Assembly (NCBI GenBank): GCA_035699745.1
Contig: DASSPH010000044.1
Location: forward strand, 1 to 64,000
Length of the DNA: 64,000 bases
Reading direction: 5' to 3'
Source of the DNA: Vicinamibacterales bacterium
Lineage (GTDB): Bacteria > Acidobacteriota > Vicinamibacteria > Vicinamibacterales > 2-12-FULL-66-21
The translations under genes were made by a program, and so were the position numbers. Positions 1 to 64,000 of the stretch are shown here, in pieces. The notes under the pieces were generated by a model. It made no database searches. It had not been told where the DNA came from and saw nothing but the letters and a program-made list of their open reading frames with translations. Numbering within the stretch: the stretch's first letter is position 1; every line of letters starts with the position of its first letter.

Positions 1-253
1 GGGGGTCAGGTCTGCAAACGGGCGCACCGGGGGTCAGGTCTGCAAACGGGCGCACCGGGGGTCAGGTCTGCAGACGGGCGCACCGGGGGTCAGGTCTGCA
101 GACGGGCGGACCGGGGCTCAGGTCTGCAGACGGGCGCACCGGGGGTCAGGTCTGCAGATGGGCCCACCGGGGTCAGGTCTACAAGCGGGCGCACCAGGGA
201 GGAGGCAGGTCTACAAACGGGCGCACCTGGGGGTCAGGTCTACAAAGCAGGCG
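1..253. repeat. Tandem array of ~28-bp REP-like repeats, left of the RAYT gene
   Basis: Six units of exactly 28 bp run from 1 to 168. Two or three shorter, diverged units follow to about 253. The shared core is CAGGTCTGCAGACGGGCGC, which contains the palindrome GTCTGCAGAC. Units at the window edge are nearly identical; those closest to the transposase are degenerate. The array starts at the window edge and may continue beyond it. There are no unique spacers, so this is not CRISPR. The same core appears in inverted orientation on the far side of the transposase (1270-1438). Confidence 0.9.
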
Positions 254-277
254 GGGTCAGGTCTCGAAACGAAGGGG

Positions 278-1159
278 TCAGGGCTGGCTTTCAACCGCTG
301 CAACGACGGTATCGCGCTGGGCGCCCGCCGCATTCGCGCGGACGAGGCGCCCGACGGAACGGGCGGACAGTCCGGCGCACTCCGCGATCTCCTTGATCGA
401 GTACTCCGCGGCGAACGCGTCGATGATTCCGCCGTGCAGACCCGCTCCGCGCGTCAGCGCATCCGCCAGCAGCGTTACCAACGGGGGGGTCCCAATCCGC
501 CGCTCGCGCGCGGGGACCTCTCGTGACGCGCGCCGAGCCTCCGCCGAGAACTGCCGCGCGAATTCGTCACTGCCGATGACGCGCCGATCGCTCCGGACCA
601 GCGCCGCCATCTCCTCGTCGCCCTGGTCATCCACATACTCCAGGAGCCGCGCCAATGAAAGGCGCGTATCGGGATCGATCGCGGTGAGCAGCGACGGGAC
701 GTCAACGCACGTTGACGCCGTCCCGCAAAGCGCCGGGTAACTGCTCCATCGCCACCCTCCAGGGTGTGAGACAAGGTGCGCGCGCACGGGATTCAACAGT
801 ACGTAGCGGCAGAGACGGACGAGATAGGTGCAGGCCTCGACGATCTGCGCCTTGAAGCGCGCCTGGTAGACGTGTCCCACATGTCCGTGACGTCTGTTCC
901 ACCATTGTGCGTAGGTGCCGTTCAGTTGCCGGACGGCGCCCGACAGGTTCGGGCAGCGCGTTCGGAACACGGCGTGATAGTGCGTCGGCATCACGCAGTA
1001 CAGCCAAAGATCCAGCCGGTAGTTCTCACGCACGTCCGACAGAATCGAGACAAACCGCGCGTAGTCGAGATCGTCGAGAAAGATGCGCATCTTGTTATTG
1101 CCGCGCGACATTACGTGGTAGATGAGGCCGGCACGCTGGATGCGGAGAGGTCGAGACAT
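278..1159 (-). CDS. REP-associated tyrosine transposase (RAYT, Y1_Tnp/TnpA_REP family)
   Basis: A 293-residue protein of the Y1 single-strand transposase family, which nicks and mobilises REP hairpins. The N-terminus has the family motif GLIYHVMSRGN (11-21). The metal-binding HxH triad is His60-Tyr61-His62 in MPTHYH. The block YLVRLCRYVLLNPVRA (112-127) carries the candidate nucleophile Tyr112. A C-terminal helix-turn-helix-like segment (about 260-285, IKEIAECAGLSARSVGRL) may bind DNA. The ATG at 1159 is chosen because everything upstream in frame is translated repeat DNA. The stop codon lies inside a repeat-like GGGGTCAGG motif, so gene end and array touch. Size and domains look intact, so the enzyme may be active. 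Family assignment is confident; activity is inference. Confidence 0.9.
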   Translation of the reverse strand: MSRPLRIQRAGLIYHVMSRGNNKMRIFLDDLDYARFVSILSDVRENYRLDLWLYCVMPTHYHAVFRTRCPNLSGAVRQLNGTYAQWWNRRHGHVGHVYQARFKAQIVEACTYLVRLCRYVLLNPVRAHLVSHPGGWRWSSYPALCGTASTCVDVPSLLTAIDPDTRLSLARLLEYVDDQGDEEMAALVRSDRRVIGSDEFARQFSAEARRASREVPARERRIGTPPLVTLLADALTRGAGLHGGIIDAFAAEYSIKEIAECAGLSARSVGRLVRANAAGAQRDTVVAAVESQP

Positions 1160-1269
1160 ACCGTCCGTCAGTCCAGAATCGCGCCAAGTCGGCTGGCGCA
1201 AAATACGCCGCAAATCGAAGGACTCGTCAGCGTCAGCGGCGGAAGCGTCAACCGCAGTCACCCGAGCTG

Positions 1270-1438
1270 CGGCCCGTTCGCAGACCTGGCACCGATAAGC
1301 GCCCGTCCGCAGACCTGGCACCGATAAGCGCCCGTCCGCAGACCTGGCACCGATAAGCGCCCGTCCGCAGACCTGGCACCGGCAGGCGCCCGTTCGCAGA
1401 CCTGGCACTGGTAGGCGCACGTTCGCAGACCTGGCACC
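1270..1438. repeat. Tandem array of 29-bp REP-like repeats, right of the RAYT gene, inverted relative to the left array
   Basis: CAGACCTGGC recurs at 1281, 1310, 1339, 1368, 1397 and 1426, an exact 29-bp period in six copies. The middle copies are identical and the outer two differ in the variable segment. Read on the minus strand the core is CAGGTCTGCGGACGGGCGC, the same core as the left array. The RAYT gene therefore sits between two arrays facing each other. Besides this array, 1160-1515 holds only unremarkable flanking DNA and the start of the next gene's promoter region. Confidence 0.9.
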
Positions 1439-1515
1439 ACGGCACCACGGCAGCGGACGGCGCTACGACCGGTGGTAGTAGACGACGGGGCCTGCGTAGA
1501 ATCCCTTCACGCAGA

Positions 1516-3720
1516 ATGACCGTGAAACTGCTCTATGCCATGTCTTTGAGCCTCCTGTCGTTCGGCGCCGATGCCGAGGCTCAGACGCCGACCCGGTTTC
1601 AGGGACGCGTCGTCAGCGGCGCCGGCGAGAGCCCGGTCGCCGGCGCGACCGTATCGATCGTCGGCGTGAACGGGTCCGCGCAGACCGACACGGACGGCCG
1701 CTTCGACTGGGCGCCGGCGCCGGCCGTGCCGTTCCAGTTGATCATCGTGCTCCCCGACGGCGCCGTCGCGCAGCCGGTCATCGTCGACGCCCTGCAGGAC
1801 GGGTCGACGACCATACGCATCAAATCGCTGGCCGACGAGGCCGTCACCGTGCTCGGCGCGGCGCCCAGCATCACGACCGCGCCGGCATCCGCGACCACCG
1901 TGCTGTCCGCAACCCAGGTGTCGCAGCGGAATCCTGAAAACCTGATGCAGGCGCTCGAAACGGTGCCCGGACTCAATCAGGTAGCCGAGGGGCACGCGTC
2001 GGTTCCCGCGGTGCGCGGGCTCGCGCGCGGCCGGACGTTGTTTCTCATCGACGGCGGCCGCGTGACCGCGGAACGGCGCGTCGGGCCGAGCGGAACCTTC
2101 CTGGACCCCTCAGTGATCGAAGGGATCGACATCGCTCGCGGGCCCGGCACCGTCGCCTACGGATCGGACGCGCTGGGGGGCGTCATCTCCGTGCGGACCC
2201 GGCAGGCCGCGCCGGGCACGCCGCTGCGGACGACGATCAGCGGCACGTTCGGCACCGGGATCCCCGAAGCGCGGGGCTCCGTGGAAGTCGCGAAGGGGTT
2301 CGCGCGGGGCGGGGTGCTGGTCCAGGCGCACGTCCGCAACGCCGAGGACTACGCCGGCCCGGAGACGGACGTCTTCAACTCCGGCTGGGAGGATCAGGGC
2401 TTTCTCGTCAATGCCCAGCACACCGTCGGCCGCGGCATCCTGTCCGGCGCCTGGCAGAGCGATTTCGGACGCGACTTCGAGCGGCCGCGCAACAACTCGC
2501 GGACGGTGCGCTTCTACTACCCGTTCGAGAACTCGCATCGCTTCACCGCGTCGTACAAGCTGCCCGACGTCGGCGGCTTCCGCCAGGTGGCCTTCACCGG
2601 ATTTCTCGGCGGCTACGAGCAGCGCACCGATCAGGATCGGTTTCCGACGGCGACGACCGGCCGCAGCATCGAGCGCGCGGACGTGTCAGCCAACGACTTC
2701 CACGTCAAGGGCACCGCCGAGCGTCTGGCCGGAGGAGCGCGCATCGAATTCGGCGTCGACGTGAACGGCCGCTTCGGTCTCGAGGCGCTCGACATCACCC
2801 AGGCCTACGCCGTCGGCGGCGCGCTCACCACCGACACCACCACCGTCTCCGTCGAGAACGCGCGCCGCGTCGATGCCGGCCTGTACCTGCAAGCCGAAAC
2901 GGCGCTCGGCCCGATGGCGCGCGTGTCCGGCGGCGTCCGGGCGGATCGGGTGACCACCCGCAACACCGGCGGCTCTTTCGGCGATCGGTCGACGGCGAAC
3001 ACCGCCGGGTCGGGGTTCGGCGCCGTGACGCTCGGACCCTACGAGGGATTCAGCGTCACCGCCCAGCTGTCGCGCGGCTTCCGCGATCCCGTCCTGTCGG
3101 ACCGCTACTTCCGCGGTCCGTCGGGACGCGGATTCATCACCGGCAATCCGGATCTGGAGCCGGAAACGAGCCTGCAGTTCGATTTCGCGACCCGCTACAC
3201 CGTCGCGCGCACGCAGGTCGCCGCGTACTTCTACGACTACCGCATCACCGATCTGATCGAGCGATATTCGACCCAGACCGATTTCTTCTTCTTCAGGAAC
3301 CGCGGGCGCGCGCGGCTGCGCGGGTTCGAGGTCGAGGCGCGGTCCGAGGTCGGGCGCGGGTATTCGATCGAAGCCGGGGCGCAGATCGCGCGCGGACGGG
3401 CGCTCGACGACGACGCCAACCTCGATGACGTGTCGCCGGTGACGCTCAGCGGCGCGCTGCGCAAGGAGATCCAGGACCGCGGCTACGCCCAGCTCCGCAT
3501 CGCCTGGTTCGCGGACGACACGCGGCCCGGGCCGAGCGAGATCGCCGCGCCCGGCGCCACCCTGCTGGACCTCGGCGGCGGCTGGCGGCTCGCCCCGCAA
3601 GTGGAGCTGCGGGGATACGCGCGCAACCTGCTGAACGAGACCTACTACGCCAGTCCGGATCCGCGCTTCGTGCCCGCGCCGGGCCGCTCCGCGAGCCTCA
3701 GCGCCGTCGTCAGGTTCTAG
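1516..3720 (+). CDS. TonB-dependent outer-membrane receptor with N-terminal carboxypeptidase-regulatory-like domain
   Basis: 734 residues. A signal peptide (about 1-23, ending ADAEAQ) is followed by a CarboxypepD_reg-like beta-sandwich (about 28-105). A plug domain (about 115-230) has the typical LMQALETVPGLNQ and YGSDALGGVISVRTRQ motifs. The 22-strand type barrel ends in the outer-membrane C-terminal Phe (VVRF). It should import an unknown ligand with energy from TonB-ExbBD. No substrate-binding or regulatory partner is adjacent, so the ligand cannot be named. A TAGAAT hexamer at 1497-1502 and a short hairpin (CTGCGT / ACGCAG, 1492-1514) precede the ATG. The gene ends in CTAG, shared with the stop of convergent nadK. 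Confidence 0.92.
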   Translation: MTVKLLYAMSLSLLSFGADAEAQTPTRFQGRVVSGAGESPVAGATVSIVGVNGSAQTDTDGRFDWAPAPAVPFQLIIVLPDGAVAQPVIVDALQDGSTTIRIKSLADEAVTVLGAAPSITTAPASATTVLSATQVSQRNPENLMQALETVPGLNQVAEGHASVPAVRGLARGRTLFLIDGGRVTAERRVGPSGTFLDPSVIEGIDIARGPGTVAYGSDALGGVISVRTRQAAPGTPLRTTISGTFGTGIPEARGSVEVAKGFARGGVLVQAHVRNAEDYAGPETDVFNSGWEDQGFLVNAQHTVGRGILSGAWQSDFGRDFERPRNNSRTVRFYYPFENSHRFTASYKLPDVGGFRQVAFTGFLGGYEQRTDQDRFPTATTGRSIERADVSANDFHVKGTAERLAGGARIEFGVDVNGRFGLEALDITQAYAVGGALTTDTTTVSVENARRVDAGLYLQAETALGPMARVSGGVRADRVTTRNTGGSFGDRSTANTAGSGFGAVTLGPYEGFSVTAQLSRGFRDPVLSDRYFRGPSGRGFITGNPDLEPETSLQFDFATRYTVARTQVAAYFYDYRITDLIERYSTQTDFFFFRNRGRARLRGFEVEARSEVGRGYSIEAGAQIARGRALDDDANLDDVSPVTLSGALRKEIQDRGYAQLRIAWFADDTRPGPSEIAAPGATLLDLGGGWRLAPQVELRGYARNLLNETYYASPDPRFVPAPGRSASLSAVVRF

Positions 3721-4616
3721 TCGCGCCCGTCACGTTCCGGCCGCGGACTCGCCGCCCACTGCAGCTTCTCGCGCAGCAGATCGAAATACGATCGCCGCGC
3801 CGACTTCACCATGCGCACCGGGCGCGGCGCGCGGCGGACGGTAATCAGATCGTTCTCGTGGAGCTCGAAGCCGCGCTGCCCGTCGAAGGTGACGAACACC
3901 TCGTCGCGCGCATCCATGATCGGCCGCACGTGCACCTGGGACGATCCGGGAATGACCACCGGACGATTGGTCAGGGTGTGCGGCGCAATCGGCGTCAGGA
4001 CCATCGCGTCGACTGCGGGGTGCACGATCGGCCCGCCGGCGGCGAGGTTGTAGGCCGTCGATCCGGTCGGGCTCGCGATGATCAGCCCGTCGGCGCGGAA
4101 GCGCGTCACCGGCGCCTCGCCGACGGTGACCGAGATCTCGATGATGCGCGACAGCGCCCCTTTGGTGATGACGATGTCGTTGAGGACGGTGTGGTCGGCG
4201 AACACGCCGTGCTGCCGCACCGTCCGCGCCGTCAGCATGCTGCGCGGTTCGAGCGTGGCGCGTCCCTCGAGGGTCGCCTCGAGCGCGTCGTACAGCTCCG
4301 GCAGCGTGATCTCGGTGAGGAAACCGAGGCTGCCGTAGTTGACGCCGAGGATCGGCACGTCGACGTCGGCCGCCGCGACGCGCGCCGCCATGCCGATCAG
4401 CGTGCCGTCGCCGCCGAGCACGACGATCAGGTCGCACTCGCGCGGCAGGTTGTCGCGCGTCACCGTCGGGCGGTCCGGCGGCACGCCGGCAAGCAGCGCG
4501 GTCTCCTCCTCGAATACCGCCCGCACGTCGCGGGCCTCGAGCCACCCCGCCAGCTCGGCGATGACGCCTGACGCCGCGGTGAGCCCGCGCTTCGCCGTCA
4601 GGCCGACGCGGGTCAT
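3717..4616 (-). CDS. nadK: NAD kinase
   Basis: Phosphorylates NAD+ to NADP+ in the cytoplasm. The GGDGT nucleotide-binding motif lies near residue 68, followed by GVNYGSLGFLTE and the second conserved block SPTGSTAYNLAAGGPIVHP. 299 residues from the ATG at 4616, a normal length for the family; MTRVGLTAKRG starts just ahead of conserved sequence. A TTG at 4646 would add ten residues and give a 4-nt TTGA overlap with the tlyA stop, matching the coupled overlaps elsewhere in this operon, so the start is not settled. It is the last gene of the ymdB-xseA-xseB-ispA-tlyA-nadK operon, an order also seen in other phyla. Confidence 0.93.
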   Translation of the reverse strand: MTRVGLTAKRGLTAASGVIAELAGWLEARDVRAVFEEETALLAGVPPDRPTVTRDNLPRECDLIVVLGGDGTLIGMAARVAAADVDVPILGVNYGSLGFLTEITLPELYDALEATLEGRATLEPRSMLTARTVRQHGVFADHTVLNDIVITKGALSRIIEISVTVGEAPVTRFRADGLIIASPTGSTAYNLAAGGPIVHPAVDAMVLTPIAPHTLTNRPVVIPGSSQVHVRPIMDARDEVFVTFDGQRGFELHENDLITVRRAPRPVRMVKSARRSYFDLLREKLQWAASPRPERDGRD

Positions 4617-4642
4617 GGGGCAGGGACGCTCGGCGCTCACGG

Positions 4643-5392
4643 TCAATGCCGCCGGAGATGGAGGAAGAACTCGCGGTTCCCCTCCGTGCCGGTGATGGGC
4701 GACTCGGTCATGGCGATGCGGGTCAATCCTAGCGCATCCGCCGCCGCCGACACGTCCTCGACGACGCGCGAGTGCACGGCGGTGTCGCGCACCAGTCCGC
4801 CCCTGCCCACCTCCTCGCGGCCGGCCTCGAACTGCGGCTTCACCAGCACGACCAGGTCGGCGCCGCCGGCGAGCAGCGGGACGATCGCCGGCAGCACCTG
4901 GCGCACCGAGATGAACGACAGGTCCATCGTCACGATGTCGAAGGCTCGCGCGTCCTCGGGAAGCTGCGCCGGCGTGAGCAGCCGCGCGTTCACCCGCTCG
5001 AGCACCGCGACGCGCGGATCCGAGCGAAGACGCCAGTCGAGTTGTCCGTGGCCGACGTCCAGGGCGACGACCCGCCGCGCGCCGCGGCGGAGCAGCACGT
5101 CCGTGAAGCCGCCCGTCGATGCGCCGACGTCGAGCGCGAGACGGCCGCGGACGTCGAGGGCGAAGACGTCGAGCGCGTGCGCCAGCTTCACGCCGCCGCG
5201 GCCGACGTAGGGGTGGTCCGGTTCGATGAGCGTGATGTCGGCCGTGCCGTCCACCGGCGCGCCCGCCTTCGAGACGACGGCGCCGTTGACGCGCACCCGG
5301 CCGGCGAGGATCAGCGCCCGCGCGCGCTCGCGCGAGGCGGCGAGGCCGCGCGCGACCAGAGCGGCGTCGAGGCGCGAAGCGGCCTTCTTCAC
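4643..5392 (-). CDS. tlyA: TlyA-family rRNA (cytidine-2'-O)-methyltransferase
   Basis: 249 residues. An N-terminal S4 RNA-binding domain (about 5-65) precedes a FtsJ/RrmJ-type methyltransferase domain. The SAM-binding motif is LDVGASTGGFTDVLL and the catalytic region includes VTMDLSFIS and VLVKPQFEAG. TlyA proteins methylate 16S and/or 23S rRNA; some are annotated as hemolysins for historical reasons. The start codon is GTG. The gene lies between ispA (4-bp gap) and nadK, a typical neighbourhood, although the dxs gene often found here is absent. Confidence 0.92.
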   Translation of the reverse strand: MKKAASRLDAALVARGLAASRERARALILAGRVRVNGAVVSKAGAPVDGTADITLIEPDHPYVGRGGVKLAHALDVFALDVRGRLALDVGASTGGFTDVLLRRGARRVVALDVGHGQLDWRLRSDPRVAVLERVNARLLTPAQLPEDARAFDIVTMDLSFISVRQVLPAIVPLLAGGADLVVLVKPQFEAGREEVGRGGLVRDTAVHSRVVEDVSAAADALGLTRIAMTESPITGTEGNREFFLHLRRH

Positions 5393-5396
5393 GACG

Positions 5397-6362
5397 TCAG
5401 TTGGTGCGGCTAATCACCCAGCGGGCGATCGCCGGCAGGTAGCTGTCGCGGAAATCCGCGGCATCCCGCCGCGCGTCGAGCGCGGCGATCGCGCGCTCCA
5501 CGCAGTCGGCGGCCATTCGGCGGGACGGGTCGAGACCGTACAGAGCCGGGTAGGTCGGCTTGCCGGCGGCGGCGTCCTTGCCGGCGGTCTTGCCGAGCGC
5601 CTGGGACGCCCCTTCGACGTCGAGGATGTCGTCGACGATCTGAAACGCGAGCCCGAGCTCGGACGCGTAGCGCTCGATCGCCTGCACCTGCGCGGCCGTC
5701 GCGCCGGCCATGATCGCGCCCGCCGCCGCCGACGCGCGGATCAGGGCGCCCGTCTTGCGCGCGTGCATCGCGCGCAGCCCTTCCGCGTCGAACGACGATC
5801 CCGATCCCGCCGCCTCGAGATCGATGGCCTGGCCGCCGACCATCCCGCAGGGGCCGGCGGCGTCGGCGACGACGCGGATCGCGTGCAGTTTGCGCGCGGC
5901 GAGCGCCGGTTCGGCAGGCTCGCGGGCCATCAGCGCGAACGCTTCGGTGAGCAGTCCGTCGCCGGCGAGAATCGCCTGACCCTCGCCGAAGACGACGTGA
6001 TTGGTCGGCCGTCCGCGCCGCAGGGTGTCGTCGTCCATTGCCGGCAGGTCGTCGTGCACGAGCGAGTAGGTGTGGATCAGTTCGAGGGCGCAGGCGGCGG
6101 GAAGGGACAAGGCGCGGGCCTCGTCCGCATGGAGCCCGTGCGCGCGGCCGGCGGCTTCCGCCGCGGCGAGCGCGAGGATCGGCCGCAGCCGCTTGCCGCC
6201 GGCGAAGAGGCTGTACCGCATCGCCTCGCCGACCCGCGCCGGACAGGCGGGCGCGGAGGGCAGGAACCGTTCGAGCGCCGCGTCGACGTCGTTGCGCCGC
6301 GCCTCGAGCCAGCCGCGCAGATCGCCGGCCGGGTTCGCCGCGTCGTGCGAAGGGGCGCTCAC
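5397..6362 (-). CDS. ispA: Polyprenyl synthetase (farnesyl/geranylgeranyl diphosphate synthase)
   Basis: Condenses isopentenyl diphosphate with allylic diphosphates to C15 or C20 prenyl chains. 321 residues. Both Asp-rich motifs are present: DDLPAMDDD (104-112) and a second DDILD near 238. GGKRLRP (55-61) and the KTGAL lysine are also conserved. The second Asp motif has the bacterial DDILDVEG form. GTG start; GTGA overlap with the xseB stop indicates translational coupling. Product chain length cannot be read with certainty from sequence. Confidence 0.92.
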
Positions 6363-6601
6363 CGCGATCGGTCGTCGCCGGCAAGCGAGGCCGGCGCCGG
6401 CTTGATCTCGCCGCGGTCGTTCAGAATCTCGACGCGCCGCTCGGCTTCCTCCAGCTTGGCATGGCAGAAGCGGGAGAGCGCCACGCCGCGCTCGAACAGC
6501 GCCAGCGATTTCTCCAGCGCGAGGTCGCCGTCTTCGAGCGTCTTCACGATCGTCTCGAGCTCCGCGATCGCCGACTCGAAATCCTTGATTGTGGGGTCCA
6601 T
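6359..6601 (-). CDS. xseB: Exodeoxyribonuclease VII small subunit
   Basis: 80 residues, the usual size. It has the conserved N-terminal helix pattern [26 protein letters not shown] and the central [18 protein letters not shown] region. Several XseB subunits wrap the large subunit XseA to form exonuclease VII, which degrades single-stranded DNA. The ATG at 6601 begins 4 bp after the xseA stop, which supports co-translation; longer upstream extensions are not family-like. The 3' end overlaps ispA by 4 nt. Confidence 0.93.
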
Positions 6602-6605
6602 CGTG

Positions 6606-8006
6606 TCACTCCGGCGAACGCCGTTCGACGGTCGCCGCGATCTCGCCGCTCGCCAGCGTGATTTGCACCGTCTCGCCCGGACTGACGGACGCCGCGCTGC
6701 GGACGATCGCCGTCTTGTCGGCGTTCCAGCAGACAGCATAGCCCCGGCCGAGCACCGCGAGGGGGCTGAGATTCTCGAGCCGGCCGGCGAGCGCCCGGAA
6801 ACGGGCGTCGGCGCGGTGGCGGTCGCGCCCCGCGGCGGCGGTCAATCTGCCGCGGCCGGCGGTCAGGCGCGCGCGCATGGACGCGAGGTGGCGGGCGAGA
6901 TCGCGCTGCTCGAGGCGCTGCCGCAGCAGCCGGTACGACCGCGCGCGCCCGTCGAGCGAGGCGCGGACCGCATGCCGCAGCGCATGCGTCAGCTCGGCCG
7001 CGTGCCGGCCGCGCAGCGCCAGGCGGGCGTGGAATCCGGCCAGTCCGCGGCGGCTGCCGAGCACATGGACGGTGGTCCGGCGCCGCTGCAGGTCGGCTCT
7101 CGCCGCTGCGTCGAGCCGGCCGGTCAGCCGCTCGATCCGGCTGCAGAATTCATCCTTCGCCGCCACGACCATCTCGGCGGCGGCCGACGGCGTCGGCGCG
7201 CGCAGGTCGGCGACGAAATCCGCGATCGTCACGTCGGTCTCATGCCCCACCGCCGACACCACCGGAACCGGCGAGCGGACGATGGCGCGGGCCACGCGCT
7301 CTTCGTTGAAGGCCCAGAGATCCTCGATCGACCCGCCGCCGCGGCCGACGATGATCACGTCCACGCCGGGCTCACGCGCGATCATGCGCAGCGCCGTCGC
7401 CACGTCCGCCGCCGCGTCGTCCCCCTGCACCCGCGCCGGACGAATCAGCACGCTCGCGTTGGGGGCCCGGCGCCGCAGCACCTTGAGAATGTCGCGCAGC
7501 GCCGCGCCGTCGAGCGAGGTCACGATGCCGATGCGCCGGGGGAGCGCCGGCAGCGGCCGCTTGCGCGCGCGGTCGAAGAGCCCTTCGGCCTGCAGCTTTT
7601 TCTTCAATTGATCGAACGCGAGCTGCAGCGCGCCGAGCCCGTGCGGCTCCATGTGCTCGCAGACGATCTGGTATTCCCCCTTCGGCTCGTAGACGCTGAG
7701 CCGCCCGCGCGCGACGACGTGCAGGCCGTCTTCGGGCTTGAAGCGCAGGTAGCGCACGGCGGTCCGGAACATCACCGCCTTGATCTGCGCGGCGCCGTCC
7801 TTGAGGGTGAAATACATGTGGCCGGTATTCCACACCTTGCAGTTGGAGATCTCCCCTTCGATCCACACCTCGCCGAACGTGCTCTCGACGAGGGCGCGGA
7901 TGCCGGAGGTCAACTCGCTGACGGTGTAGACGCGGCGGACCGGCGGCGGCGCCGCCTCGCGCACCGGTTCGTCTTCCTCCTCGAACGGGATGTCGAACAG
8001 GTCCAT
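6606..8006 (-). CDS. xseA: Exodeoxyribonuclease VII large subunit
   Basis: 466 residues. An N-terminal OB-fold (about 22-115, [15 protein letters not shown] and the [10 protein letters not shown] block) precedes the catalytic domain with [37 protein letters not shown] and [17 protein letters not shown] long Arg-rich coiled region follows. It forms exonuclease VII with XseB. The ATG at 8006 shares one base with the ymdB stop (TAATG). The housekeeping operon and complete motifs suggest a functional enzyme. Confidence 0.95.
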
Positions 8007-8824
8007 TACCGTCCCGCGGTCTGCGGCGCCAGCGCGTCGACGTCGGCGGTGGAGAGCGTCAGCCGCTGGATCGAGGTCGCGCGGCCGGTGGCGAGATCGG
8101 CGGTGACGATCACGCCGTTCAGGCGGCCCGGCCCGGTCGCCGACTCGAACTTCGCCGGCAGGCCGGTGACGAACCGCGACAGCGCGATCTCCGTGGTCAC
8201 GCCGATGATCGAGTCGTGCGGCCCGGTCATGCCCGCGTCGGTGAGATAGGCGGTGCCCTTGGGGAGGATGCGCTCGTCGGCGGTCTGCACGTGCGTGTGG
8301 GTGCCGAAGACGCCGGTGACGCGGCCGTCGAGGTGCCAGCCCATGGCGATTTTCTCGGAGGTCGCCTCGGCGTGGAAGTCGACGATGATGACGCGCGCCT
8401 TGGCGCGGAGCGCGTCGATCTCCCGCAGCACGACGGCGAACGGATCGTCGAGCGGCTGCATGAAGATCCGCCCCATCACGTTGATGACGCCGATGGCTTC
8501 GCCGCTGCGGGTGCGGCCCAGATGGCTGCCGCGGCCGGGCGCGGCGGCGGGGAAGTTCGCCGGGCGCAGCAGCTTCGGCTGCCGCGGGATGTAGTCGAGC
8601 ACTTCCTTCTTGTCCCAGACGTGGTTGCCGGTGGTCATCGCGTCGACGCCGTAGCCGAGGATCGTGTCGGCGATGTCGCCGGTGATCCCGAAGCCGGCGG
8701 CGGCGTTCTCGACGTTGGCGATGACGTAGTCCAGCGATTCGCGCTCGATCAGCGCGGGGATGGCGCGGCGCGCGATCTCGCGTCCGGGTTTGCCGAAGAT
8801 GTCGCCGACGAACAGGATGCGCAT
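8006..8824 (-). CDS. ymdB: YmdB-type metallophosphoesterase (2',3'-cyclic nucleotide phosphodiesterase family)
   Basis: 272 residues from the ATG at 8824. The N-terminus MRILFVGDIFGKPGR carries the first metal-binding Asp. Later metal ligands are seen in IANVENAAAGFG, TTGNHVWDKKE, VDFHAEATSEK and FGTHTHVQTADE. Family members hydrolyse 2',3'-cyclic nucleotides and affect developmental choices in Bacillus; the role here is unknown. It is the first gene of the xse-isp-tly-nad operon, beginning 1 bp after the hsp20 stop, so it may also be read from the hsp20 promoter. Confidence 0.9.
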   Translation of the reverse strand: MRILFVGDIFGKPGREIARRAIPALIERESLDYVIANVENAAAGFGITGDIADTILGYGVDAMTTGNHVWDKKEVLDYIPRQPKLLRPANFPAAAPGRGSHLGRTRSGEAIGVINVMGRIFMQPLDDPFAVVLREIDALRAKARVIIVDFHAEATSEKIAMGWHLDGRVTGVFGTHTHVQTADERILPKGTAYLTDAGMTGPHDSIIGVTTEIALSRFVTGLPAKFESATGPGRLNGVIVTADLATGRATSIQRLTLSTADVDALAPQTAGR

Positions 8825-8825
8825 G

Positions 8826-9236
8826 CTAGCGGATCGGGATGCGGATCTGTGCGCCGCGGCGTTCCTCGATCCGCGGCAGCGTGACGCGCAGCTCGCCGGC
8901 ATTCAGCGTCGCCGCGGCCCGGCCGGCGTCGAAGGCGCCGTCGACGCGGATGGCGCGCGCGAAGCGCCCGAAGGCGCGCTCGGCCATGTGAAAGCCGGCG
9001 TCGGCGTGCTCGCAGGTGTGGGGCAGCTTCTGTCCGGCGATCAGCAGCACGCTGTCGGCGAAGACGATGTCGATGTCCGCGGCGCGGACGCCAGGCACGT
9101 CGAGGCGAATCTCGAGGCCGCCGGCGGTCTCGAGCACGTCCATCGGCGGCGTGCATTCCGCCGCGGCCCGGGTCTGCTCGAGCAGGCGACGGAGGTGGGA
9201 GGGCAGGTCGCGGCGTTCGACGTAGACGCGGGCCAT
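8826..9236 (-). CDS. Small heat shock protein, Hsp20/alpha-crystallin family (first copy)
   Basis: 136 residues with an alpha-crystallin domain (about 30-125): PPMDVLETAGGLEIRLDVPGV opens the domain and LRVTLPRIEE gives the C-terminal beta strand. Its C-terminal tail carries an IRIPI-type I-x-I motif used in oligomer contacts. It is an ATP-independent holdase. A TAAAAT hexamer ends 6 nt from the ATG with no Shine-Dalgarno site, so a leaderless mRNA is predicted. It diverges from a second hsp20 at 9395. Confidence 0.93.
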   Translation of the reverse strand: MARVYVERRDLPSHLRRLLEQTRAAAECTPPMDVLETAGGLEIRLDVPGVRAADIDIVFADSVLLIAGQKLPHTCEHADAGFHMAERAFGRFARAIRVDGAFDAGRAAATLNAGELRVTLPRIEERRGAQIRIPIR

Positions 9237-9298
9237 CCGGCGATTTTAGCACTCGCGGCGGAAGGGCCCGAAAATCAGGGGATAATCGTGATATCTTG

Positions 9299-9357
9299 AT
9301 ATGAGTGTTAGACACGCATATTACGTGCTTGACAAGTGCTCATAGTGGTCGTATACT
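9299..9357 (+). promoter_or_regulatory. Promoter and candidate operator of the second hsp20 gene
   Basis: TTGACA (9329-9334), a 17-bp spacer and TATACT (9352-9357) form a near-consensus housekeeping promoter, the best in the window. Just upstream is an imperfect inverted repeat, ATATGAGTGT (9299-9308) and ACACGCATAT (9312-9321), separated by TAG. One mismatch breaks the symmetry. It is not a CIRCE element and only loosely recalls HspR sites. A dedicated repressor or activator site is inference. Confidence 0.65.
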
Positions 9358-9394
9358 TGCGTTCGTGATGATTTCTCTCATGAGGAGGACCCCG

Positions 9395-9829
9395 ATGACA
9401 CTGGTTCGCTGGAATCCCGCTCGCGAGCTGGCGTCGATGGAAATCGACCGGCTCAACCACATGCTGAACGACTTCTACGGCGTGGGCCGTGCCTGGATGC
9501 CCGCGGTGGACATCTTCGAGACGAACGACCACGAGTACGTGCTGAAGGCCGAACTGCCCGACACGAAGCGTGAAGACATCAGCGTCACCTTCGAGAACGG
9601 CGTGCTGACGCTCACCGGCGAGCGGAAGGCGGAGTTCGACGCCAACCAGGGCACCTATCACCGCAGCGAGCGCGCCTACGGCCGCTTCAGCCGCTCGTTC
9701 ACGCTGCCCGCGACGGTCGACGCCAATCGCATCAACGCGAGCTACAAGGATGGCGTGCTGACGATCCGCGTCCCGCAGCGCGAGGAAGCGAAGCCGAAGC
9801 AGATCACCGTCGACGTCGACGCGCGGTAA
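9395..9829 (+). CDS. Small heat shock protein, Hsp20/alpha-crystallin family (second copy)
   Basis: 144 residues, more canonical than the divergent copy. WMPAVDIFETNDHEYVLKAE opens the alpha-crystallin domain, followed by LTGERK, a SERAYGRFSRSFTLP block and ASYKDGVLTIRVPQ. The C-terminal KPKQITVDV tail gives the I-x-V contact motif. The ATG at 9395 is chosen because GAGGAGG (9382-9388) sits 6 nt upstream; the upstream in-frame extension covers the promoter. It has a strong sigma-70-type promoter and a Shine-Dalgarno site, unlike its neighbour. Confidence 0.94.
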   Translation: MTLVRWNPARELASMEIDRLNHMLNDFYGVGRAWMPAVDIFETNDHEYVLKAELPDTKREDISVTFENGVLTLTGERKAEFDANQGTYHRSERAYGRFSRSFTLPATVDANRINASYKDGVLTIRVPQREEAKPKQITVDVDAR

Positions 9830-9830
9830 C

Positions 9831-9926
9831 CGAGGTTCGAGCATCGAGCATCGAGGGGCGAGGATCGAGGATCGAGAATCGAGGATCGATCGCCCCTCGA
9901 ACCTCGCCCCCGAACCTCGCTCCTCG
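9831..9926. repeat. Heptamer repeats forming a long hairpin between hsp20 and rpoZ
   Basis: Degenerate 7-bp units (CGAGCAT, CGAGGAT, CGAGAAT) fill the gap. CGAGGTTCGA (9831-9840) pairs perfectly with TCGAACCTCG (9897-9906), and CGAGGGGCG (9852-9860) pairs with CGCCCCTCG (9891-9899). The result is a hairpin of about 76 nt after the hsp20 stop. No T-run follows, so factor-independent termination is not certain. Confidence 0.75.
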
Positions 9927-9950
9927 TTCATCGGCCATATACTAGGCCCC

Positions 9951-10205
9951 ATGACTGACGAGTCTCAGGGCGTAGACCCCGTCGCCGAGGCGGCGCCGGA
10001 TCTGGCTCCGGTGATCACCAGCCGTTTTCTGTTCGTCGACGTCGCGGCGCAACGCGCCAAGCAGTTGCGCCGGGGCGCGCTGCCGCGCGTCGAGCGGCAT
10101 CCCGCCGGACCGCACAAGCTCGAACGCCTCGCCATGGAGGAAGTCCGGCAGCAGGTCATTCAGTACACCGTGCCGCCCGGGTTCCTCGGCAAGGGCACCG
10201 TCTGA
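9951..10205 (+). CDS. rpoZ: DNA-directed RNA polymerase omega subunit
   Basis: 84 residues, the normal size. The Rpb6/omega fold is recognised by ITSRFLFVDVAAQRAKQLRRG and KLERLAMEEVRQ. Omega helps assemble beta-prime into RNA polymerase and takes part in the (p)ppGpp response in some bacteria. TATACT (9938-9943) ends 7 nt before the ATG and there is no Shine-Dalgarno site, so a leaderless transcript is predicted. Omega genes often sit beside gmk; here that neighbour is missing. Confidence 0.85.
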   Translation: MTDESQGVDPVAEAAPDLAPVITSRFLFVDVAAQRAKQLRRGALPRVERHPAGPHKLERLAMEEVRQQVIQYTVPPGFLGKGTV

Positions 10206-10224
10206 CCTCATCCGGAACTTCTCG

Positions 10225-10257
10225 GACTCCCCGGGCGTAACTCGCTCCAGGGGAGTC
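10225..10257 (+). promoter_or_regulatory. Hairpin that sequesters the ribosome-binding site of the next gene
   Basis: GACTCCCC (10225-10232) is exactly complementary to GGGGAGTC (10250-10257) with a 17-nt loop. The right arm contains the Shine-Dalgarno sequence GGGGAG, 5 nt before the ATG at 10261. Folding would hide the ribosome-binding site. A regulatory role such as a thermosensor or a ligand-responsive switch is inference. Confidence 0.5.
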
Positions 10258-10260
10258 TGC

Positions 10261-10560
10261 ATGTCTGTCCTGCTCGCAGCCGCCGGGCTCGTCTTCACCG
10301 CCGCGGCGATCCTTGTCACCTTGGTCGTCGTGGGTTTCTTCGCGAAGCTCGTGCTGAAGCTGCTGCTGTTGCCGCTGCTGCTCGTGAAGTGGCTGGTGGT
10401 GTCGATCGTGATGCTGATCGTCGGGCCGATTCTCTTCGTCGTCGGCACGGTCCTGGCGGTGGTGTTCGGCGTCGTGCTCGCGGTTCCCCTGCTGCCGCTG
10501 GTTGCGGTCGCCGCGCTGATCTGGCTGCTCGTGCGGCCTCGGCGTCCGGCCGTGGCCTGA
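10261..10560 (+). CDS. Small hydrophobic membrane protein of unknown function
   Basis: 99 residues, almost entirely Val/Leu/Ala/Ile/Phe, with three likely membrane helices (about 2-28, 30-56 and 58-92) and a basic C-terminal RPRRP tail. No catalytic residues or named family are recognised. It has a good Shine-Dalgarno site (GGGGAG) that lies in a perfect hairpin arm. It follows rpoZ by 55 bp and converges on gatA with a 9-bp gap. Possible roles in stress or envelope tension are only guesses. Confidence 0.7.
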   Translation: MSVLLAAAGLVFTAAAILVTLVVVGFFAKLVLKLLLLPLLLVKWLVVSIVMLIVGPILFVVGTVLAVVFGVVLAVPLLPLVAVAALIWLLVRPRRPAVA

Positions 10561-10569
10561 CGCCCGGGC

Positions 10570-12012
10570 TCAGCCCACGGTCGGCGGACGCGGCATCGGC
10601 AGGCGCGATTCGATCGCCTGCGCCGCGCGGAACAGCGAGGGTTCGTCGAACGGGCGCGCCGTCAACTGCAGTCCCACCGGCAGCCGCTCCGGCGTCAGTC
10701 CGCACGGCACGCTGATCGCCGGCAGGCCGGCGAGATTCGCCGCCGCCGTGAACACGTCCGCCAGGTACATCTGCAGCGGGTCTTCCGTCCGTTCTCCCAA
10801 CCTGAACGCCGTCGTCGGCGACGTCGGCAGCGCGACGGCGTCGACCTCGGCGAACGCGCGATCGTAGTCCTGCCGGATGAGCGCGCGCACCTGCTGCGCT
10901 TTCACGTAATACGCGTCGTAATACCCGGCGCTCAGCACGAAGGTGCCGATCATGATGCGCCGCTTCACCTCCGCGCCGAACCGCGCGCGGCTCCGATAGT
11001 AGACGTCGTGCAGCGTGGCGCTGTCGGCCCGGGTGCCGTAGCGGACGCCGTCGAAGCGCGCCAGGTTCGAGCTGGCTTCGGCATTGGCGACCAGGTAATA
11101 GACGGGGATGGCCAGCGACGCGTGCGGCAGCGTGACGTCCCGCACCACGGCGCCTGCCGCTTCCAGCGCGCGTACGCCGGCGTCGAACGCGCCGCGCACG
11201 CCCGGCTCGACCCCCTGCGCGAGCAGCGCGCTTGGGACGCCGACGCGCAGTCCGCTCAGATCGCCGTCCAGGCGCTCGGCATAGTCGGGCACCGGATTCG
11301 CGGCAGTGGTCGAGTCCCGCGGATCCGCGCCGGCGATGACGCCGAACAGCGCGGCGAGATCACGCGTCGAGCGCGCCATCGGACCGATCTGATCGAGCGA
11401 CGAGCCGAAGGCGATGAGCCCGTAGCGTGAGACGCGGCCGTAGGTCGGTTTCAACCCGAGCACGCCGCAGAGCGCCGCCGGCTGGCGGATCGAGCCGCCG
11501 GTCTCGGATCCCAGCGCCAGCGGCACCATCCCTGCCGCGACCGCCACGGCGGACCCGCCGCTCGATCCGCCCGGAATGCGATCGTCCGCCCAGGGATTGC
11601 GCGTCGGTCCGAACGCGGAGTGCTCGGTCGACGAGCCCATCGCGAACTCGTCGCAGTTGGTCTTGCCGATCACCACGGCTCCGGCACGTTCCAGCCGCTC
11701 GACGACGGCGGCGGAGTACGGGGGCACGTAGCTCTCGAGCACGCGCGAGGCCGCGGTCGTGCGAACGCCGGCGGTGCAGATGTTGTCCTTGAGCGCGACC
11801 GGCACGCCCAGCAGCGGCGCGTTTGCCGGACGATCGCGGTCCAGCGCCTCCGCCCGAGCCAGCGCCCCGGCTTCATCCACGTGCAGGAACGCGTGCAGCC
11901 GTGCATCGGTTCGTGCGATTCTGGCCAGTGCGTCGCGGCAGACCTCAACCGCGGACAGGGTGCCGGCCGCGACAGCGGCGCGAATCTCGCAAGCGTTGTC
12001 CGGCAGGCTCAC
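10570..12012 (-). CDS. gatA: Aspartyl/glutamyl-tRNA amidotransferase subunit A
   Basis: 480 residues of the amidase signature family. It releases ammonia from glutamine for transamidation of Glu-tRNA(Gln) or Asp-tRNA(Asn). The Ser-cisSer-Lys triad is visible: Lys75 (VALKDN), Ser150 in GGSSGGSA, and Ser174 in ETGGSIRQP. A GTG start overlaps the gatC stop by 4 nt (GTGA). gatB is not in the window and must lie elsewhere. Presence of GatCA suggests indirect aminoacylation in this organism. Confidence 0.94.
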   Translation of the reverse strand: MSLPDNACEIRAAVAAGTLSAVEVCRDALARIARTDARLHAFLHVDEAGALARAEALDRDRPANAPLLGVPVALKDNICTAGVRTTAASRVLESYVPPYSAAVVERLERAGAVVIGKTNCDEFAMGSSTEHSAFGPTRNPWADDRIPGGSSGGSAVAVAAGMVPLALGSETGGSIRQPAALCGVLGLKPTYGRVSRYGLIAFGSSLDQIGPMARSTRDLAALFGVIAGADPRDSTTAANPVPDYAERLDGDLSGLRVGVPSALLAQGVEPGVRGAFDAGVRALEAAGAVVRDVTLPHASLAIPVYYLVANAEASSNLARFDGVRYGTRADSATLHDVYYRSRARFGAEVKRRIMIGTFVLSAGYYDAYYVKAQQVRALIRQDYDRAFAEVDAVALPTSPTTAFRLGERTEDPLQMYLADVFTAAANLAGLPAISVPCGLTPERLPVGLQLTARPFDEPSLFRAAQAIESRLPMPRPPTVG

Positions 12013-12305
12013 GAGCCGATCACCCGCGGCACCTTGAACAGGCCCGCGGCGCGGTCGGCGGCGGGGGCCTGGCTGAGGACGAGGTCACGGTCGAGCGATT
12101 GGACCGGGACGTCTTCGCGCATGCGCGGCGCGGCGGCCGCGGCGGGTGCCGCAGCCGGGGACGTGTCGACCTGCTGAACCTGGTCGGCATAGGCGAGAAT
12201 CGCCGTCAGCTGCTGCGCGAAGCGCGCCGTTTCCTCGGCGGTCAGCTCGAGGCGCGCCAGCGTCGCGATCCGCTCGACGTCGGCGGAGGTGAGGATATCG
12301 GACAT
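12009..12305 (-). CDS. gatC: Aspartyl/glutamyl-tRNA amidotransferase subunit C
   Basis: 98 residues. The typical GatC start (ADVERIATLARLELTAEE) leads to an Ala-rich linker and the C-terminal LREDV-like block (RMREDVPVQS). GatC tethers GatA to GatB. The ATG is at 12305; its complement forms CATG with the ATG of the divergent MEMO gene. A TAGAAT hexamer (minus strand, 12319-12314) ends 8 nt upstream, inside the MEMO coding region, and predicts a leaderless message. Confidence 0.92.
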   Translation of the reverse strand: MSDILTSADVERIATLARLELTAEETARFAQQLTAILAYADQVQQVDTSPAAAPAAAAAPRMREDVPVQSLDRDLVLSQAPAADRAAGLFKVPRVIGS

Positions 12306-13164
12306 GCCCAGCAATTCTATCCGGCCCGCCGCGGTCGCGGGCACGTGGTATCCGGGCAGCGCGGGCGCGCTCGTGCGCGACGTCGATGAGTATGTCGCGG
12401 CAGCGGGCGCCGCGCCGCGCGGCACCGTCCACGGGATCATCGCGCCGCACGCCGGCCTGATGTTCTCGGGACCGGTCGGCGCTCATGCGTACAAGGCCGC
12501 CGCCGCCGCCGGCCCCTTCGACACCGTCGTCCTGCTGGGCCCGTCGCATTTCGTCGGCTTCGACGGGATCGCGGTGTATCCGTCCGGCGCGTTCGACACG
12601 CCAATCGGCCCGGCTCCCATCGACGCCGCCCTGGCGCAGGAGATCCTCGACGCGTCTCCGGTGGTGCAGGCGCTGCCGCAGGCGCACGGCCGCGAGCATT
12701 CGCTCGAGATGCAGCTGCCGTTCGTGCGAAGGCTGCTGCCGGACGCGGCCATCGTGCCGCTGCTGATGGCGTATCAGACCCGCGAGACGATCGAGGCCTG
12801 CGCCGACGTGCTGGCACGGATCGGCGCCGGCCGGCGCGTACTGCTCGTCGCCAGCACCGATCTCTCGCACTACCTGCCGGCGCGCGCCGCGATGGAACAC
12901 GACGCGCGGGTGCAGGACTGCGTCCGCGCGTTCGATCCCGAGCGGCTCCTCGGTCTCTTCGAGCAGTATCCGGAAGGGGAGCGCGGGCGTTTCGTGGCCT
13001 GCGGCGGCGGACCGGCGATCGCCGTGATGCTGGCGGCGCGATCGCGCGGCGCGCGGGAGGGGCGCGTCCTGAAATACATGCACTCGGGGGAGATCTCCGG
13101 CGACAACAGCGGCGTCGTCGGCTATCTCGCCGCCGCCATGGGGACGTTCAGCGATGTTCACTGA
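12304..13164 (+). CDS. amrB: MEMO-family protein (AmmeMemoRadiSam system protein B)
   Basis: 286 residues. The N-terminal RPAAVAGTWYP and APHAGLMFSGPVGAHAY blocks, LLGPSHFV, EHSLEMQLPF and STDLSHY are MEMO1/extradiol-dioxygenase-fold signatures; the His residues would bind metal in the dioxygenase relatives. The biochemical role of bacterial MEMO is not settled. A strong Shine-Dalgarno sequence, GGAGGTGAGG (12285-12294), supports the ATG at 12304 (GTG at 12289 is possible). It overlaps the AMMECR1 gene by 11 bp, so the two are coupled. Confidence 0.9.
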   Translation: MPSNSIRPAAVAGTWYPGSAGALVRDVDEYVAAAGAAPRGTVHGIIAPHAGLMFSGPVGAHAYKAAAAAGPFDTVVLLGPSHFVGFDGIAVYPSGAFDTPIGPAPIDAALAQEILDASPVVQALPQAHGREHSLEMQLPFVRRLLPDAAIVPLLMAYQTRETIEACADVLARIGAGRRVLLVASTDLSHYLPARAAMEHDARVQDCVRAFDPERLLGLFEQYPEGERGRFVACGGGPAIAVMLAARSRGAREGRVLKYMHSGEISGDNSGVVGYLAAAMGTFSDVH

Positions 13165-13690
13165 GACGCAGCAGCGCACGCTCGTCGACATCGCGCGCGA
13201 TGCGGTCCGCGCCGGTGTCGCCGGGCGCCAACCGGACGTGCCCGCAGGGACGGACTATCCCGAAGCGACCGGCGCATTCGTCACGCTGAAGAAGCGCGGC
13301 GAGCTGCGCGGCTGCATCGGCACCCTGGAGTGCCGGCGCCCGCTGGCGGAGGAAGTGGCGCGGGTGGCGGTGAGCGCCGCGCTGGAGGATCCGCGGTTTC
13401 CTCCGGTGCGTCCCTCGGAGCTCGACGAGCTGGACGTCGAGGTCTCGGTGCTCGGGCCGCTCGAGCCGATCGACCCGTCCGATCCGGCCGCGATCGAGAT
13501 CGGCCGCCACGGCCTGGTCGTCGAATACGGCGCCCGGCGCGGACTGCTCCTGCCGCAGGTCGCGACGGAGTGGAACATGGATCGCGAGACCTTCCTCGCG
13601 CAGACCTGCAACAAGGCCGGTCTGCCGCGCGACTGCTGGCGGCGCGGCGCGACCGTCTACCGCTTCGCCGCCGTCGTCTTCGGCGGCTGA
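13154..13690 (+). CDS. amrA: AMMECR1 domain protein (AmmeMemoRadiSam system protein A)
   Basis: 178 residues. The family hallmark LRGCIG appears in KKRGELRGCIGTLE (about 49-62), followed by VAVSAALEDPRFPP and LLLPQVATEW. The function is unknown; it usually sits with MEMO and a radical SAM enzyme. Only A and B are seen here. The start ATG is within the end of the MEMO gene. The last 34 bp overlap the convergent nfo gene. Confidence 0.9.
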   Translation: MFTETQQRTLVDIARDAVRAGVAGRQPDVPAGTDYPEATGAFVTLKKRGELRGCIGTLECRRPLAEEVARVAVSAALEDPRFPPVRPSELDELDVEVSVLGPLEPIDPSDPAAIEIGRHGLVVEYGARRGLLLPQVATEWNMDRETFLAQTCNKAGLPRDCWRRGATVYRFAAVVFGG

Positions 13691-14559
13691 AGCAGGCGCC
13701 GCAGCGCGTCGAGGTTCATCCTGTCCAGCGGATCGACGTCGCTGGCGCGGCGCGTCGCCGCGGTGTCGACCTTGGGCGTCTCCAGCAGCATCGGCAGCTT
13801 CGCGAAGCGCGGATCGTTGAGGATGCGCCGGAAGGGGTCGAGGCCGAGGCAGCCCTTGCCGATGTGCTCGTGCCGATCGACCCGGCTGCCGCACGGCTTC
13901 TTCGAGTCGTTGAGGTGAAACGCTTTCAGGCGGGCGAGCCCGACGATGCGGCCGAACTGGCGGAAGGTCTCGTCGTATCCGGCGGCGCTGGTGATGTCGT
14001 AGCCGGCGGCAATGAGGTGACACGTGTCGAGACACACGCCGATGCGGCGCGAGCCGTGCAGCCGCTCGATGATCTCGGCGAGGTGCTCGAACCGGTGCCC
14101 GAGATTCGTCCCCTGACCAGCGGTGTGCTCGAGCAGGATGCGGGTGCGCGCGTCGGGACGCGCGTCGAGGATTCGCGCCAGGCCGTCGGCAATCAGCCGC
14201 AGCCCCTCGGCTTCCGTGCCGGAGGTGAAGGCCCCGGGGTGCATCACGAGGCCGTCGAGGCCGAGCGCCTCGGCGCGGTCGAGCTCGTCGCACAGCGACT
14301 CGATCGAGCGGGCGCGCAGCGCCGGATCGGCGGCGGCGAGATTGATCAAATAGCTGTTGTGCGCGACGACCGGCTTGATGCCCGTCTGCCGCACGCGCCG
14401 CTTGAACAGGGCGATCTCGTCGGGCGGCAGCGCCCGCGCCCGCCACTGGCCGGCCGACTTGGTGAAGATCTGCAGCGCCGTACAGCCGCTCGCCTCGGCT
14501 CGGTCGACCGCGCGGGGCAGGCCGCCGGCGATGGACAGGTGTGCGCCCAGACGCGGCAT
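13657..14559 (-). CDS. nfo: Endonuclease IV (AP endonuclease, deoxyribonuclease IV)
   Basis: Cleaves abasic sites and 3'-blocked ends in base-excision repair. 300 residues with a TIM-barrel and three zinc sites: LGAHLSIAGGL, VVAHNSYLINLA, MHPGAFTSGTEAEGL, LLEHTAGQGTNLG, GVCLDTCHLIAAGYD and HLNDSKKPCGSRVDRHEHIGKG. TAGCAT (minus strand, 14571-14566) ends 6 nt from the ATG and predicts a leaderless mRNA. The C-terminus overlaps the AMMECR1 gene by 34 bp on the opposite strand. Confidence 0.94.
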   Translation of the reverse strand: MPRLGAHLSIAGGLPRAVDRAEASGCTALQIFTKSAGQWRARALPPDEIALFKRRVRQTGIKPVVAHNSYLINLAAADPALRARSIESLCDELDRAEALGLDGLVMHPGAFTSGTEAEGLRLIADGLARILDARPDARTRILLEHTAGQGTNLGHRFEHLAEIIERLHGSRRIGVCLDTCHLIAAGYDITSAAGYDETFRQFGRIVGLARLKAFHLNDSKKPCGSRVDRHEHIGKGCLGLDPFRRILNDPRFAKLPMLLETPKVDTAATRRASDVDPLDRMNLDALRRLLQPPKTTAAKR

Positions 14560-14584
14560 CGATAAATGCTACCCTGTGATTTCC
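14560..14584. promoter_or_regulatory. Overlapping divergent -10 boxes between nfo and the S1/P1-type nuclease gene
   Basis: Only 25 bp separate the two start codons. On the minus strand TAGCAT (14571-14566) serves nfo. On the plus strand TACCCT (14570-14575) lies 9 nt before the ATG at 14585. The hexamers share bases 14570-14571, so the two polymerases could not open both at once. The plus-strand hexamer is the weaker match. Confidence 0.5.
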
Positions 14585-15472
14585 ATGCGCAAGATGCTTC
14601 CGGTCGCGCTCGCCGCGCTGGCGCTGTTCGCGGTGCGGCCGCTGCCGCTCCAGGCGTGGGGCTTCAACGGCCACCGCTTCATCACCGATCGCGCCATTGA
14701 ACTGTTGCCTGCGGAGATTCGTCCGTTCTTCCAGGCGAACCGCGTGGCGCTCGTCGAGCACTCCATCGACCCCGACACCTACCGGACGATGGGCTTCACC
14801 GAGGAACCGCCGCGCCACTTCCTCGACATGGATGCGTACGGGCCGTTCCCGTTCGCCAACCTGCCGCGCGACTACAACGAAGCGGTCGCGGTTCGCGGCC
14901 GGGACTTCGTGATCAAGAACGGCACGGTGCCGTGGCGGACGGAAGAGGTCTACGGCATGCTGCGCACCGCGTTCAAGGACCTGCCGACCGCCCCCTACGC
15001 GCGCGACAACGTGAAGCTGTTCTCGTCCGTGCTGTCGCATTACGTCGGCGACTCGCATCAGCCGTTCCATGCCGCGGTCAACTACGACGGGCAATTGACG
15101 AACCAGCACGGCATCCACTCGCGCTTCGAGACCGAGCTTTTCGACCGCTACCGCGATCGCCTGCGAGTCACTCCCGCGCCCGCCGCGCCGGTGGCGGACG
15201 TGCGGGCCTTCATGTTCACCACGCTGAGCGACAGCTTTCAGCTGGTGGACGCGATCCTCGCGGCCGATCTCGCCGCCGTCAACGGACGCACCCACTACGA
15301 CGACGGCTACTTCGCGCAGATGTTCGAGAAGACGGGGCCGATCATGGAGAAGCGCTTGTCCGGCGCCGTCACCGCCGTCGCCTCGCTGATCACGTCGGCG
15401 TGGATCGAGGCCGGCCGTCCGGCGCTCCCGGTCGCGGCGCCGCCGCGTGCGCCGCGTCCGATCAAGCGTTAG
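14585..15472 (+). CDS. S1/P1 nuclease-like zinc-dependent hydrolase, exported
   Basis: 295 residues. A signal peptide ends in LPLQA; the mature protein starts at Trp (WGFNGHRFITDRA), as required in the S1-P1/phospholipase C fold where the N-terminal Trp binds zinc. The block LSHYVGDSHQPFHAAVNYDG supplies His and Asp zinc ligands. Family members hydrolyse single-stranded nucleic acids or phospholipids; the substrate here is not clear. It is followed directly by the next gene (TAGTG overlap). Confidence 0.85.
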   Translation: MRKMLPVALAALALFAVRPLPLQAWGFNGHRFITDRAIELLPAEIRPFFQANRVALVEHSIDPDTYRTMGFTEEPPRHFLDMDAYGPFPFANLPRDYNEAVAVRGRDFVIKNGTVPWRTEEVYGMLRTAFKDLPTAPYARDNVKLFSSVLSHYVGDSHQPFHAAVNYDGQLTNQHGIHSRFETELFDRYRDRLRVTPAPAAPVADVRAFMFTTLSDSFQLVDAILAADLAAVNGRTHYDDGYFAQMFEKTGPIMEKRLSGAVTAVASLITSAWIEAGRPALPVAAPPRAPRPIKR

Positions 15473-16161
15473 TGGACGTCTTTCTCATCCCCGTCGGGGC
15501 CGAGCGCTACGAGCTCTATTGCGAGGAGCCTGACGAGCCCGAAGAGGCCGCGGCCGACCAGGCCCCGGGATTCTTCCGTCGCACCTGGCTCCGCATCCGC
15601 CAGCAGCTCGACGAGGCCGAGCGCGCCCGCGACCGCGACCACGGCGCCGCTCCGCACGAGGACGCGCCGGCGGGGTTTCTCGCGCGCCTGAAGGCGCGAA
15701 CGCTCCGCTGGGCCGCCGGGTGGATCGCCGAGCAGCGGCTGCTCTGGCAGTTGCGCGGGAAGGACGCCGCCTGCCTGGTGCATCCCGAGGATGTCCCCGA
15801 GCCGCAGGCGCGCGAGCTGCTCAAGCGATCGCTGCAGCGCGACTGGGAGCGGCATCGCTTCTGGCTCGTCATCGACAGCATCGGGCTGATCGGTTCCGCG
15901 GCGCTGGTGCTCGTGCCCGGCCCCAACGTGCTCGGCTACTACTTCCTGGTGCGGACCGTCGGTCACTACTTCTCGCTGCGAGGCGCGCGCCAGGGGCTGG
16001 CATGTGTGACCTGGTCGGTGCGCGCCGACCCCGATCTGGCGGCGCTGCGGGGGATGGCGGACGAACCGCCGGACGATCGCGAGGATCGGGTCCGCGCGAT
16101 CGGCGAACGTCTCGGCCTCGAACGGTTCGCTCGCTTCTTCCAGCGATCGGCCATCAAATGA
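15472..16161 (+). CDS. Mitochondrial K+-H+ exchange-related (Mit_KHE1-like) membrane protein
   Basis: 229 residues. The N-terminus [19 protein letters not shown] matches the start I associate with bacterial Mit_KHE1-like proteins. An acidic, Arg-rich middle (about 25-115) precedes two hydrophobic segments (about 125-165) and an amphipathic C-terminus. The GTG start overlaps the previous stop (TAGTG). The biochemical function of bacterial members is not established. Family assignment comes from memory of the N-terminal motif and is moderately sure. Confidence 0.65.
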
Positions 16162-16189
16162 ATCCCGCCGGTCCGCTATACTTCCGCCG

Positions 16190-17227
16190 TTGAAGCTCAG
16201 CGAGATCGCGTCGCGGCTCGAATGCCGGCTCGACGGCGATGGTGACGTCGAGATCCGCCGCATTGCCGCCCTCGAGGAGGCCGGGCCGGGGGATCTGACG
16301 TTCTTCGTCAATCCGAAGTACGCGGCGCACGTCCGCGGGACCCGGGCGTCCGCGGTGATTCTGGCGGATCGCGCCGACGCGTCGCCGCCGCCGGGCGTCG
16401 CGCTGCTGCGGACCGCGAACCCGTATCTGGCGTTCGCGCGCGCCGCGGAGATGTTCGCGCCGCCGCCGGCGATTCCTCCAGGCGTGCACCGGCTCGCCAG
16501 CATCGATCCGAGCGCGATCGTCGCGCCGGACGCGGCGATCGGCGCGTTCGTCACCGTCGGCGCGCGCGCCCGCATCGGCGCGCGCACCATGCTGTTTCCT
16601 CACGTCACCATCGGCGACGCGGCGGTGATTGGCGACGACTGCCTGCTGCACGCGCGCGTCTCGATTCGCGAGCGCGTCGTCCTCGGCGATCGCGTCGTCG
16701 TCCAGGATGGCGCGGTCATCGGCAGCGACGGATTCGGGTTCGCCCGGACCGAACAGGGCGCGCATCACAAGATCCCGCAGACCGGCGGCGTGGTCGTGGA
16801 AGACGACGTCGAGATCGGCGCCAATACGACCATCGATCGGCCGGCGGTCGGCGAGACCCGCATCGGCGCGGGTACGAAAATCGACAACCTGGTCCAGGTG
16901 GCCCACGGCGTGAAGCTGGGGAAGCAGGTGCTGCTCGCGGCGCAGGTCGGCATCGCCGGCAGCACCAGGATCGACGATCGCGTCACGCTCGCCGGACAGG
17001 TCGGTGTCGCCGGGCATCTCACGATCGGCGCCGGCGTCACGGCGACCGCGCAGACCGGCATTCCCAACTCGGTCGAGCCCGGGAAGCTGATCTCCGGCTA
17101 CCCGGCGATCGACAACCGCGACTGGCTGAAGTCCTCGGCGGTCTTCCGGCGGCTGCCGGAATTGAAGAAGGCCGTCGCCGATCTGCAGCGCCGTCTCGAC
17201 GCGCTCGAAGAGCGTCTTGGCGAATAG
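16190..17227 (+). CDS. lpxD: UDP-3-O-(3-hydroxyacyl)glucosamine N-acyltransferase
   Basis: Third step of lipid A synthesis. 345 residues: an N-terminal uridine-binding domain ([18 protein letters not shown], then [11 protein letters not shown]), then a left-handed beta-helix of hexapeptide repeats, with [10 protein letters not shown] and the catalytic-region His in [13 protein letters not shown] coiled C-terminus ends the protein. The start is TTG at 16190; TATACT (16177-16182) ends 7 nt before it and no Shine-Dalgarno site exists. lpxB lies 3.6 kb downstream, separated by the M16 pair, rather than the common lpxD-fabZ-lpxA-lpxB order. Confidence 0.94.
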
Positions 17228-17274
17228 CCGCGGTCCGGCCGGACTTGGGATCCCAGCGTGGGATAATCCTCGGG

Positions 17275-18639
17275 ATGTCTTTTCCGCACCGTTTCAGGCG
17301 CGTGTGCGCAGCCGCTGCGGCTGGGCTGACCATCCTGCTCGCGCCCGCCAGCCAGGCGGCCGTCCGGCCGCCGAAGCTCGATTACACGATGACGACGCTG
17401 GCCAATGGCATGAAGGTGGTGCTGCTGGAAGACCACTCGACGCCGATCGTGCACCTGCAGATGTGGTACCACGTCGGTTCGAAGAACGAGCGCCCCGGCC
17501 GGACCGGCTTCGCGCACCTGTTCGAGCACATGATGTTCAAGGGCTCCAAGAACGTCGAGCCCGAGGGGCATCCTTCGTACATCTCGAGCGTGGGCGGGCA
17601 GAGCAACGCCTTCACCAACGAGGACGCGACGGTGTTCTGGGAGACCGTGCCGGCGCAATACCTCCCCCTCGTCCTCTGGCTGGAGGCGGATCGGCTGGCG
17701 GCGCTGCGCATCGACGAGGCGGTGTTCAGGACCGAGCGCGAAGTGGTGAAGGAAGAGCGGCGGATGCGCATCGAGAACCAGCCCTACGGCCGGCTGCAGG
17801 AGATCCTCGCGGAGCACGCGTTCACCGCGCACCCGTACAAGCATCCGGTGATCGGCAGCATGAAGGATCTCGAAGCGGCGTCGATCGAGGACGTGCGCGA
17901 GTTCTTCCAGACCTACTACGTGCCGGCGAACGCCACCGCCGTCCTGGTCGGAGACTTCGACTCGAAGGAGGCGCTGGCGCTCGTCACGCAGTACCTCGGC
18001 CGGGTGCCGAAGTCCGACAGGCCCGTGCCCCGCGACATTCCCCGGGAACCGAAGCAGATCAAGGAGCGCCGCGTCACCGTCAACGAGGAATGGCCGCTGC
18101 CCGCCGTGATCGTGGCGCATCACATCACGCATGACGGGCATCCGGATTCCTATCCGCTGCACATCGCGTCGAAGATTCTCTCGGACGGGCAGAGCTCGCG
18201 CATTTACCGCAAGCTGGTATACGAGAAGGGGCTCGCGCTGGCCGCGTTCGGCGGCGGCAACATCATCGAGGATCCGAACCTGTTCTTCGCGGTCGCCATC
18301 GTGCAGCCGGGGAAGACGACCGACGAGACGGCCAGCGCGCTGATCGCCGAGCTCGATCGGCTGCGCGACGAGCCGATCTCGGCGAACGAACTCCAGCAGG
18401 CGAAGAACCAGTTCGCACGCGATTACATCCTCGGGCGCGAGTCGGTGCAGAGCAAGGCGGACCAGCTCGGGCACGCGGCGGTGATTCACGACGACATCAA
18501 GACCGCGGACGGAGAGTTCGACATCTTCCTCGGACTGACGGCCGCGGACGTGCAGCGCGTGGCGCGGACCTACTTCACCCCCGAGAACCGGATCGTGCTG
18601 ACGATCCTGCCGAAGGGGTCGAACGGAGGCCGGCGGTGA
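17275..18639 (+). CDS. M16-family zinc protease, catalytic subunit, exported
   Basis: 454 residues from the ATG at 17275. The signal peptide ends near ASQAA. The inverted zinc motif HxxEH is His81-Leu-Phe-Glu84-His85 (GFAHLFEHMMFKG), and the distal Glu is in VVKEERR (about 160). A second M16_C domain ends the protein. GATAAT (17262-17267) lies 7 nt before the ATG and predicts a leaderless mRNA. The stop overlaps the next gene as GTGA, so the two subunits are likely made together. It probably digests peptides in the periplasm. Confidence 0.92.
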   Translation: MSFPHRFRRVCAAAAAGLTILLAPASQAAVRPPKLDYTMTTLANGMKVVLLEDHSTPIVHLQMWYHVGSKNERPGRTGFAHLFEHMMFKGSKNVEPEGHPSYISSVGGQSNAFTNEDATVFWETVPAQYLPLVLWLEADRLAALRIDEAVFRTEREVVKEERRMRIENQPYGRLQEILAEHAFTAHPYKHPVIGSMKDLEAASIEDVREFFQTYYVPANATAVLVGDFDSKEALALVTQYLGRVPKSDRPVPRDIPREPKQIKERRVTVNEEWPLPAVIVAHHITHDGHPDSYPLHIASKILSDGQSSRIYRKLVYEKGLALAAFGGGNIIEDPNLFFAVAIVQPGKTTDETASALIAELDRLRDEPISANELQQAKNQFARDYILGRESVQSKADQLGHAAVIHDDIKTADGEFDIFLGLTAADVQRVARTYFTPENRIVLTILPKGSNGGRR

Positions 18640-20816
18640 GGGCGGGCGCCGCGCTCGTCGCCTCGCTCCTCGCGCTCAGCCCGTCGACCGCCCCGGCACA
18701 GACCCGCAGCTGGCCTTCGGAGCGTCCACCACGCCCGATTGCGGCGCGGGAGGTGAAGTTCCCGCCGTACGCGGTGAAGACGCTCGCCAACGGGCTGCAG
18801 GTCATCGCCGTGTCGCATCACGAGCAGCCGGCCGTCAGCGTCCGGCTGATCGTCCGCGCCGGCGCGGCGCAGGATCCGGCGGACAAGCCGGGCGTGGCGT
18901 TTCTCGCGGCCACGCTGCTCGACCAGGGGACGACGACGAAGACGGCGGAGCAGATCGCCAATGCGATCGATTCGATCGGCGGCGCCATGGGGACCGGGGC
19001 CGGCACCGATCTCAGCTTCATCAACGCGGTGGTGATGAAGGACAGCCTGAACTTCGCGCTCGACATGGTCGCCGACGTCGCGCAGCGGCCGGCGTTCGCG
19101 CCGGAGGAGATCGAGCGCCAGCGGCAGCAGTCGTTGTCGGGGATGCAGGTCAGCTACGAGGATCCCGAATTCCTCGCCAACGCCGTGTTCGACCGCCTGG
19201 TCTACGGCTTTCATCCCTACGGACGGCCGCAGTCGGGCACGCCGCAGAGCATTGCCGCGCTGACGCGCGAGGATCTGCTGGCCTTTCACCGGAAATGGTT
19301 CGGCGCCAACAACGCCATCCTGGCCATCGTCGGCGACGTGACCGCCGAGGAGGCGTTCGCCGGCGCCGAACGCGCGTTCGGCAAGTGGGTGAAGGCCGAG
19401 ACCGAGGTGGTGAAGAGCGTCGCGCCGCCGCCGCCGACCCGCCGGCTCGTGATCATCGACCGGCCCGGGGCGGTGCAGACCGAGATCCGCGCCGGCAACC
19501 TCGCGATTCCGCGCAAGCACGACGACTTCATGGCGCTCGACCTCGCCTCCAAGGTGCTCGGCGGAGAAGGGGCGAACCGGCTCTTCCGCGTGCTGCGCAC
19601 CGAGCGCGGGCTGACCTATGGCGCGTCCGCCGACTTCAACGCGTTGAAGCAGTCGGGCGACCTGGTGGCGCAGACCAACACCAGGTCGGAGACCACCGGC
19701 CAGACGCTGCGCCTGATCGTGGACGAGATCTGGAAGATTCAGCGCGACCGCGTCGGCGAGCGCGAGCTGGAAGGGGCGCAGGAGTATCTCACCGGTTCCT
19801 TCCCGCTCACCATCGAGACGCCCAGCCAGATCGCGCTGCAGGTGCTCAACGCGGTGTTCTTCGGACTGGACATGAACGACCTGCAGACCTACCGCGAGCG
19901 GGTTACCGCGGTGCGCGTGGAGGACGTCCAGCGCGTCGCGCGTGCCTACCTGCATCCCGACCGGCTGACGATCGTGCTGGTCGGCGACGCGGCGGCGATC
20001 ACCAGGCAGCTTCCCGGCGTCGGCTTCGACACGTTCGAGGTCATTCCGCTCGCCGACCTGGATCTGGTGTCGCCCGACTTGCGCCGGAAGGCTGCGGCCG
20101 CCGGCGGGAAGGCGCCTGCGTCCGATCGAGGAGGCCTGCTGCAGGTCAGTCACGTCGGCAATCAGGCGGACGCCGCCAGGTTGCTGCTGAACAAAGCGGT
20201 GGCCGCCAAGGGCGGCCTGCAGAAGCTGAAGGCCGTCAAGACCGTCCGGGTCGAAGGCACGATGACCTACGCGACGGCGGCAAAGCCGTTGACCTTCAAC
20301 TTCCTCAATTTCATCGAGTACCCGGGGCGCTTCCGCGTCGACGCCGACACCCCGGCGGGGCGGGTGACGCAGGTGTTTGCCGACGGCAAGTACTGGGTTC
20401 ACGATTCGCAGCGCGGCGCCGAGGAGCTCGACGCGGGCGAGAGCGGACCGATCCGCGCGGCGGTCGAGCGTGACGTCGTCCGGGTGCTGATCGGCGCCGC
20501 GGAAGGGACGCTCATCGTCCGTGAAGTCGACGCCGAGGACCCGCAGTGGGGCGCGATCGAGATCAGCGGCGGCGGGATGGCGCCGCTGGTCGTGTCGATC
20601 AACCGCACCAACGGGTTGATCGAGAAGTCCCGCTACGACTCTGGCGCGGACGGCCGGAGCGAAGAGGTGTACAGCGACTACCGGAACGTCAGCGGCATCC
20701 AGGTGCCGTTCCACACGGTCGTGCGCCGCGGCCGCCTCTCGCCGATCGAGCGCGACATCAAGACCATCCGCTTCAACGTGCCGCTGGCGCCGGCGCTGTT
20801 TCACCGACCGGGCTAG
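18636..20816 (+). CDS. M16-family non-catalytic partner subunit with extra C-terminal domain
   Basis: 726 residues with a signal peptide ending at AQ. The segment equivalent to HxxEH reads FLAAT (89-93) in GVAFLAATLLDQGT, so both zinc His and the catalytic Glu are lost. The substrate-binding Arg/Tyr motif RTERGLTYGASADF is kept. This is the known alpha/beta arrangement of two-chain M16 peptidases. Residues about 490-726 form an added beta-rich domain that recalls LolA/outer-membrane lipoprotein sorting proteins (KGGLQKLKAVKTVRVEGTMT); that likeness is inference. GTG start in GTGA overlap. Confidence 0.88.
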   Translation: MRAGAALVASLLALSPSTAPAQTRSWPSERPPRPIAAREVKFPPYAVKTLANGLQVIAVSHHEQPAVSVRLIVRAGAAQDPADKPGVAFLAATLLDQGTTTKTAEQIANAIDSIGGAMGTGAGTDLSFINAVVMKDSLNFALDMVADVAQRPAFAPEEIERQRQQSLSGMQVSYEDPEFLANAVFDRLVYGFHPYGRPQSGTPQSIAALTREDLLAFHRKWFGANNAILAIVGDVTAEEAFAGAERAFGKWVKAETEVVKSVAPPPPTRRLVIIDRPGAVQTEIRAGNLAIPRKHDDFMALDLASKVLGGEGANRLFRVLRTERGLTYGASADFNALKQSGDLVAQTNTRSETTGQTLRLIVDEIWKIQRDRVGERELEGAQEYLTGSFPLTIETPSQIALQVLNAVFFGLDMNDLQTYRERVTAVRVEDVQRVARAYLHPDRLTIVLVGDAAAITRQLPGVGFDTFEVIPLADLDLVSPDLRRKAAAAGGKAPASDRGGLLQVSHVGNQADAARLLLNKAVAAKGGLQKLKAVKTVRVEGTMTYATAAKPLTFNFLNFIEYPGRFRVDADTPAGRVTQVFADGKYWVHDSQRGAEELDAGESGPIRAAVERDVVRVLIGAAEGTLIVREVDAEDPQWGAIEISGGGMAPLVVSINRTNGLIEKSRYDSGADGRSEEVYSDYRNVSGIQVPFHTVVRRGRLSPIERDIKTIRFNVPLAPALFHRPG

Positions 20817-20822
20817 CGCCGC

Positions 20823-21986
20823 GTGCCCGATCGCCTGCGCGTGATGATCTCGTGCGGCGAGCCCTCCGGCGATCTGTACGCCGGCGCGCTCGCGTCCGAG
20901 ATTCTCGCCCTGGAGCCCGGCGCGGTCATCACCGGATTCGGCAGCGAGCGTCTCCGCGCCGCCGGCGCGTCGCTCATCCGCGACTTCCGCGGGCTGTCGG
21001 TGACCGGCCTGACCGAGGCGCTCCGCGTGATCCCGCGGTCGTGGCAGAACTACCGCGCGCTGGTCGGCGCCGCCGAGGCGGATCCGCCGGACGTCTTCGT
21101 GCCGATCGATTTCCCGGACTTCAACTTCTTCGTCGCGCGGGCGCTGCACAAGCGGGGCATTCCGGTGGTGTACTACATCAGCCCGCAGCTCTGGGCGTGG
21201 CGGCGCGGCCGGCTGAAGACGATGAAGCGCGTCGCCGACCGCGTGCTGGTGATCTTTCCCTTCGAGAAGCCGTTCTACGACGCCGCCGGCGTCCCCGCGA
21301 CTTTCGTCGGTCACCCGCTGCTCGAGCTGACCGGACCTGCGGTCGCGCGCGAGGCGTTTCTGGGCGCGCACGGGCTCGATCCGGCGCGGCCGGTCGTCGC
21401 CCTGCTGCCCGGCAGCCGCCGCAACGAACTGCGCGCCATCCTGCCCGACATGACGCGGGCGGCGGCACTCGTGAACGCCAGGCTGCCCGGCGTCCAGTTC
21501 GTCATCGCCCGCGCGCCGCACCTGGACGACGATCTGTTCGAGCCGTTGAGCGATCTGATCGGCGTGGAGTCGGCGATTGTCGAAGGGCAGACCGATGCGG
21601 TGCTGGCCAGCGCCGACGTCGCGATCGTGGCGTCGGGGACGGTGACGGTGCAGGCGGCGCTCCACGGCTGCCCGATGGTGGTGGTGTATCGCGTCGGACC
21701 CCTGACGTATACGCTCGGGAAGCCGCTGGTGCACGTCGACACGTATGCGATGGTGAATCTCATCGCGGGCAGGCGCGTCGTACCCGAGCTGATCCAGGAC
21801 GCGTTCACCCCGCAAGCGGTAGCATCCGAGGCGCTGCGCGTCCTCACGGATCCGGCGCATGCCGCGAAGGTGAAGGCGGATCTCGCGGCGGTGCGCGCCA
21901 GGCTCGGATCCGCGGGTGCGAGCCGCCGGGCGGCGGAAGCGGTCATCGAGGCGGCCAGGGCCGGCGCCGCGGCCCGCCGTCAATGA
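20823..21986 (+). CDS. lpxB: Lipid-A-disaccharide synthase
   Basis: GT19 glycosyltransferase that joins UDP-diacylglucosamine and lipid X. 387 residues. Motifs: MISCGEPSGDLYAGAL at the N-terminus, PIDFPDFNFFVA, YYISPQLWAWRRGR, FVGHPLLE and ALLPGSRRNEL. GTG start 6 bp after the M16 partner stop, so it is likely in the same transcript. The C-terminus is normal. Confidence 0.94.
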   Translation: MPDRLRVMISCGEPSGDLYAGALASEILALEPGAVITGFGSERLRAAGASLIRDFRGLSVTGLTEALRVIPRSWQNYRALVGAAEADPPDVFVPIDFPDFNFFVARALHKRGIPVVYYISPQLWAWRRGRLKTMKRVADRVLVIFPFEKPFYDAAGVPATFVGHPLLELTGPAVAREAFLGAHGLDPARPVVALLPGSRRNELRAILPDMTRAAALVNARLPGVQFVIARAPHLDDDLFEPLSDLIGVESAIVEGQTDAVLASADVAIVASGTVTVQAALHGCPMVVVYRVGPLTYTLGKPLVHVDTYAMVNLIAGRRVVPELIQDAFTPQAVASEALRVLTDPAHAAKVKADLAAVRARLGSAGASRRAAEAVIEAARAGAAARRQ

Positions 21987-22002
21987 CTGCTACACTGCCC
22001 TG

Positions 22003-22560
22003 ATGCGTCGTCTTCTCATCGTTGCTGCGCTGCTGCTCGCGGCGCCCGCGGGGCTCCGCGCCACGGTCGTCATTCCCATCGAGTTCCGCGAGCTCGTGAC
22101 CACCACGCCGATCATCGTGCACGGCCATGTCACCGACGTCCGCGCCGCGTTCGTCGACGGCCGCCGTTCCGTGGATACCTTCGTCACCGTCGCGGCCGAC
22201 GAATACCTCAAGGGGGATCTCGGCGACTACGTCACGTTCCGCGTGCCCGGCGGCGAGCTCGGTCGCTACCGGACGATCTTCCTCGGCGCCCCCGAGTTTC
22301 GCGTCGGCGAAGAAGTCGTGCTGTTCCTGAAGACCCTTCCGGGACAGGCGCCGTTCGTTGCCGGTCTGAACCAGGGGGCCTATCGCATCGTCGAGAACGC
22401 GCAGACGCGGCAGCGCATGGTGACGTCGCCGGTGGTGATGTCGCGCGACGGCGTCGAGTCCGAGCCGGTGGTGCGCGGCGCCGCCGCCCGCCGGCCGATC
22501 GCCTACGAGGCCTTCCGCGACATCGTTCGCGGCGTGCTCGCGAAGGGCGCCGCGAAATGA
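22003..22560 (+). CDS. Exported protein of unknown function linked to a matrixin
   Basis: 185 residues. An N-terminal signal peptide (about 1-20) precedes a beta-rich domain: VVIPIEFRELVTTTPIIVHG, DTFVTVAADEYLKGDL, VTFRVPGGELGRYRT, EEVVLFLKTLPG. TACACT (21991-21996) ends 6 nt before the ATG, so leaderless. The stop overlaps the matrixin start by 4 nt (ATGA), so the two are likely co-translated. It could be a partner, inhibitor or chaperone of the protease, but this is not shown by sequence. Confidence 0.75.
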   Translation: MRRLLIVAALLLAAPAGLRATVVIPIEFRELVTTTPIIVHGHVTDVRAAFVDGRRSVDTFVTVAADEYLKGDLGDYVTFRVPGGELGRYRTIFLGAPEFRVGEEVVLFLKTLPGQAPFVAGLNQGAYRIVENAQTRQRMVTSPVVMSRDGVESEPVVRGAAARRPIAYEAFRDIVRGVLAKGAAK

Positions 22561-23558
22561 CCCGCCGTCCCGCCGCACTCCTGATCGCCGTCGCGCTGGC
22601 GGTCGCCGCCTTTTCGACCGATGCCCTCGCGTATCTGAAGCTCGGCGTCCGGCAGGGCGGGCGGCTCATCACCCTGAAGTTCAACACGCTGCCGGTCCGC
22701 TACTTCGTGACCAACCGCGACGTGCCCGGCGTGACCGCGGCGCAGCTGCGCGACGCCGCCGGACGCGCGTTCGCGGCGTGGGCGGCGGTGCCGAACGTGC
22801 GGCTCTCGTCGGAGTTCGTCGGGTTCACCGGCGCGGCCCCGCTCACCGGCGACAGCGCCAACGTGCTCGGGTTCACCGCCCGCCCCGACCTCGATCGCGT
22901 GCTCGGCTCGACGTCGTTCACGGTCGATTCGGTGAGCGGCGAGATCGTCGAGTCCGACATCTTCTTCAACTCGCTGTTCGCCTGGTCGGCGGCGAGCGGC
23001 GGCGAGCCCGGCCGGCAGGACATCGAGTCGATCGTGCTGCACGAGGTCGGCCACATGCTCGGCCTCGGCCATTCGATGCTCGGCGAAACCGAGTTGATCG
23101 GCACCGGCCGGCGCGTCATCTCGGCCGAAGCGGTGATGTTCCCGATTGCCTTCTCGGCCGGCGTCGTCAACCGCGCGCCGAGAGCCGACGACATGGCCGG
23201 CATCGCCGACATCTATGGCACGGACGTGTTCCGCACGTCGGCCGGCAGCATCGCCGGCCGCGTGACGAAGAACGGCACCGGCGTGCTCGGCGCGCACGTG
23301 GTCGCCTTCAGTCCCGCGACCGGCAAGCTGGTCGGCGGCTTCTCGCTCTCGCAGGACGGGTCGTTCGTCATCGGCGCGCTTGAAGCGGGGACGTACGTGC
23401 TCCGGGCGGAACCGCTGGACGATGGCGACGTGACGAGCTTTCTCGAATCGTCGCTGACGGTGGACGCCGATTTCAAGCCGGCGTTCTACGAGCGCCTGGT
23501 CACCGTGCCGCGCGGCGGCACGTCACGCAGTGTCGAGATCAAGGTGGTGGCGAAGTGA
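22557..23558 (+). CDS. Matrixin-type zinc metalloprotease with C-terminal carboxypeptidase-regulatory-like domain
   Basis: 333 residues. Signal peptide (about 1-25). The M10/metzincin motif HEVGHMLGLGH has zinc ligands His162, His166 and His172; a Met in AVMFPIAFS is in a suitable place for the Met-turn. After the catalytic domain, IAGRVTKNGTGVLGAHVVAF starts a CarboxypepD_reg-like beta-sandwich (about 230-333). It is probably secreted or periplasmic. ATGA overlap with the preceding gene and GTGA overlap with the next suggest a three-gene operon. Confidence 0.88.
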   Translation: MTRRPAALLIAVALAVAAFSTDALAYLKLGVRQGGRLITLKFNTLPVRYFVTNRDVPGVTAAQLRDAAGRAFAAWAAVPNVRLSSEFVGFTGAAPLTGDSANVLGFTARPDLDRVLGSTSFTVDSVSGEIVESDIFFNSLFAWSAASGGEPGRQDIESIVLHEVGHMLGLGHSMLGETELIGTGRRVISAEAVMFPIAFSAGVVNRAPRADDMAGIADIYGTDVFRTSAGSIAGRVTKNGTGVLGAHVVAFSPATGKLVGGFSLSQDGSFVIGALEAGTYVLRAEPLDDGDVTSFLESSLTVDADFKPAFYERLVTVPRGGTSRSVEIKVVAK

Positions 23559-24193
23559 ATCGGCTTCGCGCCATCGCCGCAGCCGCTCTTCTGTTCCCGG
23601 CATCGGCGGCGGCACAATCAGTGGAAATCAGCGGCGGCGTCGCATGGACGGGCGGCTACGAGGCGGGCAGCCGCAATGCGACGGAGACGGCGAACTCGAG
23701 CACGGGCGGCTCCCCGATCACGCTCTTCACGTCCAGTTCGCGGGTGAAATCCGTCGCCGGCGTGGATGCACGGGTGGGCGTGAACTTCGGATCGCGCGTC
23801 GGCGTCGAAGGGCTGTTCCAGTTCTTCCAGCCGGAGCTTCGGGTGACGCTGGGAAGCGACTTCGAGAACGCGCTGCCCGAGCAGGCGGTCGGCAGCGCTT
23901 CGACTTACCTGTTCGGCGGATCGCTGGTGTATCACTTCGGCTCCGGCCGGATCGTGCCGTTCCTGCTCGGCGGGGGCGCGTACCTGCGCCAGCTCGACGA
24001 GGACAACGCGCAAGTGACCACGGGCAATGAAGTGCACGGCGGCGGCGGTGTGAAGATCTGGCTCGGCTCGGGCGCGCCCCGGTTCGGCGTCCGCGTCGAC
24101 GCGCAGGCATCGGTCCGCAGCACGAGTCCCGGATTCGAGAGCACACGCCGCGTCCTGCCTGCGGTCAACGCCGGATTGATTTACCGCTTCTAA
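23555..24193 (+). CDS. Outer-membrane beta-barrel protein of unknown function
   Basis: 212 residues. The signal peptide ends at SAAAQS. The mature part has alternating amphipathic strands (VEISGGVAWTGGYE, VDARVGVNFGSRVGVEGLFQF, YLFGGSLVYHFG, VKIWLGSGAPRFGVRVDAQ) and ends GLIYRF with the C-terminal aromatic recognised by the BAM machinery. The small size suggests an eight- to ten-strand barrel. Third gene of the matrixin operon. Its stop overlaps the convergent small gene by 4 nt. Confidence 0.82.
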   Translation: MNRLRAIAAAALLFPASAAAQSVEISGGVAWTGGYEAGSRNATETANSSTGGSPITLFTSSSRVKSVAGVDARVGVNFGSRVGVEGLFQFFQPELRVTLGSDFENALPEQAVGSASTYLFGGSLVYHFGSGRIVPFLLGGGAYLRQLDEDNAQVTTGNEVHGGGGVKIWLGSGAPRFGVRVDAQASVRSTSPGFESTRRVLPAVNAGLIYRF

Positions 24194-24405
24194 ATCTCCG
24201 TCCTCGAGGTGGTGTCATCGCCCGGCAGCGTCGGGTTGTCGCGGCTGCGATCCTTCCGTGCGCCGCTGCCGATGCCGCCGTTGTCGACCGTCGAGTTATC
24301 GGACGTGCGCTCCTCGTCGAGCCGCGTCGGATCCTGATGCCGCGGATGACGGTTGACGAGCGGCTCCTGCCGGCCGGGATCGGTCGGACGTCGTGTATCG
24401 GTCAT
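24190..24405 (-). CDS. Small hydrophilin-like protein (second of pair)
   Basis: 71 residues, strongly hydrophilic (Arg, Asp, Thr, Asn, Pro), no hydrophobic core, no Cys. It has about 8% Gly (6 of 71), above the 6% used to define hydrophilins. It is probably disordered in solution. The ATG at 24405 is 5 bp after the stop of the upstream small gene, so both are in one transcript. Hydrophilins in other organisms protect against desiccation and osmotic stress. Function here is inferred from composition and location. Confidence 0.65.
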   Translation of the reverse strand: MTDTRRPTDPGRQEPLVNRHPRHQDPTRLDEERTSDNSTVDNGGIGSGARKDRSRDNPTLPGDDTTSRTEI

Positions 24406-24409
24406 GGCG

Positions 24410-24616
24410 TTACCCCGCGTGCGCGCCGGGCTTCGACTCGCCGCGCTCCGGAACGTCCTTCTGGTTTTCGACTTCTTCGTCGAGCGGACGGTTGGTGATG
24501 CCGGTCCTGCCGCGCTCCGTATAGTTGGTCTCCGGGCGCGGCGCCGGCGCGTCGTCGCGATCGCCTTCCGCCTTCTCCATGTTCGACGACCGCGTCGGGA
24601 TGTCCTGGTCTGCCAT
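24410..24616 (-). CDS. Small hydrophilin-like protein (first of pair)
   Basis: 68 residues (MADQDIPTRSSNMEKAEGDR...), rich in Asp, Glu, Arg and Pro, with 6 Gly (about 9%). No membrane segment or known motif; probably disordered. GGAGG (minus strand, 24628-24624) sits 7 nt before the ATG, a strong translation signal. It diverges from an osmoprotectant-type ABC transporter gene with 58 bp between starts. Together with the second small gene it forms a likely stress operon. Confidence 0.7.
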   Translation of the reverse strand: MADQDIPTRSSNMEKAEGDRDDAPAPRPETNYTERGRTGITNRPLDEEVENQKDVPERGESKPGAHAG

Positions 24617-24634
24617 GTGTGTGCCTCCGAGGGT

Positions 24635-24648
24635 CAACTTTCAAGTTG
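24635..24648. promoter_or_regulatory. Palindrome in the divergent promoter region of the hydrophilin pair and the ABC importer
   Basis: CAACTT-TC-AAGTTG is a perfect inverted repeat with 6-bp arms and a 2-bp spacer. It lies centrally in the 58-bp intergenic region, between the Shine-Dalgarno site of the minus-strand gene and the TACAGT box (24662-24667) of the plus-strand gene. A shared repressor or activator site would fit; this is inference. Confidence 0.45.
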
Positions 24649-24674
24649 CGTACCGCTGCGATACAGTCCGGCTG

Positions 24675-25442
24675 ATGGACCGTCCGGCTGGCGCCGCGTC
24701 GATTGCGCTGCGCGACGTGCGCGTGTCGCGCGGCGCGGCGGGCGTGGTGCTCGACCGGCTCACGCTCGAGATTGCCGCGGGCGAGACGGTGGCGCTGGTC
24801 GGCCGCAGCGGCGCCGGCAAGAGCACGATCCTCAAGACGATCAACGGATTGATCGTTCCCGAGTCCGGCTCCGTCACCGTCGAAGGGCGGAGCACGCGGG
24901 AGTGGAACCCGTTCGAGCTGCGGCGCCGCATTGGATACGTGCTGCAGGAAATCGCGCTGTTCCCGCACCTGACCGTCGAAGAGAACGTCGCGGTCGTGCC
25001 GCGGCTGCTCGGGTGGGACGCGGCGCGGATCGCGGAGCGCTGCGACGAGATGCTCCGTCTCGTCGGCCTGCCGCCCGAGACCTACGCGCGGCGGCCGGCG
25101 CTCGAGCTGTCGGGGGGACAACGCCAGCGCGTCGGCGTCGCCCGCGCGCTCGCCGCCGATCCGCCGATTCTGCTGATGGACGAACCGTTCGGCGCGCTCG
25201 ACCCGGTGACGCGCGCGGAACTGCACGCGGAATTCCGCCGCATCCAGGCGGCGCTCGGCAGGACGGTGGTGATCGTCACGCACGACATGGCTGAGGCGTT
25301 CGCGCTGGCGACGCGCGTCGGCGTGCTGGACGCGGGCCGCATCGCCGAGATCGACGAGCCCCGCACGCTGGCCCGTTCCACCAATCCGCGCGTCACCCCG
25401 CTGCTCGCGCCGCTGCTCGAGGCGCGGGCGCTGCTGCCATGA
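24675..25442 (+). CDS. Osmoprotectant-type ABC transporter, ATP-binding subunit (OpuCA/ProV-like)
   Basis: 255 residues. Walker A GRSGAGKST (about 51-59), Q-loop YVLQEIALFPHLTVEENV, signature LSGGQRQRVGVARAL, Walker B ILLMDEPFGALDP, H-loop VIVTHDMAEA. The FPHLTVEENV and EPFGALDPVTR wording is typical of the quaternary amine/glycine betaine group. No CBS domains are present. TACAGT ends 7 nt before the ATG (leaderless). The stop overlaps the permease start (ATGA). Confidence 0.88.
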   Translation: MDRPAGAASIALRDVRVSRGAAGVVLDRLTLEIAAGETVALVGRSGAGKSTILKTINGLIVPESGSVTVEGRSTREWNPFELRRRIGYVLQEIALFPHLTVEENVAVVPRLLGWDAARIAERCDEMLRLVGLPPETYARRPALELSGGQRQRVGVARALAADPPILLMDEPFGALDPVTRAELHAEFRRIQAALGRTVVIVTHDMAEAFALATRVGVLDAGRIAEIDEPRTLARSTNPRVTPLLAPLLEARALLP

Positions 25443-26977
25443 CGCTGCTGCGATTCCTCGCCGCCCATCGGGCCGAGTTCGTCGGCCTGCTGCTCCAGCA
25501 CCTGGTCCTCGTCGGCGCCTCCACCGCCGCGGCCATTGCGATCGGCGTCCCGGTCGGCATCCTGGCGGCGCGGCGTCCGCGCCTGGGCGCGCCGGTGGTC
25601 TGGCTCGCCAACGTCGTGCAGACGATTCCGAGCCTCGCCATGTTCGGGTTCATGCTGCCGCTGCCGATCGTCGGCGGCCTCGGCGCCCGCGTCGCCATCG
25701 TCGTCCTGATCCTGTATGCGCTCCTGCCAATCGTGAGGACGACGGTGGCCGGAGTGCGCGGCGTGGAGCGCTCTCTCGTGGAGGCGGGCACCGCGCTGGG
25801 GATGACGCCGGGCCAGCTGCTGCGCCAGGTCGAGCTGCCGCTGGCGCTGCCGTCGATCGTGGCGGGCATCCGGGTTGCCGCCGTCATCGGCGTCGGCACC
25901 GCGACGATCGCCGCCGCTGTCGGCGCCGGCGGGCTCGGCGAATACATCTTCCGCGGTCTGTCGATGGTCGATCCCACGGTGATTCTGGCCGGCGCGGTGC
26001 CGGCGGCCGCGCTGGCCTTGATCGTCGACGGCCTGCTGCTCGCGGCCGAACGCGGCTTCAGCCGCCGCCGGGGACGATCCGTGCTCGCCATCGCGGCGAC
26101 GGCGGCCGCAATCCTCGTCGCGGCTGCGGTCTGGGTCCGCGCCTCCAGCGCCGGCAGTGCCATTCGCGTCGGATCGAAGAACTTCACGGAACAGATCATT
26201 CTCGGCGAGCTGCTCGCGCAGGAGATCGAGCGGGACGGCACCCGGGTCGAACGTCGCCTGAATCTCGGCGGCACGTTCATCTGCGATCGCGCGCTTCGCT
26301 CCGGCGACATCGATCTCTACGTCGAGTACACCGGGACGGCGGATGCCGCCCTGTTCAAGCACGCCGTCGACACCGATCCCGCCCGCGTCCGCGAACGCGT
26401 CCGGCAGGCATATGCATCGGCCGGGGTGACGATGCTGCCGGCGCTCGGCTTCGAGAACACGTTCGCGATTCTGGTGCGCGGCGACGACGCGCGGCGGCTC
26501 GGCTTGCGCACGATCGACGACGCGGCGCCGCACGCGCCGCGGTGGCAGGCGGGCTTCGGCTACGAGTTCCTGCAGCGCGCCGACGGGTATCCGGGGCTCG
26601 CCGGGCGCTACGGCCTGCGGTTCGGCGCGCCGCCGCGAGCGATGGATCTCTCGCTGATCTACCGCGCGCTGGCCCAGCGTCAGGTGGATCTGGTGGCCGG
26701 CGACGCGACCAGCGGTCTGATCGCCGCCTACGACCTGGTCATGCTCGAGGACAACCGCCGCTACTTTCCGCCCTACGACGCGGTTCCGGTTGCGCGCAGC
26801 GCGACGCTGCTGCGGCACCCGGCGGTGCGCGCCGCGGTGGAGCGGCTTGCCGGGCGCATCTCCATGGCGGACATGCGACTCATGAATCAGGCGGTCGACG
26901 CCGGACGGCAGGACCCGGCGGCGGTGGCCCGGGCGTTCCTCGCGCGGCTTGAACGGGACCGTCGGAGTAAGGGATGA
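25439..26977 (+). CDS. Osmoprotectant-type ABC transporter, permease fused to substrate-binding protein
   Basis: 512 residues. Residues about 1-215 are a MetI-like permease with about six membrane helices ([47 protein letters not shown]). After a further helix (about 220-237) comes an OpuAC-type periplasmic binding domain (about 243-505): [30 protein letters not shown] and [14 protein letters not shown]. Such fusions are known in OpuB/C-type importers of glycine betaine, choline or carnitine. The substrate cannot be decided here. Confidence 0.9.
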
Positions 26978-26984
26978 TCCACAG

Positions 26985-29732
<2,748 letters not shown>

Positions 29733-29767
29733 TCGGTTCGAACCGCGCTGCCGGTTTTGCCCCCTCC

Positions 29768-29773
29768 TATAAT
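29768..29773 (+). promoter_or_regulatory. Consensus -10 box TATAAT of queG, predicting a leaderless mRNA
   Basis: TATAAT ends 6 nt before the GTG start at 29780, so transcription should begin at or next to the start codon. No good -35 is seen at 17 bp (GCGCTG). The perfect 12-bp palindrome CGGTTCGAACCG (29734-29745) lies between the acnA stop and this box and may serve as terminator stem or operator. Confidence 0.6.
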
Positions 29774-29779
29774 CGGAGA

Positions 29780-30820
29780 GTGACCTCCGCCGAGATCAAG
29801 TCGCGCGCCGCCGAGCTGGGGTTCGATCTCTGCGGCATCGCGGCGGCCACCGACTACAAGGAGCTCGGCTTCCTTCGCGAGTGGATCGCGCGCGGGTATG
29901 CGGGGGAGATGGGCTACCTGGCTCGTTCCGCCGAACGCCGTGCGGACGTCCGCGCGGTCGTGCCCTCGGCCGCGTCCGTCATCTCCCTGGGCACGGTCTA
30001 CGACACCGACCGGCCGTACTCGACCGAGATCGCCGGCACATCCGCCGCCCTGATCGCGCGCTACGCCTGGGGCGAGGACTATCACGACGTCATCCAGCAG
30101 AGGATGGATGCGCTGCTCGCGTGGATGCGAGAGCGCGCGGGGAGCGCGTTCGAGGCGCGGGCCTACGTCGACACCGGCCCCGTGCAGGAGCGCGTCTACG
30201 CGCAGTACGCCGGGCTGGGATGGATCGGGAAGAACACCTGTCTGATCAATCCGGAACTGGGGTCGTGGCTCTTCCTCTCGGAGATCATCTGCAGCCTGGA
30301 CCTCGAGCCCGACGCGCCTGCACTCGACCAGTGCGGCAGCTGCACGCTGTGCATCGATTCGTGCCCCACGGACGCGATCGCTGCGCCCTACGTCGTCGAC
30401 GCGACGCGGTGCCTCTCCTATCTCACGATCGAGCTGAAAGGGGAGATTCCGATCGATCAGCGCGAGTCGCTGGGCAATCACGCCTACGGATGTGACGTGT
30501 GCCAGGAGGTGTGTCCGTGGAACGCGCAGCCGGCGGGCGAGGACGCCGCCGGCAGTCCGTGGCTGCCGCGTGCGGCGTTCGACGGGCGCTCGCTCGCCGG
30601 GCTGTGGCGCACGCCCGATGCGGAGTTGCGCGCCGCGATGAAGAAGAGCGCGATGACCCGGGCGGGGGTCCGCCGACTGCGGCGGAACGTGGCGGTCTGT
30701 GCCGGCGCGTCGGGCGACGCCGATGCGCTCACGGCGCTGCGCGAAGTGCGCGAGCCGACCTGCGACGATCCGATGGTGGCGGAGCACATCCACTGGGCGC
30801 TGGAGCTGGCGGATGGCTAA
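29780..30820 (+). CDS. queG: Epoxyqueuosine reductase
   Basis: Last step of queuosine synthesis: cobalamin-dependent reduction of epoxyqueuosine in tRNA. 346 residues. The catalytic Asp is Asp131 in YVDTGPVQER. Two [4Fe-4S] clusters use Cys185/188/191 with Cys245 and Cys195 with Cys211/238/241 (CGSCTLCIDSCP and CDVCQEVCPWN). GTG start without a Shine-Dalgarno site. The 3' end overlaps the udgX start by 8 bp, so the two are co-transcribed. Confidence 0.94.
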   Translation: MTSAEIKSRAAELGFDLCGIAAATDYKELGFLREWIARGYAGEMGYLARSAERRADVRAVVPSAASVISLGTVYDTDRPYSTEIAGTSAALIARYAWGEDYHDVIQQRMDALLAWMRERAGSAFEARAYVDTGPVQERVYAQYAGLGWIGKNTCLINPELGSWLFLSEIICSLDLEPDAPALDQCGSCTLCIDSCPTDAIAAPYVVDATRCLSYLTIELKGEIPIDQRESLGNHAYGCDVCQEVCPWNAQPAGEDAAGSPWLPRAAFDGRSLAGLWRTPDAELRAAMKKSAMTRAGVRRLRRNVAVCAGASGDADALTALREVREPTCDDPMVAEHIHWALELADG

Positions 30821-31472
30821 GAGGCCCGCCGCGCCGACGCCTCCCGCGAAGGTGGGGCCGCCGGTGTCCGAGATGATTCCGCCGCGGCCGACGATCGACA
30901 AGGTCCGCCAGACGGCCAGGGGATGCCGCGCGTGCCACCTGTATCGCAACGCGACCCAGACGGTGTTCGGCGAGGGGCCGCGCAAGGCCGAGGTGATGCT
31001 GGTCGGGGAGCAGCCGGGGGACGCGGAGGATCTGGCCGGGCATCCATTCGTCGGGCCGGCGGGCAAGCTGCTGGATCGCGCGCTGGCCGAGGCGGGGATC
31101 GATCGCGGGACCGTGTACGTGACCAATGTGGTGAAGCACTTCAAGTTCGAGCCGCGCGGCAAGCGGCGCATCCACGCCAAGCCGAACGGCGCGGAAATTG
31201 CGGCCTGCCGTCCGTGGCTGGAAACGGAAATCGCGCTGGTCAAGCCGCGCGTGCTGGTCTGCCTCGGCGCGACCGCGGCGCAGGCGCTGCTGGGCAAGGC
31301 CTTCAAGGTCTCGCAGCAGCGCGGCCGGTTCGTCGACTCTCCGCTGGCGCCGCGCGTCACCGCCACCGTTCATCCCTCGTCCATCCTGCGCGCGCCGGAC
31401 GACGAGAGCCGTCACGCCGAGATGGCGCGGTTCATCGCCGACCTTCGCCGCGCGGCGGCCGAGCTGCACTGA
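30813..31472 (+). CDS. udgX: UdgX-type uracil-DNA glycosylase/cross-linking protein
   Basis: 219 residues, UDG superfamily with an Fe-S cluster (Cys38, Cys41, Cys132, Cys150). Motif A is GEQPG (65-69), as in UdgX, rather than the GEAPG form of family 4 enzymes. The UdgX-specific loop KRRIH (117-121) is present; its His121 corresponds to the residue that becomes covalently linked to the uracilated DNA in the mycobacterial enzyme. HPSSILR (187-193) is motif B. ATG chosen because upstream in-frame sequence overlaps queG. It likely acts in uracil repair with unusual covalent chemistry. Confidence 0.9.
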   Translation: MAKRPAAPTPPAKVGPPVSEMIPPRPTIDKVRQTARGCRACHLYRNATQTVFGEGPRKAEVMLVGEQPGDAEDLAGHPFVGPAGKLLDRALAEAGIDRGTVYVTNVVKHFKFEPRGKRRIHAKPNGAEIAACRPWLETEIALVKPRVLVCLGATAAQALLGKAFKVSQQRGRFVDSPLAPRVTATVHPSSILRAPDDESRHAEMARFIADLRRAAAELH

Positions 31473-31488
31473 TTTCAGGAGTGTCTCG

Positions 31489-32037
31489 ATGCAGGAAACG
31501 TTTCGCACCGCCCTGTTGCTCTCGATGCCGCAGATGCAGGACCCGAATTTTTCCCGGACGGTGGTCCTGCTCTGCGACTACGGCCCCGACGGGGCGTTCG
31601 GCCTGGTGCTGAACCGGCCGACCGACATGCCTGCGAGCGCGATGGTCCGCCTCGAGCCGCCGATCGTCGGCGGCAACGACATGCCGCTGTGGATCGGCGG
31701 TCCGGTCGAGCCGCAGCGCGGCTGGATTCTGCTCAACGAGGAGCCGGCGTCGCCGGAGTTCAAGTTCATCCGCGACGGGCTGTATCTCTCGACGTCACAG
31801 GTGCTGCTGCGCGACGTGCTGCAGGCGCGTCCCGCGCCGCGCGCGCGCGTACTCGCCGGCTACGCCGGGTGGGGTCCGGGCCAGCTCGATGACGAGCTCG
31901 CGCAGTCCGCCTGGCTGATGGGGGACGTCGATCTCGACATCGTCTTCGACACCGCGCCGGACGTGATGTGGGAATCGGCGATCCGCCGCCTCGGCGCCGA
32001 TCCGGCCGCGCTCACGACCAGTCACGGCGTGCATTGA
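31489..32037 (+). CDS. YqgE/AlgH family protein (UPF0301)
   Basis: 182 residues. Family motifs: LLLSMPQMQDPNFSRTVVLLC, GAFGLVLNRPT, WIGGPVEPQRGWIL and AGYAGWGPGQLDDEL. The molecular function is unsettled; AlgH is linked to alginate regulation in Pseudomonas. AGGAG (31477-31481) is placed 7 nt before the ATG, so this gene uses a Shine-Dalgarno start. It follows udgX by 16 bp. Confidence 0.9.
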   Translation: MQETFRTALLLSMPQMQDPNFSRTVVLLCDYGPDGAFGLVLNRPTDMPASAMVRLEPPIVGGNDMPLWIGGPVEPQRGWILLNEEPASPEFKFIRDGLYLSTSQVLLRDVLQARPAPRARVLAGYAGWGPGQLDDELAQSAWLMGDVDLDIVFDTAPDVMWESAIRRLGADPAALTTSHGVH

Positions 32038-32101
32038 TCGTCCGGCGGTGGCCCGTGCATTGCAGCCGTCCTCCCGGACCATGAACGCACGAGGAGGATA
32101 C

Positions 32102-32602
32102 ATGCCAGAGGAACGTCATCCGCTCCACGACCTGTTCGAGGATCAGATCAAGGATCTCTACAGCGCCGAGAACCAGATCATCAAGGCGCTGCCGAAAATG
32201 GCGAAGAACGCCACCAATCCGCAGCTGCGGGCCGCGTTCGAGCGCCATCTCGACGAGACGCGCAATCAGGCGGGGCGGCTGGAGCAGATTGCCGACGAGC
32301 TCGACTTCTCACCCAAGGGCAAGAAGTGCGCGGGGATGGAAGGATTGCTCGAAGAGGGCAAGGAAGTGATGAGCGAGTTCGACGAAGACACCCTCGACGC
32401 GGCGATGATCGGCGCGGCGCAGAAGGTCGAACACTACGAGATCGCCGCCTACGGCACCGCACGCGCGCACGCCGAGCTGCTCGGCTACACCCGCGCCGCT
32501 CGCCTGCTGCAGCAGACGCTCGACGAGGAAGGACGCACCGACAAGAAGCTCTCCCAGCTCGCCGAATCGGTCGTCAACGTGGAGGCGTTGCAGGAAGCGT
32601 AG
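32102..32602 (+). CDS. DUF892/YciE-like ferritin-like protein
   Basis: 166 residues. HPLHDLFEDQIKDLYSAENQIIKALPKM is the family start; ERHLDETRNQAGRLEQI, AAQKVEHYEIAAYGTARAHAELL and LLQQTLDEE supply the Glu/His residues of the diiron-like four-helix fold. Family members are stress-related in enterobacteria (YciE/YciF). The ATG at 32102 follows GAGGAGG. It ends 3 bp from the convergent HEAT-repeat gene. Confidence 0.9.
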   Translation: MPEERHPLHDLFEDQIKDLYSAENQIIKALPKMAKNATNPQLRAAFERHLDETRNQAGRLEQIADELDFSPKGKKCAGMEGLLEEGKEVMSEFDEDTLDAAMIGAAQKVEHYEIAAYGTARAHAELLGYTRAARLLQQTLDEEGRTDKKLSQLAESVVNVEALQEA

Positions 32603-32605
32603 CAA

Positions 32606-33775
32606 TCACTTCGAGAGCACTTCGGCGAAGAAGTCGAGTGCTCTCGGGTCCCGCGACTGTCCGAGCCAGAACATCGCCTGCTTCCGCACCGCGGGGTTCT
32701 GGTTCGACTTCGCCACCTTGATCAGCAGCGGAATTCCTTCGTCCTTCGGCAGCTGACTCAGCGCGAAGACGGCGCGCTTCTTCACGTCCGTATCCGGATC
32801 GTTCTCGATCGAGGCGGTGATCTCGGCGGCGGCGCGCTGGCCGGCCTTCTGCGCCAGCCAGAAGATCGCCTCGCCGCGCACTTTGGCGCTCGCGTCCTGC
32901 CGGGCGAACCGCACCAGTTCCGGCACCGCCTGGGCGTCGGCCCCCTGCGAGAGCCCGAACATCGCGCTCTTCCGGACCTCCTCGCTGGGATCGTCGCGCG
33001 CGATCTTCTTCACCGCCTCGAATCCGCGCGCGCCGCGCGTGCTGCCCAGCCAGAACGTCACCTTCCTGCGCACGAACTCGGGACTGGACGGCGCGCCGAA
33101 TCTCTCCAGCGCCGCGTCCGCCGCGTCGTCGCGGTGCATCGCGATGGCGCTGAGGGCGGTCTCGGTGAGCCGATCCGATCGGACGTCGGCGCGCGTCACG
33201 AACGTCGACAGCAGACGGACGGAGTCGGGGCCGGTCACCCCCTCCAGCCAGGTCACCGCGCGTCCGCCCGCGTCCAGCTCGCAGTCGGGCGACACGATCC
33301 GCATCCGCTGCACCGCCTTGTCCTCGACGCGATAGAGGACGACGACGCTGTCGGGACCTTCGAGCCGTACCGGACTCTGCAGCTGCGCCGGTTGATCGGG
33401 ACTCCGCCGCGTGGACGCCGGCGAACCCGATTCGAGCGTGCAGGTGGCAATCCGCCCGTTGGTGAAGACGATGCCGTCCGAGATCCACGTGTCGCCGCTG
33501 CAGCAGCGGCGTCCCTCCGTGCGGTTCACGGCGGGGACGGCGTATCCGATCCAGGCGGGCTCCGGCTGCGCCGCGACGAGGCGCCTGAACGTGGCGTCGA
33601 GCGCCGAGCCGGCCGACTGCGTGACGACGCGGCCGTTGGTGATCCGCGGGACCGCGGTGCTGGCTCCCTGCGCCGGCGCCGGACCCGTCCCGCCGCCCTG
33701 GATGCGGGCGGACGGGGCGGCGCTGCCGCAGATCGAGAGGGCCAGGCAACCGACGACGAACGCTGCCGCTCTCAT
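32606..33775 (-). CDS. Exported HEAT-repeat protein (second)
   Basis: 389 residues. The signal peptide includes a Cys (VVGCLALSICGSA) and could be processed as a lipoprotein or normally. Residues 30-210 are a low-similarity domain with CCSGDTWISDG and VVVLYRVEDKAVQ. Residues about 215-389 are at least five HEAT/PBS-lyase-like repeats of about 31 residues, recognisable by FWLGSTRG, MFGLSQG, IFWLAQK, VFALSQLP and MFWLGQS. Such repeats bind proteins. It is the last gene of the ECF sigma operon, 10 bp after its paralogue. Confidence 0.8.
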   Translation of the reverse strand: MRAAAFVVGCLALSICGSAAPSARIQGGGTGPAPAQGASTAVPRITNGRVVTQSAGSALDATFRRLVAAQPEPAWIGYAVPAVNRTEGRRCCSGDTWISDGIVFTNGRIATCTLESGSPASTRRSPDQPAQLQSPVRLEGPDSVVVLYRVEDKAVQRMRIVSPDCELDAGGRAVTWLEGVTGPDSVRLLSTFVTRADVRSDRLTETALSAIAMHRDDAADAALERFGAPSSPEFVRRKVTFWLGSTRGARGFEAVKKIARDDPSEEVRKSAMFGLSQGADAQAVPELVRFARQDASAKVRGEAIFWLAQKAGQRAAAEITASIENDPDTDVKKRAVFALSQLPKDEGIPLLIKVAKSNQNPAVRKQAMFWLGQSRDPRALDFFAEVLSK

Positions 33776-33785
33776 GATGGACCCC

Positions 33786-35168
33786 TTACTTGTTCAGCAG
33801 CTCGATCAGGTAGTCGGTCGCGACCTTCGACCGCATGTTCGAGAGCCGCGACACCATTTCCTTCTTCATCACCGGATCGGACTCCTTCCTCGCCAGCGCG
33901 ACGAGTCCTTCGGCGTTGTTGGACTGGAACAGGCCGTTGATCACCGCCTTGCGGATCGCCGGGTCCTTGTCGCTGTTGTAGATCTCCACGAGGATGTCGC
34001 CGGTCCGCTTGCTGCCCATGACGCCCAGATTGCGGACGGCCAGGAGGCGCAGCTCGGGATCGCGCTCGTTGCGGGCCAGCTCGCTCAGCCGCGTCAGGCT
34101 GCCGCCGGTGAAGAGGGCGCGGATGATCTGCTTCTTGACGTCGAGCGTCGTTTCTTTCTGATACATCGCCCACAGCTCGTCGTGCGCGCCCATGTTCCCG
34201 AGCTGCTGCACGGCGGTGGCGCGCAGCTCGGCGTTCTGCTCGCTCTGCGCCGCGGTGACCAGGCGGTCCTTCTCGCCGGCCTGCATGAAGCCCATGAGAA
34301 TCCGCTTCTTGACGTCGATGTCGCTGGTGGCGCTGTAGATGTCGGCGAGCGCGGCCCGGCTCTCACGGCCGCCGTGGACCGAGAGGTAGCGGATGGCGCG
34401 GATCTGCAGGTCCGGGTTTCCGGCGCCCTTGGCGATGTTGACGAGAATCTCGCGCGCTTTCGGCGAGTTGCTCTGCGCCAGGACGAAGAGCGCCTGCGAC
34501 TTCAGCCGCGGCGAGCCGGTACCCTGCAGCACCTTCTGCAGCATCGGGATGGCTTCCTCCGGCGCGGTGTTCTGCAGCGCGTTGAGCGCCATGACCTTGA
34601 TCTCTTCGTCGCTCTCGGCGGCGGGGTTCGGCGTCTGTCCGCCGGCGCGTTTCACCTCGATTTCGAGCGCGCGCGCATCGTTGAGATAGCGGCTCTTCGG
34701 ATACTCCTTCACGAGCGTGCCGATCGTGTTGAGCGCTTCGGGGCGCTGGCCGAGCTTGTTCTGCGCGTAGGCCTTCCAGTAGAGCGCGGCGTCGGCGCGC
34801 GTCCCCTTCATCTCGATCACGCGATCGAAGCTGGAGATCGCCCGGTCCCAGCGGGCGCTGTCGAGGGCCTGCTGGCCGGCGTCGTAGGCGGAGTATTCAC
34901 GCTCCCGCTCGCGCTGGGCGCGCTCCTTCTCCCGCGCCGCCTCCTCGCGCTCCCGCTCCACCCGCGCCAGCTCGCGCTCCCGCTCGCTCTGCTGATCGGC
35001 GTAGGCCATGGCCGCGGCCTGGATGGCGGCCGGCTCCAACGCCGCGCGATCGACCGTCGCGGGCTGCGCGGTCACGGCGCCGCCGATCGTATAGGTGGAC
35101 TGCGCCGCCGCCGGGACGGCCGCAGCGAGCGCCGCCGCCATCGTCATTGTCAGGATCTGTGTCTTCAT
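33786..35168 (-). CDS. Exported protein with coiled coil, TPR-like and HEAT repeats
   Basis: 460 residues from the ATG at 35168 (ATG at 35174 and GTG at 35183 are alternatives). Signal peptide ending VPAAAQ. A charged coiled coil (about 55-95, repeated EREREEAAREKERAQ type) precedes TPR-like helices (GQQALDSARWDRAISSFDRVIE, YWKAYAQNKLGQRPEAL). From about 185 on there are eight or more HEAT-like repeats of about 33 residues (ALFVLAQS, IRYLSVHG, ILMGFMQAG, AVQQLGNMG, IIRALFTGG, AVRNLGVMG, VINGLFQSN, MVSRLSNMR). Probably a periplasmic scaffold. Third gene of the sigma operon. Confidence 0.82.
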   Translation of the reverse strand: MKTQILTMTMAAALAAAVPAAAQSTYTIGGAVTAQPATVDRAALEPAAIQAAAMAYADQQSERERELARVEREREEAAREKERAQREREREYSAYDAGQQALDSARWDRAISSFDRVIEMKGTRADAALYWKAYAQNKLGQRPEALNTIGTLVKEYPKSRYLNDARALEIEVKRAGGQTPNPAAESDEEIKVMALNALQNTAPEEAIPMLQKVLQGTGSPRLKSQALFVLAQSNSPKAREILVNIAKGAGNPDLQIRAIRYLSVHGGRESRAALADIYSATSDIDVKKRILMGFMQAGEKDRLVTAAQSEQNAELRATAVQQLGNMGAHDELWAMYQKETTLDVKKQIIRALFTGGSLTRLSELARNERDPELRLLAVRNLGVMGSKRTGDILVEIYNSDKDPAIRKAVINGLFQSNNAEGLVALARKESDPVMKKEMVSRLSNMRSKVATDYLIELLNK

Positions 35169-35202
35169 ATGCATCGCTCTCACTGGGGAAACTGCGGACT
35201 GT

Positions 35203-36018
35203 CTATGAACCGAGCGTGGATCCGGCCGTCAGCTGCCGCGTCTCGGCCCGCTGCCGGTCGCGCACCTGGGACGACACCACGCGCACCTTGAAGAGGAGCT
35301 CCTTCGACTCGATGCGGCGCCGCACCATGTCGAGGTCCTCCTGGGTCACCGTCGATGGACTGGCCGCGACGTCGACGAGCACGCGCTCCAGCTCGTCGAG
35401 GACCGAGGCCATCGCCGCGTCGCCCGTCGACAACGCGGTCTGCCGATACAGCCGGTTGGCCGAGACCAGCTGCTCGGCGCGCGACTGCTCCAGCGAGATG
35501 TCGACGCTCCCGCCCGAATCGTCGTTGAGCGGCGCGCTCACGAGCTCCACCAGCACCATCTGGGATCGATCGAGGTGCTCGCCGAGATCCACGAGCAGGA
35601 TGCGCTCGCGCACTTTCTCGGCGCTCTGCACGATCTGCGACGCCGCTGCCGGCGCCGCCTGCCGCGTCATGCGGCCGGCCATGAACGCCGCGCCGATCAG
35701 CATGACGATGCCGGCGGTGAAGGCGAGCCGCGCCGGCGAGAGCACGAACCAGGCGAGCATCCCCGGGAGCGACGCCCGGCGCGGCGCCGGCAGCGCCGGC
35801 TCCAGCCGCGCCCAGGCGATCCGCTCGAAGCCCGGCGCCGCTTCGACCGCCGGCGCGCTGTCGACGAATGCCATCACCCGCTGCAGCTTCGCGTAGCTGG
35901 CCTGGCAGTGGGCGCACGACGCGAGGTGGGCGCCGGCATTCGCCTCCTCCGCCGGCGTCATTTCGCCGTAGTAGTGCAGGACCAGGTCGTCGTCGTTCAG
36001 GTGCAGCGTGGTGGACAT
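35203..36018 (-). CDS. Anti-sigma factor with zinc-finger (ZAS-like) domain
   Basis: 271 residues. The N-terminal cytoplasmic domain has His31-x3-Cys35-x2-Cys38 (HLASCAHC), the ZAS zinc motif. One membrane helix (about 93-115, LAFTAGIVMLIGAAFMAG) leads to a periplasmic part of about 150 residues with Glu/Leu-rich helices (about 125-260), a likely sensor. It starts 2 bp after the sigma factor gene stop, the classic sigma/anti-sigma arrangement. It should hold the sigma factor inactive at the membrane until a signal arrives. Confidence 0.85.
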   Translation of the reverse strand: MSTTLHLNDDDLVLHYYGEMTPAEEANAGAHLASCAHCQASYAKLQRVMAFVDSAPAVEAAPGFERIAWARLEPALPAPRRASLPGMLAWFVLSPARLAFTAGIVMLIGAAFMAGRMTRQAAPAAASQIVQSAEKVRERILLVDLGEHLDRSQMVLVELVSAPLNDDSGGSVDISLEQSRAEQLVSANRLYRQTALSTGDAAMASVLDELERVLVDVAASPSTVTQEDLDMVRRRIESKELLFKVRVVSSQVRDRQRAETRQLTAGSTLGS

Positions 36019-36020
36019 GG

Positions 36021-36587
36021 CTAACTCTCGACAAACGGTTCCAGCGCCAGGCGCATCTTGCGCACGGCCCGGAAGATGCTGTGCTTCGCGGCGTTGGCCT
36101 TGAGGCCGAGCGCCCCGCTGATCTCCTCGATCGACTGCCCTTCGAAGTGGCGCAGCACGAACGCGGCGCGCTCCATCGCGGTCAGCTCCTCCATCGCGCG
36201 GCCGACGCGCTCCTGGACTTCGCTGCTCAACATGAGGCGCTCCGGGGAGGGATCGACGCGGTGTTCGTCCACGCTGTCGAGCGTCTCGAGATCCGCTGCG
36301 TCATGCCCCGCCTCCTGGTGTTTCCGGCTCCGAATCAGGTCGATCGAACAGTTCACGCAGATCCGATGGAGCCACGTGCCGAAATTGGCGCGCGACTCGA
36401 AGCGTCCGAGCTGCCGGTACGCCTTCAGGAAGGTCTCCTGGACCACGTCCTCGGCGTCCTGCGGATTACCGGTCATCCGGTGCGCCAGCCGGTAGACCGC
36501 CCGGCTGTGCCGGTCGACCAGCGCCCGGAAGGCCTCGCTGTCTCCGTCCCGCGCCAGGGCCACGGCGGCGGCGTCCGTATGCGGCAT
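36021..36587 (-). CDS. ECF-type RNA polymerase sigma factor
   Basis: 188 residues. Region 2: AFRALVDRHSRAVYRLAHRMTGNPQDAEDVVQETFLKAYRQL, then FGTWLHRICVNCSIDLIRSRK. Region 4: MEELTAMERAAFVLRHFEGQSIEEISGALGL, then NAAKHSIFRAVRKMR. TCTAAT (minus strand, 36600-36595) ends 7 nt before the ATG, so the mRNA is probably leaderless. First gene of a four-gene operon with anti-sigma and two HEAT proteins, which may be its own targets. Confidence 0.93.
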   Translation of the reverse strand: MPHTDAAAVALARDGDSEAFRALVDRHSRAVYRLAHRMTGNPQDAEDVVQETFLKAYRQLGRFESRANFGTWLHRICVNCSIDLIRSRKHQEAGHDAADLETLDSVDEHRVDPSPERLMLSSEVQERVGRAMEELTAMERAAFVLRHFEGQSIEEISGALGLKANAAKHSIFRAVRKMRLALEPFVES

Positions 36588-36626
36588 CCGAGTGATTAGA
36601 CGGGGTTTGCGGGAAGCGGTTAGGCT

Positions 36627-36803
36627 TTACGCCTTATCCGGGTTGGGGCGGTCGTCGTCGGCGGGTCCGGGGACGGCGGCCGAATGGACCTGATCCAGCA
36701 CGGCGCGTACGCGCGCAATTTCTGCGTGCAATGCCTCTATACATCCTTCCTGCGTTTCGTGTGGGGCGTCTGCGGGGACCCCGCAAAAAGGACAGGTGGA
36801 CAT
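36627..36803 (-). CDS. Small zinc-finger-like protein
   Basis: 58 residues from the ATG at 36803. MSTCPFCGVPADAPHETQEGC offers Cys4, Cys7, His15 and Cys21 as zinc ligands. A helix (ALHAEIARVRAVLDQV) and an acidic Asp/Pro-rich tail follow. A longer form from TTG at 36848 is less likely. No named family recognised. It lies between the ECF operon and an epimerase gene on the same strand. Confidence 0.6.
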   Translation of the reverse strand: MSTCPFCGVPADAPHETQEGCIEALHAEIARVRAVLDQVHSAAVPGPADDDRPNPDKA

Positions 36804-36860
36804 CCAGGTTCTCTCGGACTCGACAGGGTACGCAGACCTGGACTGCAACCACGGTACCCT

Positions 36861-37790
36861 TTACAGCGCCGCCAGCGTGCGCGCCAGTCCCTCGGTCAGC
36901 GGAGTCATCCGTAGACCCAGATCCGCTTCCGCCGGGCTGCTGTCCAGCGACCAGTCGTGCTGGAAGATCTGCACCACGCCGCGGTCGAGCAGCGGCGGCC
37001 GCCGGCGCAGCGACGCGTACGCCTCGTTCGCGATTGCCGCCGCGACGGCCAGCGCGGCCGGCATCCGCCGCGGCAGGGCGCGGCCGAGCGCGTCCCGCAG
37101 GAACTCGTAAATCGAGCGCTGCGGGGCGTTGACCCCGCCGGCGACGTATTCCCGTCCCGGAGACGGATGGGTGAGGGCGGCGACGTGCGCCTCTGCGACG
37201 TCGTCCACGAAGGCGAACGACCACAGGCGCTCCGGGCCGATCGCCGCGGCCAGACGCCCGCGCAGGTGATCGCGCATGAGCCGCCCGACGAGATCGCCTT
37301 CGGTCGCCGGCCCCGGACCGTAGATCACACCGGGATACAGCGTGACCACCGGCACGCCTTCCGCGGCCGCGCGCCGCGCCACGTCGCGGGCCGCCACCTT
37401 CGTGCGCTGGTAGTGATTCGCCGTGAGGACCTGCGGGCTGTCGGCGGGCGGCAGCGCCAGGAACGAGGACGTGTAGACGACGCGCGGGATCTGCAGTTCG
37501 CGGGCGGCGGAAAGCACCGACTGGAGCCCGCCGACATTGATCGCGTCGAACTCGGACGGATCCCGGCGCCACCGCGCCACCAGCGCCGCCGTGTGGCAGA
37601 TCGCATCCGCCTCTGCCGCGGCGGCCGTCACGGCGCGAGTGTCGCGAACGTCGCCCCGGAGCATCCGGCCGGGCAGCGCCGCGAGGGGAGCCTGACGCGC
37701 GAACACGATCGGTTCGTGTCCGCCGCGCGCCAGCGCCCGCACGATCGCCGACCCCAGATATCCGGTGCCGCCTGTGACCAGCACCCGCAT
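36861..37790 (-). CDS. NAD-dependent epimerase/dehydratase family protein
   Basis: 309 residues, extended short-chain dehydrogenase fold. Nucleotide motif VTGGTGYLGSAI (about 5-16); active-site YQRTK; YTSSFLALP before it carries the catalytic Ser/Thr. It resembles the HpnA/dihydroflavonol-reductase-like branch, but substrate is unknown. TAATCT (minus strand, 37802-37797) ends 6 nt before the ATG, so leaderless. An octamer array separates it from the divergent rhomboid gene. Confidence 0.85.
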   Translation of the reverse strand: MRVLVTGGTGYLGSAIVRALARGGHEPIVFARQAPLAALPGRMLRGDVRDTRAVTAAAAEADAICHTAALVARWRRDPSEFDAINVGGLQSVLSAARELQIPRVVYTSSFLALPPADSPQVLTANHYQRTKVAARDVARRAAAEGVPVVTLYPGVIYGPGPATEGDLVGRLMRDHLRGRLAAAIGPERLWSFAFVDDVAEAHVAALTHPSPGREYVAGGVNAPQRSIYEFLRDALGRALPRRMPAALAVAAAIANEAYASLRRRPPLLDRGVVQIFQHDWSLDSSPAEADLGLRMTPLTEGLARTLAAL

Positions 37791-37824
37791 GTCGGCAGAT
37801 TACCCGATTGTCGCCCCTCGATGG

Positions 37825-37912
37825 CCCGATCACCCGATGACCCGATCACCCGATCACCCGATGGCCCGATCACCCGATGGCCCGATCACCCGATGGCCCG
37901 ATCACCCGATAT
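37825..37912. repeat. Octamer array (CCCGATCA / CCCGATGG), 11 units
   Basis: Eleven exact 8-bp-spaced units of CCCGATNN fill most of the divergent intergenic region; the last is CCCGATAT and runs into TAGACT. The array lies between the -10 box of the epimerase (37802-37797) and the presumed promoter of the rhomboid gene. Unit number could vary by slippage and change spacing, but that is untested. Confidence 0.85.
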
Positions 37913-37927
37913 AGACTTAAGCTCCTG

Positions 37928-38800
37928 ATGTTCCGCCAGAAAACGGGCTCCGTCGTCTGCGCCTCGTGCGGCTCGCTGGTCGGGGTGAACGACGACAAGT
38001 GCTACACCTGCGGGCGGCGCAATCCCGGCCTGTGGGGCTTCGGTCCCGTGCTGCGGCGGTTCGGCAACGATCTCGGCTTCGTCTCGCTGATTCTCTACGG
38101 CTCGATTGCCGTGTATTTCCTTTCGCTGGTGCTGACGGTTCTCGCGGGCGGAAACCTGCTCGGCGGCAGCGCGTTCTCGATTCTCGGCCCCGCCCCTGGA
38201 ATCAACTATCTCCTCGGCGCGTCCGGGGCGCGGCCGGTGTTCTACGACGGGCGGTGGTGGACGCTCCTCAGCGCCGGCTGGCTGCACGCCGGCGCGCTCC
38301 ACATCCTCTTCAACATGATGTGGGTGCGCGATCTCGGACCCGCCGTGGCCGAGATGTACGGCGCCGCGCGGATGGTGATCATCTACACCATCGGATGCAT
38401 CGGCGGGTTTCTGCTGACGTCGCTGCTGGGCGCCTATTTCCCGTTCATCCCGTTCCTGTCCGGGGCGTACCAGTCGGTCGGCGCGTCCGCGCCCATCTTC
38501 GGCCTGCTCGGCGCGCTGGTTCACTACGGACGCCGCGGCGGCAGCAGTCTGGTGGGGTCGACGGCGTTGAACTTCGCGATCACGGCCGGCATCTTCGGTC
38601 TGATCATGCCCGGGATCGACAACTCCGCTCACCTCGGCGGCTTCATCGGCGGGTATCTCGCCAGCATGTGGCTCGATCCATTGAAGCCGGAGCGCATGGA
38701 TCACTTCATCATCGCCGCGCTGTGCCTGCTGGCGACCGCTCTGGCCGTGATCGCCTCGATCGGCAGCACGGTGCTGCGAGTCCTCGCCTCGAATGCGTAA
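37928..38800 (+). CDS. Rhomboid-family intramembrane serine protease with N-terminal zinc ribbon
   Basis: 290 residues. A zinc ribbon (Cys11, Cys14, Cys25, Cys28) precedes six or seven membrane helices. The catalytic dyad is Ser187 in VGASAPIFG and His235 in NSAHLGG; HAGALHILFNM is the usual L1-H2 motif. It cleaves membrane proteins within the bilayer. The cytoplasmic zinc ribbon is an added module. The next gene overlaps by 8 bp. Confidence 0.9.
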   Translation: MFRQKTGSVVCASCGSLVGVNDDKCYTCGRRNPGLWGFGPVLRRFGNDLGFVSLILYGSIAVYFLSLVLTVLAGGNLLGGSAFSILGPAPGINYLLGASGARPVFYDGRWWTLLSAGWLHAGALHILFNMMWVRDLGPAVAEMYGAARMVIIYTIGCIGGFLLTSLLGAYFPFIPFLSGAYQSVGASAPIFGLLGALVHYGRRGGSSLVGSTALNFAITAGIFGLIMPGIDNSAHLGGFIGGYLASMWLDPLKPERMDHFIIAALCLLATALAVIASIGSTVLRVLASNA

Positions 38801-39809
38801 ACCGGTCGTCGTCATCACCGGGGCCGGCGGCGAGATCGGCCACGGCCTCATCAACCGGCTTGCCGAGCGCGGCGACCGGCGCATCGTCACCATCGACGTC
38901 TCGCGTCTGGACGACTCGATCGCCCGGAAGGTCGATCGCGAGATCACGGGCTCGATCACGGACGTCGCGCTGCTCGAGCGGCTCATGGCGGAGTTCGAGG
39001 TGGACCTGATCTTCCATCTCGCCGCGCTGCTGTCGACCCGATCCGAGTTCACGCCCGTCGCCGCGCACCAGGTCAACGTCGAGGGCACGCTGCACCTGCT
39101 CGAATTCGCGCAGCACGAAGCGGAATCGCACGGCCGCCCCGTCGTCTTTCTGTATCCGTCGTCGATTGCCGCGTACGGATTGCCGGATCTCGCCACCAAG
39201 AACAGCGCCGGGAAGGTCAAGGAAGACGACTACCTGCATCCGACGACGATGTACGGGTGCAACAAGCTGTATTGCGAGATGCTGGGCAATTACTACGCGC
39301 GGCACTACAAACAGCTGGCGGCGGAGGTGGCGAGCGGGAAGGTGGATTTCCGGTGCGTGCGGTTCCCGGGACTGATCTCCGCGGTGACGGTGCCGTCGGG
39401 AGGGACGTCCGACTACGCGCCCGAGATGATTCACGCCGCGGCGAAAGGGGAGCCGTACGGCTGTTTCGTCCGGCCCGACACGCGGATTCCATTCATGGCC
39501 ATGCCGGACGGCGTGGACGCGCTGCTGACGCTCGCCGCCGCGCCGCGCGACCGCCTGCAGCGGACCGCCTACAACGTGGGCGCATTCAGTCCGGCGGCGG
39601 AAGAGATCCGCGGCGTGGTCACCCGGGCGTTCCCGAATGCCGCGGTCTCGTGGAGCCCGGATCGCAAGCGCCAGGCGATCGTCGATTCATGGCCGGCGGA
39701 CGTCGACGACGCTGCCGCACGCCGCGACTGGGGCTTCGCCCCCCGCTACGACTTCGCGCGCGCGTTCAGCGAGTATCTGATTCCGACGATCAGGAAGCGG
39801 TACGCGTAG
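38793..39809 (+). CDS. NAD-dependent epimerase family protein, similar to short-chain L-threonine 3-dehydrogenase
   Basis: 338 residues. VVVITGAGGEIGHGL binds NAD; the active site is YGCNK in HPTTMYGCNKLYCEM. The block TSDYAPEMIHAAAKGEPYGCFVRPDTRIPFMAMPDGVDA closely resembles SDR-type L-threonine dehydrogenases, which oxidise threonine to 2-amino-3-ketobutyrate. The assignment is moderate because many epimerases share this fold. Overlaps the rhomboid gene by 8 bp. Confidence 0.75.
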   Translation: MRKPVVVITGAGGEIGHGLINRLAERGDRRIVTIDVSRLDDSIARKVDREITGSITDVALLERLMAEFEVDLIFHLAALLSTRSEFTPVAAHQVNVEGTLHLLEFAQHEAESHGRPVVFLYPSSIAAYGLPDLATKNSAGKVKEDDYLHPTTMYGCNKLYCEMLGNYYARHYKQLAAEVASGKVDFRCVRFPGLISAVTVPSGGTSDYAPEMIHAAAKGEPYGCFVRPDTRIPFMAMPDGVDALLTLAAAPRDRLQRTAYNVGAFSPAAEEIRGVVTRAFPNAAVSWSPDRKRQAIVDSWPADVDDAAARRDWGFAPRYDFARAFSEYLIPTIRKRYA

Positions 39810-39827
39810 GTCCTGTCCGCCGGCCGC

Positions 39828-40187
39828 TTATCGGGCCGGGATCCACTCCGGCGGCGGATGAATGGTTGGCAGCGGGGTCGGACCGGGATCGGGGCGGCCG
39901 CTGCCCTCGAGGCGGCTGACCGCGCGGACCGTCATGTCGTGATCGCACGTGATCTGGCAGGACAGGCGCACCCCGACGTGGCCGCGCGCGGCGAGCACCT
40001 GCTTCTCCGCGACCGTCATCCGGTCGGGCTCTCCGTCGAGAAACTGGACGCGGCACGTCGTACACCGGGCGTTGCCGCCGCAGGCGTGGAGCACGTCGAC
40101 CTTGGCGTCCTGCTCGATCGCGAGCACGAGCCGCTTGCCGGCTTCGACGTCCACCGGCGCATGACCTTCAACCGTCAATCTGGGCAT
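39828..40187 (-). CDS. 2Fe-2S ferredoxin
   Basis: 119 residues. The plant-type cluster motif is CGGNARCTTC with a distal Cys in RLSCQITCD. EAGKRLVLAIEQDAKVDVLHACGG resembles adrenodoxin/cyclase-type ferredoxins. The Pro-rich C-terminal extension (about 100-119) is unusual. TATGAT (minus strand, 40199-40194) ends 6 nt before the ATG, predicting a leaderless mRNA. The partner enzyme is not evident from the neighbours. Confidence 0.88.
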   Translation of the reverse strand: MPRLTVEGHAPVDVEAGKRLVLAIEQDAKVDVLHACGGNARCTTCRVQFLDGEPDRMTVAEKQVLAARGHVGVRLSCQITCDHDMTVRAVSRLEGSGRPDPGPTPLPTIHPPPEWIPAR

Positions 40188-40260
40188 CCGCCGATCATAT
40201 CGGACTCCCGCGACAACCCGCGAACCGTCAGCGCAAGCGACCGCCAAGCGGAGAGCGGCG

Positions 40261-40283
40261 GGCGGGTGCGGCCCGCCTTTCTT
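40261..40283 (+). terminator. Hairpin with T-rich tail at the 3' end of the SulP gene
   Basis: GGCGGG (40261-40266), loop TGCGG and CCCGCC (40272-40277) are followed by TTTCTT on the plus strand. No plus-strand gene ends here, so it may end read-through from 39809 or only mark the minus-strand SulP end, where the stem alone would act. Confidence 0.3.
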
Positions 40284-41953
40284 CACGCCGCCTTCGAGGC
40301 GTGCAGCTCCGCCGCCCGGCGCAGCGCGGACGCGATGTCCGGACAGATGTTCTCGTCCCCGAGGTGCGCGTGGAAACGGGCCTGCGTCATCACGGCGGCC
40401 GGCTGATCGCGCGCGCCGCAGACGATCAGCGTCCGCCCCGTCGCCCGCAGGCGATCCGCGAGATCCTCGAGCGCGCGCAGCCCCGTGCCGTCGATCGCCG
40501 TCATGTAGCGCAGACGCAGAATGACGATGTCCGGCAGCGCGTCGAGCTGCGCGGTGATCACCCCGAGGTTGTCGGCCGCGCCGAACAGGAACGGCCCCTG
40601 GATCTTGAACACGCTGAGATACGTCGGGATCGACTTGTCGTGGAGGCCGTGCACCCGCGCCGTCTCGAGGAACTTCGGCGTGACCTTGGATACCGTCGTC
40701 GTCACGGCGACGCGGCGGATGAACGTCAGCGCCGCCAGGGTCATGCCGACCTCGACGGCCAGCGTGAGATCGGCGAATACCGTCAGCGCGAACGTGACCG
40801 CCCAGACGGCGATGTCGGTCTTGGTCAGCCGCAGCACCTTCGGGATCTCGTGCCACTCGCCCATGTTCCACGACACCATGAGCAGAATCGCCGCGAGCAC
40901 GGGCATCGGAATGAACCTCGCCAGCGGCGCGGCGACGAGCAGCACGACGAGCAGTGTCACGGCGTGGAGCATGCCGGACACCGGGGTCCGCGCGCCGGAG
41001 CGGATGTTGGTCGCGGTACGGGCGATGGCGCCCGTCGCGGGCAGGCCGCCGAACAGCGGCGAGGCGATGTTGGCGATCCCCTGCGCCACCAGTTCGGTGT
41101 TCGGATTGTGGCGGTCGCCGCCCATGCGATCGGCGACGACGGCGGAGAGCAATGATTCGATCGCGCCGAGCAGCGCGACCGTGATCGCCGGCCGGATCAA
41201 CGCGGGGATGAGGGCTGCCTGGAACTCGGGAATTTCCAGGCGAGGCAGGCCGGACGGGATCCCGCCGAACCGGCTGCCCACGGTCTCGATGCCGGCGCCG
41301 GTCAGCAGCGCCGCCGCCGTGCCGAGGACGAGCGCGACGATCGCGCCCGGAACCCTCGGCAGCCAGCGCCGCAACAGGATCATTCCGGCCAGCGAGACGA
41401 CGCCGAAGGCGGCGGCAGCCGGCGAGAACGTGCCGGCGCTCCCGACCAGCGTCTCGATCCGCGCCGCGAACTCGGACGGCACGCTCGCGATCTGCAGGCC
41501 GAAGAAGTCCCGGATTTGCGTGCTCGCGATCAGCACGGCGATGCCGTTGGTGAAGCCGATCACGACCGGCCGCGGCAGGTACTTGACCGCGGTCCCCATG
41601 CCGGTGACGCCGAGCGCGACCAGGATCACGCCCGCCATCATCGTCACCATGAACAGTCCGTTGACGCCGTGGGTGGTGACGATGCCGGCGATGACGACGA
41701 CGAAGGCGCCGGTGGGCCCGCCGATCTGGAAGCGCGAACCGCCGAACGCGGAGATGAGGAAGCCGGTGACGATGGCGCAGTAAATGCCGGCTTCAGGGGG
41801 GAGCCCCGAGGCGATCGCGAAGGCCATCGCCAGCGGCAGCGCTACCAGGCCGACCGTGACGCCCGCGCCGATATCCGCGGCGAACGTCGGCCAGGAATAG
41901 ACGCGCAGCGCCCGCACGGAGGCGGGCATCCAACGAGAACGCGAGTGGCGCAT
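40283..41953 (-). CDS. SulP-family anion transporter with STAS domain
   Basis: 556 residues from the ATG at 41953 (other in-frame starts exist). About 11-12 membrane helices begin at ADIGAGVTVGLVALPLAMAFAIASGLPPEAGIYCA, the SulP signature. A cytoplasmic STAS domain (about 430-545) ends the protein: FLFGAADNLGVITAQLDALPDIVILRLRYMTAIDGTGLRALEDLADRL. Substrate could be sulfate, bicarbonate or another anion. TACAAT (minus strand, 41982-41977) is a plausible -10 box with a short leader. It diverges from a Usp-like gene. Confidence 0.9.
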   Translation of the reverse strand: MRHSRSRWMPASVRALRVYSWPTFAADIGAGVTVGLVALPLAMAFAIASGLPPEAGIYCAIVTGFLISAFGGSRFQIGGPTGAFVVVIAGIVTTHGVNGLFMVTMMAGVILVALGVTGMGTAVKYLPRPVVIGFTNGIAVLIASTQIRDFFGLQIASVPSEFAARIETLVGSAGTFSPAAAAFGVVSLAGMILLRRWLPRVPGAIVALVLGTAAALLTGAGIETVGSRFGGIPSGLPRLEIPEFQAALIPALIRPAITVALLGAIESLLSAVVADRMGGDRHNPNTELVAQGIANIASPLFGGLPATGAIARTATNIRSGARTPVSGMLHAVTLLVVLLVAAPLARFIPMPVLAAILLMVSWNMGEWHEIPKVLRLTKTDIAVWAVTFALTVFADLTLAVEVGMTLAALTFIRRVAVTTTVSKVTPKFLETARVHGLHDKSIPTYLSVFKIQGPFLFGAADNLGVITAQLDALPDIVILRLRYMTAIDGTGLRALEDLADRLRATGRTLIVCGARDQPAAVMTQARFHAHLGDENICPDIASALRRAAELHASKAA

Positions 41954-42014
41954 GTACGAAATCGGGGGAGACCTCGATTGTACCACGGCATCGCGTATGC
42001 ATCGCGATCGGGCG

Positions 42015-42425
42015 ATGGAGATGAACAGCATCCGGCGGGTGCTGCTGCACGGCAGCAGCGATGAAGCGTTCGACGCGTCGGCGCGGTTCGCGGCGCGGCT
42101 GGTGGAAAAGTTCGGCGCGGAGCTGCACGTCGTCTACATCGTCGAGCAGCCGTTGTCGGCGGGATGGACGGCAGAGATGGCGGCCGACAAGCTGCCCGAA
42201 CTGCATCAGGGGATCGAGGCCGAGGCGCGCGAACGGCTCGCACGGCTGCTGCCGGCGGGACAGGACTCGGTCGTCGTCGCCATCCGCACCGGCGACGCGG
42301 CGGACGAGCTGATCCGTTACACGACGGAGAACCTGATCGACCTCGCGATCGTTCAGGGCGGCGACCGGCACGTCCACGCGCTGCTCGACAAAGGGCGCTG
42401 CGCGCTCCTGGTTCTGCGGAAGTAG
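42015..42425 (+). CDS. Universal stress protein-like (UspA fold) protein
   Basis: About 136 residues. IRRVLLHGSSDEAFDASARFAARLVEKFGAELHVVYIVE starts a Usp-like alpha/beta fold, and DLAIVQGGDRHVHALL with LLDKGRCALLVLRK ends it. The ATP-binding G-x2-G-x9-G(S/T) motif is not clear, so it may be a non-ATP-binding member. Start is uncertain (ATG at 41997, 42015 or 42021). It is divergent from the SulP transporter, a pairing common for SulP genes. Confidence 0.7.
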   Translation: MEMNSIRRVLLHGSSDEAFDASARFAARLVEKFGAELHVVYIVEQPLSAGWTAEMAADKLPELHQGIEAEARERLARLLPAGQDSVVVAIRTGDAADELIRYTTENLIDLAIVQGGDRHVHALLDKGRCALLVLRK

Positions 42426-42448
42426 CCGGCGGAGCCTGCGCCGCCGGC
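42425..42448 (+). terminator. GC-rich hairpin after the Usp-like gene
   Basis: GCCGGCGG (42425-42432) and CCGCCGGC (42441-42448) form a perfect 8-bp stem with an 8-nt loop, starting within the TAG stop. No T-run follows. It separates this gene from the aat promoter. Confidence 0.5.
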
Positions 42449-42479
42449 GAAGCCGGAGCTTGCGGGATATCCTCAGCTG

Positions 42480-43055
42480 GTGATTTCCGCCGACACGCTG
42501 CTGACCGCGTACGCCAGCGGCTGGTTTCCCATGGCCTACGCGCCCGGCGACATCCGCTGGTACTCGCCCGATCCGCGCGGGATCATTCCGCTCGACGCCT
42601 TCCACGCCCCGCGCCGGCTGGCGCGGACGGTACGGCAGTCGCGCTTCGAGGTGCGAGTGGACTCCGACTTCCGCGGCGTCATCAGCGCATGCGCGTCGCG
42701 CCGCGACGCCGACGGCAACTGGATAGACGACGAGATCCTCGAAAGCTACTGCGCGCTGCACGACGTCGGCTTCGCCCACTCGGTCGAGACCTGGCAGGAC
42801 GGCGCGCTGGTCGGCGGGCTGTACGGCGTGGCGCTGAAAGGGGCGTTCTTCGGCGAATCGATGTTCCACCGCGAGCGCGACGCCTCCAAGGTGGCGCTGA
42901 GCGCGCTGGTCGATCGCCTGCGCGCGCGCGGCTTCGTGCTGCTCGACACCCAGTGGGTGACCGACCACCTGCTGCAGTTCGGCGCGATCGAGATACCGCG
43001 CCGCCGCTACCTGCGACTGCTCGATCAGGCGCTGCGCGTCGACGCGGCGTTCTGA
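42480..43055 (+). CDS. aat: Leucyl/phenylalanyl-tRNA-protein transferase
   Basis: Adds Leu or Phe to N-terminal Arg/Lys of proteins for degradation by ClpAP via ClpS. 191 residues. [68 protein letters not shown] and [16 protein letters not shown] are family signatures. The GTG start has GATATC ending 8 nt upstream and no Shine-Dalgarno site. Convergent with apaG. Confidence 0.95.
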
Positions 43056-43067
43056 CGGCCGCGCGGC

Positions 43068-43457
43068 TCAGTGGACGGTGTAAGGCTCGCTGAGGGTGAA
43101 GGGGGCGATCTTGACGTCGAACGCCTCGCCGCTCGCATTGACCATCTGGTAGGTGCCTTCCATCACGCCGAAGGGCGTGGCGAGCGGACATCCCGAGGTA
43201 TAGGTGAACGAGTCTCCCGGCGCGAGGACCGGCTGCTTGCCGACCACCCCGGGTCCGCGCACCTCCTCGACACGCCCGGTCCCGTCGGTGATGATCCAGT
43301 GGCGGGTGAGCAGCTGCGCGGTTTCCGTGCCCTCGTTGGAGATCGTGATCGTGTAGAGGAAGAACCATTGATTCTGCGAGGGCTGGGATCGCTCCGGCGC
43401 ATACTCGGATTCCACGTAAACCTTGATGCCCCGGGTGATCGCCTCGGACGTGAACAT
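43068..43457 (-). CDS. apaG: ApaG domain protein
   Basis: 129 residues with an FN3-like fold. YAPERSQPSQNQWFFLYTITISNEG, LLTRHWIITDGTGRVEEVRGPGVVGKQPVLAPGDSFTYTSGCPL and MEGTYQMV are classic ApaG blocks. Function is not settled (related to pyrophosphate/cobalt phenotypes in enterobacteria). TATCAT (minus strand, 43469-43464) ends 6 nt before the ATG, next to an octamer array. Confidence 0.93.
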   Translation of the reverse strand: MFTSEAITRGIKVYVESEYAPERSQPSQNQWFFLYTITISNEGTETAQLLTRHWIITDGTGRVEEVRGPGVVGKQPVLAPGDSFTYTSGCPLATPFGVMEGTYQMVNASGEAFDVKIAPFTLSEPYTVH

Positions 43458-43470
43458 GAAGCCATGATAG

Positions 43471-43502
43471 TTTGGAAATTTGGGAATTTGGAAATTTGGG
43501 AA
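43471..43502. repeat. Octamer array TTTGGAAA / TTTGGGAA, four units
   Basis: Four perfect 8-bp units alternate TTTGGAAA and TTTGGGAA just upstream of apaG (minus strand) and at the start of the small Cys-rich ORF (plus strand). It is AT-rich against a GC-rich background. The same octamer family reappears as an inverted hairpin at 45713-45811, so the pair brackets the aconitase block. Confidence 0.8.
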
Positions 43503-43693
43503 TCTCGCCTGACGCCGGGCTCTGCGCGACGTGCGCGCATGCCAGGGCGATCGTCAGCGACCGCGGTTCGATCTTCCTTTCCTGCCTGAGATCGAAGACC
43601 GATCCGCGGTTTCCGCGCTATCCGCGCCTGCCGGTGGTCGCGTGTATTGGCTATGATGAGAAGTCATGCACACCATCCAGCCCGCGAGATTGA
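43496..43693 (+). CDS. Small Cys-rich (zinc-binding) conserved-type protein
   Basis: About 65 residues. LCATCAHARAIVSDRGSIF, then CLRSKTDPRFPRYPRLPV and ACIGYD, with four Cys in a CxxC-C-C pattern likely to bind zinc; the wording resembles a small family I have seen in other bacteria, but I cannot name it. The start is unclear: no ATG, with TTG at 43496 or 43472 inside the octamer array. The last 28 bp overlap the aconitase gene. An in-frame Cys pattern this ordered is unlikely to be a chance shadow. Confidence 0.5.
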   Translation: MGISPDAGLCATCAHARAIVSDRGSIFLSCLRSKTDPRFPRYPRLPVVACIGYDEKSCTPSSPRD

Positions 43694-45711
43694 GGGCGGG
43701 CGTCTCCACGGCGGACATTCCCGACCACAGCCGTGACGGCGCGGCGGCGCACGACGATCGGCTGATCCGAGGCCGCGCGCTGATCTTCTGGGATCCCGCC
43801 AGTCCCACGCCGAAGAAGCGCGACGCGATCGATACCGATCAGATCACGCCCGCCGCCGACTGCGTGTCGGAGAGTCTCGAGACGCTGGACGAGCGCTGGA
43901 AGGCGGGATCGTTCCGCTACCTGATGCCGGATTTCCGCGCCCGCGTGCATCGCGGCGAGACGTTCGTCATTGCCGGCGACCGCTTCGCGATCGGATCCTC
44001 GCGCGAGATGAGCCCGGCCGGTTTGAAAGGGGTCGCCGAGGAAGCCGGCCTGCAGATGGTGGTGGTCTGCGGCCACAACATGGGCGACATCTTCCGCCGC
44101 AACGCCTTCAACCTCGGCCTGCACGTCGTGCAGAGTCCGGACGCGGTCGCCGACGCGCAGGACGGCGACGAGCTCACGTTCGATCCGCTGACCCGCCGGC
44201 TCGCGAACGTGACCCGGGGAAAGACCTACGAGCCGGTCCCGCTCTCCCCGAAGGAAGAGGAGATCCGCCGCGGCGGCGGCATCTTCGAGGTGGGCCGCCG
44301 CGAGTTCCGCGCGTCGGTGGCGACGGCGCCGTCGATCGACTGGGCCGATCCCGACGCCGCGCGCGGCATGACGACGACAGAGCAGATCGTCTGGGCGCAC
44401 CGCGTCGACAAGGATCTGAAGCCGTCGGATCTCAGGCCGGGCACCACGCTGCGGGTGTATGCCGATCTGCTGCCGGCGTCCGACGGCACGGCTCCGTTCG
44501 CCATCCATACGTTCAACCAGATCACGGGCGGGAACACCATCTACCCGCGGCAGGCGGCCATCGCCAACGATCACTTCGTCTTCACCGGCAGCGCCGTGGA
44601 CGACAAACAGACCGGCATCGGCCGCGAGTTCGCGCGCCGGCAGGCGATGGTGAAGCCGTACTACGCGACGCCGGGCGACGGCATCTTCCACTTCTATTTT
44701 CCCGAACAGGGGCTGGTGATGCCGGGACAGTTCATTCCCGGCGCCGATTCGCACAGCCGCGCCTACGGCGCCTACGGCGCCGTCGGCATCGGCGTCGGAT
44801 CGACGACGCTCGGGTTCGGCTGGGCGACCGGCTACATCTATTTCACGCTCGCCAGGGCGCGCCGCGTCCGCTTCGACGGACGCCTGCAGCCGTGGGTCAG
44901 CGGCAAGGACATCGTCCTCGAGCTGCTGCGCCGCTGGGGCGCGAAGCAGTCGCAGGGCATGTCAGTGGAGCTGGTCGACGCCAATCGGCAACTGCCGATC
45001 GCGTATCGCAACACGATCGCCAACATGATGGCGGAGGCCGAGGCGTTGAACGGGATCTTCGCGCCCGACGAGACGACCTGCGAGTGGTTCCGGCAGAAGG
45101 GGCTCACCGCGCTGCCGTATCCGCCGATCGCGCCCGGGAGCGAGGCGCGCTACGAGATCGACGAAGCGTTCGATCTGTCCGCGGTGCGGCCGATGATCGC
45201 CAAGCCGTTCAGCCCCGGCAACGCGTTTCCCGCCGAGGAGGTCGCCCGCGAGCGCATCACCTTCGACAAGGCGATGATCGGCTCGTGCACGAACGGGAGC
45301 TATGACGACCTGCTGCAGGCGGCGCTCGTCATGCGCGCGGCACGCCGGACGGGGGCCACCAGAGTGGATCGCGAGTTCCGCATCTTCCCGGGCTCGGGAG
45401 GCGTCGGACGTCAGATCGAGCAGCCCGACCCGCGCCTGGGCGGCGAGTCGATCGCGCAGGTGTTCCGGGCGGCCGGCGGAGAGATCCGGCAATCCTGGTG
45501 CGGCCCGTGCTTCGGCCAGGGACCGGACGCGCTGACCGCCGGCCAGCGCGCCATCACCTCGTTCAACCGCAACTGGCAGAACCGCATGGGGCTCGGCGGC
45601 GAAGGCTATCTCGCCAGCCCCGCGGTCGTCGCCGCGTCCGCGCTCGTCGGCTACATGGCACCGCCAAGCGAGCTGGGACTCACCTGGGACCCCGACCAGT
45701 TCGGAGCCTAG
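43666..45711 (+). CDS. Aconitase-family hydratase with N-terminal swivel domain
   Basis: 681 residues. Residues about 1-225 are a LeuD/aconitase swivel domain (DAIDTDQITPA, AIGSSREMSPAGL, MGDIFRRNAFNLGL). Residues about 235-681 are the LeuC-like catalytic part (ADSHSRAYGAYGAVGIGVGSTT) with [4Fe-4S] ligands Cys541 (GSCTNGS), Cys612 and Cys615 (WCGPCFGQG). This swivel-first order matches AcnB, but the AcnB HEAT domain is missing. It is a likely paralogue for citrate, homocitrate or another substrate. TATGAT ends 8 nt before the ATG. A canonical acnA is at 26985. Confidence 0.88.
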   Translation: MHTIQPARLRAGVSTADIPDHSRDGAAAHDDRLIRGRALIFWDPASPTPKKRDAIDTDQITPAADCVSESLETLDERWKAGSFRYLMPDFRARVHRGETFVIAGDRFAIGSSREMSPAGLKGVAEEAGLQMVVVCGHNMGDIFRRNAFNLGLHVVQSPDAVADAQDGDELTFDPLTRRLANVTRGKTYEPVPLSPKEEEIRRGGGIFEVGRREFRASVATAPSIDWADPDAARGMTTTEQIVWAHRVDKDLKPSDLRPGTTLRVYADLLPASDGTAPFAIHTFNQITGGNTIYPRQAAIANDHFVFTGSAVDDKQTGIGREFARRQAMVKPYYATPGDGIFHFYFPEQGLVMPGQFIPGADSHSRAYGAYGAVGIGVGSTTLGFGWATGYIYFTLARARRVRFDGRLQPWVSGKDIVLELLRRWGAKQSQGMSVELVDANRQLPIAYRNTIANMMAEAEALNGIFAPDETTCEWFRQKGLTALPYPPIAPGSEARYEIDEAFDLSAVRPMIAKPFSPGNAFPAEEVARERITFDKAMIGSCTNGSYDDLLQAALVMRAARRTGATRVDREFRIFPGSGGVGRQIEQPDPRLGGESIAQVFRAAGGEIRQSWCGPCFGQGPDALTAGQRAITSFNRNWQNRMGLGGEGYLASPAVVAASALVGYMAPPSELGLTWDPDQFGA

Positions 45712-45712
45712 T

Positions 45713-45811
45713 GGATTTGGAAATTCGGAAATGTTGGAATTTGGAAATCTGACGGTGCCAGATTTCCCGATTTCCAAATTTCCAGATTTCCAGATTTCCA
45801 AATTTCCAAAT
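45713..45811. repeat. Inverted octamer repeats between convergent aconitase and acyl-CoA dehydrogenase genes
   Basis: The left half has TTTGGAAA-type units (45716-45749); the right half has six octamers NNATTTCC (45760-45807), the reverse complement type. Around the short centre GACGGTGCC they can form a long AT-rich hairpin. Placed between two stop codons it may be a bidirectional terminator. Confidence 0.75.
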
Positions 45812-45815
45812 GGCG

Positions 45816-46991
45816 TCAGCCCCAGCGCTGTGGATCGTCCGGATTGATCCCCAACGCCAGCTTGCCGAGCAGTTCGTGGGTGAGTGAGGAATTCGCCGGG
45901 TGGAAGCGGCCGCAGCGCGCGTCGCGGAACAGGCGCTCCATCTCGCTCTTCTTGAACATGCCGAATCCGCCGGACACGTCGAGCGCGGTGTCGGCGATCT
46001 TGTAGGCCGTCTCGACGGCGTTGTACTTCGCCGCCACGATCTTGATCGGCCAGTCGGGATGCTGCACGCCGTTGGACCAGTCCTGCGTCACCGATTCGAG
46101 CTGCGCGCCGATCGCTTCCAGGCCGATCACCATGTCGGCGATCCCGGTCTGCACGTGCGGGTGGTGCGCCATCGAGCGCGTCATCGCGAGCGAGCCCTTG
46201 CTCTTGACCTGCTCGATCGAGAGCTCCAGCATCCGCCTGGCGAGCCCGTAATAGATGTTGCCGAACCCCATCAGCGCCCAGGCGAAGATCGACAGCACGA
46301 AGTAATCGGCCCCGGCGAGTCCGGCCGGGACGACGCGCGCGATGTACTTGTCGGGCACGAACGCCCCCTCGAGCACGGTGTCGTCGCTGCGCGTCGCGCG
46401 CATGCCCATCACGTCCCACGTTTCCTTGATGGTGACGCCGGGCGTGTTCCGCGGCAGGAAGCCGTGGACCACTTTCGGGTTCTGCGGGTCGCTCGCGTCG
46501 AGGCCGTGGACGCCGAGGCGGGTCCACACCGGCGTCAGGCTGCCGAACGACTTCCGCCCGGTGAACTTGTAGCCGCCGGGGACTTTCTCGGCCTTCGTGA
46601 CCGACATCACGATCGACGTCTCGTTGCCGCTCTCGGCGTGGCCGGCGGCGAAGACTTCACCCGCGCCGGCGTCTTCGAGGATGAAGCCGACCGACTTGTC
46701 GCCTGCGCGCCAGCTGTCGGCCGCGGTGCCGACCCAGTAGTGGTGCATGTTGAGGCACAGGGCCGTCGCGGGCGCGTAGCTGGCCAGCCGCCGCGCCTCC
46801 CGCGTGTACTGGTTCAGCGTGTAGCCCATCCCGCCGAACTCCTTCGGCAGCGTGAGCTTCAGGTAGCCCGCCGCCTTGAGCTCGTCGAAGTCCTCCTGGC
46901 AGAACCGGTTGTCGCGATCGTAGCCGGCGGCGCGCTGCCGGCAGCTCTCGAGGAGCGTGTCCGTGAGAATGGAACCCGACGTGACCGCCAT
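45816..46991 (-). CDS. Acyl-CoA dehydrogenase family protein
   Basis: 391 residues. FCQEDFDELKAAGYLKLTLPKEFGGMGYTLNQYTREARRLA, GRKSFGSLTPVWTRLGVHG, WDVMGMRATRSDDTVLEGAFVP and ALDVSGGFGMFKKSEMERLFRDARCGRFHP follow the acyl-CoA dehydrogenase/flavin monooxygenase fold. The usual catalytic Glu position is not obvious, so it could be a monooxygenase-type member. AGGAGG (minus strand, 47002-46997) lies 5 nt from the ATG, so this gene uses a Shine-Dalgarno start. Confidence 0.88.
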   Translation of the reverse strand: MAVTSGSILTDTLLESCRQRAAGYDRDNRFCQEDFDELKAAGYLKLTLPKEFGGMGYTLNQYTREARRLASYAPATALCLNMHHYWVGTAADSWRAGDKSVGFILEDAGAGEVFAAGHAESGNETSIVMSVTKAEKVPGGYKFTGRKSFGSLTPVWTRLGVHGLDASDPQNPKVVHGFLPRNTPGVTIKETWDVMGMRATRSDDTVLEGAFVPDKYIARVVPAGLAGADYFVLSIFAWALMGFGNIYYGLARRMLELSIEQVKSKGSLAMTRSMAHHPHVQTGIADMVIGLEAIGAQLESVTQDWSNGVQHPDWPIKIVAAKYNAVETAYKIADTALDVSGGFGMFKKSEMERLFRDARCGRFHPANSSLTHELLGKLALGINPDDPQRWG

Positions 46992-47196
46992 GAATGCCTC
47001 CTGATCCCTGAAAACGTAAGGCGCGCATGATATACGACAAGCGGTTCGGCGGTACGGCGGCGCACAGGTTTTGGATTGCCGCGACACCTTCGTAAGCGGC
47101 CGGTGACGGTTTCGTCGCCAACCCGCTGGAAGTCCCGCGATCCGCGGGCGGACGCGCCAGTCGACCGCTGGCACGACGGTTGCCCCGCCGGTCGCC

Positions 47197-48006
47197 GTGA
47201 AAGTCTGTCCGACGTGCGGGCGTGCGATTGCGGACTCCGTCAGCGTCTGCGAGTCCTGCGAGGCATGGGCGGCCGCCCTCGTAGAGCCGCCTGCGGATGA
47301 GCCGGGCGAGCGCGCCTCGCCCCCCGAGGCGGCCGCCGCAAGTGCGCTCGTGCCCGTCGCCACGACACCGCCCGCCGCGCGAACCGCCATCTCGCGGCGC
47401 CAGATCACGTTCATCGCCGCCGGCATCGCCGCCGCCGCATTGACGGGACTCGCGATGTCCAGCCGCGGCGGACCGGCGTCGGGTGCTGCTGCCGCCGCGG
47501 GCGCTCCGGCCGCGGACGCCAGAACGGCACCCGCGGCCGCCCCGGCGCCGACAGTCGCTCGCCCCGTTCAGACGTGGAGCACGGAGAACCAGGCGACGTG
47601 GCTCGGCGGCCGCCGCCGCGGCGCTGCCTTCGAACTGGCGTCCGAGAACGTCGTCAAGACGTGGTTCGGCCCGGCGCGCGCGTCGCTCGTCGTCCGGTGC
47701 GCGGCACAGCAGGTCGAGGCGTTCGTCGTCACGCGCTCGCCGATGAAGATCGTGCCCGCGGTCGACGGCAAGAGCGTGACGATCAGCGTGGACGGCGAAC
47801 CGGCGCGGACGGAACGCTGGACCGACTCGGACGACCACACGGCCGTCTTCGCGCCCGATCCCGCCGCGTTCGTGCAGCGGCTGCGGCAGGCGCGCACCTT
47901 CGATTTCGGCTACAGCCCGCACAACTCGAGCGACGTCGTCGCCCAGTTCCACGTGTCCGGAATTGAGGGGCTGATGGCGGCGGCGAGGGAGTGCGGTAGC
48001 CGATGA
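47197..48006 (+). CDS. Membrane-anchored protein with N-terminal zinc ribbon
   Basis: 269 residues. A zinc ribbon (Cys4, Cys7, Cys19, Cys22 in CPTCGRAIADSVSVCESC) and an Ala/Pro/Glu-rich linker precede one membrane helix (about 70-90, ITFIAAGIAAAALTGLAMS). An Ala/Pro-rich stalk leads to a periplasmic beta domain (about 125-265: TWSTENQATWLGGRRRGAAFELASENVVKTWF). GTG start, no clear ribosome site. Function unknown; it may sense something in the periplasm. Confidence 0.75.
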   Translation: MKVCPTCGRAIADSVSVCESCEAWAAALVEPPADEPGERASPPEAAAASALVPVATTPPAARTAISRRQITFIAAGIAAAALTGLAMSSRGGPASGAAAAAGAPAADARTAPAAAPAPTVARPVQTWSTENQATWLGGRRRGAAFELASENVVKTWFGPARASLVVRCAAQQVEAFVVTRSPMKIVPAVDGKSVTISVDGEPARTERWTDSDDHTAVFAPDPAAFVQRLRQARTFDFGYSPHNSSDVVAQFHVSGIEGLMAAARECGSR

Positions 48007-48036
48007 CCGCAGTCCACCGGGCCGCCGACCGGTCGC

Positions 48037-48071
48037 CGCTACCCGCTACCCGCTGACCGCTCGCCGCTCTC
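48037..48071. repeat. Heptamer array (CGCTACC-type), five units
   Basis: CGCTACC, CGCTACC, CGCTGAC, CGCTCGC and CGCTCTC follow each other at exact 7-bp spacing between the convergent zinc-ribbon gene and the PL6 gene. The remaining 87-bp gap shows nothing else. Confidence 0.7.
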
Positions 48072-48093
48072 GGCCACGCGCGCCGGCATGCGC

Positions 48094-49308
48094 TCAGCGG
48101 CGGCCGCGCACGAACGCGCGCCAGGCCTCGAGCGTCAGGGGCCTGGCGGGCCTGATGGCCGGCCTCCTCCTGGAGAATCCCTCTTCGGGCATCACCCCGG
48201 CGGTGGTGTCCCACAGCGTGTTGTCCCGCCAGATGGCGCCGGGGAACGGACCATCGATCACGGCCGCCGGGCCGCCCCCCTGAATGACGTTGTGGGCGAT
48301 CGTGGTGCGGGTCGCGCCGAGACCCCGGTCCCGCCTGGTCATGAAGAGATTGCGTTCGTTGTTCACGAGCACGTTGGACGTGATGTACGTGTCGTCCGGG
48401 CGGTCGTGGCTGGTCAGGGGCGCGCCGTCGGCGACCTCCGCGCCGCCGTTGCCGATCTGGATCGCTCCGGTGTTCCCTTCGAGGTAGTTCTCCGAGATGC
48501 GGTTGCGGTCGCCGAAGACGCGGATGCCGTCCGTGCCCCGCAGGTAGTTGCGGCGGACGATGTTCTCGTTGCCGTGGCGCAGCGTCAGCTGCGCCCCGCG
48601 CGAGTCGAGCAGCGTGTTGTCCTGGATCACGTTCGCGCCCGACTTGATCGACAGCATCTCGTTCTCGCCGACGCACCGGACGAACAGGTTGTGCTCGATG
48701 ATGCCGAGCCCCTTCGACATGCTCAGCCCGCTCAGCCCGAACCGGATCGTTTCGGCGCCGTTGACGCCGGGGCTGTCGAAGTCGTGGAAGTAGTTGTGAT
48801 GGATGCGCACGCGCTGCGCCACCTGGCTGCCTTCGCCGCGCACGTCGATCATGTTTCCGGGCGTCCGCTTGTTGCGGAACTCGCTGCGGTCGATCTCGGC
48901 GTCATGTCCCGCCACGGTGAGATACGCGCCGTCCCCCGCGGCCTCGAACACGTTGCGCGTGAACCGGATGTGGGTGGCGCCGGGGCGGATGTGCGTCTGG
49001 CCCGACGCGTGGGTGAACACGAAGCCGTCGATGACGACGTGGGAAGCGGGACTTACGACGTCGAATCCCCCGGCGCCGGTGATGGTGACGCCGCCCGCGG
49101 TTTCGGCGGCGATGCGGACGACCTTCCCGGGCGTGCCCTGCGCCTTCACGGTGATCGGCGCCGTGGTCCGGTAGGTCCCGTTCTTCACCGTGATCACGTC
49201 GCCCGGCCTGGCGTCGTCAATCCGCGCCTGGAGGGCAGCCAGCGAATCGACGCGGGCCGCGTCAGTGAACCAGACGGCGAGGAGGAGGAATCCTGCGAAA
49301 TGCCGCAT
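48094..49308 (-). CDS. Polysaccharide lyase family 6 (alginate lyase/chondroitinase B type), exported
   Basis: 404 residues. Signal peptide, then a right-handed parallel beta-helix. The PL6 active site is visible: NGAETIRFG with the Ca2+-binding Glu, ENEMLSIKSGANVIQDNTLL with the catalytic Lys, and GAQLTLRHGNENIVRRNY with the catalytic Arg. It should cleave uronic-acid polysaccharides by beta-elimination. The ATG at 49308 is favoured because TAAGAT (minus strand, 49321-49316) ends 7 nt away. It diverges from another beta-helix gene. Confidence 0.9.
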   Translation of the reverse strand: MRHFAGFLLLAVWFTDAARVDSLAALQARIDDARPGDVITVKNGTYRTTAPITVKAQGTPGKVVRIAAETAGGVTITGAGGFDVVSPASHVVIDGFVFTHASGQTHIRPGATHIRFTRNVFEAAGDGAYLTVAGHDAEIDRSEFRNKRTPGNMIDVRGEGSQVAQRVRIHHNYFHDFDSPGVNGAETIRFGLSGLSMSKGLGIIEHNLFVRCVGENEMLSIKSGANVIQDNTLLDSRGAQLTLRHGNENIVRRNYLRGTDGIRVFGDRNRISENYLEGNTGAIQIGNGGAEVADGAPLTSHDRPDDTYITSNVLVNNERNLFMTRRDRGLGATRTTIAHNVIQGGGPAAVIDGPFPGAIWRDNTLWDTTAGVMPEEGFSRRRPAIRPARPLTLEAWRAFVRGRR

Positions 49309-49352
49309 GTCGCGTATCTTAATTCCGTGCACGTCCGGTTGCCCGCGCGGCG

Positions 49353-49391
49353 GGGGATCGGGGATCGGGGATCGGGGATTGGCGATCGGGG
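49353..49391. repeat. Heptamer array (GGGGATC), five to six units
   Basis: GGGGATC is repeated at 7-bp spacing (49353, 49360, 49367, 49374, 49381) with slight change in the last units. It fills the divergent region between the PL6 and beta-helix/PA14 genes and runs directly into the TATAGC hexamer (49397-49402) of the latter. Confidence 0.8.
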
Positions 49392-49407
49392 TAGGCTATA
49401 GCTGGCC

Positions 49408-51564
49408 GTGTCCCGATTGTCCGCCCTGCTCGCGCTCGCCGTTGTCGCGCTGACCGCGCACCATCCCCACGCGCAGTCGCGCCCGGTGGCGGGGATGGTG
49501 ATCGCGCGGACGATGGTGGTGCCGGCCGGCACCTACCCGCTGGCCTCCGCCGATCTCGATCATCCTGCGATCACCATCCGCGGCTCGAACCTGACGGTGG
49601 ACTTCAGGGACGTCGTGCTGCGCGGCGCCGCCGCGGACGCGGACCCCGACAGCTTCACCGGGCTCGCCGTGCTGGTCGACGGCGGCGAGAACGTCACCAT
49701 CAGGAACCTGCGCGCGCACGGCTACAAGATCGGCGTGCTCGCGCGGGGCAGCCGCAACCTGCACATCACGCACGCCGACCTGAGCTACAACTGGAAGCCG
49801 CGCCTCTACAGCCTCGTCGAGCACGAGAGCCTGCTCGACTGGATGTCGTATCACCACAACGACAAGGACGAGTGGCTGCAGAGCGGCGCCGGGATCTACC
49901 TGGCCGATTCCCCCGGCGCCGAAATCGACCACACGACGATCGTGCAGGGGCAGAACGGCCTGATGCTGGCGCGGTCGGACAACGCGAAAGTCTGGAACAA
50001 CACCTTCTCGTTCCTCTCCGGCCTCGGCATCGCGCTGTACCGCGCCAGCGGCAACACCATCATGCACAACAAAGTGGACTGGTGCGTGCGCGGCTACAGC
50101 CACACCTTCTACAACCGCGGCCAGGACTCCGCCGGCATCCTGCTCTACGAACAGAGCCACAAGAATCTCGTCGCCTTCAACTCGGTGACGCACGGCGGCG
50201 ACGGCCTCTTCCTCTGGGCGGGGCAGTCGACGATGGACACGGGCCAGGGGGGGGCCAACGACAATCTGTTCTACGACAACGATTTCAGTTTCGCCCCGGC
50301 CAACGGCATCGAAGCCACGTTCAGCCGCAACATCTTCTACGGCAACCGCGTCGAAGAGTGCTGGCACGGCGTGTGGGGCGGCTACAGCTTCGACTCGTGG
50401 TTCGTCGCCAACCGCTTCGCCCGCAACACGGAAGCGATCGCGATCGAGCACGGCCAGGACAACAAGATCACCGAGAACCGCTTCGAGGGGGACGAGACCG
50501 CGATCCGGCTGTGGCGCAACGCGGCGCAGGACCCCGACTGGGGCTACCCGAAGCACCGCGACACCCGCAGCCGCGATTACGTCATCAACGGCAACACCTT
50601 CGTCGCCAATCACACCGCGCTGAAGATCAGCGAGACGCAGAACGTCCGGATTCTCACCAACAGCTTCGAACGCGTGCAGACGCTGGCGATGCTGACCGGC
50701 GACACGCGCAATCTCGGCATCGGCGACGAGGTCACGGTGCCGCTGCGGCCGCGGCCGACGCTCGACGTCACGCTGCCGAAGCCGCTGCCCGGCGGCATGG
50801 ACGCGAAGATTCCGGAAGCCGAGCGGCGCGGGCGCGAAGCGATCATCGTCGACGAGTGGGGGCCGTACGACTGGAAGTCGCCGAAGCTCTGGCCGCAGGG
50901 GCGCTCCGACGCCACGCCGCTGAAGCTGCGCGTGCTCGGACCGCCAGGCGAGTGGAAAGTCGCGTCGCTCCGCGGCGCGTCGCTCGACGCCGCGTCCGGC
51001 CGCGTTCCGGGCGTCGTCACGCTGACCCCCGCGCCCGGCCCCGTCGTCGACTATGACGTGCAGTTGACCTACCTCGGCGCCGCGGTGGTGAGTCCGCGCG
51101 GCCGGACGGTCGCCGCGGGGGCGCCGTACGCGTTCGGCTACCGCCGCTTCTTCGTGCCGGCGGCATGGCAGGTCCGCTACTTCACGTTCGACGAGGCGTC
51201 GCGGCCGGACCGGAACCCCGACGGATTCGCGCGCGTGCTCGCGGGCGCGCCGGCGAAGTCGGACACCCGCGACCGCCTGGACTACATGTCGGGCGGCGTC
51301 ATCGCCGAGGGCCTGCCGCGCGATCGCGTCGCGCTCGTCGCCGAGGCGCAGATCGATCTGCCGCCCGGCGCCTACACGGTGCGGACGATCTCGGACGACG
51401 GCGTGCGGGTGTGGATGGACGAGGAACGGATCGTGGATCGCTGGACGCCGCACGAGTCGGCGATCGACACCGTGCCGATCACCGGCGGCCGGCGCCGTTT
51501 CAAGGTGGAATACTTCGAGATCGGCGGGTTCGCCGAGCTCCGATTCGAGATACTGAGGCGATAA
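49408..51564 (+). CDS. Right-handed beta-helix protein with C-terminal PA14-like domain, exported
   Basis: 718 residues. Signal peptide (about 1-23), then NosD-like parallel beta-helix repeats (about 50-430) with many N-rich coils (NLTVDFRDVVLRG, NAKVWNNTFSF, NDNLFYDNDFSF, NKITENRFEG). A linker domain (about 470-590) and a PA14-like domain (about 600-718, YTVRTISDDGVRVWMDEERIVDRW) follow. Likely carbohydrate-acting or -binding. GTG start, no Shine-Dalgarno site. The TerC gene starts right after the stop. Confidence 0.85.
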   Translation: MSRLSALLALAVVALTAHHPHAQSRPVAGMVIARTMVVPAGTYPLASADLDHPAITIRGSNLTVDFRDVVLRGAAADADPDSFTGLAVLVDGGENVTIRNLRAHGYKIGVLARGSRNLHITHADLSYNWKPRLYSLVEHESLLDWMSYHHNDKDEWLQSGAGIYLADSPGAEIDHTTIVQGQNGLMLARSDNAKVWNNTFSFLSGLGIALYRASGNTIMHNKVDWCVRGYSHTFYNRGQDSAGILLYEQSHKNLVAFNSVTHGGDGLFLWAGQSTMDTGQGGANDNLFYDNDFSFAPANGIEATFSRNIFYGNRVEECWHGVWGGYSFDSWFVANRFARNTEAIAIEHGQDNKITENRFEGDETAIRLWRNAAQDPDWGYPKHRDTRSRDYVINGNTFVANHTALKISETQNVRILTNSFERVQTLAMLTGDTRNLGIGDEVTVPLRPRPTLDVTLPKPLPGGMDAKIPEAERRGREAIIVDEWGPYDWKSPKLWPQGRSDATPLKLRVLGPPGEWKVASLRGASLDAASGRVPGVVTLTPAPGPVVDYDVQLTYLGAAVVSPRGRTVAAGAPYAFGYRRFFVPAAWQVRYFTFDEASRPDRNPDGFARVLAGAPAKSDTRDRLDYMSGGVIAEGLPRDRVALVAEAQIDLPPGAYTVRTISDDGVRVWMDEERIVDRWTPHESAIDTVPITGGRRRFKVEYFEIGGFAELRFEILRR

Positions 51565-52332
<768 letters not shown>

Positions 52333-52368
52333 CGGGATATCCGGTTCTTGATCCGAGGAGATACCTGA

Positions 52369-53088
52369 ATGCGCAGATCGCTTGTCACCGCCGTGGCCGC
52401 CGCGGCGTTCGTTGCCCCCATCCTGGCCCAATCCGCTCCGACCACCCAGCCGCCGGCCGGCCCGGCGCCCGCCGGCCAGCAACCCGCGGCCGCGTCCCAG
52501 GCTCAGCCGCAGCGTCCGCCTCAGCCGCCGCTCGGTCCGAACGAGTGGGCGATCGACGGCAGCCACTCGGCCGCGAATTTCAGCGTGCGCCACAACGTCG
52601 TCTCGACCGTCCGCGGCACGCTGGGCGCCATCAGCGGCAAGATCGAGTACGACGGCAAGGACGTGACGTCGGTCAAGGCGGACGTGTCCATCGACATGAC
52701 GAAGATCGACACGCAGAACGAGCGGCGCGACAACCATCTCCGCAGCCCCGACTTCTTCGACGTGGCCAACCATCCGCACCTGACGTTCAGGTCGAAGCGC
52801 GTCGAGACCGCCGGCGCGGGCAGGTTCAAGCTGGTGGGCGATCTGACGATCCGCGGCAACACCAAGGAGGTCGTGCTGGACGTCGACGGCCCGGCGCCGA
52901 CCGTGCAGACCGCCGGCCGCAACGGCGGCGTCACCCTGCTCACCGGCGCGTCGGCGACGACGAAGATCAGCCGCAAGGAATTCGGCGTGCTGTGGAACAA
53001 TATGATCGAAGCCATGCCGGTCGTCGGCGACGAGGTCAACATCACCATCGATCTCGAGCTGCGGCGCAACGCGCCGGTCGGCAAGTAA
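52369..53088 (+). CDS. YceI-family periplasmic protein
   Basis: 239 residues. Signal peptide, an Ala/Pro/Gln-rich linker (about 25-55), then a lipocalin-like YceI domain: WAIDGSHSAANFSVRHNVVSTVRGTLG, DVSIDMTKIDTQNERRDNHLRSPDFFDVANHPHLTF and VVGDEVNITIDLEL. YceI proteins bind isoprenoids in a hydrophobic pocket. GAGGAGA precedes the ATG at good spacing. It shares reading frame and a 24-bp gap with the next gene. Confidence 0.93.
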   Translation: MRRSLVTAVAAAAFVAPILAQSAPTTQPPAGPAPAGQQPAAASQAQPQRPPQPPLGPNEWAIDGSHSAANFSVRHNVVSTVRGTLGAISGKIEYDGKDVTSVKADVSIDMTKIDTQNERRDNHLRSPDFFDVANHPHLTFRSKRVETAGAGRFKLVGDLTIRGNTKEVVLDVDGPAPTVQTAGRNGGVTLLTGASATTKISRKEFGVLWNNMIEAMPVVGDEVNITIDLELRRNAPVGK

Positions 53089-53112
53089 GGACAGGTTCTG
53101 CTGATTCTTCAG

Positions 53113-54003
53113 GTGCTCGCGGTTCTGGCGGGGCTGGCGGTGGCCGGCGCGCCGGAGCCGCGCGCGCTGCAGGTGCTGCCGCTCGCGGCGCCCCCTTCGT
53201 ACGTGCCCGAGCGCGTCTACGACACGCGCCGCAGCGCCTTCGGTGATTTCGAGGCGATGCTCGCCGACCTGTCGCAGGCAGACGCGATCATGGTCGGCGA
53301 GCAGCACGACGATCCCAATACGCACCGCCTCGAACTCGCCATCCTCGAAGGGCTGCTGCGCCGCGGCGTGCCGGTCGTTCTCTCGCTGGAGATGTTCGAG
53401 CGCGACGTCCAGCCGCTCCTCGATCGCTATCTCGCCGGGGAGATCGCCGAACCGGAGTTCCTCGCGGGATCGCGGCCATGGCCGCGCTATGCGACCGACT
53501 ACCGGCCGCTGGTCGAGCTCGCACGCGCCCGCAGGCTGCGCGTGGTCGCCGCGAACGTCCCCCGGCGGATGGCGTCGGACGTGAGCAAGACAGGGCTGTC
53601 CGCGATCGGCGGCGGATCGCCGGACCGCGCGTTCGCCGCCAGGGACCTCGAGTGCCCGCCGTCCGGGCGCTACTTCGATCGCTTCGCCGAAGCGATGGGC
53701 GGCCACCAGGCGGCGACCCCCAACTTCTACTACGCGCAGTGCGTGAAGGACGAGACGATGGGCGAGTCGATCGCCGAGGCGGCGGCGAAGAGCGCCGGCC
53801 GGGTCACGATCGTTCACATGAACGGGGCGTTCCACAGCGATTTCAGCGACGGGGCCGCGCACAGCGCGCGCCGCCGCATGCCGGGCCGCCGCGTCGCCGT
53901 CGTCTCGGTGCTGCCGGTGTCCGATCTCGACGCGCTGCAGCCGTCGGCTGACGACCTCAAACGCGCGGACTTCCTCGTCTACACGGTCGGCGCGAAAAAG
54001 TAA
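53113..54003 (+). CDS. ChaN-like (haem-binding uptake) family protein
   Basis: 296 residues from GTG at 53113. ADAIMVGEQHDDPNTHRLELAILEGL, VVLSLEMFERDVQPLLDRYLAGEI and HQAATPNFYYAQCVKDETMGESIA resemble ChaN/EreA-type proteins that bind haem or act as hydrolases. TAAGGA (53086-53091) is well spaced for a CTG start at 53098, which would restore a fuller signal peptide; a CTG start is unusual, so this is open. Confidence 0.82.
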   Translation: MLAVLAGLAVAGAPEPRALQVLPLAAPPSYVPERVYDTRRSAFGDFEAMLADLSQADAIMVGEQHDDPNTHRLELAILEGLLRRGVPVVLSLEMFERDVQPLLDRYLAGEIAEPEFLAGSRPWPRYATDYRPLVELARARRLRVVAANVPRRMASDVSKTGLSAIGGGSPDRAFAARDLECPPSGRYFDRFAEAMGGHQAATPNFYYAQCVKDETMGESIAEAAAKSAGRVTIVHMNGAFHSDFSDGAAHSARRRMPGRRVAVVSVLPVSDLDALQPSADDLKRADFLVYTVGAKK

Positions 54004-54010
54004 GCGCGCC

Positions 54011-54041
54011 CGAACCTCGAACCTCGAACCTCGAGCCTCGA
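54011..54041. repeat. Heptamer array (CGAACCT), four units
   Basis: CGAACCT three times and CGAGCCT once at 7-bp spacing, in the 38-bp gap between convergent ChaN-like and M28 peptidase genes. The same heptamer also appears in the hairpin at 9897-9914. Confidence 0.75.
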
Positions 54042-55424
54042 TCAGCGCAGCCGCTCGGGCATCTCCGCAATCACATACGCCATCACCGCGATCGCCGCCG
54101 AGGCGCGCGACACATCCATCGGATCGATCTTGTCGACCGTGTCCGCCGGGGTGTGATGGATCAGGAAATAGTCCCCTTCCGATTCGAGCGACATCGCGGG
54201 AATGCCGGCGTGCTGCACGCTCGGACCGATGTCCGCGCCGCCGCCGTTCGCGCCGATGCGATCCACCTGGATGCCGGCGAGCAGCCCGGCGATCTCACGC
54301 ACCCGCGCGCGGCCGCCGTCGCTGCCGCTGAACCCGAACCCGCTCGGTTTGAAGACGCCGCCGTCGGACTCGAGCATCATCACGTGGTTGCCCAGCTCGG
54401 AGAGGTGTCGATCGCGGTATCCCTGTCCGCCGCGGCCGCCGTTTTCCTCGTTGGTCCACAGCACGACGCGCACGGTGCGGCGGGGGCGCAGATTCAGCTT
54501 CTTCATCAGGCGGAGCGCTTCCCACGTCACGATGCATCCGCCGCCGTCGTCGGTCGCGCCGGTGCCGACGTCCCACGAGTCGAAGTGCCCGCCGATGACG
54601 ACGACCTCGTCGGGCCGCTCGCGCCCGCGGATCTCGCCGACGACGTTGGCGGAGTCGGCCTCGCCGAGCAGCCGCGCTTCCATCTTGAGCCGCAGGCGCA
54701 CCGTCGTGCCGCGATCCGACATGCGCTGCAGGCGCGCCGCGTCTTCGACGGTGATCGCCGCGGCCGGGATCTGCGGCTGGCCGTCGGCGTAGACGAGCGC
54801 GCCGGTGTGCGGCGTGCGCAGGCCGGCCGGCCCGACGCTGCGAACCAGCATCGCGGCGGCGCCGAGCGCTCCCGCGCGCGACGGCCCTTCCGCCCTGAAC
54901 CGCACCGTCTCGCCATAGGTGGTGAACGGCACGTTGAAGAGCACGATCCGCCCCTTCACGCGATCGCGCGCCGCGTCGAGCTGCTCGAAGCTGCGCACCA
55001 CGAGCAGGTCCGCCTCGATGCCGTCGGCGGGGGTCCCGACGCTGTTGCCCAGGCCGAGCATGACGAGCGGCTGCGGGATGGGGCCGGCGATCTCGAGACT
55101 CTCGCGGCCGCGGACCCAGTGCGGCACCTTCACCGGCTCGAGGTGCACGTTCTCGAGACCGTCGCGCTTCATCTCGTCGACGGCCCAGGCGATCGCGGCC
55201 TCGAGGTTGGGGGAGCCGCTCAATCGCGGGCCGAAGGTGTCGCCGAGATAGGCGAGCCGCTGCCATCCGGCGTCGGACCCGAGCGCTTCGCCGATCAGGC
55301 GGCTCGCCGGGTCGCGGTACGGCGCGAGCCACGCGGGGGCCGCGCGCTTTGGCACGTCGCCGGCCGGCGGCGGAAACTGGAGACACACGAGGAGCGCAAG
55401 GGCGATCGGACGAAGCAGCGGCAT
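54042..55424 (-). CDS. M28-family zinc peptidase (carboxypeptidase Q-like), exported
   Basis: 460 residues. Signal peptide, a PA-like inserted domain (about 120-250) and an M28 catalytic domain. Zinc ligands: His/Asp in GGHFDSWDVGTGATDDGGG, the catalytic pair in NEENGG, Asp in MLESDGG, and His in FLIHHTPADTVDKID. It resembles carboxypeptidase Q, a dipeptidase. The ATG at 55424 is preferred over 55433 because TAGAAT (minus strand, 55437-55432) ends 7 nt upstream of it. Confidence 0.9.
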   Translation of the reverse strand: MPLLRPIALALLVCLQFPPPAGDVPKRAAPAWLAPYRDPASRLIGEALGSDAGWQRLAYLGDTFGPRLSGSPNLEAAIAWAVDEMKRDGLENVHLEPVKVPHWVRGRESLEIAGPIPQPLVMLGLGNSVGTPADGIEADLLVVRSFEQLDAARDRVKGRIVLFNVPFTTYGETVRFRAEGPSRAGALGAAAMLVRSVGPAGLRTPHTGALVYADGQPQIPAAAITVEDAARLQRMSDRGTTVRLRLKMEARLLGEADSANVVGEIRGRERPDEVVVIGGHFDSWDVGTGATDDGGGCIVTWEALRLMKKLNLRPRRTVRVVLWTNEENGGRGGQGYRDRHLSELGNHVMMLESDGGVFKPSGFGFSGSDGGRARVREIAGLLAGIQVDRIGANGGGADIGPSVQHAGIPAMSLESEGDYFLIHHTPADTVDKIDPMDVSRASAAIAVMAYVIAEMPERLR

Positions 55425-55460
55425 GTAGGGCATTCTATGTGCGATGCGAGGCGGCCTGTG

Positions 55461-56189
55461 ATGCGGATGCTCGCGGCGGCGGTGGCATGCGCGCTCGCGC
55501 CGTCACTGGCGCAGGCGGCGAACGTGCTCGACCTCCGTGCGACCCCCACGCTGGCGGGGGCGCGCCTGCGCATCGCGGTGAAGCAGCCGGACGGCGCCGC
55601 GAACCTCCGCCGGTTCGCGGCCGTTCACGAGCATCCGATGCACCTGTTCGTGGTCGGAGACGGTCTGGAGTTCTTCGCGCACGAGCATCCGGTGCAGCAG
55701 GCCGACGGCGTCTTCATGGTCGACGTGAGGCTGCCGCGTCCGGGGCCCTATATGGCGATCGTCGAGTTCCAGCCGGAGGGCGGGGCGCCGCAGATGGTGC
55801 ACCAGGCGTTCACGACCGGGTCCGCGTTCGGCCGCGCCGCGCGGCCGGCGCTCGATCCGGAGCCGAAGGCCGCCGACGGCATGCGCGTCTCGCTCGACGC
55901 GGCGGGGTTGAAAGCCGGCGAGCGCCGGCTGGTTACGGTGCGGATCGAAGATGCGGCCACCAGCGTGCCGGTTGCCGATCTCGAACCCTATCTCGGCGCG
56001 TCCGCCCATTTCATCGCGGTCTCGGCCGACATGACCGAAGCGCTGCACGAGCATCCGCAGCCGGACGGCCGCGGCGGCGCCGTGAGCTTCCGCCCGCTCG
56101 TTCCGCGCGCCGGCGTGTTCAAGGTGTGGGTTCAGTTCCAGCGCGGCGGCCGCGCGACCACGGCGGCGTTCGTCATCGAGGTGCCGTAG
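55461..56189 (+). CDS. Exported protein with repeated HEHP motifs
   Basis: 242 residues. Signal peptide ending SLAQA. Two similar beta domains (about 20-125 and 140-242), each with HEHP: VHEHPMHLFVV and FAHEHPVQQADG in the first, LHEHPQPDG in the second. The His-rich loops could bind copper or another metal. The family is not named with confidence. It converges on the cytochrome c gene with a 58-bp overlap and might be its redox partner. Confidence 0.7.
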   Translation: MRMLAAAVACALAPSLAQAANVLDLRATPTLAGARLRIAVKQPDGAANLRRFAAVHEHPMHLFVVGDGLEFFAHEHPVQQADGVFMVDVRLPRPGPYMAIVEFQPEGGAPQMVHQAFTTGSAFGRAARPALDPEPKAADGMRVSLDAAGLKAGERRLVTVRIEDAATSVPVADLEPYLGASAHFIAVSADMTEALHEHPQPDGRGGAVSFRPLVPRAGVFKVWVQFQRGGRATTAAFVIEVP

Positions 56190-57202
56190 CCGGAGGGTGC
56201 GAGCGTCAGCTCGACGCGGCAGGGACCGTCGCCCGCCAGGCTGGTGTCGGATCCCATCTCGATCGGGCGCACCAGCCAGTAGGTGCGCGGATAGAGCGGG
56301 TCGAAGTCGCGGAACCAGCCGACGATCGACGCGGGCGCTCCCGGACGCGTGACCGACATCCGGATCTCGCGGCGATCGAGCAGCGGACGCACCGCCAACA
56401 GGCGTCCCGGCGGTCCGCTGCGAAGCGCACCGCACGCGATCTGTTCCGTCCAGGCGCGCTGCGCCGGCGTGGTCACGGTGGTCAGCAGGGTGAGCACGGA
56501 CGCGCGCGGCACGAAGGGCCGTTCCTGCGCGGCCGCGGCACGCCGACGGAGATCGACGCGGATCCGCCCGCCGCCCCGAAAAGCCAGCCCCGGCGGCAGT
56601 CTCGTCGGCCGATCGCCGGCGACCCACGATCCGATCGGCGCGCGATCGACGCTGATCACGGCCGCGCTGATCAGCGGATCGCCGGGCGAGAACGCCCAGC
56701 CGGTGATCCACGCGGCGCTCCCTCCGCCGAGCCAACCCACATCGGCGCCGGCGCGAACGAACACCCGACGCGCGTCATCTCCCGTCGTGCCGATCGCGAA
56801 CCCCGCCGCGGGCCTCGGCGCGGCGGCGCCTCGCGGCACCCCCTCCGGCATGCCGGCATCGATCCAGCCGATCACGATCGCCTGCTCGTGCGGCGTGAGC
56901 GTCGGGTCATTGACGAACGCACCGTAGCCCCGGGCGGCATGCCATTTCGGCATCCGCCGGTTCAGCACCTGTTCGCGCGTCGCCGCGGCCCAGGGACGCA
57001 CTTCTTCGGCGGTGGTGAGCGGCATCGGTGCGGAGCCGCCGGCCGCGTGACAGGTGGTGCAGCGCGCCGCCAGGATGCCGCGAACGTCGGCGGCAAACGT
57101 CGGCGTCGTCGGCACCGGATCGTGCGCGCGGACCGCCGCCGTCCGCCGTCCGCCGGCGAGCACGGCCAGCGCGAGCGCCGCCGCGAGGGGAACGCGGCTC
57201 AC
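56132..57202 (-). CDS. Cytochrome c-like protein with C-terminal beta domain
   Basis: 356 residues. Signal peptide, then a haem c site CTTCH (about 49-53) and PMPLTTAEEVRPWA, with the possible axial Met at RRMPKWH. The C-terminal 250 residues (GWAFSPGDPLISAAVISVDR, SWVAGDRPTRLPPGLAFRGGGRIRVDL) recall the PHM-like monooxygenase domains sometimes fused to cytochromes, but the paired copper His are not seen. GTG start at 57202. Function unknown. Confidence 0.7.
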   Translation of the reverse strand: MSRVPLAAALALAVLAGGRRTAAVRAHDPVPTTPTFAADVRGILAARCTTCHAAGGSAPMPLTTAEEVRPWAAATREQVLNRRMPKWHAARGYGAFVNDPTLTPHEQAIVIGWIDAGMPEGVPRGAAAPRPAAGFAIGTTGDDARRVFVRAGADVGWLGGGSAAWITGWAFSPGDPLISAAVISVDRAPIGSWVAGDRPTRLPPGLAFRGGGRIRVDLRRRAAAAQERPFVPRASVLTLLTTVTTPAQRAWTEQIACGALRSGPPGRLLAVRPLLDRREIRMSVTRPGAPASIVGWFRDFDPLYPRTYWLVRPIEMGSDTSLAGDGPCRVELTLAPSGYGTSMTNAAVVARPPRWN

Positions 57203-57263
57203 GCGATCGGCGTAGACTGAATGCGCATGATCGCCCGGGATTCTAGCGCAGGGTGCCGCTGAC

Positions 57264-57836
57264 GTGGACTGGGTCCGACGCCTGGTCGGCGGCCGGAGTC
57301 GCGCCCGCGTCCCGCTCGTCTGCTACCTTCGCGAGAACGGGCCCATCGCCTATGGCACGGACGTGTTCGGCGACGATCCGCGCGAGCGTGTCGAGGCGAT
57401 GCTCGCGTCCACCGAGCTGACCTGGTACTGGAAGACCAACGGGCCCGAAGCGATCGCGCGCGACTGGACGCATCTGACGCGCTGGTCGCTGGCGGCGCTG
57501 CTGCAGGACTTGATCGCGCAGGCCGGCGGCGTGCGCCCGCACGTGTTCGTCGTCGGCGTCGACGACACCGCGCACGACGGGCCCGAGGAAGTCACCGACG
57601 CGCGCGTCGCCGGCTGGATGCGCGGCTTCGCCAATGCGGCTGCCGCTCCGCTTCACGCCGTGGTCAGCCGGCCGGCGTCCGGCGGCGATCTGTTCTTCGT
57701 CGCGCAGCAGCCGCCGGAGATCGTCCGCACGCTGCTGCAGGCCTGGGGCATCGGACGCGACAGGGCGCAGCGGACCGCCTACGCGCGGCTTCACGGCCGG
57801 GCGCTGGAAGACATCGCGAAGACGCTGCGCTCATAG
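57264..57836 (+). CDS. Hypothetical protein
   Basis: 190 residues, GTG start. Soluble alpha/beta composition: VPLVCYLRENGPIAYGTDVFGDDPRERVEAMLA, ELTWYWKTNGPEAIARDW, VFVVGVDDTAHDG. No known motif recognised. Overlaps the convergent zinc peptidase by 6 bp. No Shine-Dalgarno or -10 box at the expected place, so the start is not firm. Confidence 0.55.
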   Translation: MDWVRRLVGGRSRARVPLVCYLRENGPIAYGTDVFGDDPRERVEAMLASTELTWYWKTNGPEAIARDWTHLTRWSLAALLQDLIAQAGGVRPHVFVVGVDDTAHDGPEEVTDARVAGWMRGFANAAAAPLHAVVSRPASGGDLFFVAQQPPEIVRTLLQAWGIGRDRAQRTAYARLHGRALEDIAKTLRS

Positions 57837-58865
57837 CGCCACGCGATGGCGGCCGCTGTGCAGATAGTTCATCGTCTGCACCGTCAGGAGCACGAGGAAG
57901 TCCATTTTCGCGCGCTCCTCGGGCACGGTGAGCCGCAGGTTCAGCTCGTTCGCGCGTTTCAGCATCGCCTCGAGCACCTGGTCGATCGTGTATTGATACT
58001 CGCCGGTCCAGCTCGCCACCATCCGCCGCACGTCGCGCCGCACCCGCGCGATGAAGCGCGCCGCCTTCATGTTCGCCGCGTACGCCGGATCGTCGGAGAA
58101 CAGCCTGCGCAGATCGCGGTCGTAGAAATCCGGGTGGAGCAGGCCGTAGTGCCGCCGCTTCCGCTCGTAGTGCGCGCGGAGCGTCTTGCGGATCGTCGGC
58201 AGCGGATCCACCTTGCGGTGCGTCCGCACCAGCATCGGCCTGGCGGACACGTCTTTCATCAACGCGTCCATGTACTCGAGCTTCTTGAGCGCCGGCCAGC
58301 CGGCGTAGCGGTCGCGCCAGTCGGGCTGGCTCAGCCAGACGGCGAACGTTTCCGCGAAATCCTCGTCGGGATGGCTCTGCGCGTACCAGCTATCGAGATG
58401 CAGGACGAAGCTCTTGCTGTATGGCTTGGGGTCGTAATACTCGGGGTACGCCTTGTACGACGGACCGAAGATCTGCTGCCGGCGGCGCCGCTGGCGCAGC
58501 TTGAAGGCGTTGTCGATCGCATGCCCCGCTTCGTGCCGCAGGATGCGCAGGCACCACTCCGGCGTGCCCCCTTCCACTTCCAGCATGTAGGTGCGCTCCA
58601 GCCGCTCGAGCCGCGGGTGCGCGAGGTAGAAGGGGATGGCCACGCCCGGGACGGCGTCGGGCGAGAACCATTCGTCCGACAGCCAGAAGTGCGGCTTGAA
58701 GTTCGACAGCCCGCGCGCCTCCAGTTCCCGCAGCAGTTCCGCGATCCGGTCGGCGAGCACGCTCGCCTCGATGCTGACGCCGAGCTGGCACATGCGCAGA
58801 TCGAGGAGCTTCTCGTCCGGCCAGTCCGCCCACTCCTCAGCCGGCAGCACCGGCGCCTTCGACAT
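57831..58865 (-). CDS. Putative zinc-binding metallopeptidase
   Basis: 344 residues, cytoplasmic. The zinc motif HExxH is in LRHEAGHAIDNAF (about 113-117), and a third ligand may come from EDFAETFAVW. PFYLAHPRLERLERTYMLEVEGGTPEWCLRILRHEAGH fits the Peptidase_Mx-type group. TACACT (minus strand, 58877-58872) ends 6 nt before the ATG. In related genomes such genes often neighbour ATP-grasp enzymes; none is seen here. Confidence 0.82.
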   Translation of the reverse strand: MSKAPVLPAEEWADWPDEKLLDLRMCQLGVSIEASVLADRIAELLRELEARGLSNFKPHFWLSDEWFSPDAVPGVAIPFYLAHPRLERLERTYMLEVEGGTPEWCLRILRHEAGHAIDNAFKLRQRRRRQQIFGPSYKAYPEYYDPKPYSKSFVLHLDSWYAQSHPDEDFAETFAVWLSQPDWRDRYAGWPALKKLEYMDALMKDVSARPMLVRTHRKVDPLPTIRKTLRAHYERKRRHYGLLHPDFYDRDLRRLFSDDPAYAANMKAARFIARVRRDVRRMVASWTGEYQYTIDQVLEAMLKRANELNLRLTVPEERAKMDFLVLLTVQTMNYLHSGRHRVAL

Positions 58866-58998
58866 CCGACCAGTGTATGCCGGGTGGCACCCGGCACCCT
58901 GATGTGTTATACCCGTAGGGCTAATTCCCGGTATCGACTGGACTTAACCGTCCTGCGCGGGCGGCGGTGCCCGGCGCCAAACGGAAGGAGACGCGCGT

Positions 58999-61200
58999 AT
59001 GAGAGCTGTGTGTTGTGGGGCACTGGCGGTCGTGCTGGCCGGTGCGGCGGCGCCCGTCGTTCGCGCGCAGCAGCCGCCGGCGACCGCGCCGGCGCAGCCC
59101 GCCCAGCCGCCGGCCAAGCCTGAGGAGAAGCCGGAGCAGAAGCCGGAGCAGAAGCCCGAGCAGCCGAAATACGAGGAGACCGTGGTGGTCTCGGCCTCGC
59201 GCACCGAAGAGAAACTGATCAACGCGCCGGCGACGATGACGGTCATCGGCACGCAAACGATCGAGAGCGCGGCATCGCAGAACTTCGCCGAGCTGCTGCG
59301 CGCGGTGCCCGGCCTCAACATCACGCAGGTCTCTGCCCGCGACATCAACGTAACCTCGCGCGGCGCGACCGGCACGCTGGCGACGGGGCAGCTCGCGCTG
59401 CTCGACGGCCGCAGCCTTTACCAGGACTTCTTCGGCTTCGTGATGTGGGATTTCCTGCCGGTGAACCTGAATGAGATCAAGCAGGTCGAAGTCATCCGCG
59501 GCCCGGCCTCCGCGGTGTGGGGCGCCAACGCCCTGAACGGCGTCGTGAACGTCATCACCAAGTCGCCGCGCGAGATGCAGGGGACGAGCGCGGTGCTCGG
59601 CGTCGGCGGCTTCGATCGCGATGCCGGCAGCAGCGCCGGGCAGGGCGCGGGGACGCTGTTCTACATCAGCGGCACGCATGCGCAGGCGGTGAACGATCGC
59701 CTGGCCTTCAAGCTCTCCGCCGGCGGCTACACGCAGGATCCCTACGCGCGGCCGGTCGGCACGATTCCGTGCACGCGCGCGGACGTCTGCACCGTGACCA
59801 CGACGTATCCCGGCTACAAGAACCAGGGCACCACGCAGCCGAAGTTCGACGCTCGCGTCGACTACGACCTGCCTGACGGCAAGCGCTGGTCGTTCTCCGG
59901 CGGCGTCGCCGGCACTGACGGCATCATGCACACCGGCATCGGTCCCTTCGACATCAACAAGGGGACGGTGATGGGCTACGGCAAGCTCAGCTTCACCAAC
60001 AAGGGGTTCCGCGCCGGGTTCTTCACGAACGTGCTGGACGGCGACGCCGCCAACCTGCTCACCGTCGACGCCACCACGCGGCAGCCGGTGATCTTCAATT
60101 TCGGCACGAAGACGTTCGATGTCGAGGCCTCGAACGTTCAGTCCTTCAGTCAGCGGCACGTCGTGACCTACGGCGGCAATCTGCGCATCAACCGGTTCGA
60201 TCTGTCGCTCGCGCCCGATGGAGACAATCGCACCGAAGGCGGCGGGTACATCCAGGACGAGATCTTCCTGCACGACAAGTTCCGGGTGGTGGCCGGCGCG
60301 CGTGTCGATCGCTTCGATTACCTCGACGAGCTCGTCTTCTCGCCGCGGGTGAGCTTCATGGTCAAGCCGCAGGAGGACCAGTCGTTCCGCGTGTCGTACA
60401 ACCGCGCGTATCGGGCCCCGTCGGTGATCAACAACTTCCTGCGGGTCACCATCGTCCAGCCGGTGAATCTCGGGCTGTTCACACAGCTCCTGGCCGGCCA
60501 GATCTACCCGCTGCCGGTGCAGTCGGTCGGCGATCCCGACCTGAAGGAGACCTCGGTCGACGTCTACGAAATCGGGTACACCGGAACGATCGCCGACGGG
60601 CGTGCCATCGTGTCCGCCGCCTTCTACGTCAATCGCGTGAAGGACGACATTTTCTTCACCGAAGATGTCACCAGGCGCTTCCGCTCGAGCAACCCGCCGC
60701 CCGGCTGGCCGGCGATTCTCGTGCCGGCGCTGAACGCGATCGGCGGATTGCCGGGTCTGTTCACCTACCAGAACTTCGGCCGGACGACGCAGAAGGGACT
60801 CGAGCTCGGGGTGCAGGCGTCGGTGAACCGGAACGTCGGCCTGTTCGCCAATTACTCGTATCAGGCCGAGCCGACCGCGAACTTCGCGCTGACCGAGCTC
60901 AATCTGCCGGCCAAGAACCGCTTCAACGCCGGCTTCAACTTCACCCGCGGGCGCTTCCTCGGCGACTTCAACGTCAGCTATTCGGACAGCGCCTTCTGGC
61001 AGGACGTGCTCAACGATCCGTACCACGGCACGACGGACGCGTACACGCTCGTCAACGGCGGCTTCGGCGTGAAGTGGGCGGGCGATCGGCTGACGACGTC
61101 GATCAAGGGGACGAACCTCACCAACGAGAAGATCCAGCAGCACGTGTTCGGCGACATCATCCGGCGCGCGGTGATAGGGGAGCTTCGGGTCAACTTCTAG
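58999..61200 (+). CDS. TonB-dependent outer-membrane receptor
   Basis: 733 residues. Signal peptide ending VVRAQ, a Pro/Glu/Lys-rich linker with KPEQ repeats (about 35-55), TonB box-like ETVVVSA, and a plug domain (LLRAVPGLNITQVSARDINVTSRG, VIRGPASAVWGANALNGVVNVITK). The barrel ends ELRVNF. GGAAGGAGA precedes the ATG. No substrate partners nearby; the plug wording suggests a colicin I/vitamin-type receptor, but ligand is unknown. Confidence 0.93.
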   Translation: MRAVCCGALAVVLAGAAAPVVRAQQPPATAPAQPAQPPAKPEEKPEQKPEQKPEQPKYEETVVVSASRTEEKLINAPATMTVIGTQTIESAASQNFAELLRAVPGLNITQVSARDINVTSRGATGTLATGQLALLDGRSLYQDFFGFVMWDFLPVNLNEIKQVEVIRGPASAVWGANALNGVVNVITKSPREMQGTSAVLGVGGFDRDAGSSAGQGAGTLFYISGTHAQAVNDRLAFKLSAGGYTQDPYARPVGTIPCTRADVCTVTTTYPGYKNQGTTQPKFDARVDYDLPDGKRWSFSGGVAGTDGIMHTGIGPFDINKGTVMGYGKLSFTNKGFRAGFFTNVLDGDAANLLTVDATTRQPVIFNFGTKTFDVEASNVQSFSQRHVVTYGGNLRINRFDLSLAPDGDNRTEGGGYIQDEIFLHDKFRVVAGARVDRFDYLDELVFSPRVSFMVKPQEDQSFRVSYNRAYRAPSVINNFLRVTIVQPVNLGLFTQLLAGQIYPLPVQSVGDPDLKETSVDVYEIGYTGTIADGRAIVSAAFYVNRVKDDIFFTEDVTRRFRSSNPPPGWPAILVPALNAIGGLPGLFTYQNFGRTTQKGLELGVQASVNRNVGLFANYSYQAEPTANFALTELNLPAKNRFNAGFNFTRGRFLGDFNVSYSDSAFWQDVLNDPYHGTTDAYTLVNGGFGVKWAGDRLTTSIKGTNLTNEKIQQHVFGDIIRRAVIGELRVNF

Positions 61201-61210
61201 CGCGCCCAGG

Positions 61211-61259
61211 GGGTGCCGGGTGCCGGGGTGTGGGTGCCGGCTCGTGGCGGGTGCGGGTA
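61211..61259. repeat. Heptamer array (GGGTGCC), about seven degenerate units
   Basis: GGGTGCC at 61211, 61218 and 61232, with diverged units between and after (GGGGTGT, GGCTCGT, GGCGGGT, GCGGGTA). A second set (GCGGGAT, GCGGGGT, GCGGGGC, GCGAGGG; 61361-61388) lies inside the start of the next gene. Confidence 0.65.
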
Positions 61260-61329
61260 CCCACTGGTGATCCAGCACGGATGATCAGGCAGCCGGCACC
61301 CCGCGACCACCGAAGGCGTCCAACCAAAG

Positions 61330-63267
61330 ATGGCAGCAATTCGAGGGAGCGGACTGCGCGGCGGGATGCGGGGTGCGGGGCGCGAGGGGGCGGGCCGCTC
61401 CGCGATTGCCGCGCGCGCCGAGGATCCGGCGGCGAAGAAGAAGGTCGATTACGCCAACGCATGGCCGGAGGCGCGGGCGCTCGTCGCGGCGCACAAGGGA
61501 CGGCTGGTCCTCGGCCTCGCCATCATGCTCGTCAACCGGCTCTCCGGGCTGGTGCTGCCGGCCTCGTCGAAATACCTCATCGACGACGTGATCGGCCGCC
61601 GGCAGACGGAGATGCTGGTGCCGCTCGCGCTCGCCGCGGGCGCAGCGACGCTGATCCAGGCGGTCACCTCGTTCGGGCTCTCGCAGATCCTCGGCGTCGC
61701 GGCGCAGCGGGCGATCACCGACATGCGGCGCCGGGTCGAAGCTCACGTCGCCCGGCTGCCGGTCCGCTATTTCGACTCCACGAAATCCGGCGTGCTGATC
61801 TCGCGGATCATGACCGATGCCGAAGGGATCCGGAATCTCGTCGGCAACGGCCTGGTGCAGCTCGCGGGCAGCGTCGTCACCGCGGTGCTCGCGCTGGCGT
61901 ACCTGTTCTACCTGAGCTGGCAGCTCACGCTCGCCAACATCGTCGCGCTCGGCGCGTTCGGCTTCGCCATGGCCACGGCCTTCAGCCGGCTGCGGCCGAT
62001 CTTCCGCGAGCGCGGCAGGATCAACGCGGAAGTCACCGGCCGGCTGAACGAGACGCTCGGCGGCATCCGCATCGTCAAGACCTACACCGCCGAGAAGCGG
62101 GAAGAGCTGGTCTTCACCAAGGGGGCGCACCGGCTGTTCCGCAACGTCGCCAGCTCGATCACCGGGGTCTCGGCGATCACCGCGTTCTCGACCGCGGTCA
62201 TCGGCATCATCGGCGTGATCATGATCATCGTCGGCGGCCGCGCCATCCTGGCGGATCGGATGACCGTCGGCGAGTTCTTCAACTACATCCTGTTCACCGG
62301 ACTGCTGGCGGCGCCGGTCGTGCAGATGGCGTCGATCGGCACGCAGATCAGCGAGGCGTTCGCCGGGCTCGATCGCATCCACGAGCTCCTCTCGATGACG
62401 ACGGAGGATCAGGAAGACAGCGCCAAGGCCGCGCTGGAGGAGATTCGCGGCGAGGTCGTGTTCGAGTCGGTGATCTTCGAATACAACCCCGGCGTCCCGG
62501 TGCTGAAGAACGTCAGCTTCAGGGCGCCGGCGGGAACCACCACGGCGCTGGTCGGGTCGAGCGGATCGGGGAAGAGCACGCTGATCAGTCTGGTGATGGC
62601 GTTCAACCGTCCGCTGAGCGGACGCATCCTGGTGGACGGCCGGGATCTGGCGAGCCTGCGCCTGCGTGATTACCGGCAGCAGCTCGGCGTCGTGCTGCAG
62701 GACAACTTCCTGTTCGACGGCACCATTGCGGAGAACATCAAGTACGGCAACCCGCACGCGACGATCGAGGACATCAAGCGCGTCAGCCGCATCGCTCATG
62801 CGGACGAGTTCATCGAGACGTTCGAGAACGGCTACGACACGATCGTGGGAGAGCGCGGGGTGAAGCTGTCGGGCGGCCAGCGCCAGCGGGTGTCGATCGC
62901 GCGCGCGATCCTGGCGGATCCGCGGATCCTGGTGCTCGACGAAGCGACGTCCAGCCTGGACAGCGAGAGCGAAGCGATGATCCAGGACGGCTTGAAGTCG
63001 CTGCGCCAGGGGCGCACCACCTTCGTCATCGCGCACCGCCTGTCGACGATCCGCAGCGCCGATCAGATTCTGGTGCTCGAAGGCGGGGAGATCGTCGAGC
63101 GCGGCACCCACGCCGAACTGATCGCGCTCGGCGGGCGCTACCGGACGCTCTACGACAAGCAGTACAAGTTCGAGTCCGACCGCTTCATCAACCCCGGCGA
63201 GGATTTCACGCCGAAGCCGGAGGAGCCGAAGATTCCGGTGACGCTGCGGTCGAACGACGCCCTCTGA
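61330..63267 (+). CDS. MsbA-type ABC exporter (fused membrane and ATPase domains)
   Basis: 645 residues. Six membrane helices (about 58-340), then an ATPase domain: Walker A GSSGSGKST, Q-loop VLQDNFLFDGTIAENI, signature LSGGQRQRVSIARAI, Walker B ILVLDEATSSLD, H-loop IAHRLSTI. It functions as a dimer; lipid A-core or another lipid/drug is a likely substrate. The first about 25 residues (Gly/Arg-rich) are encoded by heptamer repeats, so the true start may be further in. Confidence 0.9.
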   Translation: MAAIRGSGLRGGMRGAGREGAGRSAIAARAEDPAAKKKVDYANAWPEARALVAAHKGRLVLGLAIMLVNRLSGLVLPASSKYLIDDVIGRRQTEMLVPLALAAGAATLIQAVTSFGLSQILGVAAQRAITDMRRRVEAHVARLPVRYFDSTKSGVLISRIMTDAEGIRNLVGNGLVQLAGSVVTAVLALAYLFYLSWQLTLANIVALGAFGFAMATAFSRLRPIFRERGRINAEVTGRLNETLGGIRIVKTYTAEKREELVFTKGAHRLFRNVASSITGVSAITAFSTAVIGIIGVIMIIVGGRAILADRMTVGEFFNYILFTGLLAAPVVQMASIGTQISEAFAGLDRIHELLSMTTEDQEDSAKAALEEIRGEVVFESVIFEYNPGVPVLKNVSFRAPAGTTTALVGSSGSGKSTLISLVMAFNRPLSGRILVDGRDLASLRLRDYRQQLGVVLQDNFLFDGTIAENIKYGNPHATIEDIKRVSRIAHADEFIETFENGYDTIVGERGVKLSGGQRQRVSIARAILADPRILVLDEATSSLDSESEAMIQDGLKSLRQGRTTFVIAHRLSTIRSADQILVLEGGEIVERGTHAELIALGGRYRTLYDKQYKFESDRFINPGEDFTPKPEEPKIPVTLRSNDAL

Positions 63268-63289
63268 TGATTTGGAGTCAACGGAGAGG

Positions 63290-63412
63290 TGGGAGGGAAC
63301 GGATTCACAGAACGGAGGAACGGAGGAACGGAGGGAACGGAGGGAACGGAGGTGAACGGGGAGGGAACGGATTCACAGAACGGAGGAACGGAGGGAACGG
63401 AGGTGAACGGAG
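63290..63412. repeat. Tandem GGAACGGA-type repeats with a 68-bp higher-order repeat
   Basis: Units such as AACGGAGG and AACGGAGGG repeat across the region. The segment GGATTCACAG recurs at 63301 and 63369, a 68-bp higher-order period. The in-frame reading (Asn-Gly-Gly rich) is a repeat artefact. The right end abuts the IS256-type element. Confidence 0.8.
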
Positions 63413-63418
63413 CAAAAA

Positions 63419-64000
63419 GAGGGTGTCAGGAATTTTGTGTGTGGGGCATAGCATGAGGAGAGTTTACGCCCCGTATTCCGAAGCGGGAGCGGCCGCCGGC
63501 GGAGAAGCCGACGCCCGTTCCGAGTGAGATCCTCGATCAGTTTGCTCGGGACCGGCCGTTGTCGCGGCGGACGTCGAGGCGGCCACGCGCCGATTCAAGA
63601 AGGCGCTGATTGAACGGGCGCTCGGCGCCGAGCTGAGCCACCATCTCGGGTACCGCCCCGGCGCGACCAAGCCCGACGACACGACCAACCCTCGCAACGG
63701 CAGCAGCGGCAAAACGGTCCTGACCGATGACGGCCCGGTGGACATCGCCGTGCCGCGTGATCGCGATGGCACGTTTGAGCCGCAGCTGATCCCCAAGCAC
63801 GCACGGCGGTTCAGCGGCTTCGACGACAAGATCATCGCGTTGTACGCCCGCGGCCTGACGGTCCGCGAGATTCAGGCGTTTCTGTTGGAGATGTACAGCG
63901 TCGACGTGTCGCCCGACTTGGTGAGTGCCGTCACGGATGCGGTGATCACCGAGGTGACGGAGTGGCAGACGCGGCCGCTCGAGCCGATGTACCCCGTGGT
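63419..64000 (+). mobile_element. IS256-family insertion sequence, left part, truncated by window end
   Basis: GAGGGTGTCAGGAATTTTGT at 63419 resembles the left ends of IS256-type elements, and a transposase reading frame follows at once. The right end is outside the window, so inverted repeat and target duplication cannot be checked. It is inserted at the end of a tandem-repeat region. Confidence 0.7.
63528..64000 (+). pseudogene. IS256-family (mutator-type) transposase, 5' part with frameshift, truncated
   Basis: FKKALIERALGAELSHHLGY, then NGSSGKTVL, IAVPRDRDGTFEPQLIPKH and FDDKIIALYARGLTVREIQAF are the standard mutator-type N-terminal half. The frame opens at a TGA (63525) and has no start codon. 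The expected upstream peptide (PTPVPSEILDQFARD) is in another frame, so at least one shift lies near 63550. The window ends just before the first Asp of the DDE site. The element may be decayed, or the shift may be a sequencing error. Confidence 0.7.

Follow-up and report, generated by a model that had tools for sequence, protein, structure and literature searches.

A gene for a bacterial transposase of the RAYT, or domesticated, type, found at the start of the stretch of DNA analysed here (the window, 64 kb), lies between two head-to-tail arrays of a short repeat that face each other across it, and paired arrays of the same repeat recur elsewhere in the genome. We interpret the locus, with reasonable confidence, as a TIRtron-type element, mobile now or formerly, in which the terminal repeat has been multiplied at each end.

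The RAYT locus and its repeat arrays

Contig C44, at the end of which the window begins, belongs to a 6.3-Mb genome assembled into 110 contigs. The locus and its surroundings contain the following features.

1..273, plus strand: left repeat array, 28-bp steps, box mostly GGGGTCAGGTCTG
274..287, plus strand: innermost degenerate copy of the motif, GGGGTCAGGGCTGG, holding the transposase stop codon (278-280)
278..1159, minus strand: Y1/HUH transposase (RAYT, TIRYT type), 293 aa (coding 281-1159 plus stop 278-280)
1271..1438, minus strand: right repeat array, six 29-bp units, box GGTGCCAGGTCTG
1433..1452, plus strand: 2.5 copies of GGCACCAC (edge of the box with adjoining flank) bordering the right array on its outer side
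1516..3720, plus strand: neighbouring ORF, TonB-dependent-receptor-like (named by eye only), outside the element

In the left array, six units at 28-bp steps start at 7, 35, 63, 91, 119 and 147; others follow at 174 and 206, and degenerate ones reach to ∼273. On the opposite strand, units of the right array start at 1271, 1300, 1329, 1358, 1387 and 1416 (29-bp steps). The two arrays have tandem repeat scores of 349 and 264. Contig C15 shares a terminal overlap of exactly 107 bp with C44, and its end holds the outer units of the left array; this array would have ∼15 recognised units if the join of C15 and C44 is right. Under the same 107-bp join, the first degenerate unit (at the C15 start, L146) provides the stop codon for an ORF lying upstream, one that resembles, by eye, the C-terminus of an MltG-type protein.

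The original prediction of a RAYT gene between inverted arrays holds in part, with corrections. The opposite orientation of the arrays (left on the plus strand, right on the minus strand) and the placement of the transposase stop inside a repeat-like motif were both confirmed. The steps and counts given for the arrays, six 28-bp units on the left and six 29-bp units on the right, were correct as well, but the units are not exact copies. A 19-base core said to be shared by all units is present as written in only two left units (63 and 119) and three right ones. The palindrome GTCTGCAGAC, described as a feature of the repeat, occurs in three units of the window and in only 10 of the 178 units of the genome; it is therefore not a property of the repeat, and a palindrome in each unit is ruled out as the recognised structure. 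The one-base difference between left and right periods, to which significance had been attached, is incidental since periods of 27 to 30 bp are found both between arrays and inside single ones.

Other repeats were seen elsewhere in the window. AT-rich octamer repeats (TTTGGAAA and CCAGATTT) at 43471-43503 and 45715-45808 flank, in inverted orientation, an ORF at 43666-45711 that is aconitase-like by eye. Short tandem arrays with units of 7-9 bp are situated at 37825-37910 (units CCCGATCA and CCCGATGG), 9831-9889, 49353-49391, 54011-54041 and 63310-63412.

The transposase

The window gene is a RAYT of the long type with a helix-turn-helix (HTH) domain. Its protein product matches the Y1_Tnp domain above cut-off and has the catalytic residues of the family, the HYH motif (H60 and H62) and the tyrosine Y119; in an alignment of 19 homologs these three residues, as well as N123 and P124 of the NP motif, are invariant. 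With the NCBIfam RAYT model NF047646 the match is nearly end to end and scores 61.5, below the cut-off of 80, so the protein is either a divergent member of this family or a member of another subclass. The C-terminal HTH occupies about residues 232-290; HTH_23 matches the window protein weakly (E 0.065) and the C-terminus in 15 of the 19 homologs. The predicted structure (mean pLDDT 87.7) has helices in the region 241-290, and its best fold match is 4ER8, the E. coli RAYT with a REP hairpin, followed by other transposases of the IS200 family. Taken together with the motif, these features, not a reference tree, suggest placement of the window RAYT in subclass 2.1 (group 1). Direct search for related loci with the window protein produced no homologs; relatives were found by profile and whole-genome searches.

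Two more Y1_Tnp genes are present in the genome (G000, contigs C42 and C69; L148 and L032), and the motifs flanking them, GGGGTCAGACCCGG and GGGGACAGTCC, are different.

A dispersed repeat family in the genome

Pattern searches, whose inventory is a lower bound, identified at least 178 units at 16 loci of the genome, while the reversed control gave none. The unit is ∼29 bp long and is built around a conserved box, GGKGYCAGGTCT, with most positions conserved at about 97% or more. An 18-mer with one mismatch allowed had 65 matches in the genome vs 0 for the reversed pattern; two CAGGTCTG boxes spaced 24-32 bp apart occurred 95 times (control 0). The repeat core was predicted to occur outside the locus, and it does, across the genome as well as in related genomes. 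The initial description of the gene as a RAYT-type gene with its cognate repeats is supported.

Fourteen of the 16 loci are cleanly bipartite (plus units followed by minus units); in the remaining two, on C14 and C41, orientation alternates. Only at the window locus does a RAYT gene lie between the arrays, and the other 15 loci are paired arrays with no transposase. Arrays lacking any RAYT had been named in advance as a refuting result. Such arrays do exist, at these 15 loci and in one related genome (G043, see below), but the agreement between RAYT tree and repeat core leads us to read them as relics or non-autonomous copies. The proposal that RAYT-free loci are simple internal deletions of the RAYT element was unsupported as such; in the Massilia-type relatives described below, the centres of the elements are mostly unrelated to each other. 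An exception among these centres, with a likelihood of 69 vs at most 37 in shuffled sets, is a degenerate box near GCGGACGAGTCCGC.

Positions 3 and 5 of the box are coupled: 95 of the 178 units have GGTGC, 59 have GGGGT, and mixed forms are rare. The two box forms sometimes alternate within higher-order repeats.

Array growth

In the 11 bases past the box, units of the same array are 67% identical, vs 57% for units of the facing array and 57% for units of other loci. The within-array identity of 0.672 compares with 0.569 expected, and none of 2000 permutations of units reached the observed value. Since likeness is higher within arrays than across or between them, arrays have grown by local duplication, each side separately. 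Identity drops with unit distance inside arrays, and several arrays (C24, C82 and C41) have higher-order repeats of two or three units. The original prediction attributed local amplification to the enzyme; local growth is supported, but the data are also explained by slippage or unequal exchange, and as the maker of the array copies slippage fits equally well.

Association of repeats and RAYTs in the order

The window RAYT is sister to the RAYT of a Vicinamibacteraceae MAG, ACI2 (G030), with support 96/87 (94/89 with Oxalobacteraceae added); the GGGGTCAGGTCTG core is common to both genomes, which belong to different families. Among the RAYTs of the order, most of the 21 in the long (HTH) clade have an inward-facing GGGGTCAGRTC on one or both sides, vs none of the eight in the short clade. 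Inverted pairs GGGGTCAGRTC...GAYCTGACCCC were present in 17 of 162 genomes of the order (reversed control 0), and 10 of these 17 were among the 19 genomes with a window-type RAYT (Fisher P = 5e-7), a set picked by score and thus with a soft boundary. In other relatives within the order (G052 and G142) brackets are 2+2 or mixed.

One genome rated 100% complete, G043, has five inverted pairs of GGGGTCAGRTC and no Y1_Tnp match; the repeats can therefore outlive or precede a RAYT. Unrelated repeats, tandem or clustered, with periods of ∼37, 41, 32 and 11 bp flank some other RAYT genes of the order (L070, L075, L077, L066 and L122).

Folding and covariation

In the window's genome, facing arrays fold better than shuffled DNA (z from −2.4 to −15), which any inverted repeat is bound to do. 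One array by itself does not (z +3.7 for the right array, −0.7 for two units), and outside the box no left-right covariation was found in this genome (P = 0.20). Given the lack of a pairing signal and the unfolded single array, hairpin recognition has no direct support in the window's genome.

In ACI2 the GGGGTCAGGTCTG core is found in +−, ++−−, ++ and +++ arrangements, including nested 2+2 hairpins. In the inner stems, 93% of variable positions are paired vs 75% with shuffled arms (0 of 20000), and at ten loci unit likeness is 0.91 between inner units, 0.87 between outer units and 0.83-0.84 between neighbours on the same side. In ACI2 at least, the two arms of the paired form are retained or copied together.

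Massilia-type relatives

When named genomes were scanned for two exact cores, 118 stretches were found, mostly from ACI2, Massilia eurypsychrophila, the Pseudomonadota MAG bin05 (JARXKM) and other Oxalobacteraceae. RAYTs of Oxalobacteraceae type make up a separate clade (100/100). Facing arrays surround full-length RAYTs in bin05 (3+3), M. eurypsychrophila (2+2), Pseudoduganella (2+2) and others (1+1), so bracketing by multiplied repeats recurs in unrelated bacteria; some RAYTs in those same genomes had no such flanking units. The bracket in the window is the longest among those that we met. Exactly three units on each side were counted in the RAYT-bearing element of bin05 and in most other complete elements of that genome (L268, L174, L181, L182, L211, L213, L216, L221, L229 and L233).

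The distance between inner units of Massilia-type elements (L160-L266) clusters near 79, 89, 99 and 109 bp. For 44 elements, phasing at the helical repeat of 10.5 bp is R = 0.76; an independent pattern search gave R = 0.74 for 47 elements, a value that a smoothed null exceeded in 0 of 20000 trials. With one element per sequence cluster, R was 0.72 (39 elements), the clustering run, like the motif run that identified the degenerate box near GCGGACGAGTCCGC, having taken in a few elements from other genomes. Of about 132 unit spacings, 114 equal 31 bp (three turns). In ACI2 there was a hint of phasing (R = 0.77), but many of the lengths there are equal by descent; in the window's genome helical phasing was not found (R = 0.16). 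This phasing was noticed after inspection of the data, as a statistical regularity among relatives, and says nothing direct about the window. For Massilia-type elements, the quantised spacing suggests that protein binds the duplex under a phase constraint.

At three orthologous sites in two species (L233/L257, L184/L168 and L210/L190), array pairs are kept within flanks that are about 76-83% identical; the DNA between the arrays cannot be aligned, and its lengths differ by 0, 10 and 22 bp. Centres of Massilia-type elements fold no better than shuffled sequences (mean z −0.36), which argues that no structured RNA is located there. The element at 3240-3439 of L250 (M. eurypsychrophila) is absent from the orthologous position ∼3650 of L245 (bin05), which may reflect gain or loss alike. 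A one-flank search for an empty site in the genus Massilia found only the element's own genome, and for the window element no empty site was found.

Interpretation

If the locus is a TIRtron-type element, it would consist of a RAYT of the HTH-bearing TIRYT class and of a ∼29-bp terminal inverted repeat with box GGKGYCAGGTCT, arrayed head-to-tail at each end, and the 15 transposase-free paired arrays would be its non-autonomous relatives. The enzyme would recognise the box, with the HUH domain acting on single strands or hairpins and the HTH possibly on duplex units, nick at the box and copy or move repeat pairs. Arrays might then lengthen by tandem duplication, either through replication slippage in hairpin DNA rich in repeats or through enzyme-mediated rejoining between neighbouring boxes. 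Counting against this reading are the lack of a left-right pairing signal in the window's genome, the NCBIfam score below the cut-off and the single RAYT copy that accompanies the array family.

The position of the window start, within an array and at the end of a contig, might point to an assembly artefact or to a tandem repeat that is there by chance; sixteen loci, mostly internal to contigs, the same structure in independent genomes and controls at zero make this scarcely credible. The arrays could instead be sites of the host, bound by a nucleoid or regulatory protein or acting as terminators, into one of which the RAYT merely landed. Most array loci do have no RAYT, and the helical phasing of Massilia-type elements, along with the retention of the same sites in two species, would fit a function in binding of protein to duplex DNA. 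However, the cognate core brackets RAYTs of two clades in several genomes, in the closest pair the core matches the RAYT phylogeny, and the distribution in the order is patchy (17/162 genomes), so that we regard host sites as improbable, if less so than an artefact.

We are also doubtful, to a lesser degree, that the RAYT builds the arrays itself by cutting neighbouring boxes and rejoining strands so as to add units. Such activity would agree with arrays of the same box around RAYTs of two separate clades, with the uniformity of bin05, where nearly all complete elements, including the RAYT-bearing one, have about three units a side at a 31-bp period, and with partial duplications of the box at outer edges. 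Yet arrays have also grown at loci with no RAYT gene nearby, as slippage predicts, and the higher-order repeats on C24, C82 and C41 are usual products of unequal duplication. Equally tentative is the idea that RAYTs read the units as double-stranded DNA through the HTH, forming a helically phased complex across facing arrays. The E. coli RAYT, by contrast, recognises a single-strand hairpin. Arrays read as duplexes would serve as platforms for binding, enlarged by amplification, and the intervening DNA could vary in sequence but not in helical phase.

Returning to the TIRtron-type element, the array form separates dispersal of a repeat from its multiplication in place, two processes that are usually mixed up for REPs. 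Both questions could be approached at the bench in M. eurypsychrophila, a culturable relative whose compact 2+2 elements share the core.

Comparison with known systems

Canonical REPs carry a GTAG (or GGAG) tetranucleotide at the foot of the hairpin; the box found here, GGKGYCAGGTCT, has no such foot. Like BIMEs, the arrays are clusters of short repeats in intergenic DNA, but BIME units alternate in orientation, and units at 14 of the 16 loci do not. The likeness to REPINs (Bertels and Rainey 2011; PMC3116915) lies in the dispersed transposase-free inverted pairs, with paired stems that are clear in ACI2; the differences are an n:m instead of a 1:1 arrangement of units, the missing GTAG foot and, in the window's genome, the lack of left-right covariation. 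The same paper describes, close to RAYTs of Pseudomonas fluorescens SBW25, REPs in tandem arrays as well as clusters of REPINs; these arrays are also tandem repeats, and the higher-order clusters also adjoin RAYTs. In SBW25, though, two REP types alternate 72/112 bp apart or whole REPINs are repeated. In the window single units of the same orientation recur every ∼29 bp and an inverted array stands across the gene.

Quentin et al. (2018; PMC6006769) assign most TIRYTs to subclass 2.1, which corresponds to RAYT group 1, and describe the RAYTs of this group as having no REP-like sequences near their genes. The window protein resembles subclass 2.1 in length, Y1 core and C-terminal HTH. It differs from the surveyed members by the 178 dispersed cognate units, to which the hairpin families of ACI2 and other relatives can be added. 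These dispersed families define a candidate target box, with dozens of natural variants.

The closest known arrangement is that of TIRtrons (Di Nocera et al. 2013; PMC3733652), in which RAYT-like genes, several of them in Acidobacteria, lie between GGGGWSAS inverted repeats; TIRs of some families are scattered in the form of dimers or clusters. In the window, too, the gene lies between inverted repeats, and the repeated left GGGGTCAG conforms to GGGGWSAS; the right-hand units read as the variant GGTGCCAG. Unlike those TIRtrons, the window locus has ∼15 and 6 units head-to-tail, with RAYT-free paired arrays genome-wide, though small arrays may be present in Figure 9 of PMC3733652. Searches of the literature with the motif as a text string returned unrelated papers only, and, figures and supplements aside, no description was found of same-orientation arrays that face each other across a RAYT. 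The early suggestion of an unusual REPtron type is supported. Within the published descriptions considered, what is new here is what we call a TIRtron with its terminal repeat multiplied into arrays, accompanied by transposase-free copies.
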